Below the pieces are notes generated by a model. The model had not been told where the DNA came from. It did not search any database and saw only the letters and a list, made by a program, of their open reading frames with translations. From Bryum argenteum (taxonomy: Eukaryota; Streptophyta; Bryopsida; Bryales; Bryaceae): a DNA stretch of 64,000 bases. The stretch's first letter is position 1; the number at the start of each line of letters is the position of its first letter. A program made the translations under genes and the position numbers. The DNA lies in assembly GCA_037043015.1 (NCBI GenBank), contig CM073328.1, forward strand, positions 11,939,495 through 12,003,494. The letters are read 5' to 3'. Below, in pieces: positions 1 through 64,000 of this stretch.

Positions 1-2
1 GT

Positions 3-2394
3 AGAAAAGAAGGTTTTGTACTTCGACATGATTCTCTGCAAAGTGGAGGCCTTGGCATAAGCATGTCACCAGAGCAAATCATGGGTGCAAATGTAGGATG
101 CCTCCCTAAACACATGGGACATATGGTTCTTCCAGATGTTTTGTGTACTTCTGGTAGTTCCTTTTTTGTTTAAATATTGTATTCATTAAAATGTACCAAA
201 AACTATAACTAAAAAGTATAGGGATTCATCTACAGTTTTTGCTTTCAATAGGTGTGTTTGTATAATTGAAGTCTCTAAGGCATACAAAAACCATTCTAAT
301 GGAGTTGTTTTTTCCACATGCAAATTCTATTATTAAAAAAAACTTATGAACACCACTTTATGAGACTTATCAAATAATTTTGATTTAAGATAATTTTGAA
401 GAAAAGATGTTATATGGAATAGGAGTAGGAAGAGGTCATGAAAATAGTTGAGCCTTAAGTCCGTAGCCTAAAGACTAGTAGAACTTGTTTTTAGGGATTT
501 TGAATCATCACAAGTTGATCACAAATAATTTGATCAATTTTTTTGAGTTGTACTAGGTTATTATTTGATATAGATTATTTGCAAGTGAAAAGTAGAAATC
601 ACTTTTCATTTGATTCCTCTTAGAAATTTTTCTAATTACTAAACTAAAAATACGTTGAATTTAGATTTAGATTTTTTAAATAGCGGATGTATATATGAAA
701 AAGTTGGATATGGGCAAAACAAGCCTCAACGTAGTGGAAGCATTGACAATAGTAGCAATCCTGAAGTTGTAGTTGGACCTCCAAAGCCTCCAAAGAGCAA
801 TGCGGCAGCTCAGGTTAACAATTTCTCATGTCACTTACATAGATTTTGAAGGTAAAAGGTATAAAAGCCACCCTAAGCTTTTATAATTTCCTAACGCTTT
901 TCCAAAATATTACTAAACAGAACTTTTACATTGCAGAGAGAAAGAACAGGTAAACTGAAAATGACAGATTTAGCGCAACACTTCCATTTGCCAATAAATG
1001 CTGCTGCAAAAGAATTGGGCATATGTCCAACGGTATTGAAAAAAATTTGTAGGCGCAATGGAATGCGTCGATGGCCTCATCGCAAGGTTGGAGTACTCTC
1101 AACTCAAGTTCTCAAATGTTTCAGATTACGCTTTGCTTGTCAAATTGGTAGTTACCTTTAACCAACTTGAATATGCAAATTGAATATGCAATTTAGATAT
1201 GCAATTTGAATATGGGTGGTTAAGAGTTTGAAAGAAGTTAATTTTGAATGAACAAGAAACAATCAATCTGTATAATGGAAATTTACATCCAGCTTACTAT
1301 TTTGCATTGAAGCCTTTTGAAATAATGTTCAAAGTATCCAAAGTCTTAAGATATGAAGAGTAATGATGTAGTTAAGAGCGGAGTGGAAGAAACTCAAGTG
1401 TCAAAATACTATGTTCATATTGTCAAACATTATGTAATACTTCAATAAATATGTTCATATGGAATCCATATATGTTAATTTTCTCAGTTTTTGAATAAAA
1501 TGTGGAAACTTACTTATATGTTATCCAAATAGCTAAAACTAAATCCTCTTATGGCAATTTTTCAAATTTATCTCAATCTCTCATAGACAACCCTTATATA
1601 TTGATTCACAATTTTACTTGTGTATAACAATACTTACATAAAGTACACATTTGATAATTTCCAAGTTCTCTATTAGGTTATAAGCATCAATTTTAACCAC
1701 TTTTTTTTTTTTTTTGAGAACATGGAGTTTTAAGACCCATTATTCTAATAGAAGGTTTGCCATGTTTATAATAGGAAAAATACATCATAAACTAGGCTTC
1801 CAATATTTGTGGGTTATATTGAAAAACTGGTTTATTTATGTGGTTCTATGGTAGATATTGGATGGAGTTGTTAGATATTAGATGGTTTGTGTAGCAACAA
1901 GTTGTTCTTTGTAAAGCAAGTATTTCTAAGTGTTGGGTTTGAAAGTAGATGGTGAAGCAAAAATTTACAATAGTCGCTAAATATAATGCGATAACAATTT
2001 GTGATCAGATCAAAAGTATAGAACGCATAATTGCAACATTGGAGCAGACAATAGCTGAAGGTGCCGGTCAAGGTGATGAAGGTATTCGTATGGAGATTGC
2101 GATGCTACGAAATGAGCGAGCACAACTTTGTGCAGGATTTTTAGGTGAGACATGATCATATATGTAACAACTACTTTGTGACCATTGATTTCATGTGTCT
2201 AGTATTTTTTTTTTATATCTATGCTATATCATGATGATACTTCTATTATTATGATTATGATTATGAATCAATTAATTTGTGTTGTTAATGATTCCTTCAC
2301 TGAAAATAGTACTAAAGTACATGTTTTGTTGTATAATATAAAAATAGATGTCAATGGAGCACATTTGTTGCCCAAGGATGTTTCCCGGCTATAG
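3..2394 (+). CDS. RWP-RK domain transcription factor, RKD-like (5' end outside window)
   Basis: Exons read ..153, 671-813, 937-1086, 2009-2144 and 2348-2394 (TAG stop); every join keeps phase and uses GT-AG sites, although the first acceptor (671) is less certain. Exon 937-1086 encodes the DNA-binding RWP-RK domain: TDLAQHFHLPINAAAKELGI, then CPTVLKKICRRNG and the signature RWPHRK. The 922-bp intron interrupts directly after RWPHRK, and the next exon continues with IKSIERIIATLEQ, the usual coiled extension, before a short tail. RWP-RK factors are nuclear; the short RKD branch, with the domain near the C-terminus, controls germ-cell and gametangium identity in plants, while the NLP branch adds a PB1 domain. 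No PB1 domain is present and the protein ends soon after the domain, so RKD-like is preferred. Upstream sequence is basic and proline-rich and I do not recognise it. The start codon lies left of the window. Confidence 0.85.
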
Positions 2395-5308
2395 TGTGAT
2401 CAAGCACATACTAGTAATAAGATTCCAAATTTTAATTGGTGGTTTTGGGTGAAGATTTTCTATTCAAGGTTGACCTAGGATATTGGCTTGAATTGATATT
2501 ATATCTCTTTTAGTGAGATATATGAGTGTTTCAATATTGATTGTTGTTTATGATGATTCTCTGTAGAATTATAAGACGTTGGTGCAATTGTAATCGAGTT
2601 GGATATGTAGACTTTCAAATGTAGAAATTTAGTTGTAAAAAAACATTGATGAGACATAGATGTAAAAATTTCATTCATTTTCTTTGTATATTCAAGCTCA
2701 CACTTCTAAATGCTTTAGTGTGACATATTTCCACCTATCAATTTTATGCTTTATTTCTTGTGAAACTTCTATGAAGCCACGGTAGATTATCAAAAGATTG
2801 TAACATTTGAAACTTCAATTTGATATATGCATTGATGCAAATTCATTACTTAACTTTGCTTTCACTTTATAATAAAATATACATGAAGTGTTTGCTATGA
2901 CTATGTTCTTGAGGTTCTTGAGGTTCTTGAGAACTGCGTAGTTCAAGTATATGAAAACTTCAAAATTCTAGAGCCTTTCATGAGGAATTAAAATTTCTTG
3001 AAGAAAATTTAGGTTTATGATGGTTGAAAAAATGGCATTTAGATTTAATATACTATAGAAATCACTTGCTAAATTTTAATGTAGACTACTTATGTAAATT
3101 GAGTTTTCCCTTATTTCTTGTGAAAACATTACTCCAAAATTCGTACTTACAACAAAAAACAACTGAAAAGGAAGAAACATGTGATCATACATTCATACAT
3201 GAATCAAGTACTCTTTGTGTGAATCAAATGTTGTCTCAAATATAGGCATATCTTAATAAATTCATCAATCACTACTACAATCTAGACCAAATTTTCCAAT
3301 TTGTAAATGATTTAGAGACTCGATATTATAAAAACTTTTATCATAGTTTTTTCTCCTATAAATGTAAAATGACCAATACGAGTTTACGAGAAGGCTTAAG
3401 GCACCACTTGAACATGAAAGAAGGACTATTTTAAGATTTCACATTACATTATGATCCATTGCTATAGCCTTCTCCTGTAATCATAAGAAAGAGAGAATAT
3501 ATTTTCACACATGGAACGCTTTTCATGATGTAAACTTACACATGTATATCCACACTAGATATATGTCATAAATAAGTGAAAATTGTCCACATTAAATGCT
3601 TCGTTGGAAATCTTAATAAACATTCTTTATATAGTTCTTTGAAACCTTTAGCATTCAATTCAACTACATTAAAGATGTGTACCTCTTACCCTACTCTATA
3701 AACTAGAAGACCATTTCTCTTGTTCTATAAAATCTCCCTCAAAATCTTATTGACTTTTCATGTTAGTCTTTCATAGGGTAATTCAAATATTAAAATACCA
3801 AAAAGATACAACTAATGTACAAAGTCTACAATCACCCCCCCCCCCCTTTGTACAAATCAAAAAGCAATCTACTTACTCTTGTCGAAGTAACAAAATCAAC
3901 ATATGGGCATCTAAATTAACATATGAAAGAGCTCAGTGGGGGAAAAAAAATCATGTATGACAATGCAAAACTAAACATAAACTAATATGTTATTCTTGAA
4001 GTGAACACCATTCCAAGAACGTACGCATACAACAACATCAAAGTTCATCATTCAAAATTCTTGCAACTCCCATTTATGAAGGTGCAATGTCCATCATGAA
4101 CACCCCTTCCAACAAACCTCTACGCCATAATCTCACATGCATAGACACTCACTTCATTATGCCATCAATAAAACTCAATATTCTCATCTCGCATACCCTA
4201 GAAACTCTCCCAGCTGATTATTCATGAGTTTCAAACTTCATAGGCTCAAGGGCATGATATGGGTATCACTAAGACGCGTCTCATAATGTGTAATTCATTA
4301 TATATGTGCCAGAAATTCCTTTTTTAACCCCATATATACACTGACTATAGTCATATCACCTATAATACCATATGGTTAGAATAAAATTTTCACACTATTT
4401 TTGGAATGAGGTACCTATATCATACCCTTACCCATTGAGTAGTTAGTCTTCGCTATCAAATCAATATCTACCCACATCTTTGGAAGTATTAGAATAGAGG
4501 GTATTCATTTGTGGGTAGTTGAACAACCATAAAAAAAAAAAGATGAAACGCTTTTGCAGATACCAATGAAGCCTCCCTTCCAAGTCTTGAGATTGTAAAT
4601 GAACTCACCTCTTCCCTTCCCTTCCAAGCGACCACCGTCTTAAACCCTGGCTCACCACTCATCTCCAGTGCTCACTCACTCACTCTAAACCCAGCTCCAG
4701 GTACTCACCTTCAAAACCCCCACTCCAATTCTCCAAACCAAAAACAACATTTCGCAAATCAGTGCAAATCACAAAGAATATCGAAACTTGCAAAATATTG
4801 TCAGAATTGTTGCCGATTTATGCATACTTAATTCCTTTTGTCAGTAATTTACATGAAATTCCTTGGAAAAGTAAAATCTTGCACTCGTTGGTGAAGTTTC
4901 CATGCGTAAATTTTCACCAAGATTGATGAAATGGAAGTCCACATGTTTCTACTAGTGAAGTTCCAAGTTAGTTCTACTGATATTTGAGTTTTTGTAGCAA
5001 GCTTGACGTTAAAATGACAATGTTACAAGGAGACTGAGATTGATTACACTTTTTTGATGCTTACTCTTTTCGTAAGCTATGCACTCTACGGCAATGCCAG
5101 GAACTTCAAAAAAATTCTGAACTTAGCAACCAATTTTTAGGAAATTGAGTCAATTTTTCTTCTGATTCACCCACAAAAAACTAAATTTCCTGTGGAATGT
5201 TCATGTTTCATGATGTGGGAAGCTTCAACGATTTGTGAGATTCATGTTTTGTGAGGAGGCGAGCTTGTTGATGATGGTTAGTTTTTGTTGGGGGGTGTTT
5301 GATCAGCT
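2395..5308. other. AT-rich intergenic region and pectate lyase upstream region
   Basis: No convincing coding exon is visible. A run of 12 C residues lies at 3835-3846. The stretch 4600-4700 is C-rich (TCACTCACTCACTC, TAAACCC) and ends in CCAG followed by GTACTC, which could be a non-coding first exon and donor for the pectate lyase gene. That is only an inference. Confidence 0.4.
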
Positions 5309-8300
5309 ATGACGAAGTGGGCGTTGTGTTGGTGGGCACTGTTGCTACTGCAACAATGCGTGGTTCGAGGCTCAATAGACTCCGGTGGTGAGTTCAAGCG
5401 CACGCTGCAGGCGTTGAGCAACATCACGAGTAATTTGGAGGTGGTGGCTTACGAGGGAGAGGTGGTCGCGGACGATTGCAGTCGGCAGATCGAAAGTGTG
5501 AATGATACTCTCACGTGGATCACGTCGCAGTTGCCGACGACTACGCTCGATGAGTCGGGAGCTTTCTTCCGGAGTGCTGCTAAAGCTGTCTCTGCTTGCA
5601 ATACTTACCTCTCCGTCCGCGCCGTAAGTCTCAACTTGGGCAATTCCGTTACCATTTTGACATACCAAAATTGGCCAGTACTGGAAAAGTGTGGAGCTTC
5701 CATCAAGCTCTCCATCAAGAATGCCTCATGATCTTAAAATGAGTCACTTCAACCTGGGAGAAATTGCACACTTTTCTACCAGTACTCGTTCTGATTGACA
5801 TAGTTATGTTTTGAGGCTTATAGTATCTTTGATATCATTGAGCACCTAAGTGATGCTTCTCTTTGATTTCACAATCCCTGTGATGTAGTCGTCTCTTTGT
5901 CGTCATTTATTAGAGGATTGAGGTTATGTGTATTCAAGTGATGATTGAATTTATGAGGATGAATGTGCAGGATTCCTTGCCAGATTCAGTGTACCGCAAG
6001 AGTAAGAAGGCGTTGTCGACGGTGCACCAAATGCTCACTCAACTGTCCTCCGATTGCGAGCTTGTAGTTGCAGAAAAGAACAACCAGCTGAACAAGACGA
6101 GCGATTTAGCGAACAAGTGGCATTTCAACAACACCGTCAAGGTCGTCACCCCATGTATGTACACCCCATCATTCATCACGACACATTCCTTTTCAGAGTT
6201 TCTCCGATCAAGGTCCGGATAGTAAGAAGTTAGGGGACTCTGAGCGGTGGGAGTGATGGATTGTGTGTGCAGCGGATGAGGACGAAGGAGTAGAAGCATG
6301 CAGCGGCACGATCAATCCAACCACATGCCAATTCACAGCGTGCGGCAAAGGCCGTCGCCTGCCGCTGTGCACCTTCGGATACGCCGACGGGGTCACGGGC
6401 GGCTTGAAAGGGAAATCGTATGTGGTGACGAATGATGAAGACGACCACAAGAAACCGTCCCTGGGGTCGTTGCGGTATGGCGTTCACCAGGGCGGCCAGG
6501 CAGATGGCGGAGTGTGGATCACTTTTGCTGGGAATTTTGTTATCACTCTCACTGATTTGTTGTGGATCAAGAGTGGGACTACCATTGATGGCCGGGGCTT
6601 CAATGTCACTATCACAGGTCCGCCACCTCCACATCTCATCACAAAGTGTGGTATTTCCATTGGGCTCTTCACCAGTATTTCCATCAAGAATGTCTGTTTT
6701 CACCCTGGTGCACTGAGTTGTTGTTCAGCTTGATGGAAATACCACACTTTTCCACTAGTGTGCATCCATGCTTGAATGGTGTAGTGATTTGTGCTTGGGG
6801 TGAGTCATTCAGCTTGATGGAACTACCACAATTTTCCACTAGTGTATCCATGCTTGAATGGTGTAGTAACTTATGTGAGGTGAGCCATTCGGCTTGATGG
6901 AGATACCACACTTTTCCACTAATGTATCCATGCTTGAAAGGTGTAGTGATTTGTTAGAGTGAGCCATTGAGCTTGATGGAAATACCATACTTTTCCCCAT
7001 GCTAGTGTACCCATGCTTGATGGTGTTAATAGTCATTTGTGGGTTGTATATATGGGTGATCAATTTTTTTGCAGGGAAGAGCATAGTGTTGTGTGGAGTC
7101 TCGAATGTGATTCTCCACAACTTCCAAATAAGCACGGTGGGGGAGAGCGACACGGTGCACATCTTTGCGGGCTCGAGTCGAGTGTGGGTGGATCACTTGA
7201 CGTCGTCCGATGCCAAGCTCGGGTTGGCGTCCGTTTTGCAAGGCTCCACGGATGTCACCATCTCCAACTCGCATCTCTCCAATTACAATTTCAACATGTT
7301 GTTGGGGGCGAGTGACTTTGATAAGCAGGATATGGATATGCGCGTCTCCGTGTACCGGAATTGGTTCAAGGATTCCATGCAACGCATGCCCCATTGCAGG
7401 TCCATGGCTCAAACCTCCTCCCACCCTGTGCAATCAATCATCCATTCCATGAGAGAGCTATTTTACCCGCCCAATTCATGTCAAATATCAACACTAAGAC
7501 ATATAGAAGATCAACCACTATATGATGAAACTACACCAAAAAAGTAAAATCCGTGTCCATAACATCAAATAGTGAATGGTTGATGACCAATGCGGGACAC
7601 TAGTTGTCACTTACATTGACCAAGTATTGTTACATTCATATGCTCTATCCCATGGTGAGAAGATCTTTCAATGTTATAGGATCGTATGTGCAATAAGGCC
7701 AATTTTTAAGCCCTTCTTCTCGGTAGAATCGGCAGCTAAGGTAGACCACCGATTGTGCCAACCATATTCAGCAGCTAAGGTAGACCGCCCATTCTGCTAA
7801 CCATATTCAGCCAGGCTTGCCGATTTGGTGACCATATATCGTATAATTGGACATCCAATCCTTTAATGCTAGAGAAGCTACACGATAGTGCCGATTCAGC
7901 AATATGGTTCGACCAGCTAACCTCCCCATACTACCGAATTGGCACCACCCTACAGCTTCTCTAGTACAATAAACCATGACACTATTTATGTAAAACTTTC
8001 TAAACACTCTTAATTCACCAAGTTAATTGTGCTAATTGGATGAAAATGAGAATGGATATTTACAGATGGGGAAAATGTCACGTTCTCAACAACCTCTACT
8101 CCAACTGGGGCTACTACGCGCTCGGCGCGCGCGTGAGCGGCAAGATCTACTCCGACAGCAACGCATTCATAGCCGGACGGAGAACAGAAGCCACGCCGTG
8201 GTTCAACGGAATCGGCAGCAACTACGACCGCAGCATCTACATCCGAAGCTCCAAGGACGTGTTCCTGAACGGGAGCACCTTGCATGAGTTTCTCAACCCG

Positions 8301-8462
8301 GAGAATGTGCAGGACGTCGAAGAGCAAGGGAGTATCTACAAGAATGAGAAGATGTATCCCAGTGTGATTCCGCCCTTGAATTTGAACAAGGTTATTCCGA
8401 ATTGCGCCGGGGCTGTTTTTGGGTACCGACTCCACCAGTGCACGAACTCTGCTGGTTTTTAA
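5309..8462 (+). CDS. Pectate lyase (polysaccharide lyase family 1), secreted
   Basis: Five exons join in phase: 5309-5623, 5971-6154, 6273-6617, 7075-7399 and 8066-8462 (TAA). The ATG at 5309 opens a signal peptide (MTKWALCWWALLLLQQ), so the enzyme should enter the wall space, where PL1 enzymes cleave de-esterified homogalacturonan by beta-elimination with Ca2+. An N-terminal stretch of about 160 residues, helical in character, precedes the beta-helix domain. Family motifs follow in order: TFGYADGVTGG, a GTTIDGRG turn, VTITG joined to KSIVLCGVSNVILHNF, the metal-site strand VWVDHLTSSD, and the catalytic RMPHCR (usual plant form RMPRCR; both arginines kept) joined to WGKCHVLNNLYSNWGYYALG. The C-terminus ends shortly after IPNCAGAVFGY. 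Splitting of RMPHCR between exons 4 and 5 strongly confirms that intron. Introns 1 and 3 contain transposon-derived repeats. Function is well supported; activity is inferred. Confidence 0.92.
5674..5786. mobile_element. Small inverted-repeat element in pectate lyase intron 1
   Basis: The left end CCAGTACTGGAAAAGTGTGG is mirrored at the right end by CACACTTTTCTACCAGTACT, giving about 18 bp of imperfect terminal inverted repeat on an element of about 110 bp. The inner part (TTCCATCAAGCTCTCCATCA) is shared with repeats at 6645-7045 and 39832-39971. The element lies wholly inside intron 1. The outer motif recalls CACTA-type ends, but the superfamily is a guess. Confidence 0.6.
6642..7045. repeat. 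MITE-like element plus four tandem copies of its end, pectate lyase intron 3
   Basis: The segment AAGTGTGGTATTTCCAT near 6645 is followed at about 6724 by its reverse complement, as in an inverted-repeat element. The right-hand end, with the core GCTTGATGGAAATACC and CACTTTTCCACTAGTG, then recurs about every 80-87 bp, beginning near 6714, 6801, 6881 and 6960. Each unit also contains CCATGCTTGAATGGTGTAGT. The array occupies almost the whole of intron 3. Confidence 0.75.
7733..7812. repeat. Two tandem copies of a ~38-bp unit in pectate lyase intron 4
   Basis: CAGCTAAGGTAGACC, a short variable stretch and AACCATATTCAG occur twice in direct tandem. No function is suggested. Confidence 0.6.
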
Positions 8463-8515
8463 GGTAGCCACACACACCATTCATAGATCTATATCATCAC
8501 TTATTCGGATCAATC

Positions 8516-8521
8516 AATAAA
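8516..8521 (+). promoter_or_regulatory. Polyadenylation signal AATAAA of the pectate lyase gene
   Basis: A perfect AATAAA lies 54 bp after the stop codon, at a normal distance for a plant near-upstream element. A G-rich and T-rich stretch follows. Confidence 0.5.
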
Positions 8522-9285
8522 AGTGGGGGGGATTTTTGTACTCTTTGTTGAACGTACATCATTTTTGAATGAGAGAGTGCACTGTTTCTAGGATGATATG
8601 GTGTTTTTTACGATTGAATTCATCTTCCAAGGATTTCTTTTTCAGATGTGATGCGTGGAATCGTAGTTTGAGGTACAGTATATTTGACTTCGGTTGACTT
8701 CAGATTTGAGAAATGTCATATTCTTTATTGCAAATATAGAGAATATGATCGATGAGGATGACTAATGTAAGGTAGTATTCGAAAGTAAGAAATGTAAGTA
8801 GACCACTTGTGATATGAGTTCATCTTCTATCGGGGAATATGATATTACCAGGGAAGTGAACCAGATCATTCGACTTTACGGGTGAAGCAAAATCTAGAAA
8901 CATGCTGGAAACAAGAACTACTTCGAACGCTGTAATTCTCACAACCACAACAACAAACAATGAAGTCCAACAAATGTTTACTGTAAAAACCATTAATAAT
9001 GATCTAAGAACCGCGTCAAATGCGCAGCAATATGCACCGGCACTTTTCACAAAAGCCCCTCTCTCGCTTGCTCGCTCGCTAGATTCACAATGTGAAATGA
9101 CATTCCCGATGAATGTCGTGGTAAGTACAGTGGCATGATCTCGCAGCCATCGATTGCAGCAACCATGGTGGGTGGGTGAGTCATTAATAAGTTGCTTCTT
9201 AAGCTGGAACATGCGATATTGTTTGCAAGCGATGAGACTATATAATTCATCATGTGTGATCGATCGAGAGTGATATGGATTTTGG

Positions 9286-12101
9286 TTAGTAGAAGCGGAT
9301 AGTGTACATGAGCCTCCGTCTGTGTTGCTTCTCGAATCGAGTTATGATCTCGTCGATCTCGTCCTCCCATGCGTCTGCCATCTCCAACTGCACACCACCA
9401 TTGCTCTCAAACTTAGCATTTGTTGACACAAAATTACTAGATAGCACATGTTGTGCAGAACATGAAATTAAGTTAAAGTGGCTCTCCATGAGGTTTTGTT
9501 GTAGCCATGATATGGTTTGGCTTGAGCGGTTTTGGGTACCTCTATGTCTTTGAGTTTGAAATTTCACATAAACTAAAACAAATGAATTATGCAAGGCTCC
9601 CACCAGCTATGCAACATTCTTTACTTGTTAAATTCAAAAGTTTGGAGGTTTTTGTGTAAGGTAAAGAATGTCCACGAGGGTATTTTTGGGTTTTAGAAGC
9701 CTTGCTCATGAGGAAAAAGGGTTGTGTGCCTTATCCTTAAACGACTAGGCTCTTAAACCAAGAAACACGGGTGGGTTTTCTTTAGCCGTCGGAAAGAATT
9801 GGAAACCGTTGTGTATGAGGGAAATCCCACATAAAGGCAACTCCCTAAACAAACTCGACCAAATTATGCATGTAAAGCTCCCCAAAATGAACTACTAATT
9901 CTTTATGGTGCCCTCACCATAAAGAGGAATGACATGTTGTAAATAAAGCCATACCAATTCACACACAACCCATAGGCGAGACAATAGGAGTTCTTCTACT
10001 TAGAAAGAGAGTATGTACTTTCCTAATTATTTTTGGGTGAATAGGAGACAATAAACATATCATGTGTTTGAACCTAATCAAATGCTCTTTACAACCTAAT
10101 ACCATAGTGGGATGAACATGAGAGATTAACCCTAGAACCCATCACCGTGGATGATGAGGAAGATGATTCTCGATGAAAAAACATTGTCTATTCTTCAGTA
10201 TAAGATCTCAAATTCATTCATTGAACACGTTGTGTCCACCACTTTGAAGTTAAACTCTTAACCATCTCCACCACCTCACCACCATAGTTACCATAGTTAG
10301 AACTAAGTTTTGAAATTCACAAACCATGAGCCTACCCCTCCATTCTCAAATCCATTCATCAGACACTTTGTGTCCGTTTCGACATTCTAGGGTTAAACTC
10401 TCAACAATCTCTACCATTGTTACCATAGTTAGAACTAAGGATTGAAATCCACAAACCATGAGCATGAGCCTACCCCTCCATTGTTGTTTACGAAAGTGTA
10501 GAGAATTGTAAAAAAAGGAGAGCCGAGTGGATGCATACCTTTTGGCAAAGGTCGAGCGCAAGCTTGCCACCAATGGCAGCCTCTTCATGATTATCTTTCA
10601 CGTCCAAGTTAATGACCAACGCCATTTTCAGCAACTGCGGTTCCCTATTCTCAAGATCTGCAAAACAAAACAAAACCTTCAATTCAAAAGCTAATATTCA
10701 AACAAACAAACAAACAACCAACCACATCCTTAGTAGTTCCAATAATGCAATGTGTTTCCATCGAACTAACTAACCATCGATGACCATGTCGAACACTCGT
10801 TCCTCAAAAGTGAACACCACATCGAAGGCGCCATCCGCTGCGTTGTCTTGCCACCGCTGTGGTGCTTCCTTCACACTCGCATTCCGTTTCAACATTTGCA
10901 GTAGTCCGTTTCTCTTGTACCTGTATTGTATAGTTGTCGCCAATGTCAAGGCAAGAACGTTAATCACACCGACAAATGTAACATTCGAATGTGTACAAAT
11001 AGCAATAGAAAACGAAACCTCGTAGTGTATACCGACAATGTACAATTCGAATGTGTATAAATAGCAAAAAAACTACGAAACCTGGTAAGTGTATACTGAC
11101 AACATAGTTCGGAATGATTGTGAGGCTTTGGACCTCAGTGTGTATCGTGAAAGTTGCCAAGGCAGAAATGTTTCCATTTGTAAGAACGAGAGTTATGAGT
11201 GAACACACGATTCTCAATGGTTGTGAAACTTTCTCGTTTGAGATGACCTCGTTTTTGCCTTGGCTTTGGCGATACACTGTAATGAGATCTTTCAGTTTAC
11301 GAGAAACTCAAATACTTTCTGAACGACTGATACCGCTATTCAATTGTGTAAGAACGGAAGTTCGTAAGTGAGCAAAGAATGTAAATATTGCTGAATAACT
11401 TGTGACAGTGATTAACACTGATACATTCACATACGACTCCGGTGCTAAACTCCGAAGAAAGTAATAAAGGTTCTTCACAGAGCTAAATCGCAGTCGTAAT
11501 TACAAATTCGAAAGGCCAATTTCGGAATCTTTGTGACACTTTCTGGTTCGAGAAAACTCGACTCTTGCAGTGTGTCGCCAAAACCAAGGCAATAACATTC
11601 AATTCTTTCACTTCAGATACTGTGACTCGATCCCGAACTGAATCCAAGAATCAGACAAAACGGGTTCTTTTAACAGCTCAATCGCACCTAAAATTAGAGC
11701 AGAATTCAAATACTTGTGACACGGACAACTCATCTCCTGCAGTGCATCGCCAAAACCAAGGCGAAACTATTTGCACTAAAAAACAACGAAATCTTTCACA
11801 GATACTTGCTGTGCGATTGTGAAGCTTCTTCCTCAACTCTAAAATCAAAACAAAAAAGAGTAATTTTTTGAAGAGGACCTTACAATTCAGGGTCTTTGTT
11901 TTTGAGGTCTTCGAGCATCTGGCGATACGGAGTGCCGAACGAGTAAACATTGGGTTCACGAGCAGAAGGGCCAGGGAGCTTGACATTCGTGCCAGTGCCG
12001 TAGGAGCTCACGTCCATCCCTGCTTTCTGCAGAAGCGCATGCGCCTCCATGCTGCGGTTCTGATTGCTGGCGCACACCATTGCATGGCGCAGCTTCACCA
12101 T
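9286..12101 (-). CDS. SSU72: SSU72 RNA polymerase II CTD Ser5/Ser7 phosphatase
   Basis: Four exons read on the minus strand: 12101-11884, 10920-10775, 10657-10539 and 9387-9286 (stop). All joins are in phase, and the sum is 585 nt, or 194 residues, the canonical SSU72 length. The start MVKLRHAMVCASNQNRS carries the phosphatase signature C-x5-R-S (CASNQNRS). Further family blocks are SSYGTGTNVKLPGPS, EPNVYSFGTPY, DPEL joined to YKRNGLLQMLKRN, PQRWQDNA, FDVVFTFEERVFD, DVKDNHEEAAIGGKLALDLC and the C-terminal FEKQHRRRLMYTIRFY. SSU72 is a nuclear component of the cleavage and polyadenylation machinery that removes Ser5 and Ser7 phosphates from the polymerase II tail; in plants it also affects alternative polyadenylation. 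Introns are 963, 117 and 1151 bp, and two contain recent tandem duplications. The next upstream in-frame candidate is a GTG, so the ATG at 12101 was chosen. Confidence 0.96.
10206..10483. repeat. 138-bp tandem duplication in SSU72 intron 3
   Basis: Two diverged copies, about 10206-10343 and 10344-10483, share TTGTGTCC, GTTAAACTCT, TACCATAGTTAGAACTAAG and AACCATGAGCCTACCCCTCC. The copy boundaries are approximate. Confidence 0.75.
10976..11105. repeat. ~63-bp tandem duplication in SSU72 intron 1
   Basis: ATTCGAATGTGTA(C/T)AAATAGCAA, then CGAAACCT and GTGTATAC(C/T)GACAA, occur twice in direct order. A weaker repeat around CCAAAACCAAGGC recurs at 11578 and 11750 in the same intron. Confidence 0.7.
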
Positions 12102-12135
12102 CAATCCTCTCACCAATCCTCCACTCAGCTCCACA

Positions 12136-12146
12136 AAACCCTAAAA
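12136..12146. promoter_or_regulatory. Telo-box (AAACCCTAAAA) just upstream of SSU72
   Basis: AAACCCTAAA lies 35 bp upstream of the SSU72 start codon, probably in the 5' leader. Telo-boxes are common in promoters of plant housekeeping genes. Similar motifs stand before the 6-phosphogluconolactonase gene (47849-47858) and the gene at 29176 (28601-28610). Confidence 0.5.
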
Positions 12147-12149
12147 AAA

Positions 12150-13273
12150 CAAACCCAAAAAATCGCAACTCGAATTTCCTATTCTGAAAAGTGGGTTTGC
12201 ATCGATTTAGTATTGCGGAACCGATTGTGAGAAAGTGATCGGTAGTAAGCGAATTGGGTGATGGTGATCGTGGGAGGAGCTCCGCCCAAAGCAGGGTACC
12301 CAAAGTAATCGATTTTGCGCTTGAGTGGTGGTGATGATGATGAGGAGGAAAAGTAAAAGCTAAAGTTAGGGCTTAACTTTGTTGAGTGATGTTGAAATGT
12401 TAAATTTGTGGGTTTAGGGCATCATTGAATTTTTCTTGAATATCGTTAAGATAAATAAATGAGGAATTTTGGGTTTTTGTTTAATATTTTGAAATAAAGG
12501 AACAATTGCGAAATATTTGCAAAGAAGGTAAGGAAGTACGTTTTGATCTTGTTTTTAAAAGTAGTGAAAAGAAGCTTCATTATGCTATGATGTCAATTTT
12601 CTTCATATTAGCTTTAATATGTTTACTACGTTAGTGATAGGGAAGTAGAGTAAGAAAACAAATTGTTCTCCTCTTTGTGAATATATTGCAATCGGTTCCT
12701 TGTTTGCAATTTTTTACAAAAGTGTTTGGTTTTATAAAATTCCCCTAAATAGGAGGTGACGCTGATGTGATACATACTTGGCAACGGCATGGAGGCACAC
12801 TCGTAAGCAAGGAACTATCGGCAATGGGCCACATAGATAAATAGGGAATTTTTTGAAGAAAGCATGATCAAAAGGAAAAAATAATTATTGTTATGGTGCT
12901 TAATTGAGGGCACCATATTAATTTACAAAGGAGAACCAAAAAAATTGACTAAAAGAAGGGGCAGAAACATCATTGTAGAGTTGTACTCGAGAAGGTGATG
13001 TAGGTGTGGCAACACTATACGAGTACACTAGTAATGTTTTAAATTTAAAGCTCTTAAGGCAATTAAATTCTATCTAATGTAAATTCATTGTAGAAACCCA
13101 AATTTTCAAAGTCCAATCTTCAAAAATATAATTCAAATAATATCCAAACTTGTGAAATAATCTCTTTATTCAATTTTTATGAAGCATTTTCATACAAGTT
13201 ATAATCTACAGTCCATTTAGATTTCACAAGATTTTCAAAGGAGACCTCTTCATATACCTGCAATTGTGGAAGG
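12150..13273. other. Intergenic region between SSU72 and the F-box fragment
   Basis: It holds the likely SSU72 promoter near 12150-12400, followed by AT-rich DNA without supported coding sequence. Confidence 0.4.
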
Positions 13274-13555
13274 TCACATATAGTCCATTCCTGGATGAGG
13301 TTGTTCACAATACATACCCAAATTCAAACCAAAAAAAGAAGTTGATGCCATATCATGTTTCCACTGTTTATTCAAACATGGCAAGCGATAAATCTCATTG
13401 ATAGGAAGATGAGCAAACACAAGGTGAAGAAGCGGGCGAGGGGTTTGTTTCCAAAGCTTAGGATCGAGAATTGCTTGATAATTTGGGCACTCTTCTTGCA
13501 TCAGTTGCGTCTCACACTTGGAGCTTGTCATATGATGTTCATAGCTTGCTTCCAT
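13274..13555 (-). pseudogene. F-box domain fragment
   Basis: From an ATG at 13555 the reading frame gives 93 residues. Residues about 35-70 (PRPLLHLVFAHLPINEIYRL, then PCLNKQWKHDM) resemble an F-box, the SKP1-binding module of SCF ubiquitin ligases, whose usual pattern is LP..LL..I...LP...L.R.R.VCK.W. A consensus donor (TTTGG followed by GTATGT, about 13318) may end the exon, but no kelch, FBD or leucine-rich domain was found further along the minus strand. It is either the first exon of a gene I could not extend or a remnant. No transcriptional unit can be shown. Confidence 0.45.
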
Positions 13556-15509
13556 TTTCTCTTGTGTGTAATTGAAGAATCGCCTCTACTAAGGTGTTTA
13601 AGTCGGCACCTTCTCAATAGCAATTTAAAACTTCCCCTTATGAAACTTATATGTTCGATATTCAACAAAAACCAAGCGGGCTTGATATTACTTTGCTTCA
13701 CTACTCGAATTTTATAAATATAGTCCTCTATACGTTATATATATTGCGGTGGCACTTATTTATACGCGTGACTTGGAGTTGAATTTATTTAAATTTAAAC
13801 TGTATAAGCTTTCTAAAAATATTGAAATGTAAAAGTGTGCCTAAATTTATATGAAAATAAACGGCATAGGCATAACAGCAACAATTGGTACTCGAGCAGT
13901 TATTGTTGGGGTTGGGGCAATAATCGTAGCAATTGCAGGCTCCAAGTAGTGCAACCAAAGTGTAGTGAGTAGTACCTACAAGCCTTAGCTCCAGGAACTA
14001 AATCCTAAAATGGTCCAATACCTCTAGTTTGGAAGTATTAATGAAGAAACCAACGGGCATAGTATGGACTGAAGCATGATATCATAAATTGATTTGAAAC
14101 AACAAATCACATTCCAAAATCCAAAGATGATGCCAAAATTCCAAAATAGATATAATATAGAACCTACGGGTATGCCGAAATCCCAAAGAATTGTATACAG
14201 GGTTGCCAAAATTCATATTTGGAAGTAAATAAATAAAAAATAAAATTATCTAACAATAGTGTGTCGAATCATAGGGGTGCATACAGTACCAATTGTTTTG
14301 TGTAAATTACTACATTCATATTAACTAATTAAAATTATATTGAAAGTAATTATATTGAAAGTAAAAGTCAGGCTAGCTATAGGTACCAATTTTTAATGTA
14401 ATTAGCTAATCAAATCACATTTAACCAAAAGTTGACAAAGGCTAAAAACTAGAATCACGATCCAATAGAGTTAATGTTTGATCATGCACACAAAAGCCTA
14501 GAAGGAGAATGTCACAACAAAACCAACCAACTCTTATGAAAACTTCACAACATATTTTCAAACTACCACAAATCAATATGTATTTTACACATGAGTATTT
14601 CAAAATCTACACTTTCTCAAACCCAAGTCCTCATCCAAAGTACTCTTTCATGCATTCCACAATTAAGATTCCGTAGACGAAAACTTGAGAAAACATGCTT
14701 TCAGCACCAGGTACTGTTCAATGGATCCTATTCCATTTGAACATATAAAACAAGGATAGACACATAACACTAAATAGTCATCACAAACAAAGTAGCAGTT
14801 CTTTTCAAACTCTATTGAAAAAATCCAATAGTCAAGTGAAAAACAAGTGTTCAATGGTGGCTTTCAGTAAATCTAAAGTGTCCCTCCATGCATTGTGGAA
14901 GAAAGTATCAGCCACCTTCACCCTGAGATTGTTGTATCAACAAAACTGTTCCTAATCAACCACACAGAAGCTACTCGCTTCAGTCTTCGAGGTGTAAAAG
15001 AAAAAGCATTTACAGAAAACTAATGAACGAGGAGCTACAATTCCTACGACCGCACCTTGGCCCCTACCACTCTGCAATGGCTGCAGAGCATACAACAAAA
15101 GATAGTCAAAAAATGGTCAAGTTTGAAAACAGCGCTCTAAGTAACACTCTTTTATACAGAAGAGTAAGAACTTGAAAGAAATAGGCAACCTTTTGTTTGT
15201 ACCTGATAGTTTGGAAGAATGAAACACTTCAAGTTACTGTTTTGTAGCTAACCATTCCCCTTGTAAAGCAGATCTCGTTCACCTGCCAACAAAGATTCAG
15301 AATAGCAAATGAGTTGACCAATGCACTAAACAAAACAGGCTTGCTTTGATAGACAGTCACTTACATGGTGTAGAGTCCCTCCACAGTCCCTTCATGACTC
15401 CATTGGAGAAGTGTCAGACTGATGTGCTTCACTGTGATCATGCACGACGAATGTCAGAATTGACCTGTAGTGATCTAGGTCAAACAAACACATACTAATG
15501 ATTTAGTTC
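13556..15509. other. AT-rich intergenic region
   Basis: No supported gene. The part next to 15510 probably contains the 3' untranslated region of the SIN3 gene. Confidence 0.4.
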
Positions 15510-18500
15510 TTACTTTTCATGCAGTATCTGCAATAGTCCCGCAAGACAATCACGCAACCGTCGCTGCTTCTCTGCCTCACGGTTCGCCGCCTTCTGCTTA
15601 TTAGCACGTCCTGCTTTAGACCTAAAGAAGAGGTCTTCGGTATCAAGGACATAGGACACTTTGAAAGTATGACAAGAGATCTTGTGTTCCAGCCCATTCA
15701 CAACGCGCACATTCTCCATAGCCTCTTGAAGTGCCGAATCCTCATCTTTCCCTGCGACCATCTTCTTCTTCTTGTTCCTCATCAGAAATATCTTGGGGTC
15801 CTGTTCTCGCTTCTTTGGGTCCTTCAAAAAGAAATCGTCCAAGTACTTCTGGAATGAGCTTTCTAAAGCGTGGCCACCTTCGTGCTTCACACCCCCTCCT
15901 TCCATGAGCTGGATCAGAAGCTCGCTGGGGTTCGACTTGTGCTCAAAACGGTAGATGTTCTCATCGTGGAGGATTACGCAAGCGTTAGCATGATATACCA
16001 GGTCTCCGCATTCGCCCCCTTTTTGGTATCCGTTAAGAGCGAGGAGCCTGATGGCTACTTCATCGGAAGCAGCTGCTTGTAGCTGCTTTACCAGCTTGAA
16101 GATCAGCTTGTCCAACGTGAAGAGTACGAATGATTGCGTGCCGATGAGAGCCCTGCACTCGTCCTCATACTTGAGGTTGTCGATAGAGCCGTCCAGTAAG
16201 CCGTAGAGTAACTCCAAAAACTTCGAATACACGTTTGGGACATCGCCGCCGTCGTTGCTTTTGTTCTTCGCTGCTATTTCGGAGTTCACCTTCGCGGAGA
16301 GTATGCGCTCATACAGTTTCTGATGAAGCCTGGACACAAGATAAAGTTTTGTCAGCCAAGTCTTCAAGCAAGAGAATAGAGGAAAAAGGATAGCGAAAAG
16401 GTGCAAGAGGAAGGATGGGTGGTACCTGAATAAGACATAGAACATGTCGTTGCCGTAAAAGATTCTTCCCGGCTTCCTTGCATCACGGTCGGGAACGGCA
16501 ACCTCAGCAGATGGAGCATGCGCTGTGAGTGGCATACAGTGAGCAAACGAGCAGTCTAATGAAGAGTTACCATCTCCGTTTCCATCTTCTGCATCAGCCA
16601 TGCCCTCTGCTTCCCCTTCACTTTCTGCCTTTCCTTCTTGCTCCTCATCGTCATCTTCTTCCTCCTCATGCTCCGAGTGCTCGTCACCCGATCGCTCACT
16701 TGCAGAAACCTCCTCACCAGCTTCGGAGCCGTTGTCACTGTCTTCGCTTGTCTTCGGAACACTTTCCTCTCCTTCGTCATCTGCGTCTACTTATCAATTT
16801 GGGAGGGTCAGCTTGTAGGAAACAACAAGCTTCAAAATAGTTCCTAAACTATTAACAACTTCAACTTCAACATGTTAAAAGGAAAAACCACCTCCACCAC
16901 TATATGCAAAAAACTAGAAACTTGGCTACCCTAAACCTCAGATTCGTACACAATTAATTCAAAATAAGGCATGTCCGAAACTTTTAGAAAAGTTCAAATT
17001 ACTTGTCTGAAATATGAATACATTGAAAGGATTAAAGGGAAAAACCACCTCCATCACTATATGCAAAGACTAGAAACTTGGCTACCCTAAACCTCAGATT
17101 CGTACATAATTAATTCAAAATAAGGCATGTCCGAAACTTTTACAAAAGTTCGAATTACTTGTCTGAAATATGAATAGATTGAAATAGTTTGTATAAGCTT
17201 GGCACAATACTTTCTTCCTATTTCTCATTACAAAGTACACGTATATTGTAGCCATATATTTCTTGGTATCAAATAAAAAAAGGCTAGCCCAAATCTTGTG
17301 AATCGACATAATTCTGAGTTCCAATTAAGATATATGTGATTCAATTTTGATGTTACATACCTCATTAAGGGTAGACAAACTCCTTTCTCAAAATTAAAGC
17401 TCTAACATATTATTCTTGCCAAAAAACTCCCTCTCCTCAATATCAAGGTTCCAAAAATAACTATGAATTCTGAGCACACTAACTGGGATAATCCAGTCAA
17501 AATCAATCGGGTCACATGTGCTATAGAAATGGTATTGTCGAAATATGATGAATATAATTTCACAGTGCCGAATTGCTTTGGAAATTAAGTGAAACTAAGT
17601 GATTCAGAAATTAAGTGATTCGGCAGATACCTGCCGAATCAGAAATGCAGATACGGTAGATTAAGATGGTGTTATGGGTGGGCATTCAAACGTTAAGCGT
17701 GATAATGATGAACGCTAACCTTGATCATGCTCCATTTCAGTTCCACCCACAACCTCAGCATCTTCGTCCTCCTGGTCGAACATCTTGGAAGTTTTATTCT
17801 CTTCTGCGTCTCCACCAGGATTATACTTCGCTTTGATGCGCTCTTCATGTTCGGAATATGGCGACAGCTCCCCTTCCTCTCTATCGACACCGGCAGCTGG
17901 AGTATTGCCATCCATTGAAGGATCAGCACCAACAGCAAGAGCAGCTCTGCTTCCCCGGCCGTCCCCAAGACCTGCTTTTGACTTTGCCACACCGCCCTGC
18001 CTTGCCCCACTGTTCTCTGCATGAAACCACCCAGATCCTTCTGTTCGAGCAGCTGTGCCTTCCGTCCGTGCAGCGGTGCTTTCTGCAGCCCCCGAACCCA
18101 AACCCCTAACAGAGGCTTCATTTGCTCCATCGCTACTGTGCTCACTAACACCCGTGTCTGCGACTACACAGTCCGCTCCTCGCACACCATCTCCATTTGT
18201 ACCTCCCTGAATCCTTGCAGCGGTACCCTCTCTCTCAATGCCCGAACCACCACCCTCACCACTGCTCGTCTCATCCCCTTCACTTCCACCACCACTCTCA
18301 ACCACTGCCTTCACCTTCACAGCCTCCTCCATGTCCTCGGCACCGTGTGCACGCGATGAGATGCCCATCATTGGTTCCACAAACATCTCCCACATCCGCA
18401 TGATCCTCTCCGTGTGATCCGGGGAGCTGCTAATCTCCTCCGATGAGTACTTGATAATTCCATACATGTGGTCGTGGATGGATGGATCCGCAAATTCGAA

Positions 18501-20913
18501 CCGCAGATCGGGCAGCATAGCCCTCCGATTGCCCGCAGCAATTACCAGCATCGTATCGTCCTCCCTCCTCCTCTTCTCGTTCGCCTCCTTGACGTCTGCC
18601 AACAGCCCCTTCGTGCTTAAAGCTTTCTTGTCGTGCTGTTTAAAGTGGAAACTACGGTGGTCCAGAGCCTTGAAGACATTCTTCATGTACACTTCCGCCC
18701 ACACCTTGTTCATTTCCTCCCGACATTTGGTCCACTCCTCCGTTTTCTGTAAAAGACGGGTGTGTATCACCGGCATCGCCACCGATGTGTTCTTCCTTAA
18801 CAGGTCGAGAATGTCCAACCCATGATCCCCGTAAATCCGCTCGATACACCGCAGGTTGATCGCCGAGAGGTATTCGTCTACCGGCGGCATCACCTTCTCA
18901 GTTTCTTGCTTCACTGTGTACTCGCCCACCAGCTGTGCTGTCAACCTAGTTGTTTCTAAGAGCATGTCCAACTCAAAGCGGTCGTCCTCGCACCGATATA
19001 AGCTCTCCTCATACTGGTTCTTCCGCATGTGCTTGAATGAGTAGTCCTCACTCCCCGAGGTTACAGACACCCAACTATCATTCAGCACTGAGTTGCCGAG
19101 AGCTGTACGATGGCTCGACGAAGGCCTTGGATAATGTTTCGGCAACAACCGGTAGCTTGGCGTGCACCGCTCGCAGTTCGACAAATCCAACTCGGAGATT
19201 GGCTTGTTCATGAACTTGTCCTTTGGAACTGACGCCACTTTGTGACCCCCCTCCTTCGTTGGTTTTACGTCCCGCTCTCTCACAACCAGCTCTCTGTCCT
19301 TCTCCTTCTCCTTGTCTTTGTCCTTCTCCCTCTCCCTTTCCCGTTCCCGCTCCTTCTCTCTCTCCCGCTCCTTGTCCCTGTTCCTGTCATCCCTCCCCAA
19401 CTTTACGGCCTTCAACGGCGCCCCTTCTGTAAAGTCTGCATTCAGCTTCCGCGCGTTCATCACCCCCGCCAGGTATCCCTCCACACTCTCACAGTGAGTA
19501 AGAAACTCGTTAAATCCTTCCAGCAGGTCTGCATGCTTCCCCAGGATGTCACTGATCAAGCTCTGCAACTCCTCACGGCTGATAATCTCCTGGCTGAAAA
19601 TGTTCAAGCACTTTAGAAACTCCTGGTAAACTTCTCGGCTGCGGAGCCGCACTTTCACCTTGTCGAAAAAGGCCAACTGCACGGCACTCGCGCCTTTCAT
19701 CGCCTTCTTGTCGTCCGTCGATGCCTGAGGAGTAGGCCCCGAAAACCCCTCGCCTCCTTCGCCGACTTGCGACTGCCTCCGGATCGCATCACTTGCATTG
19801 CGTGCAGACGCCCTCTTCGGCTTTTGTTCAACGAAATCTCTCTCTTTGTCCCGACCGCCTTCTTCTCTCTCGACTCCATCCTTCCTGTCCCTGCACCATC
19901 CGTCCAATTTCCTGCTCATTACTCTGTTCTATGAAACTTCCAGAAAAACGAGACGGGTACACATGTAAACAGAATGCCAACACGTCTCTCTGCTCATTAC
20001 TCTGCTCTATAAAAAATTTAGTGGAACGAGATTTCAGAAGAGTATACATGTCATCAGAATGACAACAAAGTGAATATAGTGAGTCATACCCGTTGTCCTT
20101 CCGTTCTTTTTCCTTGTCCGACTTTTTACGATCTTTCTCGCTTCGCCGTTCCGGGTCACGATCTCGACTTCGTTCCCCTTGCATAATCGACGACTTTTCT
20201 CGTTTAGGGATGAGCAGCCTTTCGTTCGGATGCTTCACAAACGGTTTACTATCCTCCCGATGGCGCGGAGGTGGCTGCTGCACGGGCTTCGAGATGGGAT
20301 GAGCGTGCGTGATCGGCGGTCCAGTCGACCCCGGCAGAAAGTAGGTGAACTCCTCCAAGAGGTCACTGTGATTCTCGAACAGCAATGCGACCTCCTGGTA
20401 CACTTCGTTAATCGTCTTATTGCCCTTCCGATACATATTGAGAATCTCCAAAAAGGCCTTGTACACGTGCTCGTCCGTCTGAAAGCGCGCCTTGATCTTG
20501 TTGACATAGTTGATCGCTTGATCGAACTCCACTGCAGGCTGCACCTTCTTGTCTTCAGGCTCCAACGGAAGCGTAATCTCATACCCTCGCGGAAGGAACG
20601 TGTTGAATCCAAGGATGAGATTCCGGTGGCCCTTGAACAACTCCTTCACTCGCGTGATGACACCAGCGGTATCCACCCGCTGCGCCTTAAAATCCTTCAT
20701 CACCTCCAGAAATTCGTTGTACTTCTCCTTATCATCCTTGAACTTCTCCTTCACATCCTTCAGATACGTCAGCGCATCGTCCGTCGTAAGTCGCTGTCCG
20801 TTCGCCGCTGCCGCATGGTGATTCTCCGAAGGCTCACCTCCACGAACCCCCGCAGCTCGCTTCACAGGCTGCGGAGGCCCGCCGTCATCCTCCCCTCTCT
20901 CACGCTTCTTCAT
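15510..20913 (-). CDS. SIN3/SNL-type transcriptional corepressor
   Basis: Exons 20913-20090, 19911-17720, 16786-16426 and 16329-15510 join in phase to 1398 residues, the usual size of plant SNL proteins (about 1300-1400). PAH1 lies at about residues 41-113 ([11 protein letters not shown]...FLPRGYEI), PAH2 at about 126-198 ([11 protein letters not shown]...FTYFLPG) and PAH3 at about 350-420 ([12 protein letters not shown]...EFLTHCE). A charged R/E/K/D run follows. The histone deacetylase interaction domain ([20 protein letters not shown], later [20 protein letters not shown]) lies near 500-600. The C-terminal SIN3 domain spans the last three exons: the acidic linker, then YVLFR joined to [16 protein letters not shown]3 scaffolds RPD3-type deacetylases in the nucleus; PAH domains bind repressor helices. 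The ATG at 20913 is used because the frame has no earlier ATG. A donor-like GTAAGA overlaps the TAA stop at 15510, so an extra 3' exon cannot be excluded. Confidence 0.93.
16881..17190. repeat. ~155-bp tandem duplication in SIN3 intron 2
   Basis: Copies at about 16881-17036 and 17037-17190 are nearly identical over most of their length (AAACCACCTCCA, AGAAACTTGGCTACCC, AATAAGGCATGTCCGAAAC). The high identity implies a recent event. Confidence 0.85.
19911..20068. repeat. Tandem duplication at the SIN3 intron 1 acceptor
   Basis: CTGCTCATTACTCTG(T/C)TCTAT, then CGAGA, a TACACATGT-like block, CAGAATG and CAACA, appear twice in direct order (about 19911-19985 and 19990-20068). On the minus strand each copy offers the acceptor AGTAATGAGCAG. 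The coding joint used here is the downstream one, at 19911. Confidence 0.7.
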
Positions 20914-22020
20914 CCTCACAAAAACACCTCCAAAACACCTCCAAAAAACAAAAAAAAAACTTCACCCTCACGTCGCCAGCTTATACCTCACCAAGATCCA
21001 CCCTCAGCGAGCTCCGCCGCGACCTAACTTCCCTCTCTCTCTCCACCACCTCCTCACGTCCCAAACATAACAGAAATCACTTCGACACCTGCAACAAAAA
21101 ATCACTCACTCATCACAACAAAAACAAAAAAAACATTCGCGCGCTTAAAACAAACCGAAATTCCTCCGACCGCAAGAACGAAAAGAAAACGTATATACAT
21201 AACCACAGACCGCACCGTTTCACAAAAATACAACAAAACAACAACAAAATGTCCGCCGGTGCCGGTAGGGCTGACGTGCATAAAACCTGGCGGAAAACAC
21301 CGACTGCATTCAATTCTTCCTACCTGCAGTCGCTCACAGCTCCTCCTCTCTACTCTACCGATCAACACACACAAACACACTCCACCTAGAAGAAAGATCC
21401 AAGGATTCCGGTTGAGCTCCGCTTACTTAGCTAATCTCTCCACCATAACATCATCATCACATCCTAAGCAAACTCATATCACGTAAGAAAGAATTCATTC
21501 CACCTACCGTCTCAATCGTAAAAAATCATGATCCGCACCGGTTCGCGAACAAACAGAGCAAATCAGATTCGCCTGCAGACAGCGTCACCAGCACCACCAC
21601 GGCAGCGGATGAGAGCTCACCACGCTCATGTGGAGCGTTATGGAATGGAAGCTCCTGGTGTAAGCAAAAGGCCTGGTTCGTTCCAAAGCAAAAGATGAAA
21701 GTTAAGAGCAAAGCAAATGATGAAGAGAGAGCTGCTGCTGCTGCGACTGCAGGAGAGGAGAGACGAGAACAGGGTGTGAGGTGGGGAATAAGAAGAAGAA
21801 GACGGGAGAAGAAGGTTTGAAGAGGGCATTCCTTCTCTTCGTCGTTGACATCCCCCGAGAGGAGAGGCGAGGCGAGGCGAGAAGAGCCTGGGTGGGCTGT
21901 TGTCTGTTTGTCTATGTTAACAAATTTAGCCCGATGGTAAGTGAACTAGTCCAACTGTATCCCCCGCTGGGAACGTGCCTTCGGGAACCTGTTCTCTTGT
22001 TGTTGCTATGATAAGGTTGC
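20914..22020. other. SIN3 5' leader and promoter region
   Basis: The region is rich in short CT/GA and CCACC runs on the plus strand and has no coding exon on either strand that I can support. Its higher G+C content relative to flanking DNA and its position suggest 5' untranslated exon(s), a leader intron and the promoter of the minus-strand SIN3 gene. Confidence 0.4.
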
Positions 22021-22346
22021 GTCTATAAGCCTTTTGGTATTTTAATTGTCACTTGGGATTTTACTCTTGGTGTAATATTACTTAGAATTTTACTTTTGGA
22101 GTTGGAGTAGTTTGAAAGGTTGTATTTGAGTAGGAGTGTTTTTGAATGTTTGAATGTTTACTTTGAGGTGTTCAGTGTTAACCAACTATAATGTGAAAGG
22201 GGAGGGGTGTGCGTTGGCTTGGTGATTTATAAATTCTTATTTGCTTAGTGATTGAAGTTAGTGAAAGACTCACTTGATGATTTGAACTCGTGTTTGAGCA
22301 TGAATATCTCAGTCTATTCTATTGGTGGTATTGAATGTTGTGTTCA

Positions 22347-22690
22347 GTCGTTGGCGTCACAGTACGATGATATCCACTCATGTTGCGAATGTTGAGTCGT
22401 TGGGGTCACCGTACGATGATATCCACTCATGTTGTGGATGGTCTTTTTTTAATGTAAAGGGGTCACAATACAATGATATCCACTCATGTTATGAATGATC
22501 TTTTAAATATAAAGCTTTGAACTTTTGAACATAATTTGAGGTTTTTATTCTTGGTTGATTAATTATTGATATCAATTAAGAATTCACTTGATGTTTTGAA
22601 CTCGCTTCTAACTATGAATCTCATTTTTGCGTTGACTCGTTGGAATCACAGTACGATGATATCCACTCATGTTGTGAACGGTCTTTTTTG
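22347..22690. repeat. Four short direct repeats around ACGATGATATCCACTCATGTT
   Basis: The core GATGATATCCACTCATGTT(G/A)TG, usually followed by GGTCTTTT, occurs near 22360, 22410, 22470 and 22655. A second family, GTGG(G/T)...TTGGCCGTTGGC, recurs near 22930, 23015 and 23115. No coding sequence is supported here. Confidence 0.65.
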
Positions 22691-23480
22691 GATATAAAGC
22701 TTTTGAATTTTTGAATGTAATTTGAAGTTTTTATCGTCATCCAATTATTATTCAAATCTTTGTCGGGTTACGAGGATTTTAAATCGTTATGCCGACACAT
22801 CGGATTAGGAGTGATCTCTCACGTTGGTCGTTGACCTTTAAGGATTGTGATAGGATTTCCTTAGACCTACTTTGAAATTTTAGTGTCTACACGGAATTCA
22901 ATGGATTGCAAATGGTAGGTGCATATTGGCCGTTGGCATCTTATTGATTTTTTTTAACAAAAATAATTTGAATATCTAGTGTTGAAATGCACTTGATTGA
23001 AGTACAAGTGGTGGGCCCATTTTGGCCGTTGGCACCTTGTTGGTTTTATTTTTTAATACGAAACTAATTTAAATATCTAGTGTTGTCCAACACTGTATTA
23101 AAATTCAAGTGGTAGGCCCAATTTGGTTGTTGGCCAATAAGAAACCATATTTATTTTTCTTAGAAGTATATTAAGATGTCAACGCTCACATGCACTTGAA
23201 TTTATTGGCCATTACCATGCAAGATGCCTTTTCACTTTTCACAAAAGCACATTGAAACTTCAAGGAATTGCGAGTTGTAGGTGCGAGTTAGCTTACAAGA
23301 AACCCTCTCTTGTTTTTTTATTCAAAACTACTTTGCAACTTTGATAATAGGTGGATGCTGACCCTTGATCTACATAAAACCCTTTTAGTTTCTCATGAAA
23401 CCACTTTGAAGCTCTAATGACAATCACTGCTCTTTTAAGTATTAAATTTTTTATGTGAATTTGGTTCACATTGATTAATT

Positions 23481-23484
<4 letters not shown>

Positions 23485-23520
<36 letters not shown>
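23485..23520. repeat. 36-nt poly(A) tract
   Basis: An uninterrupted run of A follows TTAATTAATT. It could be the tail of an old retrotransposon insertion, but no retrotransposon body was recognised upstream. Confidence 0.7.
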
Positions 23521-23522
<2 letters not shown>

Positions 23523-23813
23523 TAGGTTTCAAAAATTTTAAAAATCTTTAATTTGATTAGTATTCTATTGCTAATCAAGTACGTTCGTGTAACTTCCAAT
23601 TTCCTTCTATATCACAATAGTTTTAGGAACGGAAGATCATTTTGGTCCTACTTGTATGTACACATTGTTGACCCCTAATTTTCCTTGTGTTTTTGGAAGC
23701 TTGAAACCTCAAAACCTTGTGAATTTTGACCTCTATACACTCTTGGCCATGATTTCAATTTTCTTAATCATGGCTCTTGGTCCATAATGTAAAGGGACCC
23801 CTCATACATGCTA

Positions 23814-23915
23814 CTCCCTCCGTCCCATTCTTATTGTCCAATAGATTCTCTCAAATCTACCTTGGGAGATACATTTGAGAGAACCTACTGGACAATAAGA
23901 TCGGGACAGAGGGAG
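23814..23915. mobile_element. Stowaway-type MITE (Tc1/mariner), 102 bp
   Basis: The element begins CTCCCTCCGTCCC and ends with its inverse, GGGACAGAGGGAG, and is flanked on both sides by TA, the Tc1/mariner target duplication. CTCCCTCCGTCCC is the classical Stowaway end. Complementarity extends far inward (TTATTGTCCA with TGGACAATAA, and CTCTCAAAT with ATTTGAGAG), so the element would fold into one long hairpin. Confidence 0.93.
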
Positions 23916-24647
23916 TACTACTTAACCCGAGCGAAATGAATTTGCATAATCATACTATTTCGGAACCTACACTATTTAGAGGGCAGAGAATGTACCCTCC
24001 TAGAATGTCTCTCGGCTTTTAAAGGCCACGGGTAGCTTTAAAGGCATGGGTACTTGGGGGGCCGAATAACTTCTTTTCTGATGAGGCTGACAATTTGGAC
24101 CTGTTAGGCAGGGTAGCGTCAAATAATTTGAAATGACTGGCTGATCTCATGTTCCCTATCATGACTTCATCCATGTATCTCTGCTGTCACAGGCTCAAAC
24201 TAAGCACTCGGTCAATATACTTTTGCATATTGAGTTTTAGTGAATGAGTTTTTGGGGTAAGCAAATTATAGCCCTCCGTTTAATGAGAAGATAAAAGTTC
24301 AAACATTGTAAGATATCATTAATAATTGTGAAAGTAAGGTTAGTGCTCATTAGTCGAGTTGTGATGAACAAGTTAGAGTGTTGTTAAGCTTTTATTTTAT
24401 AATCTGAAAATCATTCATGAAGTTACTTTGTAACTTGAAGTTGAGTTGGTTTGAATGTGAGTTCATCTTGTAGTCTTTTGTATGTTTTGTTCGTGCAATC
24501 ACAAAACAAATGCATATAGTGAACCATGTGTGATGAATGGGAAGGTACTTAGATTTTTCTTTCAATTTCTTAACTTGATATGACTTCTTGAGGTAATTTT
24601 TTGAATTGCCTTTTATTGAACTCATGTAAATTTCTTTTTTCATGTAA

Positions 24648-25275
24648 TGTGCCAAATGCCCTTGTTACACAATCTTGCCAATTATCCCCTTTACACAATT
24701 GTGCCAATTGCCCATGTATGCATTTGTGCCGACTGCGCACTTTACGCAAACGTGCCAACTCCCTCCTTTACGCAGTTGTGCCAACTGTCTCCTTTACGCA
24801 ATCGTGCCAACTGCCCCTTTTACGCAATCGTGCCAACTGTTTACTTTACGCAATTGTGCCAACTGCCCCTTTTACGCAATCATGCCAACTGTTTACTTTA
24901 CGCAATCGTGCCAACTGCCTCCTTTACGCAATTGTGCCAGTTGTCCCCGTTACGCATTTGTGCCAACTGTTCCCATTACGCATTTGTGCCAGTTGTCCCC
25001 GTTATGCATTTGTGCCAACTGTTCCCCTTACGCAATCGTGCCAACTGCCCCTTTTATCGATCTGTGTAAAGTGCCCTCTTTACATAATTGTGCCACCTAA
25101 CTCTTTTTACGCAATTGTGACAATTGTTCCCTTCTGGCAATTGCGTTATTTGCCATCTTTACGCACTTGTGCCAAATCGCTTGTGCCAAATTAATTATGT
25201 CAATTTCCCTATTTACGCAATGGTCTTAATTGCCCCCTTTATCAATTGTTCCAACTGCCCTCTTTACCTAATTGT
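24648..25275. repeat. 26-bp tandem repeat array, about 24 copies
   Basis: The unit is approximately TTTACGCAATCGTGCCAACT plus six pyrimidine-rich bases (GCCCCT or variants). It repeats with a 26-bp period. Because 26 is not a multiple of three, all three plus-strand frames remain open over long stretches and translate to look-alike cysteine-rich peptides. These are judged to be artefacts of the array. Copies diverge towards both edges. Confidence 0.9.
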
Positions 25276-26114
25276 GATTTATTCCAATACATGATTTCAT
25301 ACAAAATTCTAAGCAAAAATTTCATCAAACCCTTCCACTAACTATTTTAGCTTTTAGAAAATCACCACGACAATCACAATTTTGCACATGCTCAATCAAA
25401 CCAATTATGAGTTTATTATATAATAGTTTCTCTCATCAATTCTATATTATACTATTTACGAATTTTCATTCTCATTTTCACTATTCCAAAAATAGTTACA
25501 CCATACCAAAGACAATATTCACAAGTATTCATTCTCACCCTCACTATTTCAAAAAATAGTTACATCATACCCAAGACAACATTCATAGTTATCAACAATA
25601 TTAAGATTCAAACACTCAACGAGGACTTTTACCTACACAAACATCAAACAACGTTGAATGAATTAAAACAATCTACTAAATTTTCCCAGAAAATAATAAG
25701 ATTACAAAGTACAAGTAGGCATGATTTGGAGCACATCGATTTTTCCATGAAACCCCTTAAATTTTTACAAATCTTCACCCTAATTTTGTGGCACCCTTAA
25801 ATGAGTGCTATCAACGTTTCTCAGAGTCCCATCACCCAATGGGATTTTCTTCAAAATCCTTGATTTTTTTTTTTTATTTGTACCCTCGACGACCTCAGAA
25901 CGCCATTCGCCAATGAGATTTTTTCTTCAAAATCCTTGGAATTTTCGATTTGGACCGTTTTTGATAATTTTGAATTCAAAATTGCGGCCCAATATTACTC
26001 TAGGAGACTACTCCTTGGCATATTAAGCCTAAACATTAAAAATATAGGGAGCTCTTTACCCCTCCTTCGCCCTGAAAAACGCTCGTAGCACTGATTTACA
26101 GTGATCCCTAATTA

Positions 26115-26462
26115 GGCACCACAAGCCTTGGCTTGGTGGTTAGAACTTAGGCCCCCAATGAGGAGGTCGTGGGTTCTATTCCCCATGGCGGCGTGGTGCT
26201 CACCACTATAGTCCACCCAACTATTGTGGGAGGTCCTTGGACCTTGTTGTATGGGTACCTCAAAGCCCTTTGGGGGGATACTATGTCAAGTATCTTCAAG
26301 GCACTAGTAACTAGGCTAGAAACTAGGGTAGTTATAGTGTCCATCCTCGAGAGAGAGGTAGTATTGTTCTAATTTTCCCTCGTCCGGTGGCCATGGGGAT
26401 ATGAGCATTACGAACGAACACTTCATTCACGCCGGCCCCTTAGAAAGGACCGGAGTTTCATT
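26115..26462 (+). mobile_element. tRNA-derived SINE, copy 1
   Basis: The head contains an A-box-like TTGGCTTGGTGGTTAGA and, about 35 bp later, a B-box-like GGTCGTGGGTTCTATTCC, the two internal RNA polymerase III promoter elements of tRNA-derived SINEs. A related copy lies on the minus strand at 48683-49022. Identity extends across the whole element (GTGGTGCTCACCAC, GTACCTCAAAGCCCTTTGGG) to the 3' block CACGCCGGCC...GGAGTTTC. Length is about 345 bp. Confidence 0.8.
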
Positions 26463-27324
26463 GATAATAGATGGGCCTTGGAAGGAAGGAAGGGATGTAT
26501 GCGTGTGTGTGGGTGTCCTTTTGCATGCGTTATCAGTGCAGTACTACTACTTTTGGGGGCATCATTGGTGCTACTTCTGGAACATGCTCCTGCAAGTTTC
26601 AACACCAAGTTATAGTAGTTTAGGCTTTTATGGGTGCGTTCTAACCAATAAAAAATTATGATGCCAATTTTTGAATTTGGGAGAAAATTTTGTTTACAGA
26701 AAACTCTCTCATAAAGATATTCATGATTTTTTCCAATTTGTATTTGAAGGATGTTTCGAATTTTGAAGATCTTAGTATCTTTGACATAGCAAATAAGATA
26801 TGATTTTACAAAGTGTTCTATTTATTATTATCTTTATTAATATTGTTTACAATAATTGGAATTAATAATGTTATTTTTGTGGCCCCATTTTCTTTGTTCG
26901 ACTGAAACTTGCCCCCTCCTAATTTTGGCCATTGCTCTTTTTTGCATGAACAAGTAAAAAGCATTTTGCTTGGGACATTATTGTGTTTTACGGATTTTGG
27001 TCATGAAGGTTGTCTTACTGAACTTGTCTAGAGGGTTACATTTAGTTTTCAAATCTAAATTTGGTATGTTTACAAGAATCAGTGTAGAGTGCACCAAATT
27101 CAATACAGTTACAACTTGAAATTTCTAGAGTTATGACTAATGTAAGAAGAGTTAGAATGTAACGATTTTTACTACTCCGATTGTCTTTTCTTTTTTTTCT
27201 TTGTTTTCTTTTTTTCAAAAATGATCTCCTTGACTACTACATAAAGAAATTGCTATTTTCAAATTTACACTATTTAACGAAAAATGAAAATCGAAAACAA
27301 AAAAAAAATTAAAAAAAAAAAAAA

Positions 27325-27365
27325 TCAACCTATTTGAGGTCGAAGTAAATAGAGTGTTTATGCAA
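27325..27365 (-). mobile_element. 3' fragment of the same SINE family
   Basis: CAACCTATTTGAGGTCG and AAATAGAGTGTTTATG match the 3' block of the copy at 48683-49022, next to A-rich sequence. The rest of the element is not recognisable. Confidence 0.5.
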
Positions 27366-28657
27366 CTCCTGTCCCATAATCCTTCCTACAAAGGAAACAT
27401 ATAGTTCCTCTTCTTCTTGTCAAGAGGATGGAAGCTTTGCTGTTATGAAAAACATGATGAGGTAATCATGGTGGCAGAGTGCTCTTAGCTTACTCTAATT
27501 TGGGTGCTTTAGCCTCAAATTCGGTTCTCACTCTATTTTGTGTACAATAGACTATTTTTTGTAGCTTAGAAAGAAGTTGCCAAATATTGTGGAAAATTTC
27601 AGTGTAGTTCGATTATTTGTAAGGACATTGAGTAGTTTTTCAAAAGATATGATCAGATAGGGTATGCATGACAAATCTAGTATTTTTTTGGACTTATTGT
27701 AAAATTGACTCGTGAATGGATGAAAAAAAATTAAGAAAAAGTGAATGCCTACTATGAAGGGCAATCTGATCATTGATAAATGAGATAAAGGTCTTTCAAG
27801 ATGGCGAGTTCATTTGTTGATGTGCACGTAGATGAAGTGAAAACATGGTGATAGGGTGAATAAAAAAACCACAATGGTAGGTCCAATTGAGCACATAGAT
27901 GAGATGAGCTCCCAATACGATCAGTTGATAGGCACGTACTAAGATAAACACTTTTGACAGCGGATAGTTTAATAGCTAAGAAACATATAGTAAAGTATGC
28001 TTGCTCCAACCTATAATAACCATGAAGATTGATATGTTGTTATTTAAGATGTGTTCAAATTAAGTTGGCTGAGTGATTGACTGCCATAGACAATCCTACA
28101 TATTTAGCAAGGGCCAACTTTCTTATTTAAGAATAGGTTCAAAATCTATTCAAATCAATAAAACAATTTATATGGAAACACATGTGTAAGATTTATCTAA
28201 ATAAGAAAATGATCACAAGATATTTGCAATAAGTTAAGGAGAAGAAAAAAAAATTGTCCTACTATTGCCTCAAAAACATGAAGTAGAAGCTTCATATGAG
28301 CATTAACTTGCTAGAATACTACTGATTTCTTTTATATTAATGATAATATTTTTATCATTGTTTCTGTTATACTCTTATGTTTTTTTCCTACTCATTGCAA
28401 ATATTTTACCAATTCGTTTCCTTTACAAAAATTCCCCAATATTATATGTAGTTTATTGTTTCCATTAGTTTATTTGTGTTTCATATCGGAACTATCTTAA
28501 CTCTCCTCTTATATCCCCAAAATGCTGAAATGGACGGGTATAGGTGCCTCTACCTCATTTGAATGTCTGCAACCCTCAAACCATCCCTTTCAAGGCAAGG
28601 GTTTAGGGTTTTGGCATCGTCATCTCCGCGGAAACGAGTGCGAGCGGGAAATCCGCC

Positions 28658-28900
28658 TCAATCTTTCACCTCTGTGGAATTTGAATCGCACCGCATTCCA
28701 TCTACTTTCTCTTTAAGGCACCGCAGTTGCTCTCGTTGATCATCCACTTTAGATTGAAGGCAACCCATTCTGTATTGCAAATCTGCTTGCTCCTCGTCTT
28801 CACACTCCAGGTTAAGCCAATTCTCCCTTAAATGCCCTTGCGAGCTTTTGGAATTAAACCCGTCTCGGAAATGGCCTAGGTATACAAATTCTTCGTCCAT
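28658..28900 (-). CDS. Possible small coiled-coil protein, 80 residues
   Basis: A minus-strand frame starts at an ATG at 28900 and ends at 28658. It begins MDEEFVYLGHFRDGF and has a heptad-like acidic/basic segment (EEQADLQYRMGCLQSKVDDQ, REQLRCLKEKVDGM) that could form a coiled coil. A donor-like GTGAAAG precedes the stop, so this may be one exon of a longer gene. It would be divergent from the gene starting at 29176, with about 275 bp between start codons, as at a bidirectional promoter. I do not recognise a family. It is reported because composition looks coding, but it may be spurious. Confidence 0.3.
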   Translation of the reverse strand: MDEEFVYLGHFRDGFNSKSSQGHLRENWLNLECEDEEQADLQYRMGCLQSKVDDQREQLRCLKEKVDGMRCDSNSTEVKD

Positions 28901-29175
28901 GCATTTGTACACCTTTTACCAATTTAGTATCCTCTTCATATTCGTCCCGCTTGGACAATTTAGTTTCTCGTAATGCTGTTACGAGTGTTAGTTTTTGATT
29001 TATGGTGCATCGAGCTTTTGAGCATTTTACTGAAAGACACAGAATATAGGATTCGGGTCGAGATTGGCCTGATCAGGTGTTCGTTCTTTTTCCTCTTCTT
29101 TCTTTATTCATGAATTTTATTGTGTTTTTGCTTGTTTTAGGTTAGCTAGTGCGAGGATGCTGTTTATCGAATCTG

Positions 29176-30245
29176 ATGGCGAAGGGCAAGAAGCTGGCAA
29201 GGGGCTCAGATTCTGATAGTGAGGACTGGGAGGAAGCCGAGAAATCTTTGGAGGAATTAGTGAATAGCAGACGATTGGAGGTGGAAAGGCTGGAACGGGA
29301 GTTGGATTTTTTCAAGAAAATTTACGCCGATCTTCTCGAAAGCCTTTCGTCTCCCACGTTTCCCACACTTCCGTTCGGTACATGCTCTGCAGCTTTCCGT
29401 TGATTAGTGAGTTGCACACTCTTCAGCTTTCTTAGTACTTTTACAGCTATGTAGTGTATTGATAGAGTTTGTGTTGCACCACTCTTGACATGTATTAGAG
29501 GATTTCAGGAAAAACACTCCATTCGTTTCATCAGAGGTTTTCATGAGCTCTCAGATGGAATTACTGCAACTCGACACATGTACATACCATTATTCTGTCA
29601 AGCAGCCTCGGTCATAGTTAAGAATTAGATATACAAAGACATGTGCAGGTTCTGGACTTGGCAATCATCAAGGGTAGTATCACCTCTGTTTTTGTAATAT
29701 GTGGAGATGTGGTTGTTGTGCAGGTAGCAACCTTGTTACTGAGCGCTCAAGCAACGATAAATTAACCAGTGATCCATCTCCACATGCAGCAGGTAGAGGT
29801 GAGTTTTCTATTTCCTGATCGACTACCTGAACGTTTTATTTTATTCATGAAATGCCGAGCTCCTCACAGGGAGTTATCCAATTTGACTATCGGGTAACTT
29901 AGGGGAGGGTGTGCCGTTAGACATTATTCAAGTTCTGACAGAATTATGTCCTCATTGTGGAGTCCAGACAAGGGGTCGAAAAAGCGTGATTCAAAACGGT
30001 CACAACTCCGAGGAAAAGCTAAGTCTACAAATAGAGGTGAAATCATTCGAAATGAAGCTACGGTCGCAGAAAAGGCGACCTCCAAAGTTAAACCAATCGC
30101 TTCCAAGCTCCCACCATCCTCAAAGCCTGCTTCTTTCATAGTGAAGGCTATAGAACTAATTGACCTAAGTGACGATGATGAAGTTGACAATCTGAAAGAT
30201 AAGATTCGAAGAGCAAGACCTTCGAAGAGTAAAACCACTCGTTAA
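29176..30245 (+). CDS. Small basic, probably nuclear protein with coiled coil and C-terminal SUMO-interaction-like motif
   Basis: Three exons, 29176-29377, 29724-29798 and 29968-30245 (TAA), join in phase to 184 residues. The ATG at 29176 begins MAKGKKLARGSDSDSEDWEE. Residues about 23-55 (EKSLEELVNSRRLEVERLER, ELDFFKKIYADLLE) should form a coiled coil. Exon 3 is lysine/arginine-rich and ends with IELIDLSDDDEVD, which has the hydrophobic core followed by acidic residues typical of a SUMO-interaction motif, then KIRRARPSKSKTTR. I recognise no named family. An alternative exon 3 acceptor at about 29951 leads into another open frame (ELCPHCGVQTRG...). The acceptor at 29967 is preferred because its product has coherent composition. 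Function is unknown; a nuclear SUMO-related partner role is a guess. Confidence 0.6.
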
Positions 30246-32590
30246 ATTACAAGTCAGGCCCACAAGGTGAGTGGCTCAAGCTTTGTTTGACTCATTGAAC
30301 TGCGCGTTCATGTTTGTAGTAATCCATTTGTTGGGCTCACTGTGGTGCATACTTCGTTGTCCAGGATTCTTGAGTTTTATTTTTATTTTTCCAAAGCCGG
30401 CTCAGCAATTGAACACACCATGACTTCTCGAATTGCACCCAATCACCGTTACCGACTACTGTGTTTGCTTCCAAATGGTAAGCATTTTGACCATATTGCA
30501 TGATATGTACCCGTGCTCTTTAAGATCATGAAGTGACGATCATCAAGTAGAGTGATGATAATTGGTTAAGTACTTGTTCCATTTTTTTCTGATAAACTCC
30601 ACTTCCTTTCCAGCCTACGTCTTGTTAGTGGATGTTTTACTTTTCTCTAATTGATCATACATACATATACATAAACAGGTATCTCTTGTTCGGGAAGAGG
30701 TGGCTCGGGTGTCTTGTTTATCCTGGGGTTTTCATGTTTCTATCCTTGGGATTTCGAACAGATCTCTCATGCTAAGGTATCGCCTTGTCATGTCTGCCTG
30801 AATGGATTGTTTTTGATGTTTCGAAATGTGATAGGTCTGATTATCTGTTAGCGTAGAATTATTCCAGACTGCTTAAGTTGTTGTGACCTTGGCCTAATTG
30901 TCATCGTGAAGGCACATTGCGAATCAGTCGTATATTAAGAATAAGTCGAGGCTTTCAGTTTTCACTTAAGAAAATGCCAACTTCTTTGATAATCTTGCTG
31001 CTTCTGAACATCTTTCGGTATCAAGCTCGCTGTTGTGCAACTCTATCATTCATTATGTTTGGTACATAGTAACACAGTTCACATGGAAGGTACTTTACTT
31101 GTTTCTCGTTTGAATATCACTCTGAAGAAAGATTCACATTCAGTTGTTAGCAGCAACATCACTGATGGCTACGGAACTCACAAGTTGGCGTTCGCTTATT
31201 TATTTACGTTGCGATTGTTCTTGTGTAATGTTGTGCTTGCCAGCTATTGACTGAACACTTTATGCATGGCTGTGCAGATCTGTTAGGGGCGGGGAGCGCG
31301 TATCGCATTGTTCAGATCATGCGCCCGATGTAATTTCAAGTGGCTGGGAGATTCTATTTGAAGGACTTTACAAAGTAGGATGGGATTTGGAGGAGATCCT
31401 TCTTATTTCCACCCTGAACGTGAAAAGTCACAATTCTCCACAGACATTGGGGGTCATCAACCTATGTCTTGAAACTTCTGTAAAGTACCCAAATTTGTTC
31501 AAGGGACTGAAGTAGACTTCCATGTGTAGAATGTCGAATGGTTGGAGTTGACTCTCCTGTGAGATTCAGACTTCACAGCTTGAATTTGAAAGACATCTTT
31601 TCCGGTGGTCATTCACCTTGAGATTTTTTGATTTGAGTGTGTCATCTTTATCTAGTGTACACTCCAGTAATATTTGACTTCGGAAATCAACTTCAGGTTT
31701 ACAAGTGATCTCAATCATGACTTCATCTTTCCGTTCATTTTTTTTGGTAAACGATAAACAATGAAGTGTGCTGTTGGGGACCTTATGTTATTCACAAGAG
31801 CTCTTGAAAATTTGCTATCACCGTGAAATGATCAAACGCTTCATAGAAAAATGACGGCCTTGAATATTATTCTATATTCTAATCCAATGTAGTTCATGAG
31901 TTTCGGAATGTTATCAAGTTTATTGTACTCAAATGTTGAGCTTGCTCTAAGTATGTTTGCTTCCAAACGGAGTACATGTTTCTAGTAAGGTTAAATAGTG
32001 GTTATGATTTATCTCCCTTATAACCTATAGCTAGTGGTCATGAGTCTTGAGAGATTGAGCAAAATTACCATCTATTTTAACATGAAACTTCAAGTTTTTT
32101 TTTAAGGTTAGCATGAATATTTCATAAGAATCAAGGTCTTCAGATGGTGTATACAAACTCAAAAAACCTTAAAAAAAAAATACCTCCTATATGGATAGAG
32201 ATACCTCACATTTTCTGTGTAAGACTTCAAGGTTTTGTGATGTGTATACAAACTCAAAAAACCTGAAAAAATACAACTCTATGGATAGAGATACCTCACA
32301 TTTTGTGTGTAAAACTTCAGTAAAGTAATGTACTCATATCCCGTGTGGTACTAGAAAATGGCCAATAGAGTGGTTTAGCTAGGAGAAAGATTCTAGCCTT
32401 ACAAGTGTACTCACAAATGTATACGACAACTTGATAGGTCTAAGAAACACCTATGACATGACTTCCCAATATTCATAATCAAATAAAGGAAAGTCCTAAA
32501 AATTAGATTCCTTCAATGACTTTATTGAGAACTTGTTGAACTGATATTTGCTCGGTTTCTAAGCATGTTACCTTGTATCCTTTCTATACT
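30246..32590. other. Downstream region of the 29176 gene; no coding exon supported
   Basis: The stretch to about 31,700 has moderate G+C and donor- or acceptor-like sites and may include a spliced 3' untranslated region. From there to 32590 it is AT-rich with a short duplicated segment (ACAAACTCAAAAAACCT... ATGGATAGAGATACCTCACA, about 32150-32310). Confidence 0.35.
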
Positions 32591-35500
32591 TCATACAACT
32601 ACCTGTTGTTGGTTATTGTGATGGACTTCCAAGTGCTTAATATTTTGTAATGTTTTGTGCTTCTTGTCAAATTCTTTAGATTGTTGAACTACTACTTCAT
32701 CATTGATTGTAACTTTTGAAATTTTTTTCTTGATTAATATTTCCTTGTTAACATTTGGTGACAAGTTCTCTGCATTAATATGCCGCAAGCTTTCTTTGTG
32801 TCTCTTTGTAAGAGAAGTTACATGTGTGTTGAGAACTTTACATGAGCGTTCTAGTAAACGCAACATTTCAGACCTAAAGAATGAACCTGGCATCTACAGT
32901 TTCAAAGAATATTGTTGTAATAAGTTTCACAAATAACATTACATTTATCATTGCATATCATAAATTAAGGAAATCCTTACCTTTTAGTGAAGGGTAAAGG
33001 TAGTTATCACATCAATTAGTCATAAGAAGTAGAAATAAAACAAGACCCATTGCATTAAGTAGATTTATCGAAAAAATAAAAAACTCTAGTTTGGTAATTA
33101 AAATGAACCTGTTTTAATTTGGTGGCAGCTTGTTGAGCAATTGCACCTTCAGATGGACCAATTAATTGGTCAAGTCCATCTACAAAACATTTGTATTCAC
33201 AAAAAAAGACTAAATTATAACATTGAAAATGCAACTAAGTTGTAAATACTAGATGAAAAACATGTTTGCTACAACCAATTGAACTATACTTAAATGTACA
33301 CTATAATTAAAAGTGTTCATCAACTAAATACATAGTTGTTAGTAACATTTCAAAACTAAGGTCTCAGTTCTTCTAGTGAGAAAAATGAAATAGTATCTAA
33401 CCTTTGAGATTGAGAAGAGTGGTCGTCATTTGATTTACAAAATTGTTCCACTCAATAAGTTCTTTCTTATCATCTGGGAGTGAATTTACTTTGGGCATCA
33501 ACGGATTCAAACATGGAAGGCGTCCATGTTCCTCTAACCAAATAGTTTTTGGGGGTTTTGGCCTGTTATCTTTTTGCTTTTGAATTTCATTTAACAATTT
33601 ACAACGATGATGACAACGAATGATGGGCGATTTATTCCTTGGTGATCTCTTTCCTTGAGTGTGACTTCTACCTTGGTATGATATTTGTGTAGGCCATGGA
33701 GTCCTTGATGGAGATTGTGGGGCAGAATTTGGTCTATAGTAGTTACGTGGTCTATGGTTTCGATAGAAATCATGATGGTAATTGTAGTCTCTTGGATAAT
33801 CTCGTAAGTGCATATTGTACTTGGGACTTTGTATGGCCCTAGGTGAATCATATGGCCTTCGCCTATATGGATCAAGAGATCTTGATGAACCATACGTGTC
33901 TCTTAGTTCGTGATCAGAGAAGAGTGTATTATTGTATGAAGGGTTTTCTCGCGGTGGCTCAAGGGTCTTAGGTGTTCCAAACCTGTTGTCAAAATATGTA
34001 GATATCTGAGTATTTAAATTTTTACTACTGATATAGATGAGTTGATGTCTTATTTAAATTTTAGTTTATTAATTGGCTTAAGTATTTTTGACCTGGTATC
34101 AAAGTCTTGCTCTCGAAAGGTACTTGTATACTTGTGGTTCATCTGATCTATTGAATTTGCCTTATCTTGCCATATCAACCTTTGAGGGCTATCTCTTGCA
34201 GAGGTTGAGGTAGCTCGCTCCTTTTCGGGTGTTCTATTGAATCTTTTACTATGTTCATTAAAAATTGACATGTCTCCAATTTCATGGTATGTATAAGGTA
34301 ACTCTTTATGCGGGTGCTGGTACCTATGGTCATATTGAATACCAATACATGATTAGGAGTCACTATACTTGGGCGTATGAACTACATTCTTTTGAGTCCA
34401 ATTGAATTCTAAAAAAAAACTTGATATTTACTTCTTACTTTATATACAACTATACCTCATTTGTGTGCCAATTGATCTCCCTTGATCATTAGATGTTTTA
34501 GAAGTTGATGTTCGAGAACATGAAGAACCAAGGTTTGCTTGTGGACTTGTGCTTTTTGTTTTTGGAGGAGTCTTGCTTTTTCTTAAAGGAGAGTTGTTAT
34601 ATGAGCCTCTCGCAAGAAGATTATTAGATTTATTTTGAGGAGTTGGCTTACGTGACTCTCCAATTTCATTTCTTGGAGTTGTAGTACATTGGCTTGCCAT
34701 GGTGACTTCCGTTGATTTACGGGGGATGCTTGATCTAGATGATGTTGAAAATGTTGAGTGGTCCACTGTTGAGTTTAATTGTGACTTTGCCGAGTTGCAC
34801 ACTGTAGGGTCCAATGATTCCGCATCCATCCAAAACGGAGACTAAGAACCCACAACATGTAATAAAAGCTTCAATATAATTGTATGTGGCTTCACAATGT
34901 TACTCTTTGCATGAATCAAACAATAAAAAGAAACAATAATTTGTTTAGACCTGATATGAGGAGAATGTTGTATAGTGCTCTCCATTCTCTAAAACTCCTA
35001 ATAGGTTATCATCTGCATTGCCACGAATGTCAACCAAACGCAAGGTACGTTTTTCTTTCATTACATCCAACAATGGCTTAGCTCCTCCTCGTGTCATTTG
35101 ATTACATCTCAAATTCAAAGCTTCCCTAGGCATCAACACATGATTTGATAAGAAGAAGTTCATGATAATGTTAATAGTAATACTATATTGAATTAGTAAT
35201 CTTTTCATAGAAACATATATTCTTTATCATTATACAAATTTAGCCAATAATATGCATATATATTAGCTCAAATTCTAATATAAAGTGCCATAAATTCAAC
35301 TAAAAAACTTGTGTTGGTTAGTTGACTCTCTTCTGATGTCAAATTTTGAAGACTCATATACTTATCTCATTTCCAACTTAGATTCAAGCTTACCACGTAG
35401 AGGGGATATCTTGTATAATAAAGGACATAGCTCCATAGAAAGGGCATCCGTAAATGAGTTGTTTGAGAGGTCAAGACCAACCAAACCATTAGTAATAGGT

Positions 35501-38500
35501 CTAGTCATATTAGTGCCATATTCATGACGGTTATTGCCTAGTGTTGGTTTACGCAATGTAGTTTGCCAATCCGCATCAAATCTTTGGTTACTAAGATTAT
35601 CCTATCATACAAGTGGTGTACAATTTTGTTCAATACTTGGAAGTGCTATAAGTATTAAAATCTAAGAACCTTTATTAGGAAACTTATATTATGTTGAAGT
35701 CCTTGCAAACAATTTTGGTTCATGCTTTTAAAGTTAGATAGCTAACCTCAACCTCCGGGGCTGGTGACCATTTGCCCATTAGAATTACATTTTGTCTCCA
35801 TTGTTGTCCATATTTTGGTGCTCGGTGTTCAGCTAATGGTGTTTTTTTAGACTTTTGCGGTATAGATTGTGCATTTGGATCTTCACCCTGCACTCCATTC
35901 ATTCCTATAGTTGGTCAATTAAATTCTAATCAAATCAAGATGTAAAGTTCAATCTCCTAGCTAACATTAGAAAATAGTAAACCTACTACTTTCAACCAAA
36001 TCGCATTGAACTTCAATGCTTGGTTAAATACACATCATACAAACCAATTCTACAACGGTTTAAGCCTTGAAACTACGCATAAAACTTCCAATTCTTAAAA
36101 AAAGTAGTTACTTAAATTTATAAACTAGATAGAAAATGAAAGGCAAATCATCATTTGATACCAATGATATTAAATTACATGGATATTGATGTGTTTGTTA
36201 GGGGCTTAAGAGCTCTTGCAATCTATGTATACTCACCTTTAGTATATTGGCGATTATAGAAGTGGACACGTCTGTTAAGGCACATCCAGATAAATTCAAG
36301 GTCTGCAAAGATTGGCAATGTTGCAGACACGAAGACTGCAAAGAATCGGGCAACATTGTAAGTTACATTTGATGAGGTGTAGATGTCCAAAAACTCAAAA
36401 TTCATTCATCAATTGAAGACATAGAAAAATGAGAGAAATTTTTAAGGCACATCAAAGAAAATCAAGAGCTCTTTCAACAATGTTAAAGTACTCAATCTGC
36501 CCACAATGCCACATCTAACTTAATCTAAACATTATCACTGAAATTGAAATAGTAAAACTTTTTATTATTACGTAGTGTATGATGTATTGACTAAAATTTA
36601 ACATTGAAAAACCAACCATGCGTACAATATGAGGATCTTGAAATGATTCTTCGAATACCTCTATACCATTTGTAGATCCCCAATAAGTTGGTCTTGGATT
36701 TCAAGCAATTTAAATCACTTGAATGTGTCATAGTAAGACCTCCGTGTTTGAAAAATTGAATAATCTACTTTTAGAGAGATTAGTTGAATAGTTGATTATG
36801 AGGATGGAGCAAGTGTTTTACCAAAACTTGAAGTGTAACATCTCCCAATCCGCTATTAGCAAATGAAAGATGACGAAGTGTTGTGCTGCATCCTGAGACC
36901 AATAACCATGTGAGATTACTATCTAAAATAACCAATGTTTTAGAAGGTATGACTAAGTTAGTAAGTACTTAGAGAGTTTCTAGGTGAACTTCTTAGTATC
37001 AACCAATTGAAATACCATTATAAAGTGTGCCCCATTCTATACAACTCCCTATGCAACTCTACATGAACTAGAGTCTCTAAGAATATGCAGAGAGTTGCTT
37101 GCAGTCAAGAAAAATGGATCTCCAATTGTGAGAACTTGTGCGTATGCGTGGATCATATTTATGAGTTACAACCTCTTTTGTAAGGCAAACAAAAAAATGA
37201 TTTTGCACTATTGTTGTAATAAATTTTCTTGGCTACAAGTCGACTTTCTCATAAACTTACAACGTAAAACTAGGCGGTTTAGATTCATGCCGTGTTTCTT
37301 ACTATTATGAATGAGCCCAAATATAAAAGAATTTATATCTAATAATCACTACTTCGAATTCACTCCAATTTTAGTTGGAGTTGGTGTTTGGCTATGAGAT
37401 AGTTCAAGGGGTTGGTTGCTGTAGAGAACCTTGATCAATATGATTCAATATTTGTATATTTAAAATGATTGTAGATGTGTAATTGCAAAAGTCTCAAACA
37501 CTTGTAGGAAAGTTTGTTTTACATGACTAATTGGTGATGACAAAAAATAGACCACAATGACTAAAATGATTCATAATGAGTCATTGTAGACATTATAAGT
37601 CATTGTCATTTGTCATGTTTTTCTACTAGTGATTGAATTTGAAAGCACAAGTTTTTGTACGTATAGCAGGGCACAATGTGTTGATGTCACATAGTCCCAA
37701 GCATAGTCCCAATTCCAAATTATGCATCCATCTTTCAACTGCATGTGCAAGAGCCCTATATCACACACACCAAGATTGATGGCATGGTTCAACTATTTGT
37801 GGACTTTGAATAAGATACAAAGTACATTTGTATGCTTTAATGTTGATATGTAAAGCGTATAAAACAAATGTCATTGAGGCCTTTTTTAAGAATTTTAGTT
37901 TGTAATAAATTCTAGAATAACGTAAATTTAGTATACACTAAACATGTGGGTTCATAAGGGTTCATTTATAATTGCAAAGCTAGTAATTGTTGCAAATAAC
38001 CAAGTATGAAGAGCACAAAGTTGCACAATTGATGTTTTAGACAAAAATGTAAGGGGAGCAACTTTTATACCAAAATTTATGTTTGGTGTGTTCACACAAT
38101 ACGATAAGGGTTTGCAGTAAGTTTTTAGTTTTGATGAATCTATTTGCTTAGCAAACAACTATATATTCTATGTAGAGGAAACCAATCTTCATGAACTCAT
38201 ATGGTCACTACTTCAATAAAATTTAAAGTATTTATATATGTATATCCTTTAGTGTATTTATATAATTTTTTTAGTGGGTCAACATCAAATAGACTTTTTA
38301 GTGGTATGGAACATGAACATGAGGGAGGACTACCTTTATTTGATATTAGAGTGAAAATATTGGGAATGAAATGGGTATTACAGAATAATACTTGATAAAC
38401 ATGAACATTATATCTGTTGCACGTTGATCCGCAATGCCAAAATGCTGAGAAACTGTCACCATTGTCAAACAATGTCCTCTTATCTATAACTCACAAAGAC

Positions 38501-39239
38501 TAGAATGATACTTTTGCATCCTTATTTCAAACTTTCCTATCAATTTAATACAAAAATGTTTTATACATACATGGACCCCATTCCTGAAATGTCTACCCTA
38601 GTGAACACCTATTGCTCCTACATGGTGACTTTAGTCATGATACAAAGTTGAGATGGAGCCGCGTGAACAATGAAGTCAACAACCAAAAAAAATAATAATA
38701 AATCTAGATTTTTTTAGATGTTGACTTCTTTGTTCTAGTGTGCACCTTCAACGGAACTACTATCTACTAAAATCTAAGGATTCCAAGACTCACGGATAGC
38801 GTGATTGAGTTATGATCACTCTTATGTGACCAAAGGGAACCACCCTCTAAGCTTAAGTATTCCTCAGTGACCAATAGTATACAAGTATCGTGAGGGAAAT
38901 GTGAAAAGAACCCTTAGAAAGAATTCCTCACACTAACATGGTTTTATCGCCTTAACCCCTAAAGATCCAAGAAAGCCGAAATGGCTTTTTGGGGCTTCCG
39001 CAGAGAAAAAATTCAGCCAACTTTGACCATTATAATCTCAAAATCAGAAAAAAATTAACGGTTCAAATTTGACAAATGAGTATAGGGTCAAGTTCACTTC
39101 AAGATCCTATGGTTGGATCTTCTAATTACTGCTTAGATTGAGTTTTTTCGCCCCTGAAGTAGAAGAGGGTCTTTTGTGATAATTTAGACAATCACGGTAA
39201 AAGTGTTGTTTTATGATAATCCAAAACCCTTAAGAAAAT

Positions 39240-39303
<64 letters not shown>

Positions 39304-39528
39304 TATATTCGGTCACTTCAAGGAAAAAAAAAATCCAACCACCCTAAACCCACCATTTTTACATTATTACCGCCTTTATGATTAATAGTGTAATTGATTA
39401 ATAGTGTAGATTTTACCAGTCAGCTGGTCTTCAGGATAAACATACAAGCGCAATGTAGTGATGCCTGGGTATTTAAGTTGTTTGCCCAACTGAAATAAAT
39501 CTTGGAGTGATACTTCAGCCAAATTTCT
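32591..39528 (-). CDS. CEP78-like leucine-rich-repeat/coiled-coil protein (5' end not resolved)
   Basis: Minus-strand exons that join in phase are 36892-36822, 36335-36237, 35887-35753, 35601-35394, 35120-34951, 34841-34456, 34323-34093, 33982-33402, 33179-33109 and 32893-32591 (TGA), together about 751 residues. A further exon, 39528-39417 (LQDLFQLGKQLKYPGITTLR), looks like an earlier part; exons between it and 36892 were not found. Ribonuclease-inhibitor-type repeats read LRHLSFANSGLGDVTLQVL, then QSLQTLNLSGCALTDVSTSI, then GLVGLDLSNNSFTDALSMEL and LRALNLRCNQMTRGGAKPLL. A Ser/Thr/Pro-rich and Arg/Tyr-rich region and a short coiled coil (LRLLERSCKVLNTHV) follow. The repeat order, the spacing between the first two repeats, the insert before the third and the C-terminal coil parallel centrosomal protein CEP78, a centriole and basal-body protein. 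The family call comes from memory of the pattern. Confidence 0.6.
37617..37631. repeat. Isolated CACTA-like terminal motif
   Basis: GTTTTTCTACTAGTG is the reverse complement of CACTAGTAGAAAA, a common end of plant CACTA-type elements and related to the family at 5674, 6642 and 39832. The partner end was not found, so the element cannot be delimited. Confidence 0.35.
38956..39200. mobile_element. TTAA-flanked MITE, copy 1 (3' end decayed)
   Basis: It starts at TTAA followed by CCCCTAAAGATCCAAGAAAG. It follows the copy at 42248-42507 through ATGGCTTT, TTCAGCCAACTTTGACCAT and AAGATCCTA(T/C)GGTTGGATCTTC. The right end is not recognisable before the (AT)n run at 39242. Confidence 0.75.
39242..39301. 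repeat. (AT)30 microsatellite
   Basis: Sixty bases of uninterrupted AT repeat. It lies in a probable intron of the CEP78-like gene, between exons 39417-39528 and 36822-36892. Confidence 0.95.
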
Positions 39529-39831
39529 CTGCATCAACAACATTAGAAAACACTAAATGTCAGTAACACTAAATGTTACACGTCACCAAAGTGTTACAAC
39601 ACTAATCGTCAAACCATAACACTAAGTGTGAGAGCATGCAAATTTTCTTACAAAAAAGTGTAAGAATCTACTAGAAGTGGTGCATTTGGTGGATTGAAGA
39701 AAAGAGAAGGGACATTGATTGCAATCACGGCCCAAAGTGAACATTAATCACAAGAGAGTTGAGAAATAGTGTTATTTACCAAAAGTTGCACGTTGCACTG
39801 ATCTCCACGTAACACCAATTAACAACTCTTG

Positions 39832-39971
39832 TGTAGTGGAATAGTGTGGTATTTTGACCAAGCTCTCCAAGAGTATTTTCATCAAGAATGTCTTATTCCA
39901 ACAAACTTGGTGATAATCTTGGTGGAATGAGTTATTCAGCTCAATAGAAATACTACACTTCTCTACTAGTG
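39832..39971. mobile_element. Copy of the inverted-repeat element seen in the pectate lyase introns
   Basis: Left end GTAGTGGAATAGTGTGGTAT and right end ATACTACACTTCTCTACTAG are inverted relative to each other. The interior shares CCAAGCTCTCCA and TCATCAAGAATGTCTT with the copies at 5674 and 6642. Length is about 140 bp. Confidence 0.65.
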
Positions 39972-42900
39972 ATGAAAAGAATTGAAGTGCCACATGCAAT
40001 TACAAAGAATATAAGAATTTGACCTGGATTTTTGTTGAACGTGGCCAAGCATGTTCATTTGGAGGAGAAGGTCTTTTGAATTTCGAATTGTCGAATTCGT
40101 GGCTTGAGCATGCATGTTGATGAGATGTTTCACGATCCATTGCGACAAAATTATGTTCTCAATTGTCTTGATAAGCTCTTGAAAAACAAGACTTTTGAAT
40201 AAGATCCACCAAGAGTTGGTGGACCCAATTTGTGAAACAAATTACATTTTGGTATGGTTGAATTCATGCGACAACTTGTCTTTGAAGACCGTGTACCCAT
40301 AACACAAGTTGCCATTAGTTGATTCTGAGTTTCAATCGAAGCTCATCATTCTCTTCAAGAGCTCAAAAAGATTGAAATTTGCACTTTTTATTTTATACAC
40401 GTGTTGAAATGACTACTCAATGACAAATAATAGAAATTTGGGATAACTAGTTACAATATTTGAGTAGATATTGGAATGGTTATCGTGTGATTGTGATGAA
40501 TTTGTGGAGTTCGATGCTTGAAACTCAAAATAGAGTTGATAATTAATGAACAATGTCGTGACGAGGAAGTTGGGTTTGAGGAGATTGCGAAAGGGAAGAA
40601 GAGTGGGAGTTTGGGATCCAAAGAGAAACTTAGGAGACGGCTACAAACAATTAGTCGATAAGTTGCTACATTCGGCCAAAGTTTAACGGCAAGCTTAAGG
40701 TTGTGATATCTTGTTAAGCTCATAATATTATACTTCAACTTGGATACCTATAACCTAACCTATTATTTATCTTACAATAAGTTACTCATTGTATTTTCAT
40801 TGTTGTGAAGTGAAATTAAATGGTACCAAGGGAAAATATGTACATTCAAGAAATAGCATGATATATTATGAGAATACGTCATATTATAATAATTAATATA
40901 GTTCTAATTTTTGATATTTCCCCCTTGAAGAATATAGTGTATAAGTCATTTCTCTCTAACATAACCAAGTTTTGTTTAGATGACTCTTTTTGGTTGAAGA
41001 CGAATCATTTTATTGCTTCATGATACTTTGCACCATCAAAAATATTAGTATCAAAATAAGCAATAAGCATTATATTTCACTCAGTATCAATTAAAAAAAA
41101 CAAAAAACAATTTGATGATGGTTACATGTGCCTTTATTTCATTGGACTATACAACTACTTTAGGAGGTGATGATTTTCTTGATTTTCATTATATTGTTAC
41201 ATCTACAAATGTGTAATTATATCTTAAAAACAATGCTTTTATAGGAAAAATCCCTTGCCCCAATGCATTGCAAATAGAATACTATTATGGTGCTCTAAAT
41301 GAACCACTTTATCACATATCAACCCCTACCATCCCATGTACTACCTTTGATTGCAGTGTTCTACTATGTAAAGCTAGAACATTTACGACGAACTGAGGTG
41401 GGACCATTTGCTAAGGTTTTTTGCAAATACCTAAAAAGGGGACAAATTGAAGAAGTAAAGAGACGGAAATGACCCTTTTAGAGGTTGCTTCAATATTTGG
41501 GTTCAGGCATGTAGATGGCATTGAGTAAGATTTTCTAGCTTTAAGCTTTGCATAATATCTAAGTATTGATGTTATGTGTTTTTTACATTTTGCAATGATA
41601 TTGTCAAGTTGAAGGAAGAAGTCGATGCTTCTATAGTAGATATTATGTAGTAAATATTGTGCACACACCTTCGCCATTGCCAATTGCTCAACACCAAGTA
41701 CTTCTACGAGAATCCTCACATTCTGTATTAGATAGATTATATGCATTGGGAAAGTATATGTGGCACAATTGGAATAGGAAGCACATCCTTAGCAATGGTA
41801 GTACGTAAGCAAGAATATTCAATTTCCAATATTATTACTTCTAGAGGTTGTAAGCAATATAGAGGGATGCCTAGAGCATATTTGCATATGTAGATAGTAT
41901 TACCACTTGATCAATAATTTATTACATCATGCTCAGTAAGAGAAAAAGCCATACAAAGCCTCTAGTAATTCAAACAATTGTAATAATCCAAAATGTTGAA
42001 TTTCAATATTGGGAGCATCTAAGGGTTAATGTACAAAATGCCACATTTACCCAAATTGAAAAGAAACAAAGTTCACAAATAATTCATGCCTATGATATTT
42101 TCACCAATCCGAATGACTCATCCTACCACAAGAATTCTACTAATCTTAGTGACATAAGACATTTTTGGTGAAAATATGGACTAAATGCTTGGTGAAGAAG
42201 TGTGTTATTCCAAGCAATTTTTACAACTCACAGAAGAAGGAGATTAACCCCTAAAGGTCCAAGAAAGCGGAAATGGCTTTCTGAAGTTTCTGCTGAAACA
42301 AAATTCAGCCAACTTTGACCATAATAATCTCACAAATGAAGAAGAATTAGCAGTTCAATTTTGGTGAGTGAGTGGAAGGTTAAGTTAACTTTAAGATCCT
42401 ACGGTTGGATCTTCGAAATAATTCTTAGATTGAGAGTATTTAGGCCTGAAGTAGGGGAACATCTATTTTGGTGATTTAAACAATTTTGCATCAAGAACCT
42501 TTAGGGGTTAATGACTTCAATCCGGAACACCATCACCCAACACAAGGTTCTCAATCATCAACTAAGCAAATGCCATGTAAAATCCACCATCGCACCACTT
42601 TCCACACGCCGAATGCACTTACGACTGATTCGAGAGGTTTCCCAAGTACATCAAAATGACAGAATCAGTCCCTAGTGCCACTTACGCCCCAGAAATCGAC
42701 ACTTTCACTAACTCAAAATTCTCAACGTCAAAGAGGATGGTGACAGGTTCCAAAAACCTTGCGCAAATCTACCATTGGTTGGTACATTCAACGCTTGAGA
42801 ACAGTCCGGATGCAGAAGATTCCCCACTCCAATCTTACCCAAGGACCTCTTACGACACGGAATCTTCCACACTCAAATCGTTATCTCTACTACCAAAGTT

Positions 42901-43153
42901 GCAGTTTGACATCACACCGAATTAGGTCTGCCTCTATCAAACCATCACAATCACATCCTCAAGCTTGTGCCCTTTTCCCCCACAAAAAAGCAAAGCGTCT
43001 CTTTTTTCCAACACTAATGAAACAATTTTAGATTATCTCACAATTAGCATGATAGTATCTTCATCGACCAGGTTCACATGCGCACGGCACTGTAGGGTTT
43101 GCGTTTGAAACCCACCAAAGGCAGCACCTTTCGTTGGTAGTTTCTCGCACACA
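39972..43153. other. AT-rich intergenic region with MITEs
   Basis: No gene is supported here apart from the transposon copy listed separately. Missing 5' exons of the CEP78-like gene may lie in this region. The part from about 42,520 to 43,153 has higher G+C and is probably the promoter and leader of the gene at 43154. Confidence 0.35.
42248..42507. mobile_element. Complete 260-bp MITE flanked by TTAA
   Basis: The element begins CCCCTAAAGGTCC and ends AACCTTTAGGGG, a terminal inverted repeat of about 12 bp, and both ends abut TTAA (42244-42247 and 42508-42511). TTAA duplications with C-rich ends are the hallmark of piggyBac-type elements, which are uncommon in plants, but the symmetric ends leave other readings open. 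Related copies lie at 38956 and 46013. No coding capacity. Confidence 0.8.
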
Positions 43154-43816
43154 ATGGCGAATGCACACTTCTTCTTCGTAGTAATCCTCATGCTGGTGCT
43201 CGTTTCCGCGGCATCAGGTGACAGAATACTGACTCGTGAGGAGCTAGCACCGATACTAGCAAAGCAAGTAGTAATCCCGAACACTAAAGCTCAACAAGCA
43301 GCCCCCCCGCAAGCGACGCCATGGCCGGAGGAGTTCACGATCAAGTTCACCACCGACAATGGCACGGCACCGGGGGTGCTCATCTACGACTGGGCCAACA
43401 AGCAGCAAGCGATAGTGCACGGCCAGGGCGCTTCCCATTGCAAAGCCCGGGGCAGCACCAAAGGATTCTGCTACATTCTGGAGAATCCGACGGGAACCTT
43501 CGAGATTGACCCAGCGGCGGAAGAATGTGAGCTCACCAACCCCGGGATTGGCTCTGTCCCGCCCACTTGGGTGACTCGGGGTGTGTTTGCCGGCGTCGAG
43601 GACGTCAATGGTGTGATGTGTAACCGATTTGATTACCCTCCGTCCATGCACTCGTGGTTGGAGAGTGTTGATGGAGGATTGCCGTGCGCTTTCCTGTTTA
43701 CGAATCCGAATCTGAGTTACTTCTTCGATGCGGGGAGCTTGAAGCTTGGTCAGCCCAGTTTGAGCTCGTTCCGGATTCCGGACTATTGCACCCCTGCGAG
43801 CAAAGCTGATCAGTAA
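43154..43816 (+). CDS. Secreted protein of the At4g14100-like family (function unknown)
   Basis: A single exon of 220 residues starts at the ATG at 43154. Residues 1-22 form a clear signal peptide (FFFVVILMLVLVSAASG). The mature part carries features I associate with the plant family typified by At4g14100 and At3g23760: WPEEFTIKF near the start, a YDW motif (GVLIYDWANKQQ), a central PPTWVTRGVF block, GVMCNRFDYPPS, and a C-terminal FRIPDYC. Six or more cysteines suggest disulphides and a secreted or vacuolar location. Some databases label the family as a glycosyltransferase, but I see no catalytic motif and would not assign an enzyme activity. The exon is much richer in G+C than its surroundings. 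The gene has no intron, and the region just downstream has been tandemly duplicated. Confidence 0.75.
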   Translation: MANAHFFFVVILMLVLVSAASGDRILTREELAPILAKQVVIPNTKAQQAAPPQATPWPEEFTIKFTTDNGTAPGVLIYDWANKQQAIVHGQGASHCKARGSTKGFCYILENPTGTFEIDPAAEECELTNPGIGSVPPTWVTRGVFAGVEDVNGVMCNRFDYPPSMHSWLESVDGGLPCAFLFTNPNLSYFFDAGSLKLGQPSLSSFRIPDYCTPASKADQ

Positions 43817-43916
43817 GGCGAGGCTTGCGCGGTACACAATCTGATCGATACATAGCATTTGATCGATGTTGCAAAGTGATAAGTAGGATGTGAGCCATCT
43901 GATTAAGTTGTGCTTG

Positions 43917-44475
43917 GCGTTGGCTCGAGCATGTGGACTGTAGAGATTGCTCTCTCTTGGTAATGGTGCACTTTTGGATATGGCGTTCGATGCGAACGTT
44001 TTACTGTAATTTTTCTATGTAGATATCAAAGTGAAGTTTCTGTGTATGAATTGCTTGGAAAGTGGAGTTTTTTTTTAGTTTTGTGCGGTTTGTGTGTATG
44101 AATTGCTTGGAAAGTGGAGTGCCTTGCCATGGCTCCGAGCATGTGGACTGTAGAGATTGCTCTCTCTTGGCTATGGTGTCCTTTGCGAACTTTTTGATGC
44201 GATTTTCTCCTGTGTTGGTGCTAAAGTGGAGTTTCTTAGTTTGTGATATATGAAGTTTCTCAGTTTCTGATTTGTAGAGTTTCTAAAGTGGATGAATTGC
44301 TTGGAAAGTGTCGGGATTTCGTGGCTGGAGCATGGGGTCCCTAGAGATTGTTTTGTCGTGGTTATGGTGCGATCTCGATTATATGCGAAGTATTAAATGT
44401 CATTTTCAAGTGGAGTGAAGTTTCCCAATTCGGATTCATGAAGTTTCTGTATATGAACTGCGTGGAAAGTGGGGT
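43917..44475. repeat. Tandemly duplicated 3' flank of the 43154 gene (3-4 diverged copies)
   Basis: GAGCATGTGGACTGTAGAGA followed by TTGCTCTCTCTTGG occurs near 43928 and 44138, with a weaker copy near 44328. GAATTGCTTGGAAAGTGGAG occurs near 44047 and 44100, with weaker copies near 44293 and 44455. The spacing is about 200 bp. Confidence 0.75.
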
Positions 44476-44792
44476 GCGCTTTGTTTTGTTTTGTTGGTCG
44501 CTTTGTTTTGTTTGTTGGAGAATGTGGTGGGACAGTTGTGCATAGTATAGGTTTTCCCTGCTCGAAATTCTTGGCAAGTGTTGCATTCAACATCCGTACA
44601 CCATTATAAACAACGGAAAGTGTGCACAACATTCGACGTGAGAGTTCAAGTGGGTTCGATTAGCATGAAATTTTGTAACCTTCGAATAGATGGAGAAAAT
44701 AAATAACTATCACAAGTAGAATGCATAGATGAAAGGAAGAAGTAGAATTGCCTCAGTGAACCCAGCTTTTTCAATGCAAGGTGGATAGAATT

Positions 44793-44877
44793 GGGCTCCG
44801 AGAAGAGAGGAAGGGAATGCTCCGAGAAGAGAGGAAGGGAATGCCCCGAGAAGAGAGGAAGGGAATGCTCCGCGAAG
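44793..44877. repeat. 24-bp tandem repeat, ~3.5 copies
   Basis: CTCCGAGAAGAGAGGAAGGG plus AATG is repeated in direct tandem, with single-base differences (CCCCGAG, CTCCGCG). It lies about 100 bp beyond the stop codon of the phosphogluconolactonase gene and could be in its 3' untranslated region. Confidence 0.85.
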
Positions 44878-44975
44878 AACCTTTTTTTGTTTTATTTCTA
44901 CAACACGAGTAGTACCAGTACATGCTCAGCCCGTAGTGACATGAAAAACAAAATCGGGCGATTGAAGATCAGGAC

Positions 44976-47697
44976 TTAGTTACCAGCGGCAGGAGGAGGA
45001 GGAGGAGGAGCGGCTTCTTTCTTCGCAGAGCTCCAATCCAGAAAAGGGAACTTCTTGGGATCATTGTAATCCTCTACGGACAGCCTGCCAGCCGCTTGCT
45101 TGTCCACGAACCATGTCACTTCGCCATCTCTCGGGCGCACTAGTTGCGCTGGTAAGGCTCCTGGCAATGCTGGTCTCTCGAACACTCGTTGGAGCACTTC
45201 CGCTTTGCTCGATCCCACCACCACAAAGGCCACCTGCATCAAACCCGATATAAATTTCTAGTGGTAAATCAAGCAGGACTACTCAAAAGGATGAGAATGC
45301 AGCATCAGAAAACCAATCTCCACTTTTGCTGCTCCATTAGACTATTTAAAACATGAAGGTGAGGCATAAGAAATCAATCTCTAGTTCCAATGCTACAAAT
45401 CAAGCAAAAGTTTCTATGAGGTTAATTTCTAGTTTACGATGTAGATCAAGCAAAACTCCTTGAAAGGATGAAGATGAAGCAAAAGAAACCGATCTCTAGT
45501 TCTGCTGGTGCTTTAGAGTACTCAAAAGCATGAAGATGAAGCATTAATGTTCAATCTTAATGGTGCGAGATGGAAGCGTACATGGCGTGCAGCATTGATG
45601 ACGGGAAGAGTGAGTGAGATCCGCTTCGGAGGAGGCTTAGGACTCTTCGTGATGGCCACCACCCATTTCTTCGTCTCCGCTAGCTGCAATGTATTGGGGA
45701 ACAACGAGGCGATGTGGCCATCCGGTCCAAGTCCTAACAATACCTGCCCACTCAAAAACAATCACCAAATAAGAGAAAAATGATAACATCTCAACAAATC
45801 CCCCATTAGCCTGGTGCAGAATCAGACCTTTCTTTAACCAATTTGATATAGATGAACTGCCCATGGACAAATAAAAGGTGTGGTAGCATCGCAATGAGGA
45901 TGGCATGTGGTCTTACAAGATCGAAGCGAGGGTACTTGTGGTGGTTTTGCGTGGTGTAATGCAACACCTTATGGACTTTCACTAGATCCCTGCATCAATA
46001 TAACACTGTATTTAGCCTCTAAAGATCCAAGAAAGTCGTTATGATCTCACAAATGAAGAAGAATCGATGATTCACATTTGATAAGTGAGGAGAATGTCAA
46101 GGTTAAGTTTAGTATCTTACGATTGGATCTTCTAAGTAATACTTAGATTAAGCTTGAAGATTTTTTAGTAAGCAATTTTGCATTGAAGAGTCTTTAGGGT
46201 TTACTTATGATAAAGGCAAGGCAGGGAGACGTACTTGAGACGATTCTCGTAACCTTGTGCTGCAGCGCTACAAACGTCCCAATCGTCAATAGTGATCAAA
46301 TTCTCGTGTGGAATGGGAACCTTCGACAGAAACTCAGCCTGCACACCCGCAGAACAATTAAACACCACTGAACCATCTTATGAAGAAGAAACCGAGCTCG
46401 TAACATACGAATCATATGCTGTAGTTTTTCTGTTCAAAACCGAAGAATGTTGTAATGTATGAAGCACTTTGAACGAACCTTTGCTGTGTTGTAATTGCTG
46501 TCGGCATGCGAGATAGGTACCATGCGCTCATCCGCCCAAAAGACATACCACTTCGACCAGTCTATGCTCTTAGTGTAAGGCTCCTCCAACAACCGACTCA
46601 ACGCCTGCACGAACCACAAATAAGCTCAATACTGGGAGGTAGTCATTCTGCGAATAAGAAGCCGTTCTCTAGAGGCCTAAGAAAACGTACAAGCTTTTTC
46701 AGGGTTGCTACGAAACTATGGCTTGTGGTTTTGTGGAGGAAAAATCGAGCAAGTGAGTCTCCAGAGAGCACAATAGTGAAAACCATGAACAAAGTTAAAA
46801 AACTGGGAAGTAGCCACTCTGCAGAGGGAAAAGATAAGCCATACAGATAAGAATCCATTCGAGCTTTTCAGGGTTGCAACGAGACAATTGCTTGGAGGAA
46901 AAGCAGACTCACATGGACGAGTGACCCGCCAGAGAGCACAATGGTGAAGAACCCGCGTGCTTTGATAGACTCTGCAGAGAGATGAGCGATGTGCTCGGCC
47001 AGCGCTTCCGCCACGTCGTGAAGGTGGGGGACGATGTGCACAGAGCATGGCCATGGTCCTTCTTCGTACTCGAACAAGTGAGTTGTCAGTTTGGGTTTGC
47101 CGTTTGCAATGACCTCCGTGTGTTCATCCCCTGCTGCTGCTGCTGCTGCTCCATCCAATACCTGCATCCCCTCCGCTTTCTTCTTCCTGCAACCAAAATA
47201 CCTCAGACATATGCCCTTATTGAAGAAATCCCAACAAAATAGATATGGAGCATCACACTTGCATTCCTTCGAAAGGAATCTTGAAACGAAGAATCGTGCT
47301 CCTAACCGACAGACTACCTTCTCGAAGCATTTTGGGCTATTTACCCAGTACAAAAAAGCATGAAATAGTGCTAGGAGCAACTTGGAAGAGAGATTGACAT
47401 ACACGGCATTGGTAGTGATGATAGAAGAAGAGCGACCTCGCTTTCCATTAGCAACTGTAAGAGCAGCAGCAGCATTGTTTACATCTCTGTTGGAAGTGGA
47501 TGCACAAACGACAGGGAACTTCAGAGCTTTTTGACCATGGCCAAAGCGTGTTCCTGACCCCTGCCAAAAGCCCCACCGAAACTCAATCTCCAGTTTCACT
47601 ATCAAGACTCAATTTCCAATTTGTACTATCAAAGATTGTGTCGGTACAATACCTCGACGAAGCGAGCGGCACCCGCCCTCGCGAGTGTGAATGCCAT
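44976..47697 (-). CDS. 6-phosphogluconolactonase, probably plastid-targeted
   Basis: Eight exons join in phase to 399 residues: 47697-47653, 47560-47403, 47186-46913, 46604-46479, 46338-46235, 45989-45917, 45743-45582 and 45233-44976. The enzyme hydrolyses 6-phosphogluconolactone in the oxidative pentose phosphate pathway. Family motifs run in order: AEALAEHIAHLSAES, FTIVLSGGSL, WYVFWADERMVPISHADSNY, LGLGPDGHIASLFPNT (with the active-site histidine), and RISLTLPVINAARH joined to VAFVVVGSSKAEV. The first about 90 residues, from MAFTLARAGAARFVE, are rich in Ala, Ser and Arg and poor in acids, as in plastid transit peptides. The C-terminus extends into a Lys/Pro-rich tail (KKEAAPPPPPPAAGN). The ATG at 47697 was chosen because no ATG exists in frame in the conserved upstream sequence at 48136-48300, which is therefore probably a non-coding leader exon. 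A MITE lies in the intron between 45989 and 46235. Confidence 0.94.
46013..46200. mobile_element. TTAA-family MITE, copy 3, in a phosphogluconolactonase intron
   Basis: The left end TTAGCCTCTAAAGATCCAAG and right end AGAGTCTTTAGGGTTTA are degenerate forms of the ends at 42248-42507. The interior shares ATCTCACAAATGAAGAAGAA and GATTGGATCTTC. The element is shorter, about 190 bp. Confidence 0.65.
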
Positions 47698-48135
47698 TCA
47701 CAGCCCCTTCCAGAACCCTAATTCCCACTCTGCACAAATATCAAAACCCACACTGAACAAAAAATCCAAAAAGTTGACTCGATTCTCCAGAAGGCACCAC
47801 GGAGCGATTTCATTACGATAAGAACCAGAGCACAGTATTTCGAAGTACAAAACCCTAATTCCCTCAATTGCAGCAAAATCTCAAAACCAGATTCCACACA
47901 CTTCGAACGCTCCTAAAAGAAATTCGCTACACTAGCAATCGCGACTCCAAAGGAGTGAATATCAAATTCGAGCACTTGCCATTTCGTAATGTACGGGAAC
48001 CAGATTAAGGAATGCGAGTCAGTTCAATGATTTGTGGGTCAGTAAGGAGATGGCAAAATGTACCAGATGGATTCGAGAAAGCGCAAGATTCGTGGAATCT
48101 GTAAAGAGACGGAGAATTGGGTTGAGTGATGGTAC

Positions 48136-48310
48136 TTGCCTGAGAGTGATGGACCCTAGATTCCTCGTTCTTGCGGAATCTGCTGCTGCTGCTCGAGTGG
48201 CAGGCACACTCTCTCTTTCTGTAGTTCTCTTTCCTGTTTGGTGGTCCTGGTTGACTTGAGAGGCCGCGGTGGCGCGCCACGGCCAAGGAGGGCCACAACT
48301 CCCGGGTGTC
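48136..48310 (-). promoter_or_regulatory. Likely non-coding leader exon and promoter of the phosphogluconolactonase gene
   Basis: A strong donor (CAGGCAA followed by GTACCATC at 48136/48135) ends an open but ATG-less stretch on the minus strand. The segment 48150-48300 is duplicated at 63850-64000. A telo-box (AAAACCCTAA) lies at 47849-47858 in the presumed leader intron. Confidence 0.45.
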
Positions 48311-48352
48311 TCTCTCCTTCAATAATTGCTCTCACTTCTACACTAATTACTA

Positions 48353-48432
48353 ATTAGTGAATTAAGTTAAATTTAGTGAAATCTAGTGAAATTTAGTGAA
48401 ATTAATTGAAATTAAGTGAAATTAAGTGGAGT
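48353..48432. repeat. AT-rich ~11-bp tandem repeat
   Basis: Variants of TTTAGTGAAAT and TTAAGTGAAAT repeat about seven times in direct order. Confidence 0.75.
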
Positions 48433-48682
48433 TGCCTCTTACTTATGGACTCCGTACATGGGGCGGAAGGAGAACAAAAATCCTCTCAATGTGATTGATT
48501 CATTTTTCGAATTAGAAGTAATGGACTGATCACATTGACAAAAAAATTGCCTAAGCTCGATGCTTGGCTTGACTCTTCATGTAAAGCGTCCCTTGGTAAC
48601 CACGAGTATGATTCAGCATGAATTTAACATTTTGAATGAAAAGTGACATGTGTAATCTTGTAATTAAGAAAAATAAGAGAAA

Positions 48683-49022
48683 CTCCAACCTATTTAGAGG
48701 CCGGCGTGAATAGAGTGTTTGTTCGATCTATCCTTGGATGTATACCCGGAGGTCATCACACCAATGACATGACTACTAACCCCTCTCGGGGTGAACACTA
48801 TGGTAGTTCTTACCTAGCCACTAGAGCTTTAAAAATACTCGGCATGGTATCCCCCAAAGGGCTTTGAGGTACTTATACAACGAGGTCCAAGAACCTCTCA
48901 CCATAATTGGGTAGACTATGGTGCCATGGTGGTGAGCACCATGCCAGCATGGAGAATAGAACCCACGATCTTCTCACTGGGGGCCATGAGCCCTAACCAC
49001 CAAGCCAAGGCTTGTGGTGCCT
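48683..49022 (-). mobile_element. tRNA-derived SINE, copy 2
   Basis: On the minus strand it begins GGCACCACAAGCCTTGGCTT, has the same A- and B-box regions as the copy at 26115, and ends CACGCCGGCC...GGTTGGAGTTTC. It lies in AT-rich DNA upstream of the phosphogluconolactonase gene. Divergence from copy 1 is moderate throughout. Confidence 0.8.
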
Positions 49023-51035
49023 TCTTGAAATTAACCCAATATTATGTAAAGTAACCTCTGAAATTCTTGTGCAGAAATTGAATATTGACAAATCTTTGTT
49101 GAATCTGACCTTGTGTATGGTAGATGACTTTTCACACTGTATAGATGTTTACTACTGTTGCGATACCTTTTGGGAATGAATATAATTTTACCAATTTTTC
49201 TCCTCGTAAAGTAAAGAATTTGTTATATAAAAGTAATAAAGGAAAAATAGTGTTTTAGGAGCTTCTACATATATGGGTGGTGAGTTAGTAAGGCAATACA
49301 ATTTTGCTATTAAGTGTAAATGTGAATTCCTCATTTTAGAAACCAACAAGCCTTACATCATTACTTTCTCCTGTAATGCTCTCTTACTCAATAATGGCGC
49401 AAATTTGAGTACATTATATTTATAGTGCATTTAGTAGTGCGAGCAATTTGCATGCATGGGGTAAAAGAGATTTGAAAATTGCACCTATATAAACCATAGA
49501 TTTCGGACCCTTTCAAAATTAAAATTTGTAATATATTTTTAAAATTGGATTTGTAGGTGCTTTAGAAATGACTTAACTAGTCTACAATGTTTAGAATGAG
49601 TATGTCAAAAATTAACCTTCAAAGCTATTATATACCTCTTGAAGAGTTCATTTTAATATATCATTATTAATTTGATATATCATTTTTGTATCATTATTAA
49701 GTGGTCTACCTTAATGTACTTTCAAGAAGAATAACAACACATTGAGACCTACTTTAACTACTAAAAGCCAAAGCGTTTTTAGACCTCCAAAACTAAATAA
49801 TGAAATTGTTGAACCACGTTGTTGAAATTGTTGAAAATACCACTTATCTCCTTCATCCATCGTTGAATTTTCACTTTATTTTTTAGTATGAATTCAAATT
49901 ATGGTCTAGTTTTAATGGTAGAAACCTTCACCCGATCAAGGATGTATTGAAGGTAAGGCATGAGTTTGAGTGCAAGGGGTTTAGTTTTGGACTATATTTC
50001 CTTTGTAAAATGTTAGGCATTTTTAACCATTGCAAGGCTACTACACAAGCCAAGATCTTTTTTTTGATGAATTTTTTTTGGTACATTAGAGTTTTTGAGA
50101 TGAAGTTGAATAAGTTTCTAGTTGATAATTTCTTTCTGGAAATCTCATGTTGGTAGTATTTTCACTTCAAAGTAAAAATGATGATATTTGGTAACTTGTT
50201 TTGCGCATTAAATTGTTTTGCGCATTAAATTGTCCAAATTGGAAAGTGTGTCATGTAAAACAACCCTGGTCAGAATGTGCTAAATAGAATGTAGCAAAGT
50301 TTTGTAGAGGGTTGTAAGATAGATCAGTGGTTTCGTGGAGATAGATCTCATAACACCGTATGAACAACGGAGAAAAGTGGCAAGGAGTAGTAGAGGTTCA
50401 AAATGCTGTATTTAGTGTATACTTTGGCAAATGAATCAAATGTATTATACAAGTTCTTTTTTTTTCGGTAAGATTATGTTAAAAAGTAGATTTTTTTTTT
50501 TTTCTGATTGTGCTATGATGTAGATTTGTGTAGAACTAGGGACCTTACTCCAATCACCCTAGTGATAGATCCTCAAGGCTCGTAGGAGGAGACCTTATCA
50601 ATGAAGCACTACGTCTCTTGTCACCTAAACTTGTGAATCATAGGGTGACTCAAGCACTAGGTATTTTATTTTGAATTTGTGGATCATAGAGATTCACAAG
50701 TGCTAGAAGAAGAAGAGTCCTCTTACAAGCCACTGAGTTTACAATTGTAATCTTTGGTCTCACATTGAACACTTGAAAGTGCATTCAATTTGTTGTGAAG
50801 TTAGAACAAATAGGATTAGCCATTGTAGCCAATAACGAAGACAAAGGAACAAATCCATTACTAAGTTTATTTAACCAAGCCCTTCTAAACAGACATCCGT
50901 TCTTGAACAAAAGGCTAAAAAAAAGTTACAGTTTTGATCTACTTTGTTACATAGCTTATTCAAAGGTATTGTTTCAATGCGATCGACTATTGGTGATTAT
51001 TGCAAAGTCTGCTGGGAGTAAGTAGCTCATTCACT
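49023..51035. other. AT-rich intergenic region
   Basis: No gene is supported. A direct repeat TTTTGCGCATTAAATTG occurs twice near 50200-50235. Confidence 0.4.
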
Positions 51036-51750
51036 GAATGGCACCGAAGTTCATCATCCGGAGAGAGCGGAGAGGATCCTCTGAGAACTCAGACAGCCTT
51101 CGGTGAGAAGGTCTACAAAGAGCAGGACGTAGTGCGATGTTAGAAATGAACGGAAGTCTAGAATCATCAGGTCCGAGATCAAGCACAATAAGCTAAAGTT
51201 TCCAGCACCTCCGGAAAAGTTTCATCCTGATACTCCGAGGTAACATTAGCAAAGATGGTGCCATCAACAGCAACCGCAAATCTAGAAACATCATATCCAA
51301 TTCAAGGAGCGCCTGGTAGTCGGAGTTGAATCCGGTGCGCAGAGTGTAACGTACTCGTGTTCGGCGTAACGAGCAACGGGTAACAATTCTTCTTCGTCAT
51401 GCGGAGTGTCGTCGAAGTAGCGGAAGTGCTTGTACTCCCAAGTGTTTGGAACATTTCGCGCACCCTACCTATGGTGATGTAATCCGTGTCGGGTTGCCGT
51501 ACCAGTGTTGTCTCGGGGTCCGTGAACGCTGTGTGCGCTCCACATCAGATATGCAAAAAACCTAAACCAGCACCTCTGACATTTTGTTCAATGAATTTGC
51601 AAGACATTTATGTGTGAACTCTGCGAAAGCCCTGCTTCGGGTAAGGTGCCCCGGGACATTCGTACCTTCCTGGCTAATTTGGGCGAGTACTACTTGGGTA
51701 TATATCGATATACATACCACCGACAACACTAGTGATCTCATTGTGGCCAT
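51036..51750 (-). pseudogene. Malectin-like receptor ectodomain, decayed
   Basis: On the minus strand an ATG at 51750 begins a signal peptide (MATMRSLVLSVVCISIYT). Sequence typical of the malectin-like domain of plant receptor kinases follows in several frames: GFLHI, an in-frame stop where the family has aspartate, then CGAHTAFTDPETTL, DTDYITIGRV, a frame change, KHFRYFDD, GYDVSRFAVAVDG, SEYQDETFPEVLETL, and finally DDSRLPFISNIALRP and LRMMNFG. This order matches the family pattern (IDCG, YTD, D..YI.TG, RYFP, PFI..LELRP, NFG). At least one nonsense codon and two or more frame changes are needed, and no kinase or repeat domain is visible. It is the dead remnant of a cell-surface receptor. Confidence 0.7.
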
Positions 51751-51759
51751 TGTTTGTCC

Positions 51760-52671
51760 AGATCCCGAAAATATTCGGGTATAAATCGATACAGTTTTAC
51801 CTCTAATGGTACAAGTCATGTATCATGGGGCTGAATCTTACACCTTCGATCGTACCGTGGCCAAAGTGGAGAGTCTTTTTGATGGCGATCTGCAGTTTGC
51901 AGTTTTTTCCCACTTGAATGAAAAAGTTTTTTTTTCGGCTTTCGGTAGTCGTTTGCAAAATAATGGTTTCTTGTAGAGGATGTGGAGGTTGTTGACTTTG
52001 AGCTCGGCACACCCCCTGTTGTGGAATTTTTACAGAGAAATGGACAGACATTGCAGCCATGAAGGAGACGAATTGCAGTTTTTGACCCACCGCCAACCGG
52101 GAATTCAGGCCATGTCGCGGAAGCCTCACAAGAGACCAATTAACTCGCGATTAGCTTCGAGGTCACCGTTAACTGCAGCAAGTCGAGCTAGCTAGCAAGC
52201 TAGTGCGCACATCGTCCATGGGATCTCTTTAGAAGACTATTTTTAAAAATGCCAACTTGACTTAAAGATTGTGGAAGAGCCGCACATCTCTGTTTATTCC
52301 TGCTTAAACACCGATGTCGTATTCAGGCATTGGGAGGAATCGTCACAATGCTTGACGCGCACCCACGGTGCAGTCGGTGCTATGGCAAGGTCTTGTCACA
52401 AGCAATCACAGAAAACCAGAGGTTCCATGTGCATTGTTTAATAAATTGGGTGAAAACAACAAAGTTGATCGCAAGGACCCGTCTTTTATGATACAAGATG
52501 TTAAAATAGGCTTACAAAATTGCTAAACAAAACCTGAATGATTAGTTGCAATCTAGGCAAATTTCCATTTATCACTTGAGAAAAGTGGCTCACCAAGTCC
52601 ACCCTAAGTAAGATACAACAAATTAAATAATCATTTAGAATCATTCACGTTGCTAATGTATGTGAAAATTC
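51760..52671. other. Intergenic region left of the LINE insertion
   Basis: No supported coding sequence. It may contain the old promoter of the malectin-like pseudogene. Confidence 0.35.
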
Positions 52672-52686
52672 ATAACTTGATTTTTC
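52672..52686. repeat. Target-site duplication of the LINE, left copy
   Basis: ATAACTTGATTTTTC, identical to 59709-59723 at the other end of the element. Fifteen bases is a normal length for target-primed reverse transcription. Confidence 0.9.
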
Positions 52687-52962
52687 GAATTAGGCAGGGA
52701 GAAAGAGACACAATGAGGCTCCGGAGGCGCACTGCTCACAGCTTGCGTAATTGGGGTGGATAAGTTAGATCCATTCGTCTTTTGGTGTTTTCGACTCAAT
52801 TTCTCTTCGGTTGTCCCAGTTTGGGTGGCATTCATTTCCAAAAAATTCTTTTTTCTGGAATCCGGTGAGTAGTGGAGCGGTATCCTATTTTAGGGTTAGG
52901 GTTTTTAGCGTTGTGAGTTCTTGCAAGGAAGATCAGTCCTTTTGAAAGTTATTTTGATTGCA

Positions 52963-55185
52963 ATGGCGGATCGACTATCATACGCAAGCGCATCAAAAGA
53001 AAAGATGGAACATGCTCTAGTAGCGCCTTCTATTTCAACAGCTGAATTAGAGAGAGAGGCGGCCAAGAAAGGAGAAGAAATTGAGCCGGAATTAGTAGCA
53101 GCAGTGACCAACATGGGTCGACACGCAGATATTCACCCAACAATAGCAACGCCAGGGGAGTTACTCCCGGAAGGTTACTCACGCAGCTGTGCCGGGTTCC
53201 TCCTGTGCAACACAATCGTTGAAATCAAGGTGGATCAAGAAGTGGTTAGAAAGGAATCAGAGCGATTGTAGAAACTGGCCGTAGTGGCGTATTTTGTTGG
53301 GGGAAGGCAGACGCCATCATTCCTCAATCAATGGGTAGCGGCGCTGCAAACGCAGATAGGAGACTGGGTAGGATTAGGGCGTGATCTTGGAAAAGGGTTT
53401 TTCCAAATCCTCACTCGGCAGGCTTCAACGACGCAGAAGGTTTTGATGCTTACGCCTCACCGGACGCGTTGGGGAACGTGCATCTTACAGACATGGACAC
53501 CAGGCTTTGATTCTAGCAAACCATCAAAACTCAAGGTGCCGACGTGGGTGACGCTCAGAGGTATCCCCGGTGAATTTCTGGGGGTGGCCAAGGACATTGC
53601 AGTTGGGCTGGGAGAGTGGCTGGGGACAGATAAGAGGAACGCACACACGACGGATCAAAGGTTTTGTGTGGCGTTGCAGTCGGGTGTAGGGTGGACGACC
53701 CAACTTGCCGTGCAAAACGATCAAACCAAGGAGAGGTTCATCATTATGGTTGACTATTGCAATCTTCCCATACGGTGTCGATGCTGTTACTCCACGGATC
53801 ACCTCATCAAGGATTGCCCTAACATCAAGAGGCCGGAGCCAATTGGGGATTCATCGGGAGTGCTGCCTACTGGAGACAGAAGTTTGGCATCCGCCAGTGA
53901 TAAACCTGTGGAAAAAGGGGTGGCGGAGGCTGCGGGCAACCCAGTGGTGCAGCCCGTGGTTAAAGAACCAGCTCCGGCGAGCGCTCCGAGGAGCTCGTTT
54001 GACAGCCTTCTAGGAGTTAACTCGGAACCCTCGACAGATATTTCAGGTAATCACTACTTGAATGGAGAGTCTAGGGAGACCCCAGATTGGAGCTGGAATG
54101 GGTGGGAGAAAGTGCCAAGGCGTAAGTACCCTGTCAGGTTTTCGAGTCAACACGTTTATAAAAAAGATAGGAGACCGAATGAAGAGCGTAGACAGACATC
54201 GAGTCTTCCCCAGGAAGGTAGAAAAGAAAGCCAAGTGGCGATTGGCAGTAAAGGAAAGGCTGTCGAGGGCACAAGAAGGGAGAAGGCTCAAAGTCAAGGT
54301 AGAAGGACAGAGATGGTCGAAACTCCAGTGGCTCCCACGGTGCAGAAGATCCCCGCCACTTTGGCTACAGTTGGGGATGGTAGTAATGGAATGAGATGCC
54401 CATCCACCACGAGCGAACCTGGAGAGAGGGTTGTAAGCCAAGACAGACAACCGCAACAATTAGCAACTATGTCCCAAGGAGGAGGGCCCACGAATGACCC
54501 TTTGGCGGTCGATGAAGCAGAATTTCTACGTCTCGAAGCACTAGATTCGGTTCAGTTAGCGAAAGAGCATGCTGCACTTCACCTGAAGCAACACCCGTTG
54601 GCAAGGCGAAAAGACACATGGACAAGCGTAGACAATGCTGGAGGGTGGTTGGACGAACAAAGTAGTCAAGGACGAAGCATGCTTCCACCGAACCACGAAG
54701 GGGCAAGTGGGCAACAAGACGAAGTTATGATCTTCTTTGCTACAGCGCGGCCGGTCCCGGATCTTAACCGTTTGGCGGCCAGGTCTGGCTCCGTAGCAGT
54801 TGATGGTAATAACGCTGGGGAGGGCTCTAGGGCACTCGCGCCTCAGCTAATGGGCAACAAAGGACGATTGATCAGTAAAAAATCCGGGGCGTCAACGCTG
54901 CACACGCCCAGGCAGCCTCAAGATGGGCTGGCAGAGGAGTTGTATGCTGAATTTTTCACCTGGATGCAGCAGCGATACGGGAGGGAGGACAACTCACAAC
55001 TCACGAAGAAGGAAGCAATTACTCCGCAACAAGCAGTTCGAAGAGAGGAGTCGCTGCAAGCGAGGAGGAGGCTGAGGAATACGATTCTGTCACACCGCCG
55101 CAGTGTGCAGAGGGATGATAACCAAGGTACCGAGTCTTGCAGCGTTGAGCCTTTTGCAGAACCATCCTCACCGCACCCGGAATGA
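52963..55185 (+). pseudogene. LINE ORF1 (RNA-binding gag-like protein), one nonsense codon
   Basis: The frame starts at the ATG at 52963 (MADRLSYASASKEKM) and runs to the TGA at 55183-55185, but a TAG at 53269-53271 interrupts it after about 102 codons. The continuation is in the same frame. The N-terminal half resembles the DUF4283-type domain of plant LINE ORF1 proteins (WGTCILQTWTPGF). A CX2CX4HX4C zinc knuckle (CRCCYSTDHLIKDC) lies near 53,770-53,815. The C-terminal half is a basic, Gln/Arg-rich disordered tail. ORF1 proteins bind the element RNA. Its stop overlaps the ORF2 start as ATGA. Confidence 0.88.
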
Positions 55186-58100
55186 AGATTACATCTTTAT
55201 TTCAGAATGTACAGGGGCTTAACGACCCCCTAAAGGTAGATATTGTGAGACGATACTACCGTGGTTTGTTTGATAGTGTAGAAGTTTTGTGCTTTCAAGA
55301 GCACCATCTTCGAGGGGACAGGCTACTAGCGTTGCAATCTTCGTTATGGCCTCAGGCTCAATTTTATGGGGTCGAAGCTGCTGTTGGTTTTGGTAATTAG
55401 CCTGAGGAAGAAGGGGCCGGTAAGGGAGGGGTCTGCTTGTGGGTCGATCCTAGAGTGGCGCATCTCGTTTCGGATTCAGGAAGGACGCTGGATGGGAGAG
55501 CACAGTGGATCCGTTTTGCAGGTGTCCCGGGTGGTGATGTGGCGGTTTTGAACGTCTATGCTTCCATTCATGTCCAGGAGAGGTGTGCTTTGTGGGAGGA
55601 GCTGCGCGACCTATTACCCAAGGATTGTAGATGGATTGTGTGCGGTGATTGGAACTTTGTAGAAAGAAGGGAGGATAAATCTAATATAAATGGTAGACTG
55701 ATTTCTATAGGAGAGAGTAGGGTCTTTAATCTCCTTAAAGATAGCTTAAATGTCTATGAGGATTTCAAAGCGCCCAATGGTGTCCGATTCTCATGAGATA
55801 ATCGGCGTGTAGGGGCCCTTAGATCGCTGGCTAGGTTGGATCGTTGCTATAGTTTTGTGCAGGTAGGAGCAGGGGCGGATCCGGTTATTGAGTACCACAT
55901 CAAAGGCGATTGTTACCATTCTGATTACCTTCCGGTGCTCTGCTCAATCCTTCTCCAACCTCTTTTGCAGAGGCGTTCGGCCTACAAGATGAATAGCTTG
56001 TACTTGAAGGACCCGGTTATGGTCAACAACATTAGTCGAATATGGGGGCAAAACCCTCACCTTGGGTTTACCGGGAAGCTGCGGAAAGCGGTGAAGTACT
56101 ACCGTGAGTACTGTGTGAAGAAGGCAGCAGTTTTTCGAGCGGAGGAGGCACGGCTGAGGCGTAGCGTGGCGTTGTCCACCATCGAGCTTCACAATGACCC
56201 GGACAATGAGGAGCTACAGAGAAGACTAGGTGAGGCGGGTGAGCGCCTTAAATTAGCTGAGACGCGGAAGGTAGAAGGGCAAAGGATTAGGAGTCGGGTT
56301 AAGTGGAAAAGGGTGGGCGATTCCTGTACGCCGGAGTTTTTTCGTGCCTCTAAGGCTCATTCCGACGCCTCGTGTATCACGGCCTTAGAGGACGAGCAAG
56401 GCGGTCTTCGCACTTACCAGCGTAGTTTGGAGGAGGTGTGTACAGCCTTTTACTCGAAGCTCTATACGGCCCCTCCCGAAACGGTGGCGCGTACTAAAGC
56501 CGCGGAGGATGGACTGTCGGCAATCTCAGACCGGCTGACCTCGGAGATGAAGTCGAAGCTGAAGTCTCCAATGTCGATGGAGGAGTTCACGAGAGCGCTA
56601 GCAGACATGGCTCGAGGGAAGGCCCCCGGGCCTGACGGGGTGATTACCGAATGTTTCCAGGCCTTCTGGGAGGTCATTAACGTTGACTACCTCCACATGG
56701 TCAACTTAGCGATCTCTGATGGCCATTTTCCCCCGGGAGTCACGAATGGGCTTATCTCGTTGCTCCACAAGGGAGACACCAGGTTTCGCCTCACCAATTG
56801 GCGACCCATTACACTGCTTAATGTAGTGTACAAGTTGTTTGCCAAAGCTCTCCAAATCCGTGTCCAACCGGTTTTAATGGAGGTCATCAACCTCGACCAG
56901 TCGGCATTCCTCCCCTTGCGGTTCATCCTCGACAACATCCTCCTCACCCACGAAACCATGGCTTGGGCGAAGTATTCCTGTCAACCTCTCATTTTCTTGA
57001 AGTTGGACTTTGCTAAAGCTTACGACTTGGTTGAGTGGCCTTTCTTATTTAGTGCTATGAGAACGCTTGGGTTCCCGGAAGAATTTGTAGGAATGACTCG
57101 GTTGTTGTTTTGTGACGCCACTGCTTCTGTGAAAGTAAATGGGTCACAATCCGAAGAGTTTTCTATACAACGTGGGGTTAGACAAGGTTGCCCCTTGGCG
57201 CCCTACCTTTTCCTAATTGTAGCGGAGGTTCTCAATGCCATGGTCAAGCGTGGTATGGCTGCAGGGGTAGTCAAAGGCATTGAGCTGCCGGCACAGGGAG
57301 GGCAGCAGACCATCGCGCAGTTTGCGGACGACACTTCGCTGACCCTGCTGGGAGAAGAAGAGCCGGCCAAAGAGTTGTTTCGGGTGTTAGACAGGTTTTG
57401 TTTAGGGTCTAGGTTGATCCTCAATAGGACTAAGTCATGCGGGTACTGGAAACACGTAGGAGGTGGAGGTAGGCCACCGTGGACGGAGCAGCTTAATGTT
57501 ATTTGGGTGGACAATGCGGAAGTTGGGAAGCTGCTGGGGAAGCCTTTCGGGCTGTCGCTGGCCTCGGAGGAGGTGGACACCTTCCTCGCCAATCGGGTTA
57601 CTAAAAAGTTACAATATTGGTGCACCACCAAAGTTAATGCGACCGGACGTGGTGTTATTGTGAACAATGTTCTTTTGTCGTCGGTGTTGTTCTTTGTCTC
57701 TATTTGGGGTGGCACTGAGAAGGGCGTTAAGAAAGTTACTTCTGCTATCCAGAATTACATGTGGTCCGGTTCTATGCACAGAGCGCGGACCAAAGTGTCT
57801 TGGGCGCAGTGTTGCCTGCCGAAGGCTGAAGGGGGTATCAACGTCATGAACCCGAAGGATGCTTTGATTGTGTTGATGTGCAAATGGGTGCTGAAGGCTT
57901 GCGAACCAGGGACTTCGAACCTACAGACTTTGATCAAGTTCCGTTTGACCGCTTTTCAACCTAATCAAGGTGGGAGATGGAGTCCTAGCATGGAGTATTT
58001 TACCTTGGCAAACTCTCAGGCGCGTCAGGGCTCAGTGGCTTGGACGAGAGCGGGGAAGGCTTGGAAGAGCCTGAGACCTGCTGTCATCTCTCGGCTGGTG

Positions 58101-59492
58101 ACTACACGTGAAGAGGTATTGAGTGAGCCCTTTTGGTGGTCGTCACAAGTGCCCTTGATTGGGGCGGGTTTCTCCAAACTCCGGGCTGCTCAACTTCATA
58201 AGGCCGGGCTTAGGAGAATTCGTGATGCTGTTGAGGGTGTTCGGCTTTTTTGTGCAGAGGAGGTTGTGGCTAAGTTTGGGCTCTTGGAAGCGGAGAGTGG
58301 TGCCTGGAATGCGGCCTGTGGGGCGCTGCTCAACGAATGGGGCCTGTTGATCGGTACGCAAACTTGTGAGGCGAGTACTGGGGAGTGGCTTGGGTGGTTT
58401 GAAGTCGACTCTGATCTGGAGGCGAAGGTCGTCTTGCAAGCACCACTGCGGCCGCGCGTGAGTATCGAAGGCCCGGAGGGGGTGTGGCCGCTGAGTAGGT
58501 TCACTCAGACCTTCACGGTCCAAACGGTAACGAAGTGTTTACGGCCATCGGAGTGGCCAGGTAGCGTGAGCCTGGAGGATGCTCGCTTATCGAGAGGGGT
58601 ATTCCGGAGAGTGCGGGTCGTTAAAGTTACCAGGGGTCCGAAGAAGGAGGTTGTTCAGTTGTTCTACGGCCGCATTGACAAGCTCGAATGGGACCCTGGA
58701 AAGTTTGTGTGGGACATTGGGAAGAAGGGAGTCCCGTTCATGAAATACTCTGCTAAAATTGGTCGGGAGCTGTTAAGGAACCGCATTGTCGTGGATAATC
58801 CTGTGACTCGAAAGTGGCAGGGTATTCTCCCGAACAACTTTAGATTGAAGTGGAAGACAGTTTGGACTAAGGAGCGGACTAGCAAGGAGGCGGGCCTGGT
58901 GTGGTTGATTTGGCATCGGGCAGTTGCTGTAAACTACTGGCGAGGCCGATTCGATGCTAGTGTTGATATCACGTGCCCTGTGTGTGCTGGTGGAAGAGAA
59001 GAATCTATTCTTCACCGCTTCTGGGAGTGTGTTTCTGCGAGACGTGCTTGGCAGTGGGCGGTTCATATTATGAACGTTCTGATCAGTGGTAGGACTGCTG
59101 CGGGGCCTTGGCAAATGATGTCATGGAAACAAGGTATTTTCTCGGATGCCATCCCTAGGAAGTTTAACCAGGTGAAGCGGGTATGGATGGAACTGCGCAC
59201 CGTTGTGTTGTGGGCGCTTTGGATAGAAAGAAACGATAAGATTTTTAATGGCACTAGCTGGACGCCAGAGAAGATGTACCAGGTGGTGTGGTCGGGCATC
59301 ATCGATTACGGAAGAGTAGAGTGGAGCAAGGTCAAACAGAGGAGGATCTCCCATCCTGATCAAGCAGCGAGAGACTTTGACCAATTTAGAGATAGAAGGG
59401 GTAGTGGCGAAGTTTTTGCCACCTTCAGGCTAGACTTGCCGAAGTGGCAGGTTAGAGGTCCGGATGAAGGTTTTGTTTTGAATATGTCTTGA
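55182..59492 (+). pseudogene. LINE ORF2 (endonuclease and reverse transcriptase), two nonsense codons
   Basis: About 1436 residues in one frame, starting MKITSLFQNVQGLND, broken by TAG at 55398-55400 and TGA at 55794-55796. The APE-type endonuclease shows FQEHHL and VCGDWNF, but its last catalytic motif reads SDY where the family has SDH. The reverse transcriptase domain has LTNWRPITLLNVVYKLFAKA, FLKLDFAKAYDLVEW, GVRQGCPLAPYLF and the catalytic FADD at about residues 714-717. A zinc-binding domain near the C-terminus (CPVCAGGREESILHRFWEC) is typical of plant L1 elements. The protein nicks target DNA and copies the element RNA onto it. Confidence 0.95.
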
Positions 59493-59708
59493 TCTGTTTG
59501 GGCAGGATAGAGGGAGGGGTTGTGGGGTGGGCAAGCGATGACAGTGCTTGGTAGCTTGGGGCGCAAGTCTTACTGCTCCCTGTGCTGTCCTTCCTTGGGG
59601 AGTTTTTCTCTGTTTTTTAGACCCAGGTCACATGTGACTGGGTTTTGTAAGTTGGTTCTTTTTGCAATGAAATGTACGAGTTTCATTTGTGCCAAAAAAT
59701 AAAATAAA

Positions 59709-59723
59709 ATAACTTGATTTTTC
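59709..59723. repeat. Target-site duplication of the LINE, right copy
   Basis: Identical 15 bases to 52672-52686, directly after the A-rich tail. Confidence 0.9.
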
Positions 59724-60084
59724 TGTAGTTAAAAACTACGTACTTTACTTTTAATCCAGAAATTGTAACTCGACTTCTCCTCTAACTCACCTCGGTTCTT
59801 GTGCAAATGACTTATTAAACAATGCACATGTATGGAACCTGTTTTTCAACATGACTCAAGAGAAAATTCGGTGAGAATGTTGAAAAACAGATCCTTTTAT
59901 AGACATTGAATAAATTGAAGGCTATTTGCTCATTTGAGCTCGTCGTGCTCGTCTGCACTGTTGTTAACTTAGCGGCACTCAGCCGTTCACGACGAGTCAG
60001 CTCAACGCAGAGGTTCATGGAAAGAAAAGCGTAAAAAGTTTTATTCATTTTTGTTTTCTGAAAAGTGTCACGGACGGATATGTA

Positions 60085-60215
60085 CTAGGTAACGCAAAAA
60101 GAGCCACTGGTTATGGAAAATAACCAGTGGGGCATCCTTCCGAGCCGGGGGAGCGGCGAGGGAGGTGCCCCACTGGATATTTTCCATAACTAGGGGCTCC
60201 TTTTGCGTTGCCTAG
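60085..60215. mobile_element. Foldback element with ~53-bp arms
   Basis: Left arm starting CTAGGTAACGCAAAAAGAGC and right arm ending GCTCCTTTTGCGTTGCCTAG are inverted complements. Pairing continues inward through GGTTATGGAAAATAACCAGT / ACTGGATATTTTCCATAACT and TGGGGCA / TGCCCCA to a loop of about 25 bp. It would form a long hairpin. Confidence 0.85.
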
Positions 60216-60622
60216 CATAACCGCAGTTCAAAATTTTTAAGAAAAACTAATTTATCCCTCCCCGCATATAAAAAAAAAAAAAAAAGTTCAAAAATCCAAA
60301 AAAAGTTCATTTACTCTCCAAAAAAATAATTTAAAAATTGCATAAACTCGGAAATAACTCAATTGTCATCCTCCAAAAAAAAAATCGAAAAAAAGTCATT
60401 TATCCCTTACTAATTTCCCGTGGAAAAAAAACAGGGTATAAAAACCCCCTCCCCCTCCCTTCTTACAAAACAACAAATGAAGACCGTTGATCTTAGAGAT
60501 CAACGGTGCTAAATGTGAAAGACCATAACGCCAGCGAAAGTGGCGTTATGTAAAATAACCACAACTTCCTTGGCCAATGGGGAGGTGCCACCTCTACAGT
60601 TTTTGCCTGAACTGCGGTTATG
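60216..60622. mobile_element. MITE-like element, 407 bp, 15-bp perfect terminal inverted repeat
   Basis: CATAACCGCAGTTCA at 60216-60230 is exactly mirrored by TGAACTGCGGTTATG at 60608-60622. The interior is A-rich with two palindromes: ACCGTTGATC...GATCAACGGT (60482-60506) and CATAACGCCA...TGGCGTTATG (about 60524-60550). Its right part (GTAAAATAACCA, GGGGAGGTGCC) resembles the adjoining foldback element, so the two are related. The first element abuts it directly. Confidence 0.7.
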
Positions 60623-60879
60623 GTGTTCGCAGTGGTCTTTTGCTTGTAAACATCTTAAAAGAATTAAAACCCAAGGTACACTACTAAAAAGTGGTGCGAT
60701 TCTTTGTAGAGGAGTTTATTGTGAGAGCATTTTTTGTACGTATTTAGAAGACTAGATTAAGTGGAATCATCAATATTCCAGAATTACATGAACAATAGAA
60801 TTGCGAAGCTATTGTGTACCTTTCTCTGAACAGTGTTACTACTCCTCCATTTTCAACTACTCCATTACCACTTTTGTTT

Positions 60880-61088
60880 CAGTGAGGCCCGGTTGGCTCA
60901 TGTCTGCATGCAGGCCGTACAGTACAGACAATGAAAGAGGCCATAAAGTGCCTCTTCTACGGCAACTTTACCCCCCTCTTCCCGCACTACGAGCTCCGCT
61001 CCATGGTCGGCGCTACTCTGTGCATGTTGTGCTGAGGCCATAAAGTGCTGCTATCTGCTTGTGCTCCCGTTCAAATCCGCTTCTTGAA
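60880..61088 (+). other. Coding-like segment with one stop, not identified
   Basis: One frame reads TMKEAIKCLFYGNFTPLFPH, YELRSMVGATLCMLC, a TGA at about 61032, then GHKVLLSACAPVQIRFLK up to a donor-like GTGAGA. The composition is richer in G+C than its surroundings and looks protein-coding, but I recognise no family. The exon-like end is in the right phase to join the lectin exon at 61778, yet the content does not resemble a signal peptide. It may be a gene remnant. Confidence 0.25.
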
Positions 61089-61777
61089 GGTGAGACCCTT
61101 ACCATGAACTTTCACTTTTCATCATTGGCCGAGCAAGATCGGTGAGTGGTAAGAGCTGCAAGATTTCATGCACTTCGATCGCTGCAGGCTTGTAAGGTAG
61201 CATGCATGAGGAAATTTCTTGACTCATACTGTAAATTTGATAGCCCTGTTCTGCTACTGCTACGTACGTCGAGCTAGATCGGTACAAGTTTTGCTCTACC
61301 GGTGAGTGGTAAGGTAACCCTGGAACGCCCAAGGAAGCGTGAGGGGTTTTTCCCGATAGAATCTACTCTGTAGATCTTTCTGTATTTAACTTTTTAGATG
61401 TCGAACTGGTCACCTTCTTGTGATGCATTCAAATCATCACTCAAAAAGTGAAAATTTACAATTCAAATAACAATTTGTATGAGTCATTTTGTGCTTCGAA
61501 AGGATTGTGGTAGGTAGGTTGGGGTTGTACATAACCTTGTAGGAGGTTGCAAGCTCGGTTTCAATGATTGGTTCATTCATGATGCCCAAGTTCAAAAAGT
61601 GCATCTACCTTTCTCCTGTGTGGGATTATTTTACGAAGCGTTCACCTGGAGTAATTTGATGTTCTTCTTAAAAGTCGAATTATACTCTAGAATCTGCCGT
61701 CAATTGTCCGATTGTTGGTGCCATTTTAATGCAATGGAGGTCGATGAGAGATCTAATGACAGTTGATCTTCTTGCAG

Positions 61778-63671
61778 CTCTGTGAAGTACTTTTGCGACT
61801 TCTATCGAGAACAGGCTGGACTTCAATGGCAAACTTCAGCACGAGGGATCCCTCAAAGTTGATGAGTCTAAGCGGAAGTTGCATATCAGACACAGACACA
61901 AACAACAACCTCTGGCTGACCGCAACCCGCAACAAATCCACAACTATCACCGCAGCAGTCGACAGTGCCTGCAAAGCAGTGTACGCAACAAAGATTCACA
62001 TACAGTCACCATGGAACACGTCCTTCACTTTCACGATCCATCCCTCGCCGGGGGGCCTTACCGGGCCAGTTCCTCACGTTCGCCATCACGGCCAGCCCCA
62101 CTGTGGGCACACCAGCCACAGCCGGATTGTTCAACGATACCGACTCCGCACCCCTCACGCCCTCCGTTGCAATCTGCTTCTTCACGTACTGGAACAATGT
62201 ATCGATTCTTGTCAACGAGAAGTTCCAGGAGGGGAGCGCGGTTTGGAACTGGAATCTCGATAAGTTCAATGTGTCGCTGAACAAGGCTTATGATCGAGTA
62301 CGAAGCTATAAAGCTTGGATTGATTATGATGGGGATACGGTTGCGTTTTATATTGTAGCGCTTGATGGTCCCGCTGCGACGAAGAGTGTTGATTCCCGGG
62401 TGTTTTCGGAGAAGCTGGATCTTTCGAATGCTCTGCCGGCGGAGTCTTACGTGGGGTTCACCGCTGCCACTACTGCTGATGATCGGGAGATTCACGAGAT
62501 TTTGAGTTGGGAGTTTTCACCGAGCTCTGAGTCGTCGCCCACATCAGGAGCATCACCCATCCCCGGGTAAGCACTCATAGCACTTGTGCCAATTTGCATA
62601 GAATCTTGTGGGTTGCAAGAGATTGTACCTCTCAATCATTCAGCTACTTGTCGTGCTCTACATGATTTGGAGTAGTATTTACAAATTTATCAATTAATTC
62701 TTCCTTTCGACTTTGCCATTAAACTCAACTTCAGCAACAATGATATAATTTTTAATGAACTTCAGCAACAATGATATAATTTTTAATGAAGAGATCGTTA
62801 TTAAATTACAAGTATAATGATATTACAAAGAAGTGATGTTGCTTTGAGAATGGCAGTGGAGGTGCCATATTGGAACTGTAATAGATGGGAGCATGGCACT
62901 TTGTGTCAAAATGGAAATACTGGTATGTCAATAGGGACAATTCAACAACTTTGAGGTTAGAAGCATTACCACTAGAATAAGAGGATAACAGTATCTGCTC
63001 TCTTACAGGATGAGTGCTCATAAGGGAACAAATATCAACGAGAGAGCAATCATAGGAGCCTGCATTGAGGGAATGATATTCCTTCTAATAATCGTACTCC
63101 TGCTTCGACAAATATTCCTGAAAAGATTTTCTTGCAAAAAATTCACCAAGTTACGCGTCTTCATCTCCCACACAGGCGGTAGCGACGGCCAAGCAAAGAA
63201 CTTCCCAATCTCACTCTCTGAGAAATTAAAGCAGGACCCGCGGTACGACGTTTTCATCGATACACAGATGCGGAAAGGCGTGGATTTCACTGTCGAGATT
63301 AAGCGGGAGGCGCAACGGTTTGATTTGGGGATAGTGGTAGTGACAAAGGAGTATTTTGAGAAGAAGTGGCCCATGATCGAGTTGGTTGAGTTTGTGGAGA
63401 TGTTTCAAAGTGGGCATCCGAGTGTCCGTTTGTTGCCATTGTTTTATACATTGACTCCGGGGATGTTCGTGCGCTTCTCGATGAGAGCTTTTGGGACGCG
63501 GCATGGAAGAGTATGGGGACTGAAGAGCATCCCGTGGATGTGAAGAAGTGGCAACAAGTTGTGAAGCAACTTTGCGCTTTGAATGGAGTTGTGTATAAAT
63601 ACCGTGATGGGAGTCACGAAGCTGAGTATATTCAAGATGTTGTGAAAGAAGTGGATTCTATTTTTGAAGAG
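61778..63671 (+). CDS. L-type lectin - transmembrane - TIR receptor-like protein (5' end unresolved, two apparent frameshifts)
   Basis: Lectin exon 61778-62566 follows the acceptor CTTCTTGCAG. It shows LMSLSGSCISDTDTNNNLWL and NTSFTFTIHP, then after a +1 change near 62050-62065 QFLTFAITASP, RSYKAWIDYDGDTVAFYIVA, VFSEKLDLSNALP, SYVGFTAAT and EILSWEFS: the legume-type lectin beta-sandwich. A Ser/Pro-rich stalk ends at donor CCCGG/GTAAGC. The intron (62567-63008) joins in phase to exon 63009-63671. That exon encodes a membrane span (AIIGACIEGMIFLLIIVLLL), a basic stop-transfer stretch, and a TIR domain: LRVFISHTGGSD, YDVFIDTQMRKGVDF, DLGIVVVTKEYFEKKWPMIE (the final E at the position of the NADase glutamate), and VRLLPLFYTLTPG. 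After a one-base change near 63459 it continues DVRALLDESFWDAAWKSMG and KKWQQVVKQLC...EYIQDVVKEVDSIFEE. L-lectin ectodomains normally join kinases; TIR domains signal in immunity. The exon ends at a GTGAGT donor just before a TAG (63678). Confidence 0.72.
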
Positions 63672-63849
63672 GTGAGTTAGAACCATAATTCTTATATTTA
63701 GAATTTTACTTTAGGGAAATTTCCACAAGGATGGGTGGTAAAAATAAAGGTCTCTGGAACAAGAAGGGCGGAGTCTCATAATAAGGGGCATTCAATAGAT
63801 CATTGTGATTGTTTATTGAAGTGGACTTTGTTGGCTTGATGTTATGCTG

Positions 63850-64000
63850 AAGAGGGAGGACCCTAGATTCCTCTTTCTTGCGAAATCTGGTGCTGCTCGG
63901 GTGGTAGGCAAACTCACTCTTTTGTAGTTCTCTTTCAGTTAGGTAGTTGTGGTTGACTCAAGGCTGCGGTGGTGCGCCACGGCCAAGGAGCAGGGCCACA
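63850..64000. repeat. Duplicate of the phosphogluconolactonase 5' flank
   Basis: The stretch matches 48150-48300 in the same orientation: GACCCTAGATTCCTC, GTAGTTCTCTTTC, GTTGACT, and GCGCCACGGCCAAGGAG among others, with scattered differences and small deletions. It runs off the window edge. No coding exon of the enzyme is visible within it. Confidence 0.8.

Follow-up and report, generated by a model that had tools for sequence, protein, structure and literature searches.

A frame-broken and probably decaying copy of a moss gene family that joins an L-type lectin to a TIR domain

The mosses Bryum argenteum and Ceratodon purpureus carry genes in which an L-type lectin domain, a predicted single membrane span and a TIR domain follow one another, an architecture that is supported at the level of the family and is present in multiple copies in B. 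argenteum. The copy in the window, by which we mean the whole 64,000-nt stretch analysed (C8:11939495–12003494, in an assembly of 258.8 Mb and 25 contigs), is probably a tandem duplicate of such a receptor gene, frame-broken and likely to be decaying; unbroken members of the family would consist of an L-type lectin ectodomain, one membrane span and a TIR domain. The modules are known ones, in an order that we find undescribed for plants.

The window copy and its neighbour

The window copy lies on the forward strand and consists of two exons, both broken: an L-type (legume-type) lectin exon at 61778–62566, whose left edge is a splice acceptor (61777|61778), and an exon encoding a transmembrane segment and a TIR domain (TM-TIR) at 63009–63680. 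These exons, the 442-bp GT-AG intron between them (62567–63008, with an in-phase GG|G junction) and the glutamate of the plant W..xEL motif had all been proposed in the original prediction, and each is borne out. Lectin_legB (PF00139) matches frame 61920 at 57.1 bits (Pfam cut-off 26.3), and both TIR_2 (39.7 bits, cut-off 28) and TIR (30.3 bits, cut-off 21.3) match frame 62989; the motif reads WPMIEL, with the codon for the putative catalytic glutamate at 63379–63381. A Kyte–Doolittle hydropathy scan predicts a single, strongly hydrophobic membrane span followed by basic residues (63040–63135, forward strand) ahead of the TIR domain (63148–63677), which thus takes the place after the span that a kinase would occupy. 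Directly upstream of the copy, at 53272–59492 of the window, lies an element that by eye is LINE-like, with open frames of 637 and 1231 aa.

Continuous coding through this copy, as originally envisaged, does not hold. Roughly the first third of the lectin is encoded in frame 61760; at a G run (62050–62055) the reading passes to frame 61920, which encodes the remainder. A second G run, at 63459–63462, moves the TIR reading from frame 62989, which serves up to 63459, to frame 63390, which serves from about 63462, with the consequence that the reading from exon 1 ends at a stop (63541–63543) after a series of out-of-frame residues. What stays readable in one spliced frame is the 3′ part of the lectin, the membrane span and about two-thirds of the TIR domain, which is shortened by the frame change though its glutamate is present. 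The open stretch of the joining frame in exon 1 (61920–62566) contains no Met. A 14-nt indel relative to the neighbouring copy, at approximately 61797–61813, is a further frame shift if the acceptor 61777|61778 is common to both copies, and it argues for real decay. Tiny introns at either frame change were considered and, by eye only, thought unlikely; the two TIR frames abut without a gap when set against P0001, a related protein described below.

A repeated unit lies about 9.2 kb downstream of the window copy, starting about 7 kb past the end of the window. In this neighbour (L010), both frames are open (262 aa for the lectin and 323 aa for the TIR), with the phase kept across the 738-bp intron that separates them. 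The two-exon layout and its phase are identical to those in the window copy, which argues that the arrangement there is not due to chance. Divergence between the two copies is uneven: dS is 0.154 for the first 74 lectin codons in the comparison, falls to 0.008 in the following 168 and reaches 0.275 across 221 TM-TIR codons, for which pairwise dN/dS is 0.54. The pattern is in keeping with duplicates of greater age between which most of the lectin exon was recently converted, and the dN/dS value indicates that at least one copy was to some degree constrained while they diverged. Taken together, conversion and constraint imply that the frame changes are recent mutations, although the two that lie in G runs may instead be errors of the consensus. 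Further fragments resembling the flanks of the repeated unit are found at about 12015900–12017000 on C8 and suggest a third, partial copy.

The position of both frame changes in G runs also raises the alternative that the gene is intact in the living plant, with both changes introduced as consensus or assembly errors, and encodes a working receptor. The near identity of the 3′ part of the lectin to the neighbour and a pairwise dN/dS below 1 across the TM-TIR pieces would agree with this, but the 14-nt indel is no homopolymer error, though its effect depends on the first exon, and the open 1231-aa frame of the LINE-like element is a weak sign against an assembly that is generally frame-broken here; on these grounds we consider an intact gene unlikely. 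A truncated product with part of the lectin, the membrane span and a partial TIR domain, acting as a decoy or dominant regulator, would make use of the one spliced frame that remains readable; as the exon-1 frame lacks a Met, however, such a product would need a start elsewhere or in exon 2, and we regard it as highly improbable. The window copy is most likely an interrupted, decaying duplicate.

Relatives within the genome and elsewhere

Adjacent lectin and TIR matches on the same strand occur at no fewer than 14 places on four contigs of this genome, including the window copy: two on C8, four on C5, six on C9 and two on C6, among the matches listed. These pairs were matched by eye from the genome-search matches, with splicing at each place taken as given, and their number is a lower bound since the genome search scored the best candidates only (83 of 232); the lectin census used P0003 and P0002 as queries. 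A third TIR on C6 and three on C3 have no lectin beside them among the matches listed. In some of the pairs, one ORF encodes lectin, membrane span and TIR; on C5, four genes are single frames that hold both lectin and TIR (506, 542, 516 and 595 aa, measured from stop to stop).

Three of the loci on C6 (L033, L034 and L035) form a subgroup with WCLTEL in place of WPMxEL; proline-rich linkers are found in L033 and L034, and L035 has a stop within its TIR match. Elsewhere, L019 (2748–4268 of C10:2421000-2430999) has a single open frame of 506 aa in which a kinase-like region comes after a TIR, and L038 and L039 have long frames that by eye look kinase-like too.

Beyond this genome, a first protein search found 5 proteins among 7996 scored candidates, including P0001 and the Ceratodon protein P0003, and a profile search found 245 among 8000. 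Within the best 120 of these 245, PF00139 and PF01582 occur together in P0003, P0007, P0008 and P0009, and the other 116 have the lectin domain without a TIR, mostly with a kinase. The two JGI-sourced proteins, P0001 and P0007, both carry the pair of domains. Pfam detects no NB-ARC, LRR or kinase model in P0001 or P0003, only lectin and TIR. C. purpureus contributes three annotated proteins to the best 120 (P0003, P0008 and P0009); its members stand in the records as KC19_4G069000, KC19_4G152300 and M758_4G153000, the last two of which probably represent the same gene from two strains. Their record names, hypothetical protein or TIR domain-containing protein, give no function. Among the best 120 of the 245, neither vascular plants nor Sphagnum nor Physcomitrium are represented by a protein that joins the two domains, a blank that is no proof of absence as the profile search requires shared five-residue words. 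Of 391 candidates in a search with the TIR region of P0003, two matched: P0003 itself and P0006, a 291-aa protein with a proline-rich N terminus, a membrane span and a TIR but no lectin, which falls into the TIR group of the lectin-TIR genes.

P0001 (306 aa, from a contig of 1173 bases) is 72% identical over 61% of the query and runs in frame, without an intron, through the position of the intron in the window (PTIPG|ASAHRG versus PIPG|MSAHKG). As both C8 genes carry an intron at that position, P0001, which lacks it, probably derives from a transcript and offers indirect evidence that the exon junction in the window is used.

These relatives bear on whether lectin and TIR are simply two adjacent genes joined by chance. 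In the window alone, the join depends on one predicted intron, which is the case for that reading. For the family it is refuted by the C5 single frames and the Ceratodon proteins, which hold both domains, and the in-frame passage of P0001 across the same junction, together with the phase kept by the neighbour, leaves it barely credible. A homologue with both domains in one protein, on which the original prediction hung, is thus found in P0003, P0007–P0009 and the C5 genes. The Toll-like order of lectin, span and TIR that it put forward stands for the family, as represented by the C5 frames, the Ceratodon proteins and the neighbour; the window copy keeps the parts in this order, but in a broken frame.

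Histories of the TIR and lectin domains

The TIR domains group together. In a tree with 21 other TIRs from the same genome (18 loci of one search and 3 of another, from 150 scored matches), 17 rows (16 from lectin-TIR genes, and P0006) make up one side of a branch (100/98), in an analysis for which the program warns of long branches meeting. In an earlier tree that still contained two wrong-frame rows (L006 and L008, later dropped), 2 changes were required for the group. The TIR trees were built without L002, L003, L005, L025, L035, L038, L039 and all unfetched TIR matches, and three C9 pairs, the C6 lectins and the C3 TIRs likewise stand outside the trees. All 17 rows have W[PC][ML]xEL with the putative NADase glutamate, and the nearest solved structures are those of the plant TIRs AT1G72930, L6 and RPS4; the family may have NADase activity.

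The lectins have a different history. In the lectin tree, the 13 lectin-TIR rows are placed among 32 others (lectin kinases and P0002) in such a way that 5 changes are needed, all of them forced by starred branches. Uniting the 13 in one clade costs 302 log-likelihood units and is rejected (p-AU 1.16e-33), in a test for which the group was defined by architecture but which was run after the first lectin tree had been viewed. That first tree contained five groups: the C8 lectins with P0002 and P0004 (100/100), the C5 lectins, the C9 lectins with P0007, P0008 with P0009, and P0003 among moss lectin kinases, where its place is resolved only down to a starred fork. The long branches of the C8 group and of C5d call for caution, and P0004, which covers no more than 35% of the columns, was left out of the second tree. 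The five changes would fit repeated gain of a TIR, repeated replacement of the ectodomain or exchange back to kinases, without giving a direction.

The closest relatives of the C8 lectins point to receptor kinases. In P0004 a lectin and a kinase belong to a single protein, and the model of P0002 ends at the start of the kinase. With P0003 and P0002 as lectin queries, the P0002-type lectin (about 60% identity) is found in this genome only at the two C8 genes. A juxtamembrane region and kinase start with 63% identity to P0004 over 153 aa are present on C3 (L042 and L043), and four queries detected no lectin near them in the 2.1 kb and 1.8 kb examined. The two loci may be leftovers of an ectodomain exchange.

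Legume lectins bind metal through the motif ExD..N..D..H. This motif is lost from the C8 pair, the window subtype reading ICFFTYWNN, and is also missing from the kinase sister P0002. Its ExD and His are kept in C9a, C9b, C9d, C5a, C5b, P0003 and P0007 and altered in C5c, C5d, P0008 and P0009. Loss of the canonical residues makes sugar sensing in its classical form doubtful for the C8 subtype, where the original prediction had suggested that the window gene might sense sugars or wall fragments. The C8 ectodomain probably has a ligand other than sugar bound in the classical way, or no ligand at all.

The predicted receptor and known signalling systems

We applied the hydropathy scan to the ten members with an N terminus (P0003, P0007–P0009, C5a–d, C9b and C9d, with the row starts for C5 and C9 chosen by hand). 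A span above threshold precedes the TIR in all ten, barely so in P0003, and seven begin with a hydrophobic, signal-peptide-like stretch above threshold, the value being below it in C5c, C9b and P0007. C5b shows an additional, marginal match within the lectin.

The C8 subtype could lie away from the cell surface, with the lectin fold in the cytosol for want of a signal peptide, or with the protein in an internal membrane. A scan for signal-peptide exons gave nothing convincing ahead of the two C8 genes, with one weak candidate at the neighbour, and the lost metal motif may be read in the same direction. Yet seven other family members start in a signal-peptide-like manner, the closest relatives of the C8 lectin (P0002 and P0004) belong to a receptor kinase, and a short first exon is easy to miss; a location away from the cell surface therefore seems to us rather improbable for this subtype.

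For unbroken members, we propose a receptor that would sit in the plasma membrane with its lectin fold outside. Ligand binding or clustering of the ectodomain would bring the TIR domains together, and the self-associated TIRs would cleave NAD+ or make nucleotide second messengers by means of the conserved glutamate. The protein would in effect do at the cell surface what a lectin receptor kinase does, with a TIR replacing the kinase; the genes are presumably expressed. According to a review, non-seed plants lack members of the EDS1 family, and if this is right, signalling downstream of the lectin-TIR proteins would be EDS1-independent. A wider proposal, which we hold tentatively, is that mosses have a class of surface TIR receptors parallel to the lectin receptor kinases, in which one TIR module has repeatedly been combined with different kinase-type lectin ectodomains. 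Binding outside the cell would then be converted directly into TIR nucleotide signals at the plasma membrane, with neither an intracellular NLR nor EDS1 in between.

Several known systems share parts of this architecture. L-type lectin receptor kinases have the same legume-type lectin ectodomain and single membrane span, and the window lectin groups with those of P0002 and P0004; they differ in having a kinase where the moss proteins have a TIR. Animal Toll-like receptors combine an outside sensor, a membrane span and an inside TIR, with an ectodomain of leucine-rich repeats. The moss proteins likewise have a single span and then a TIR, but their ectodomain has the Lectin_legB fold and their TIR is, among solved structures, nearest to plant TIRs; the two architectures presumably arose independently. 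Plant TIR-NB-ARC-LRR and TIR-only proteins share the TIR with the W..xEL glutamate, whereas P0001 and P0003 have a lectin ectodomain, with a membrane span, instead of NB-ARC and LRR models. Arabidopsis PP2-A5 resembles the moss proteins in that it is a TIR protein with a lectin domain, but it differs in its N-terminal TIR and its PP2 lectin fold, with no membrane span mentioned in the part of the source consulted (PMC12355970, a review of chimerolectins that lists the TIR-PP2 combination).

PP2-A5 is the only TIR-lectin protein that we found in the literature, in a search of titles and abstract openings that left subscription papers and preprints mostly outside its scope. Within the same scope we found no plant protein with the order lectin, membrane span and TIR, in agreement with the original prediction, which knew of no such plant receptor. 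In their main texts, a paper on plant TIR architectures, in which the word lectin is absent (PMC9153377), and a lectin survey of 38 genomes, in which TIR is absent and the table of domain arrangements is a supplement (PMC6362431), do not describe the combination. The Ceratodon proteins KC19_4G069000, KC19_4G152300 and M758_4G153000, with lectin and TIR in one protein, are members of the same family as the window copy.

In the usual picture of plant immunity, surface receptors signal via kinases, and TIR enzymes act inside the cell, largely behind NLRs. If the proposal is true, a multi-gene moss family with a NADase-glutamate TIR directly behind an ectodomain would break this division between kinases at the surface and TIRs inside. 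The disagreement between the trees of the TIR and lectin parts also supplies a concrete case of exchange between kinase and TIR outputs on related ectodomains, and Ceratodon, with its annotated members, offers a system in which lectin-TIR proteins may be tested.
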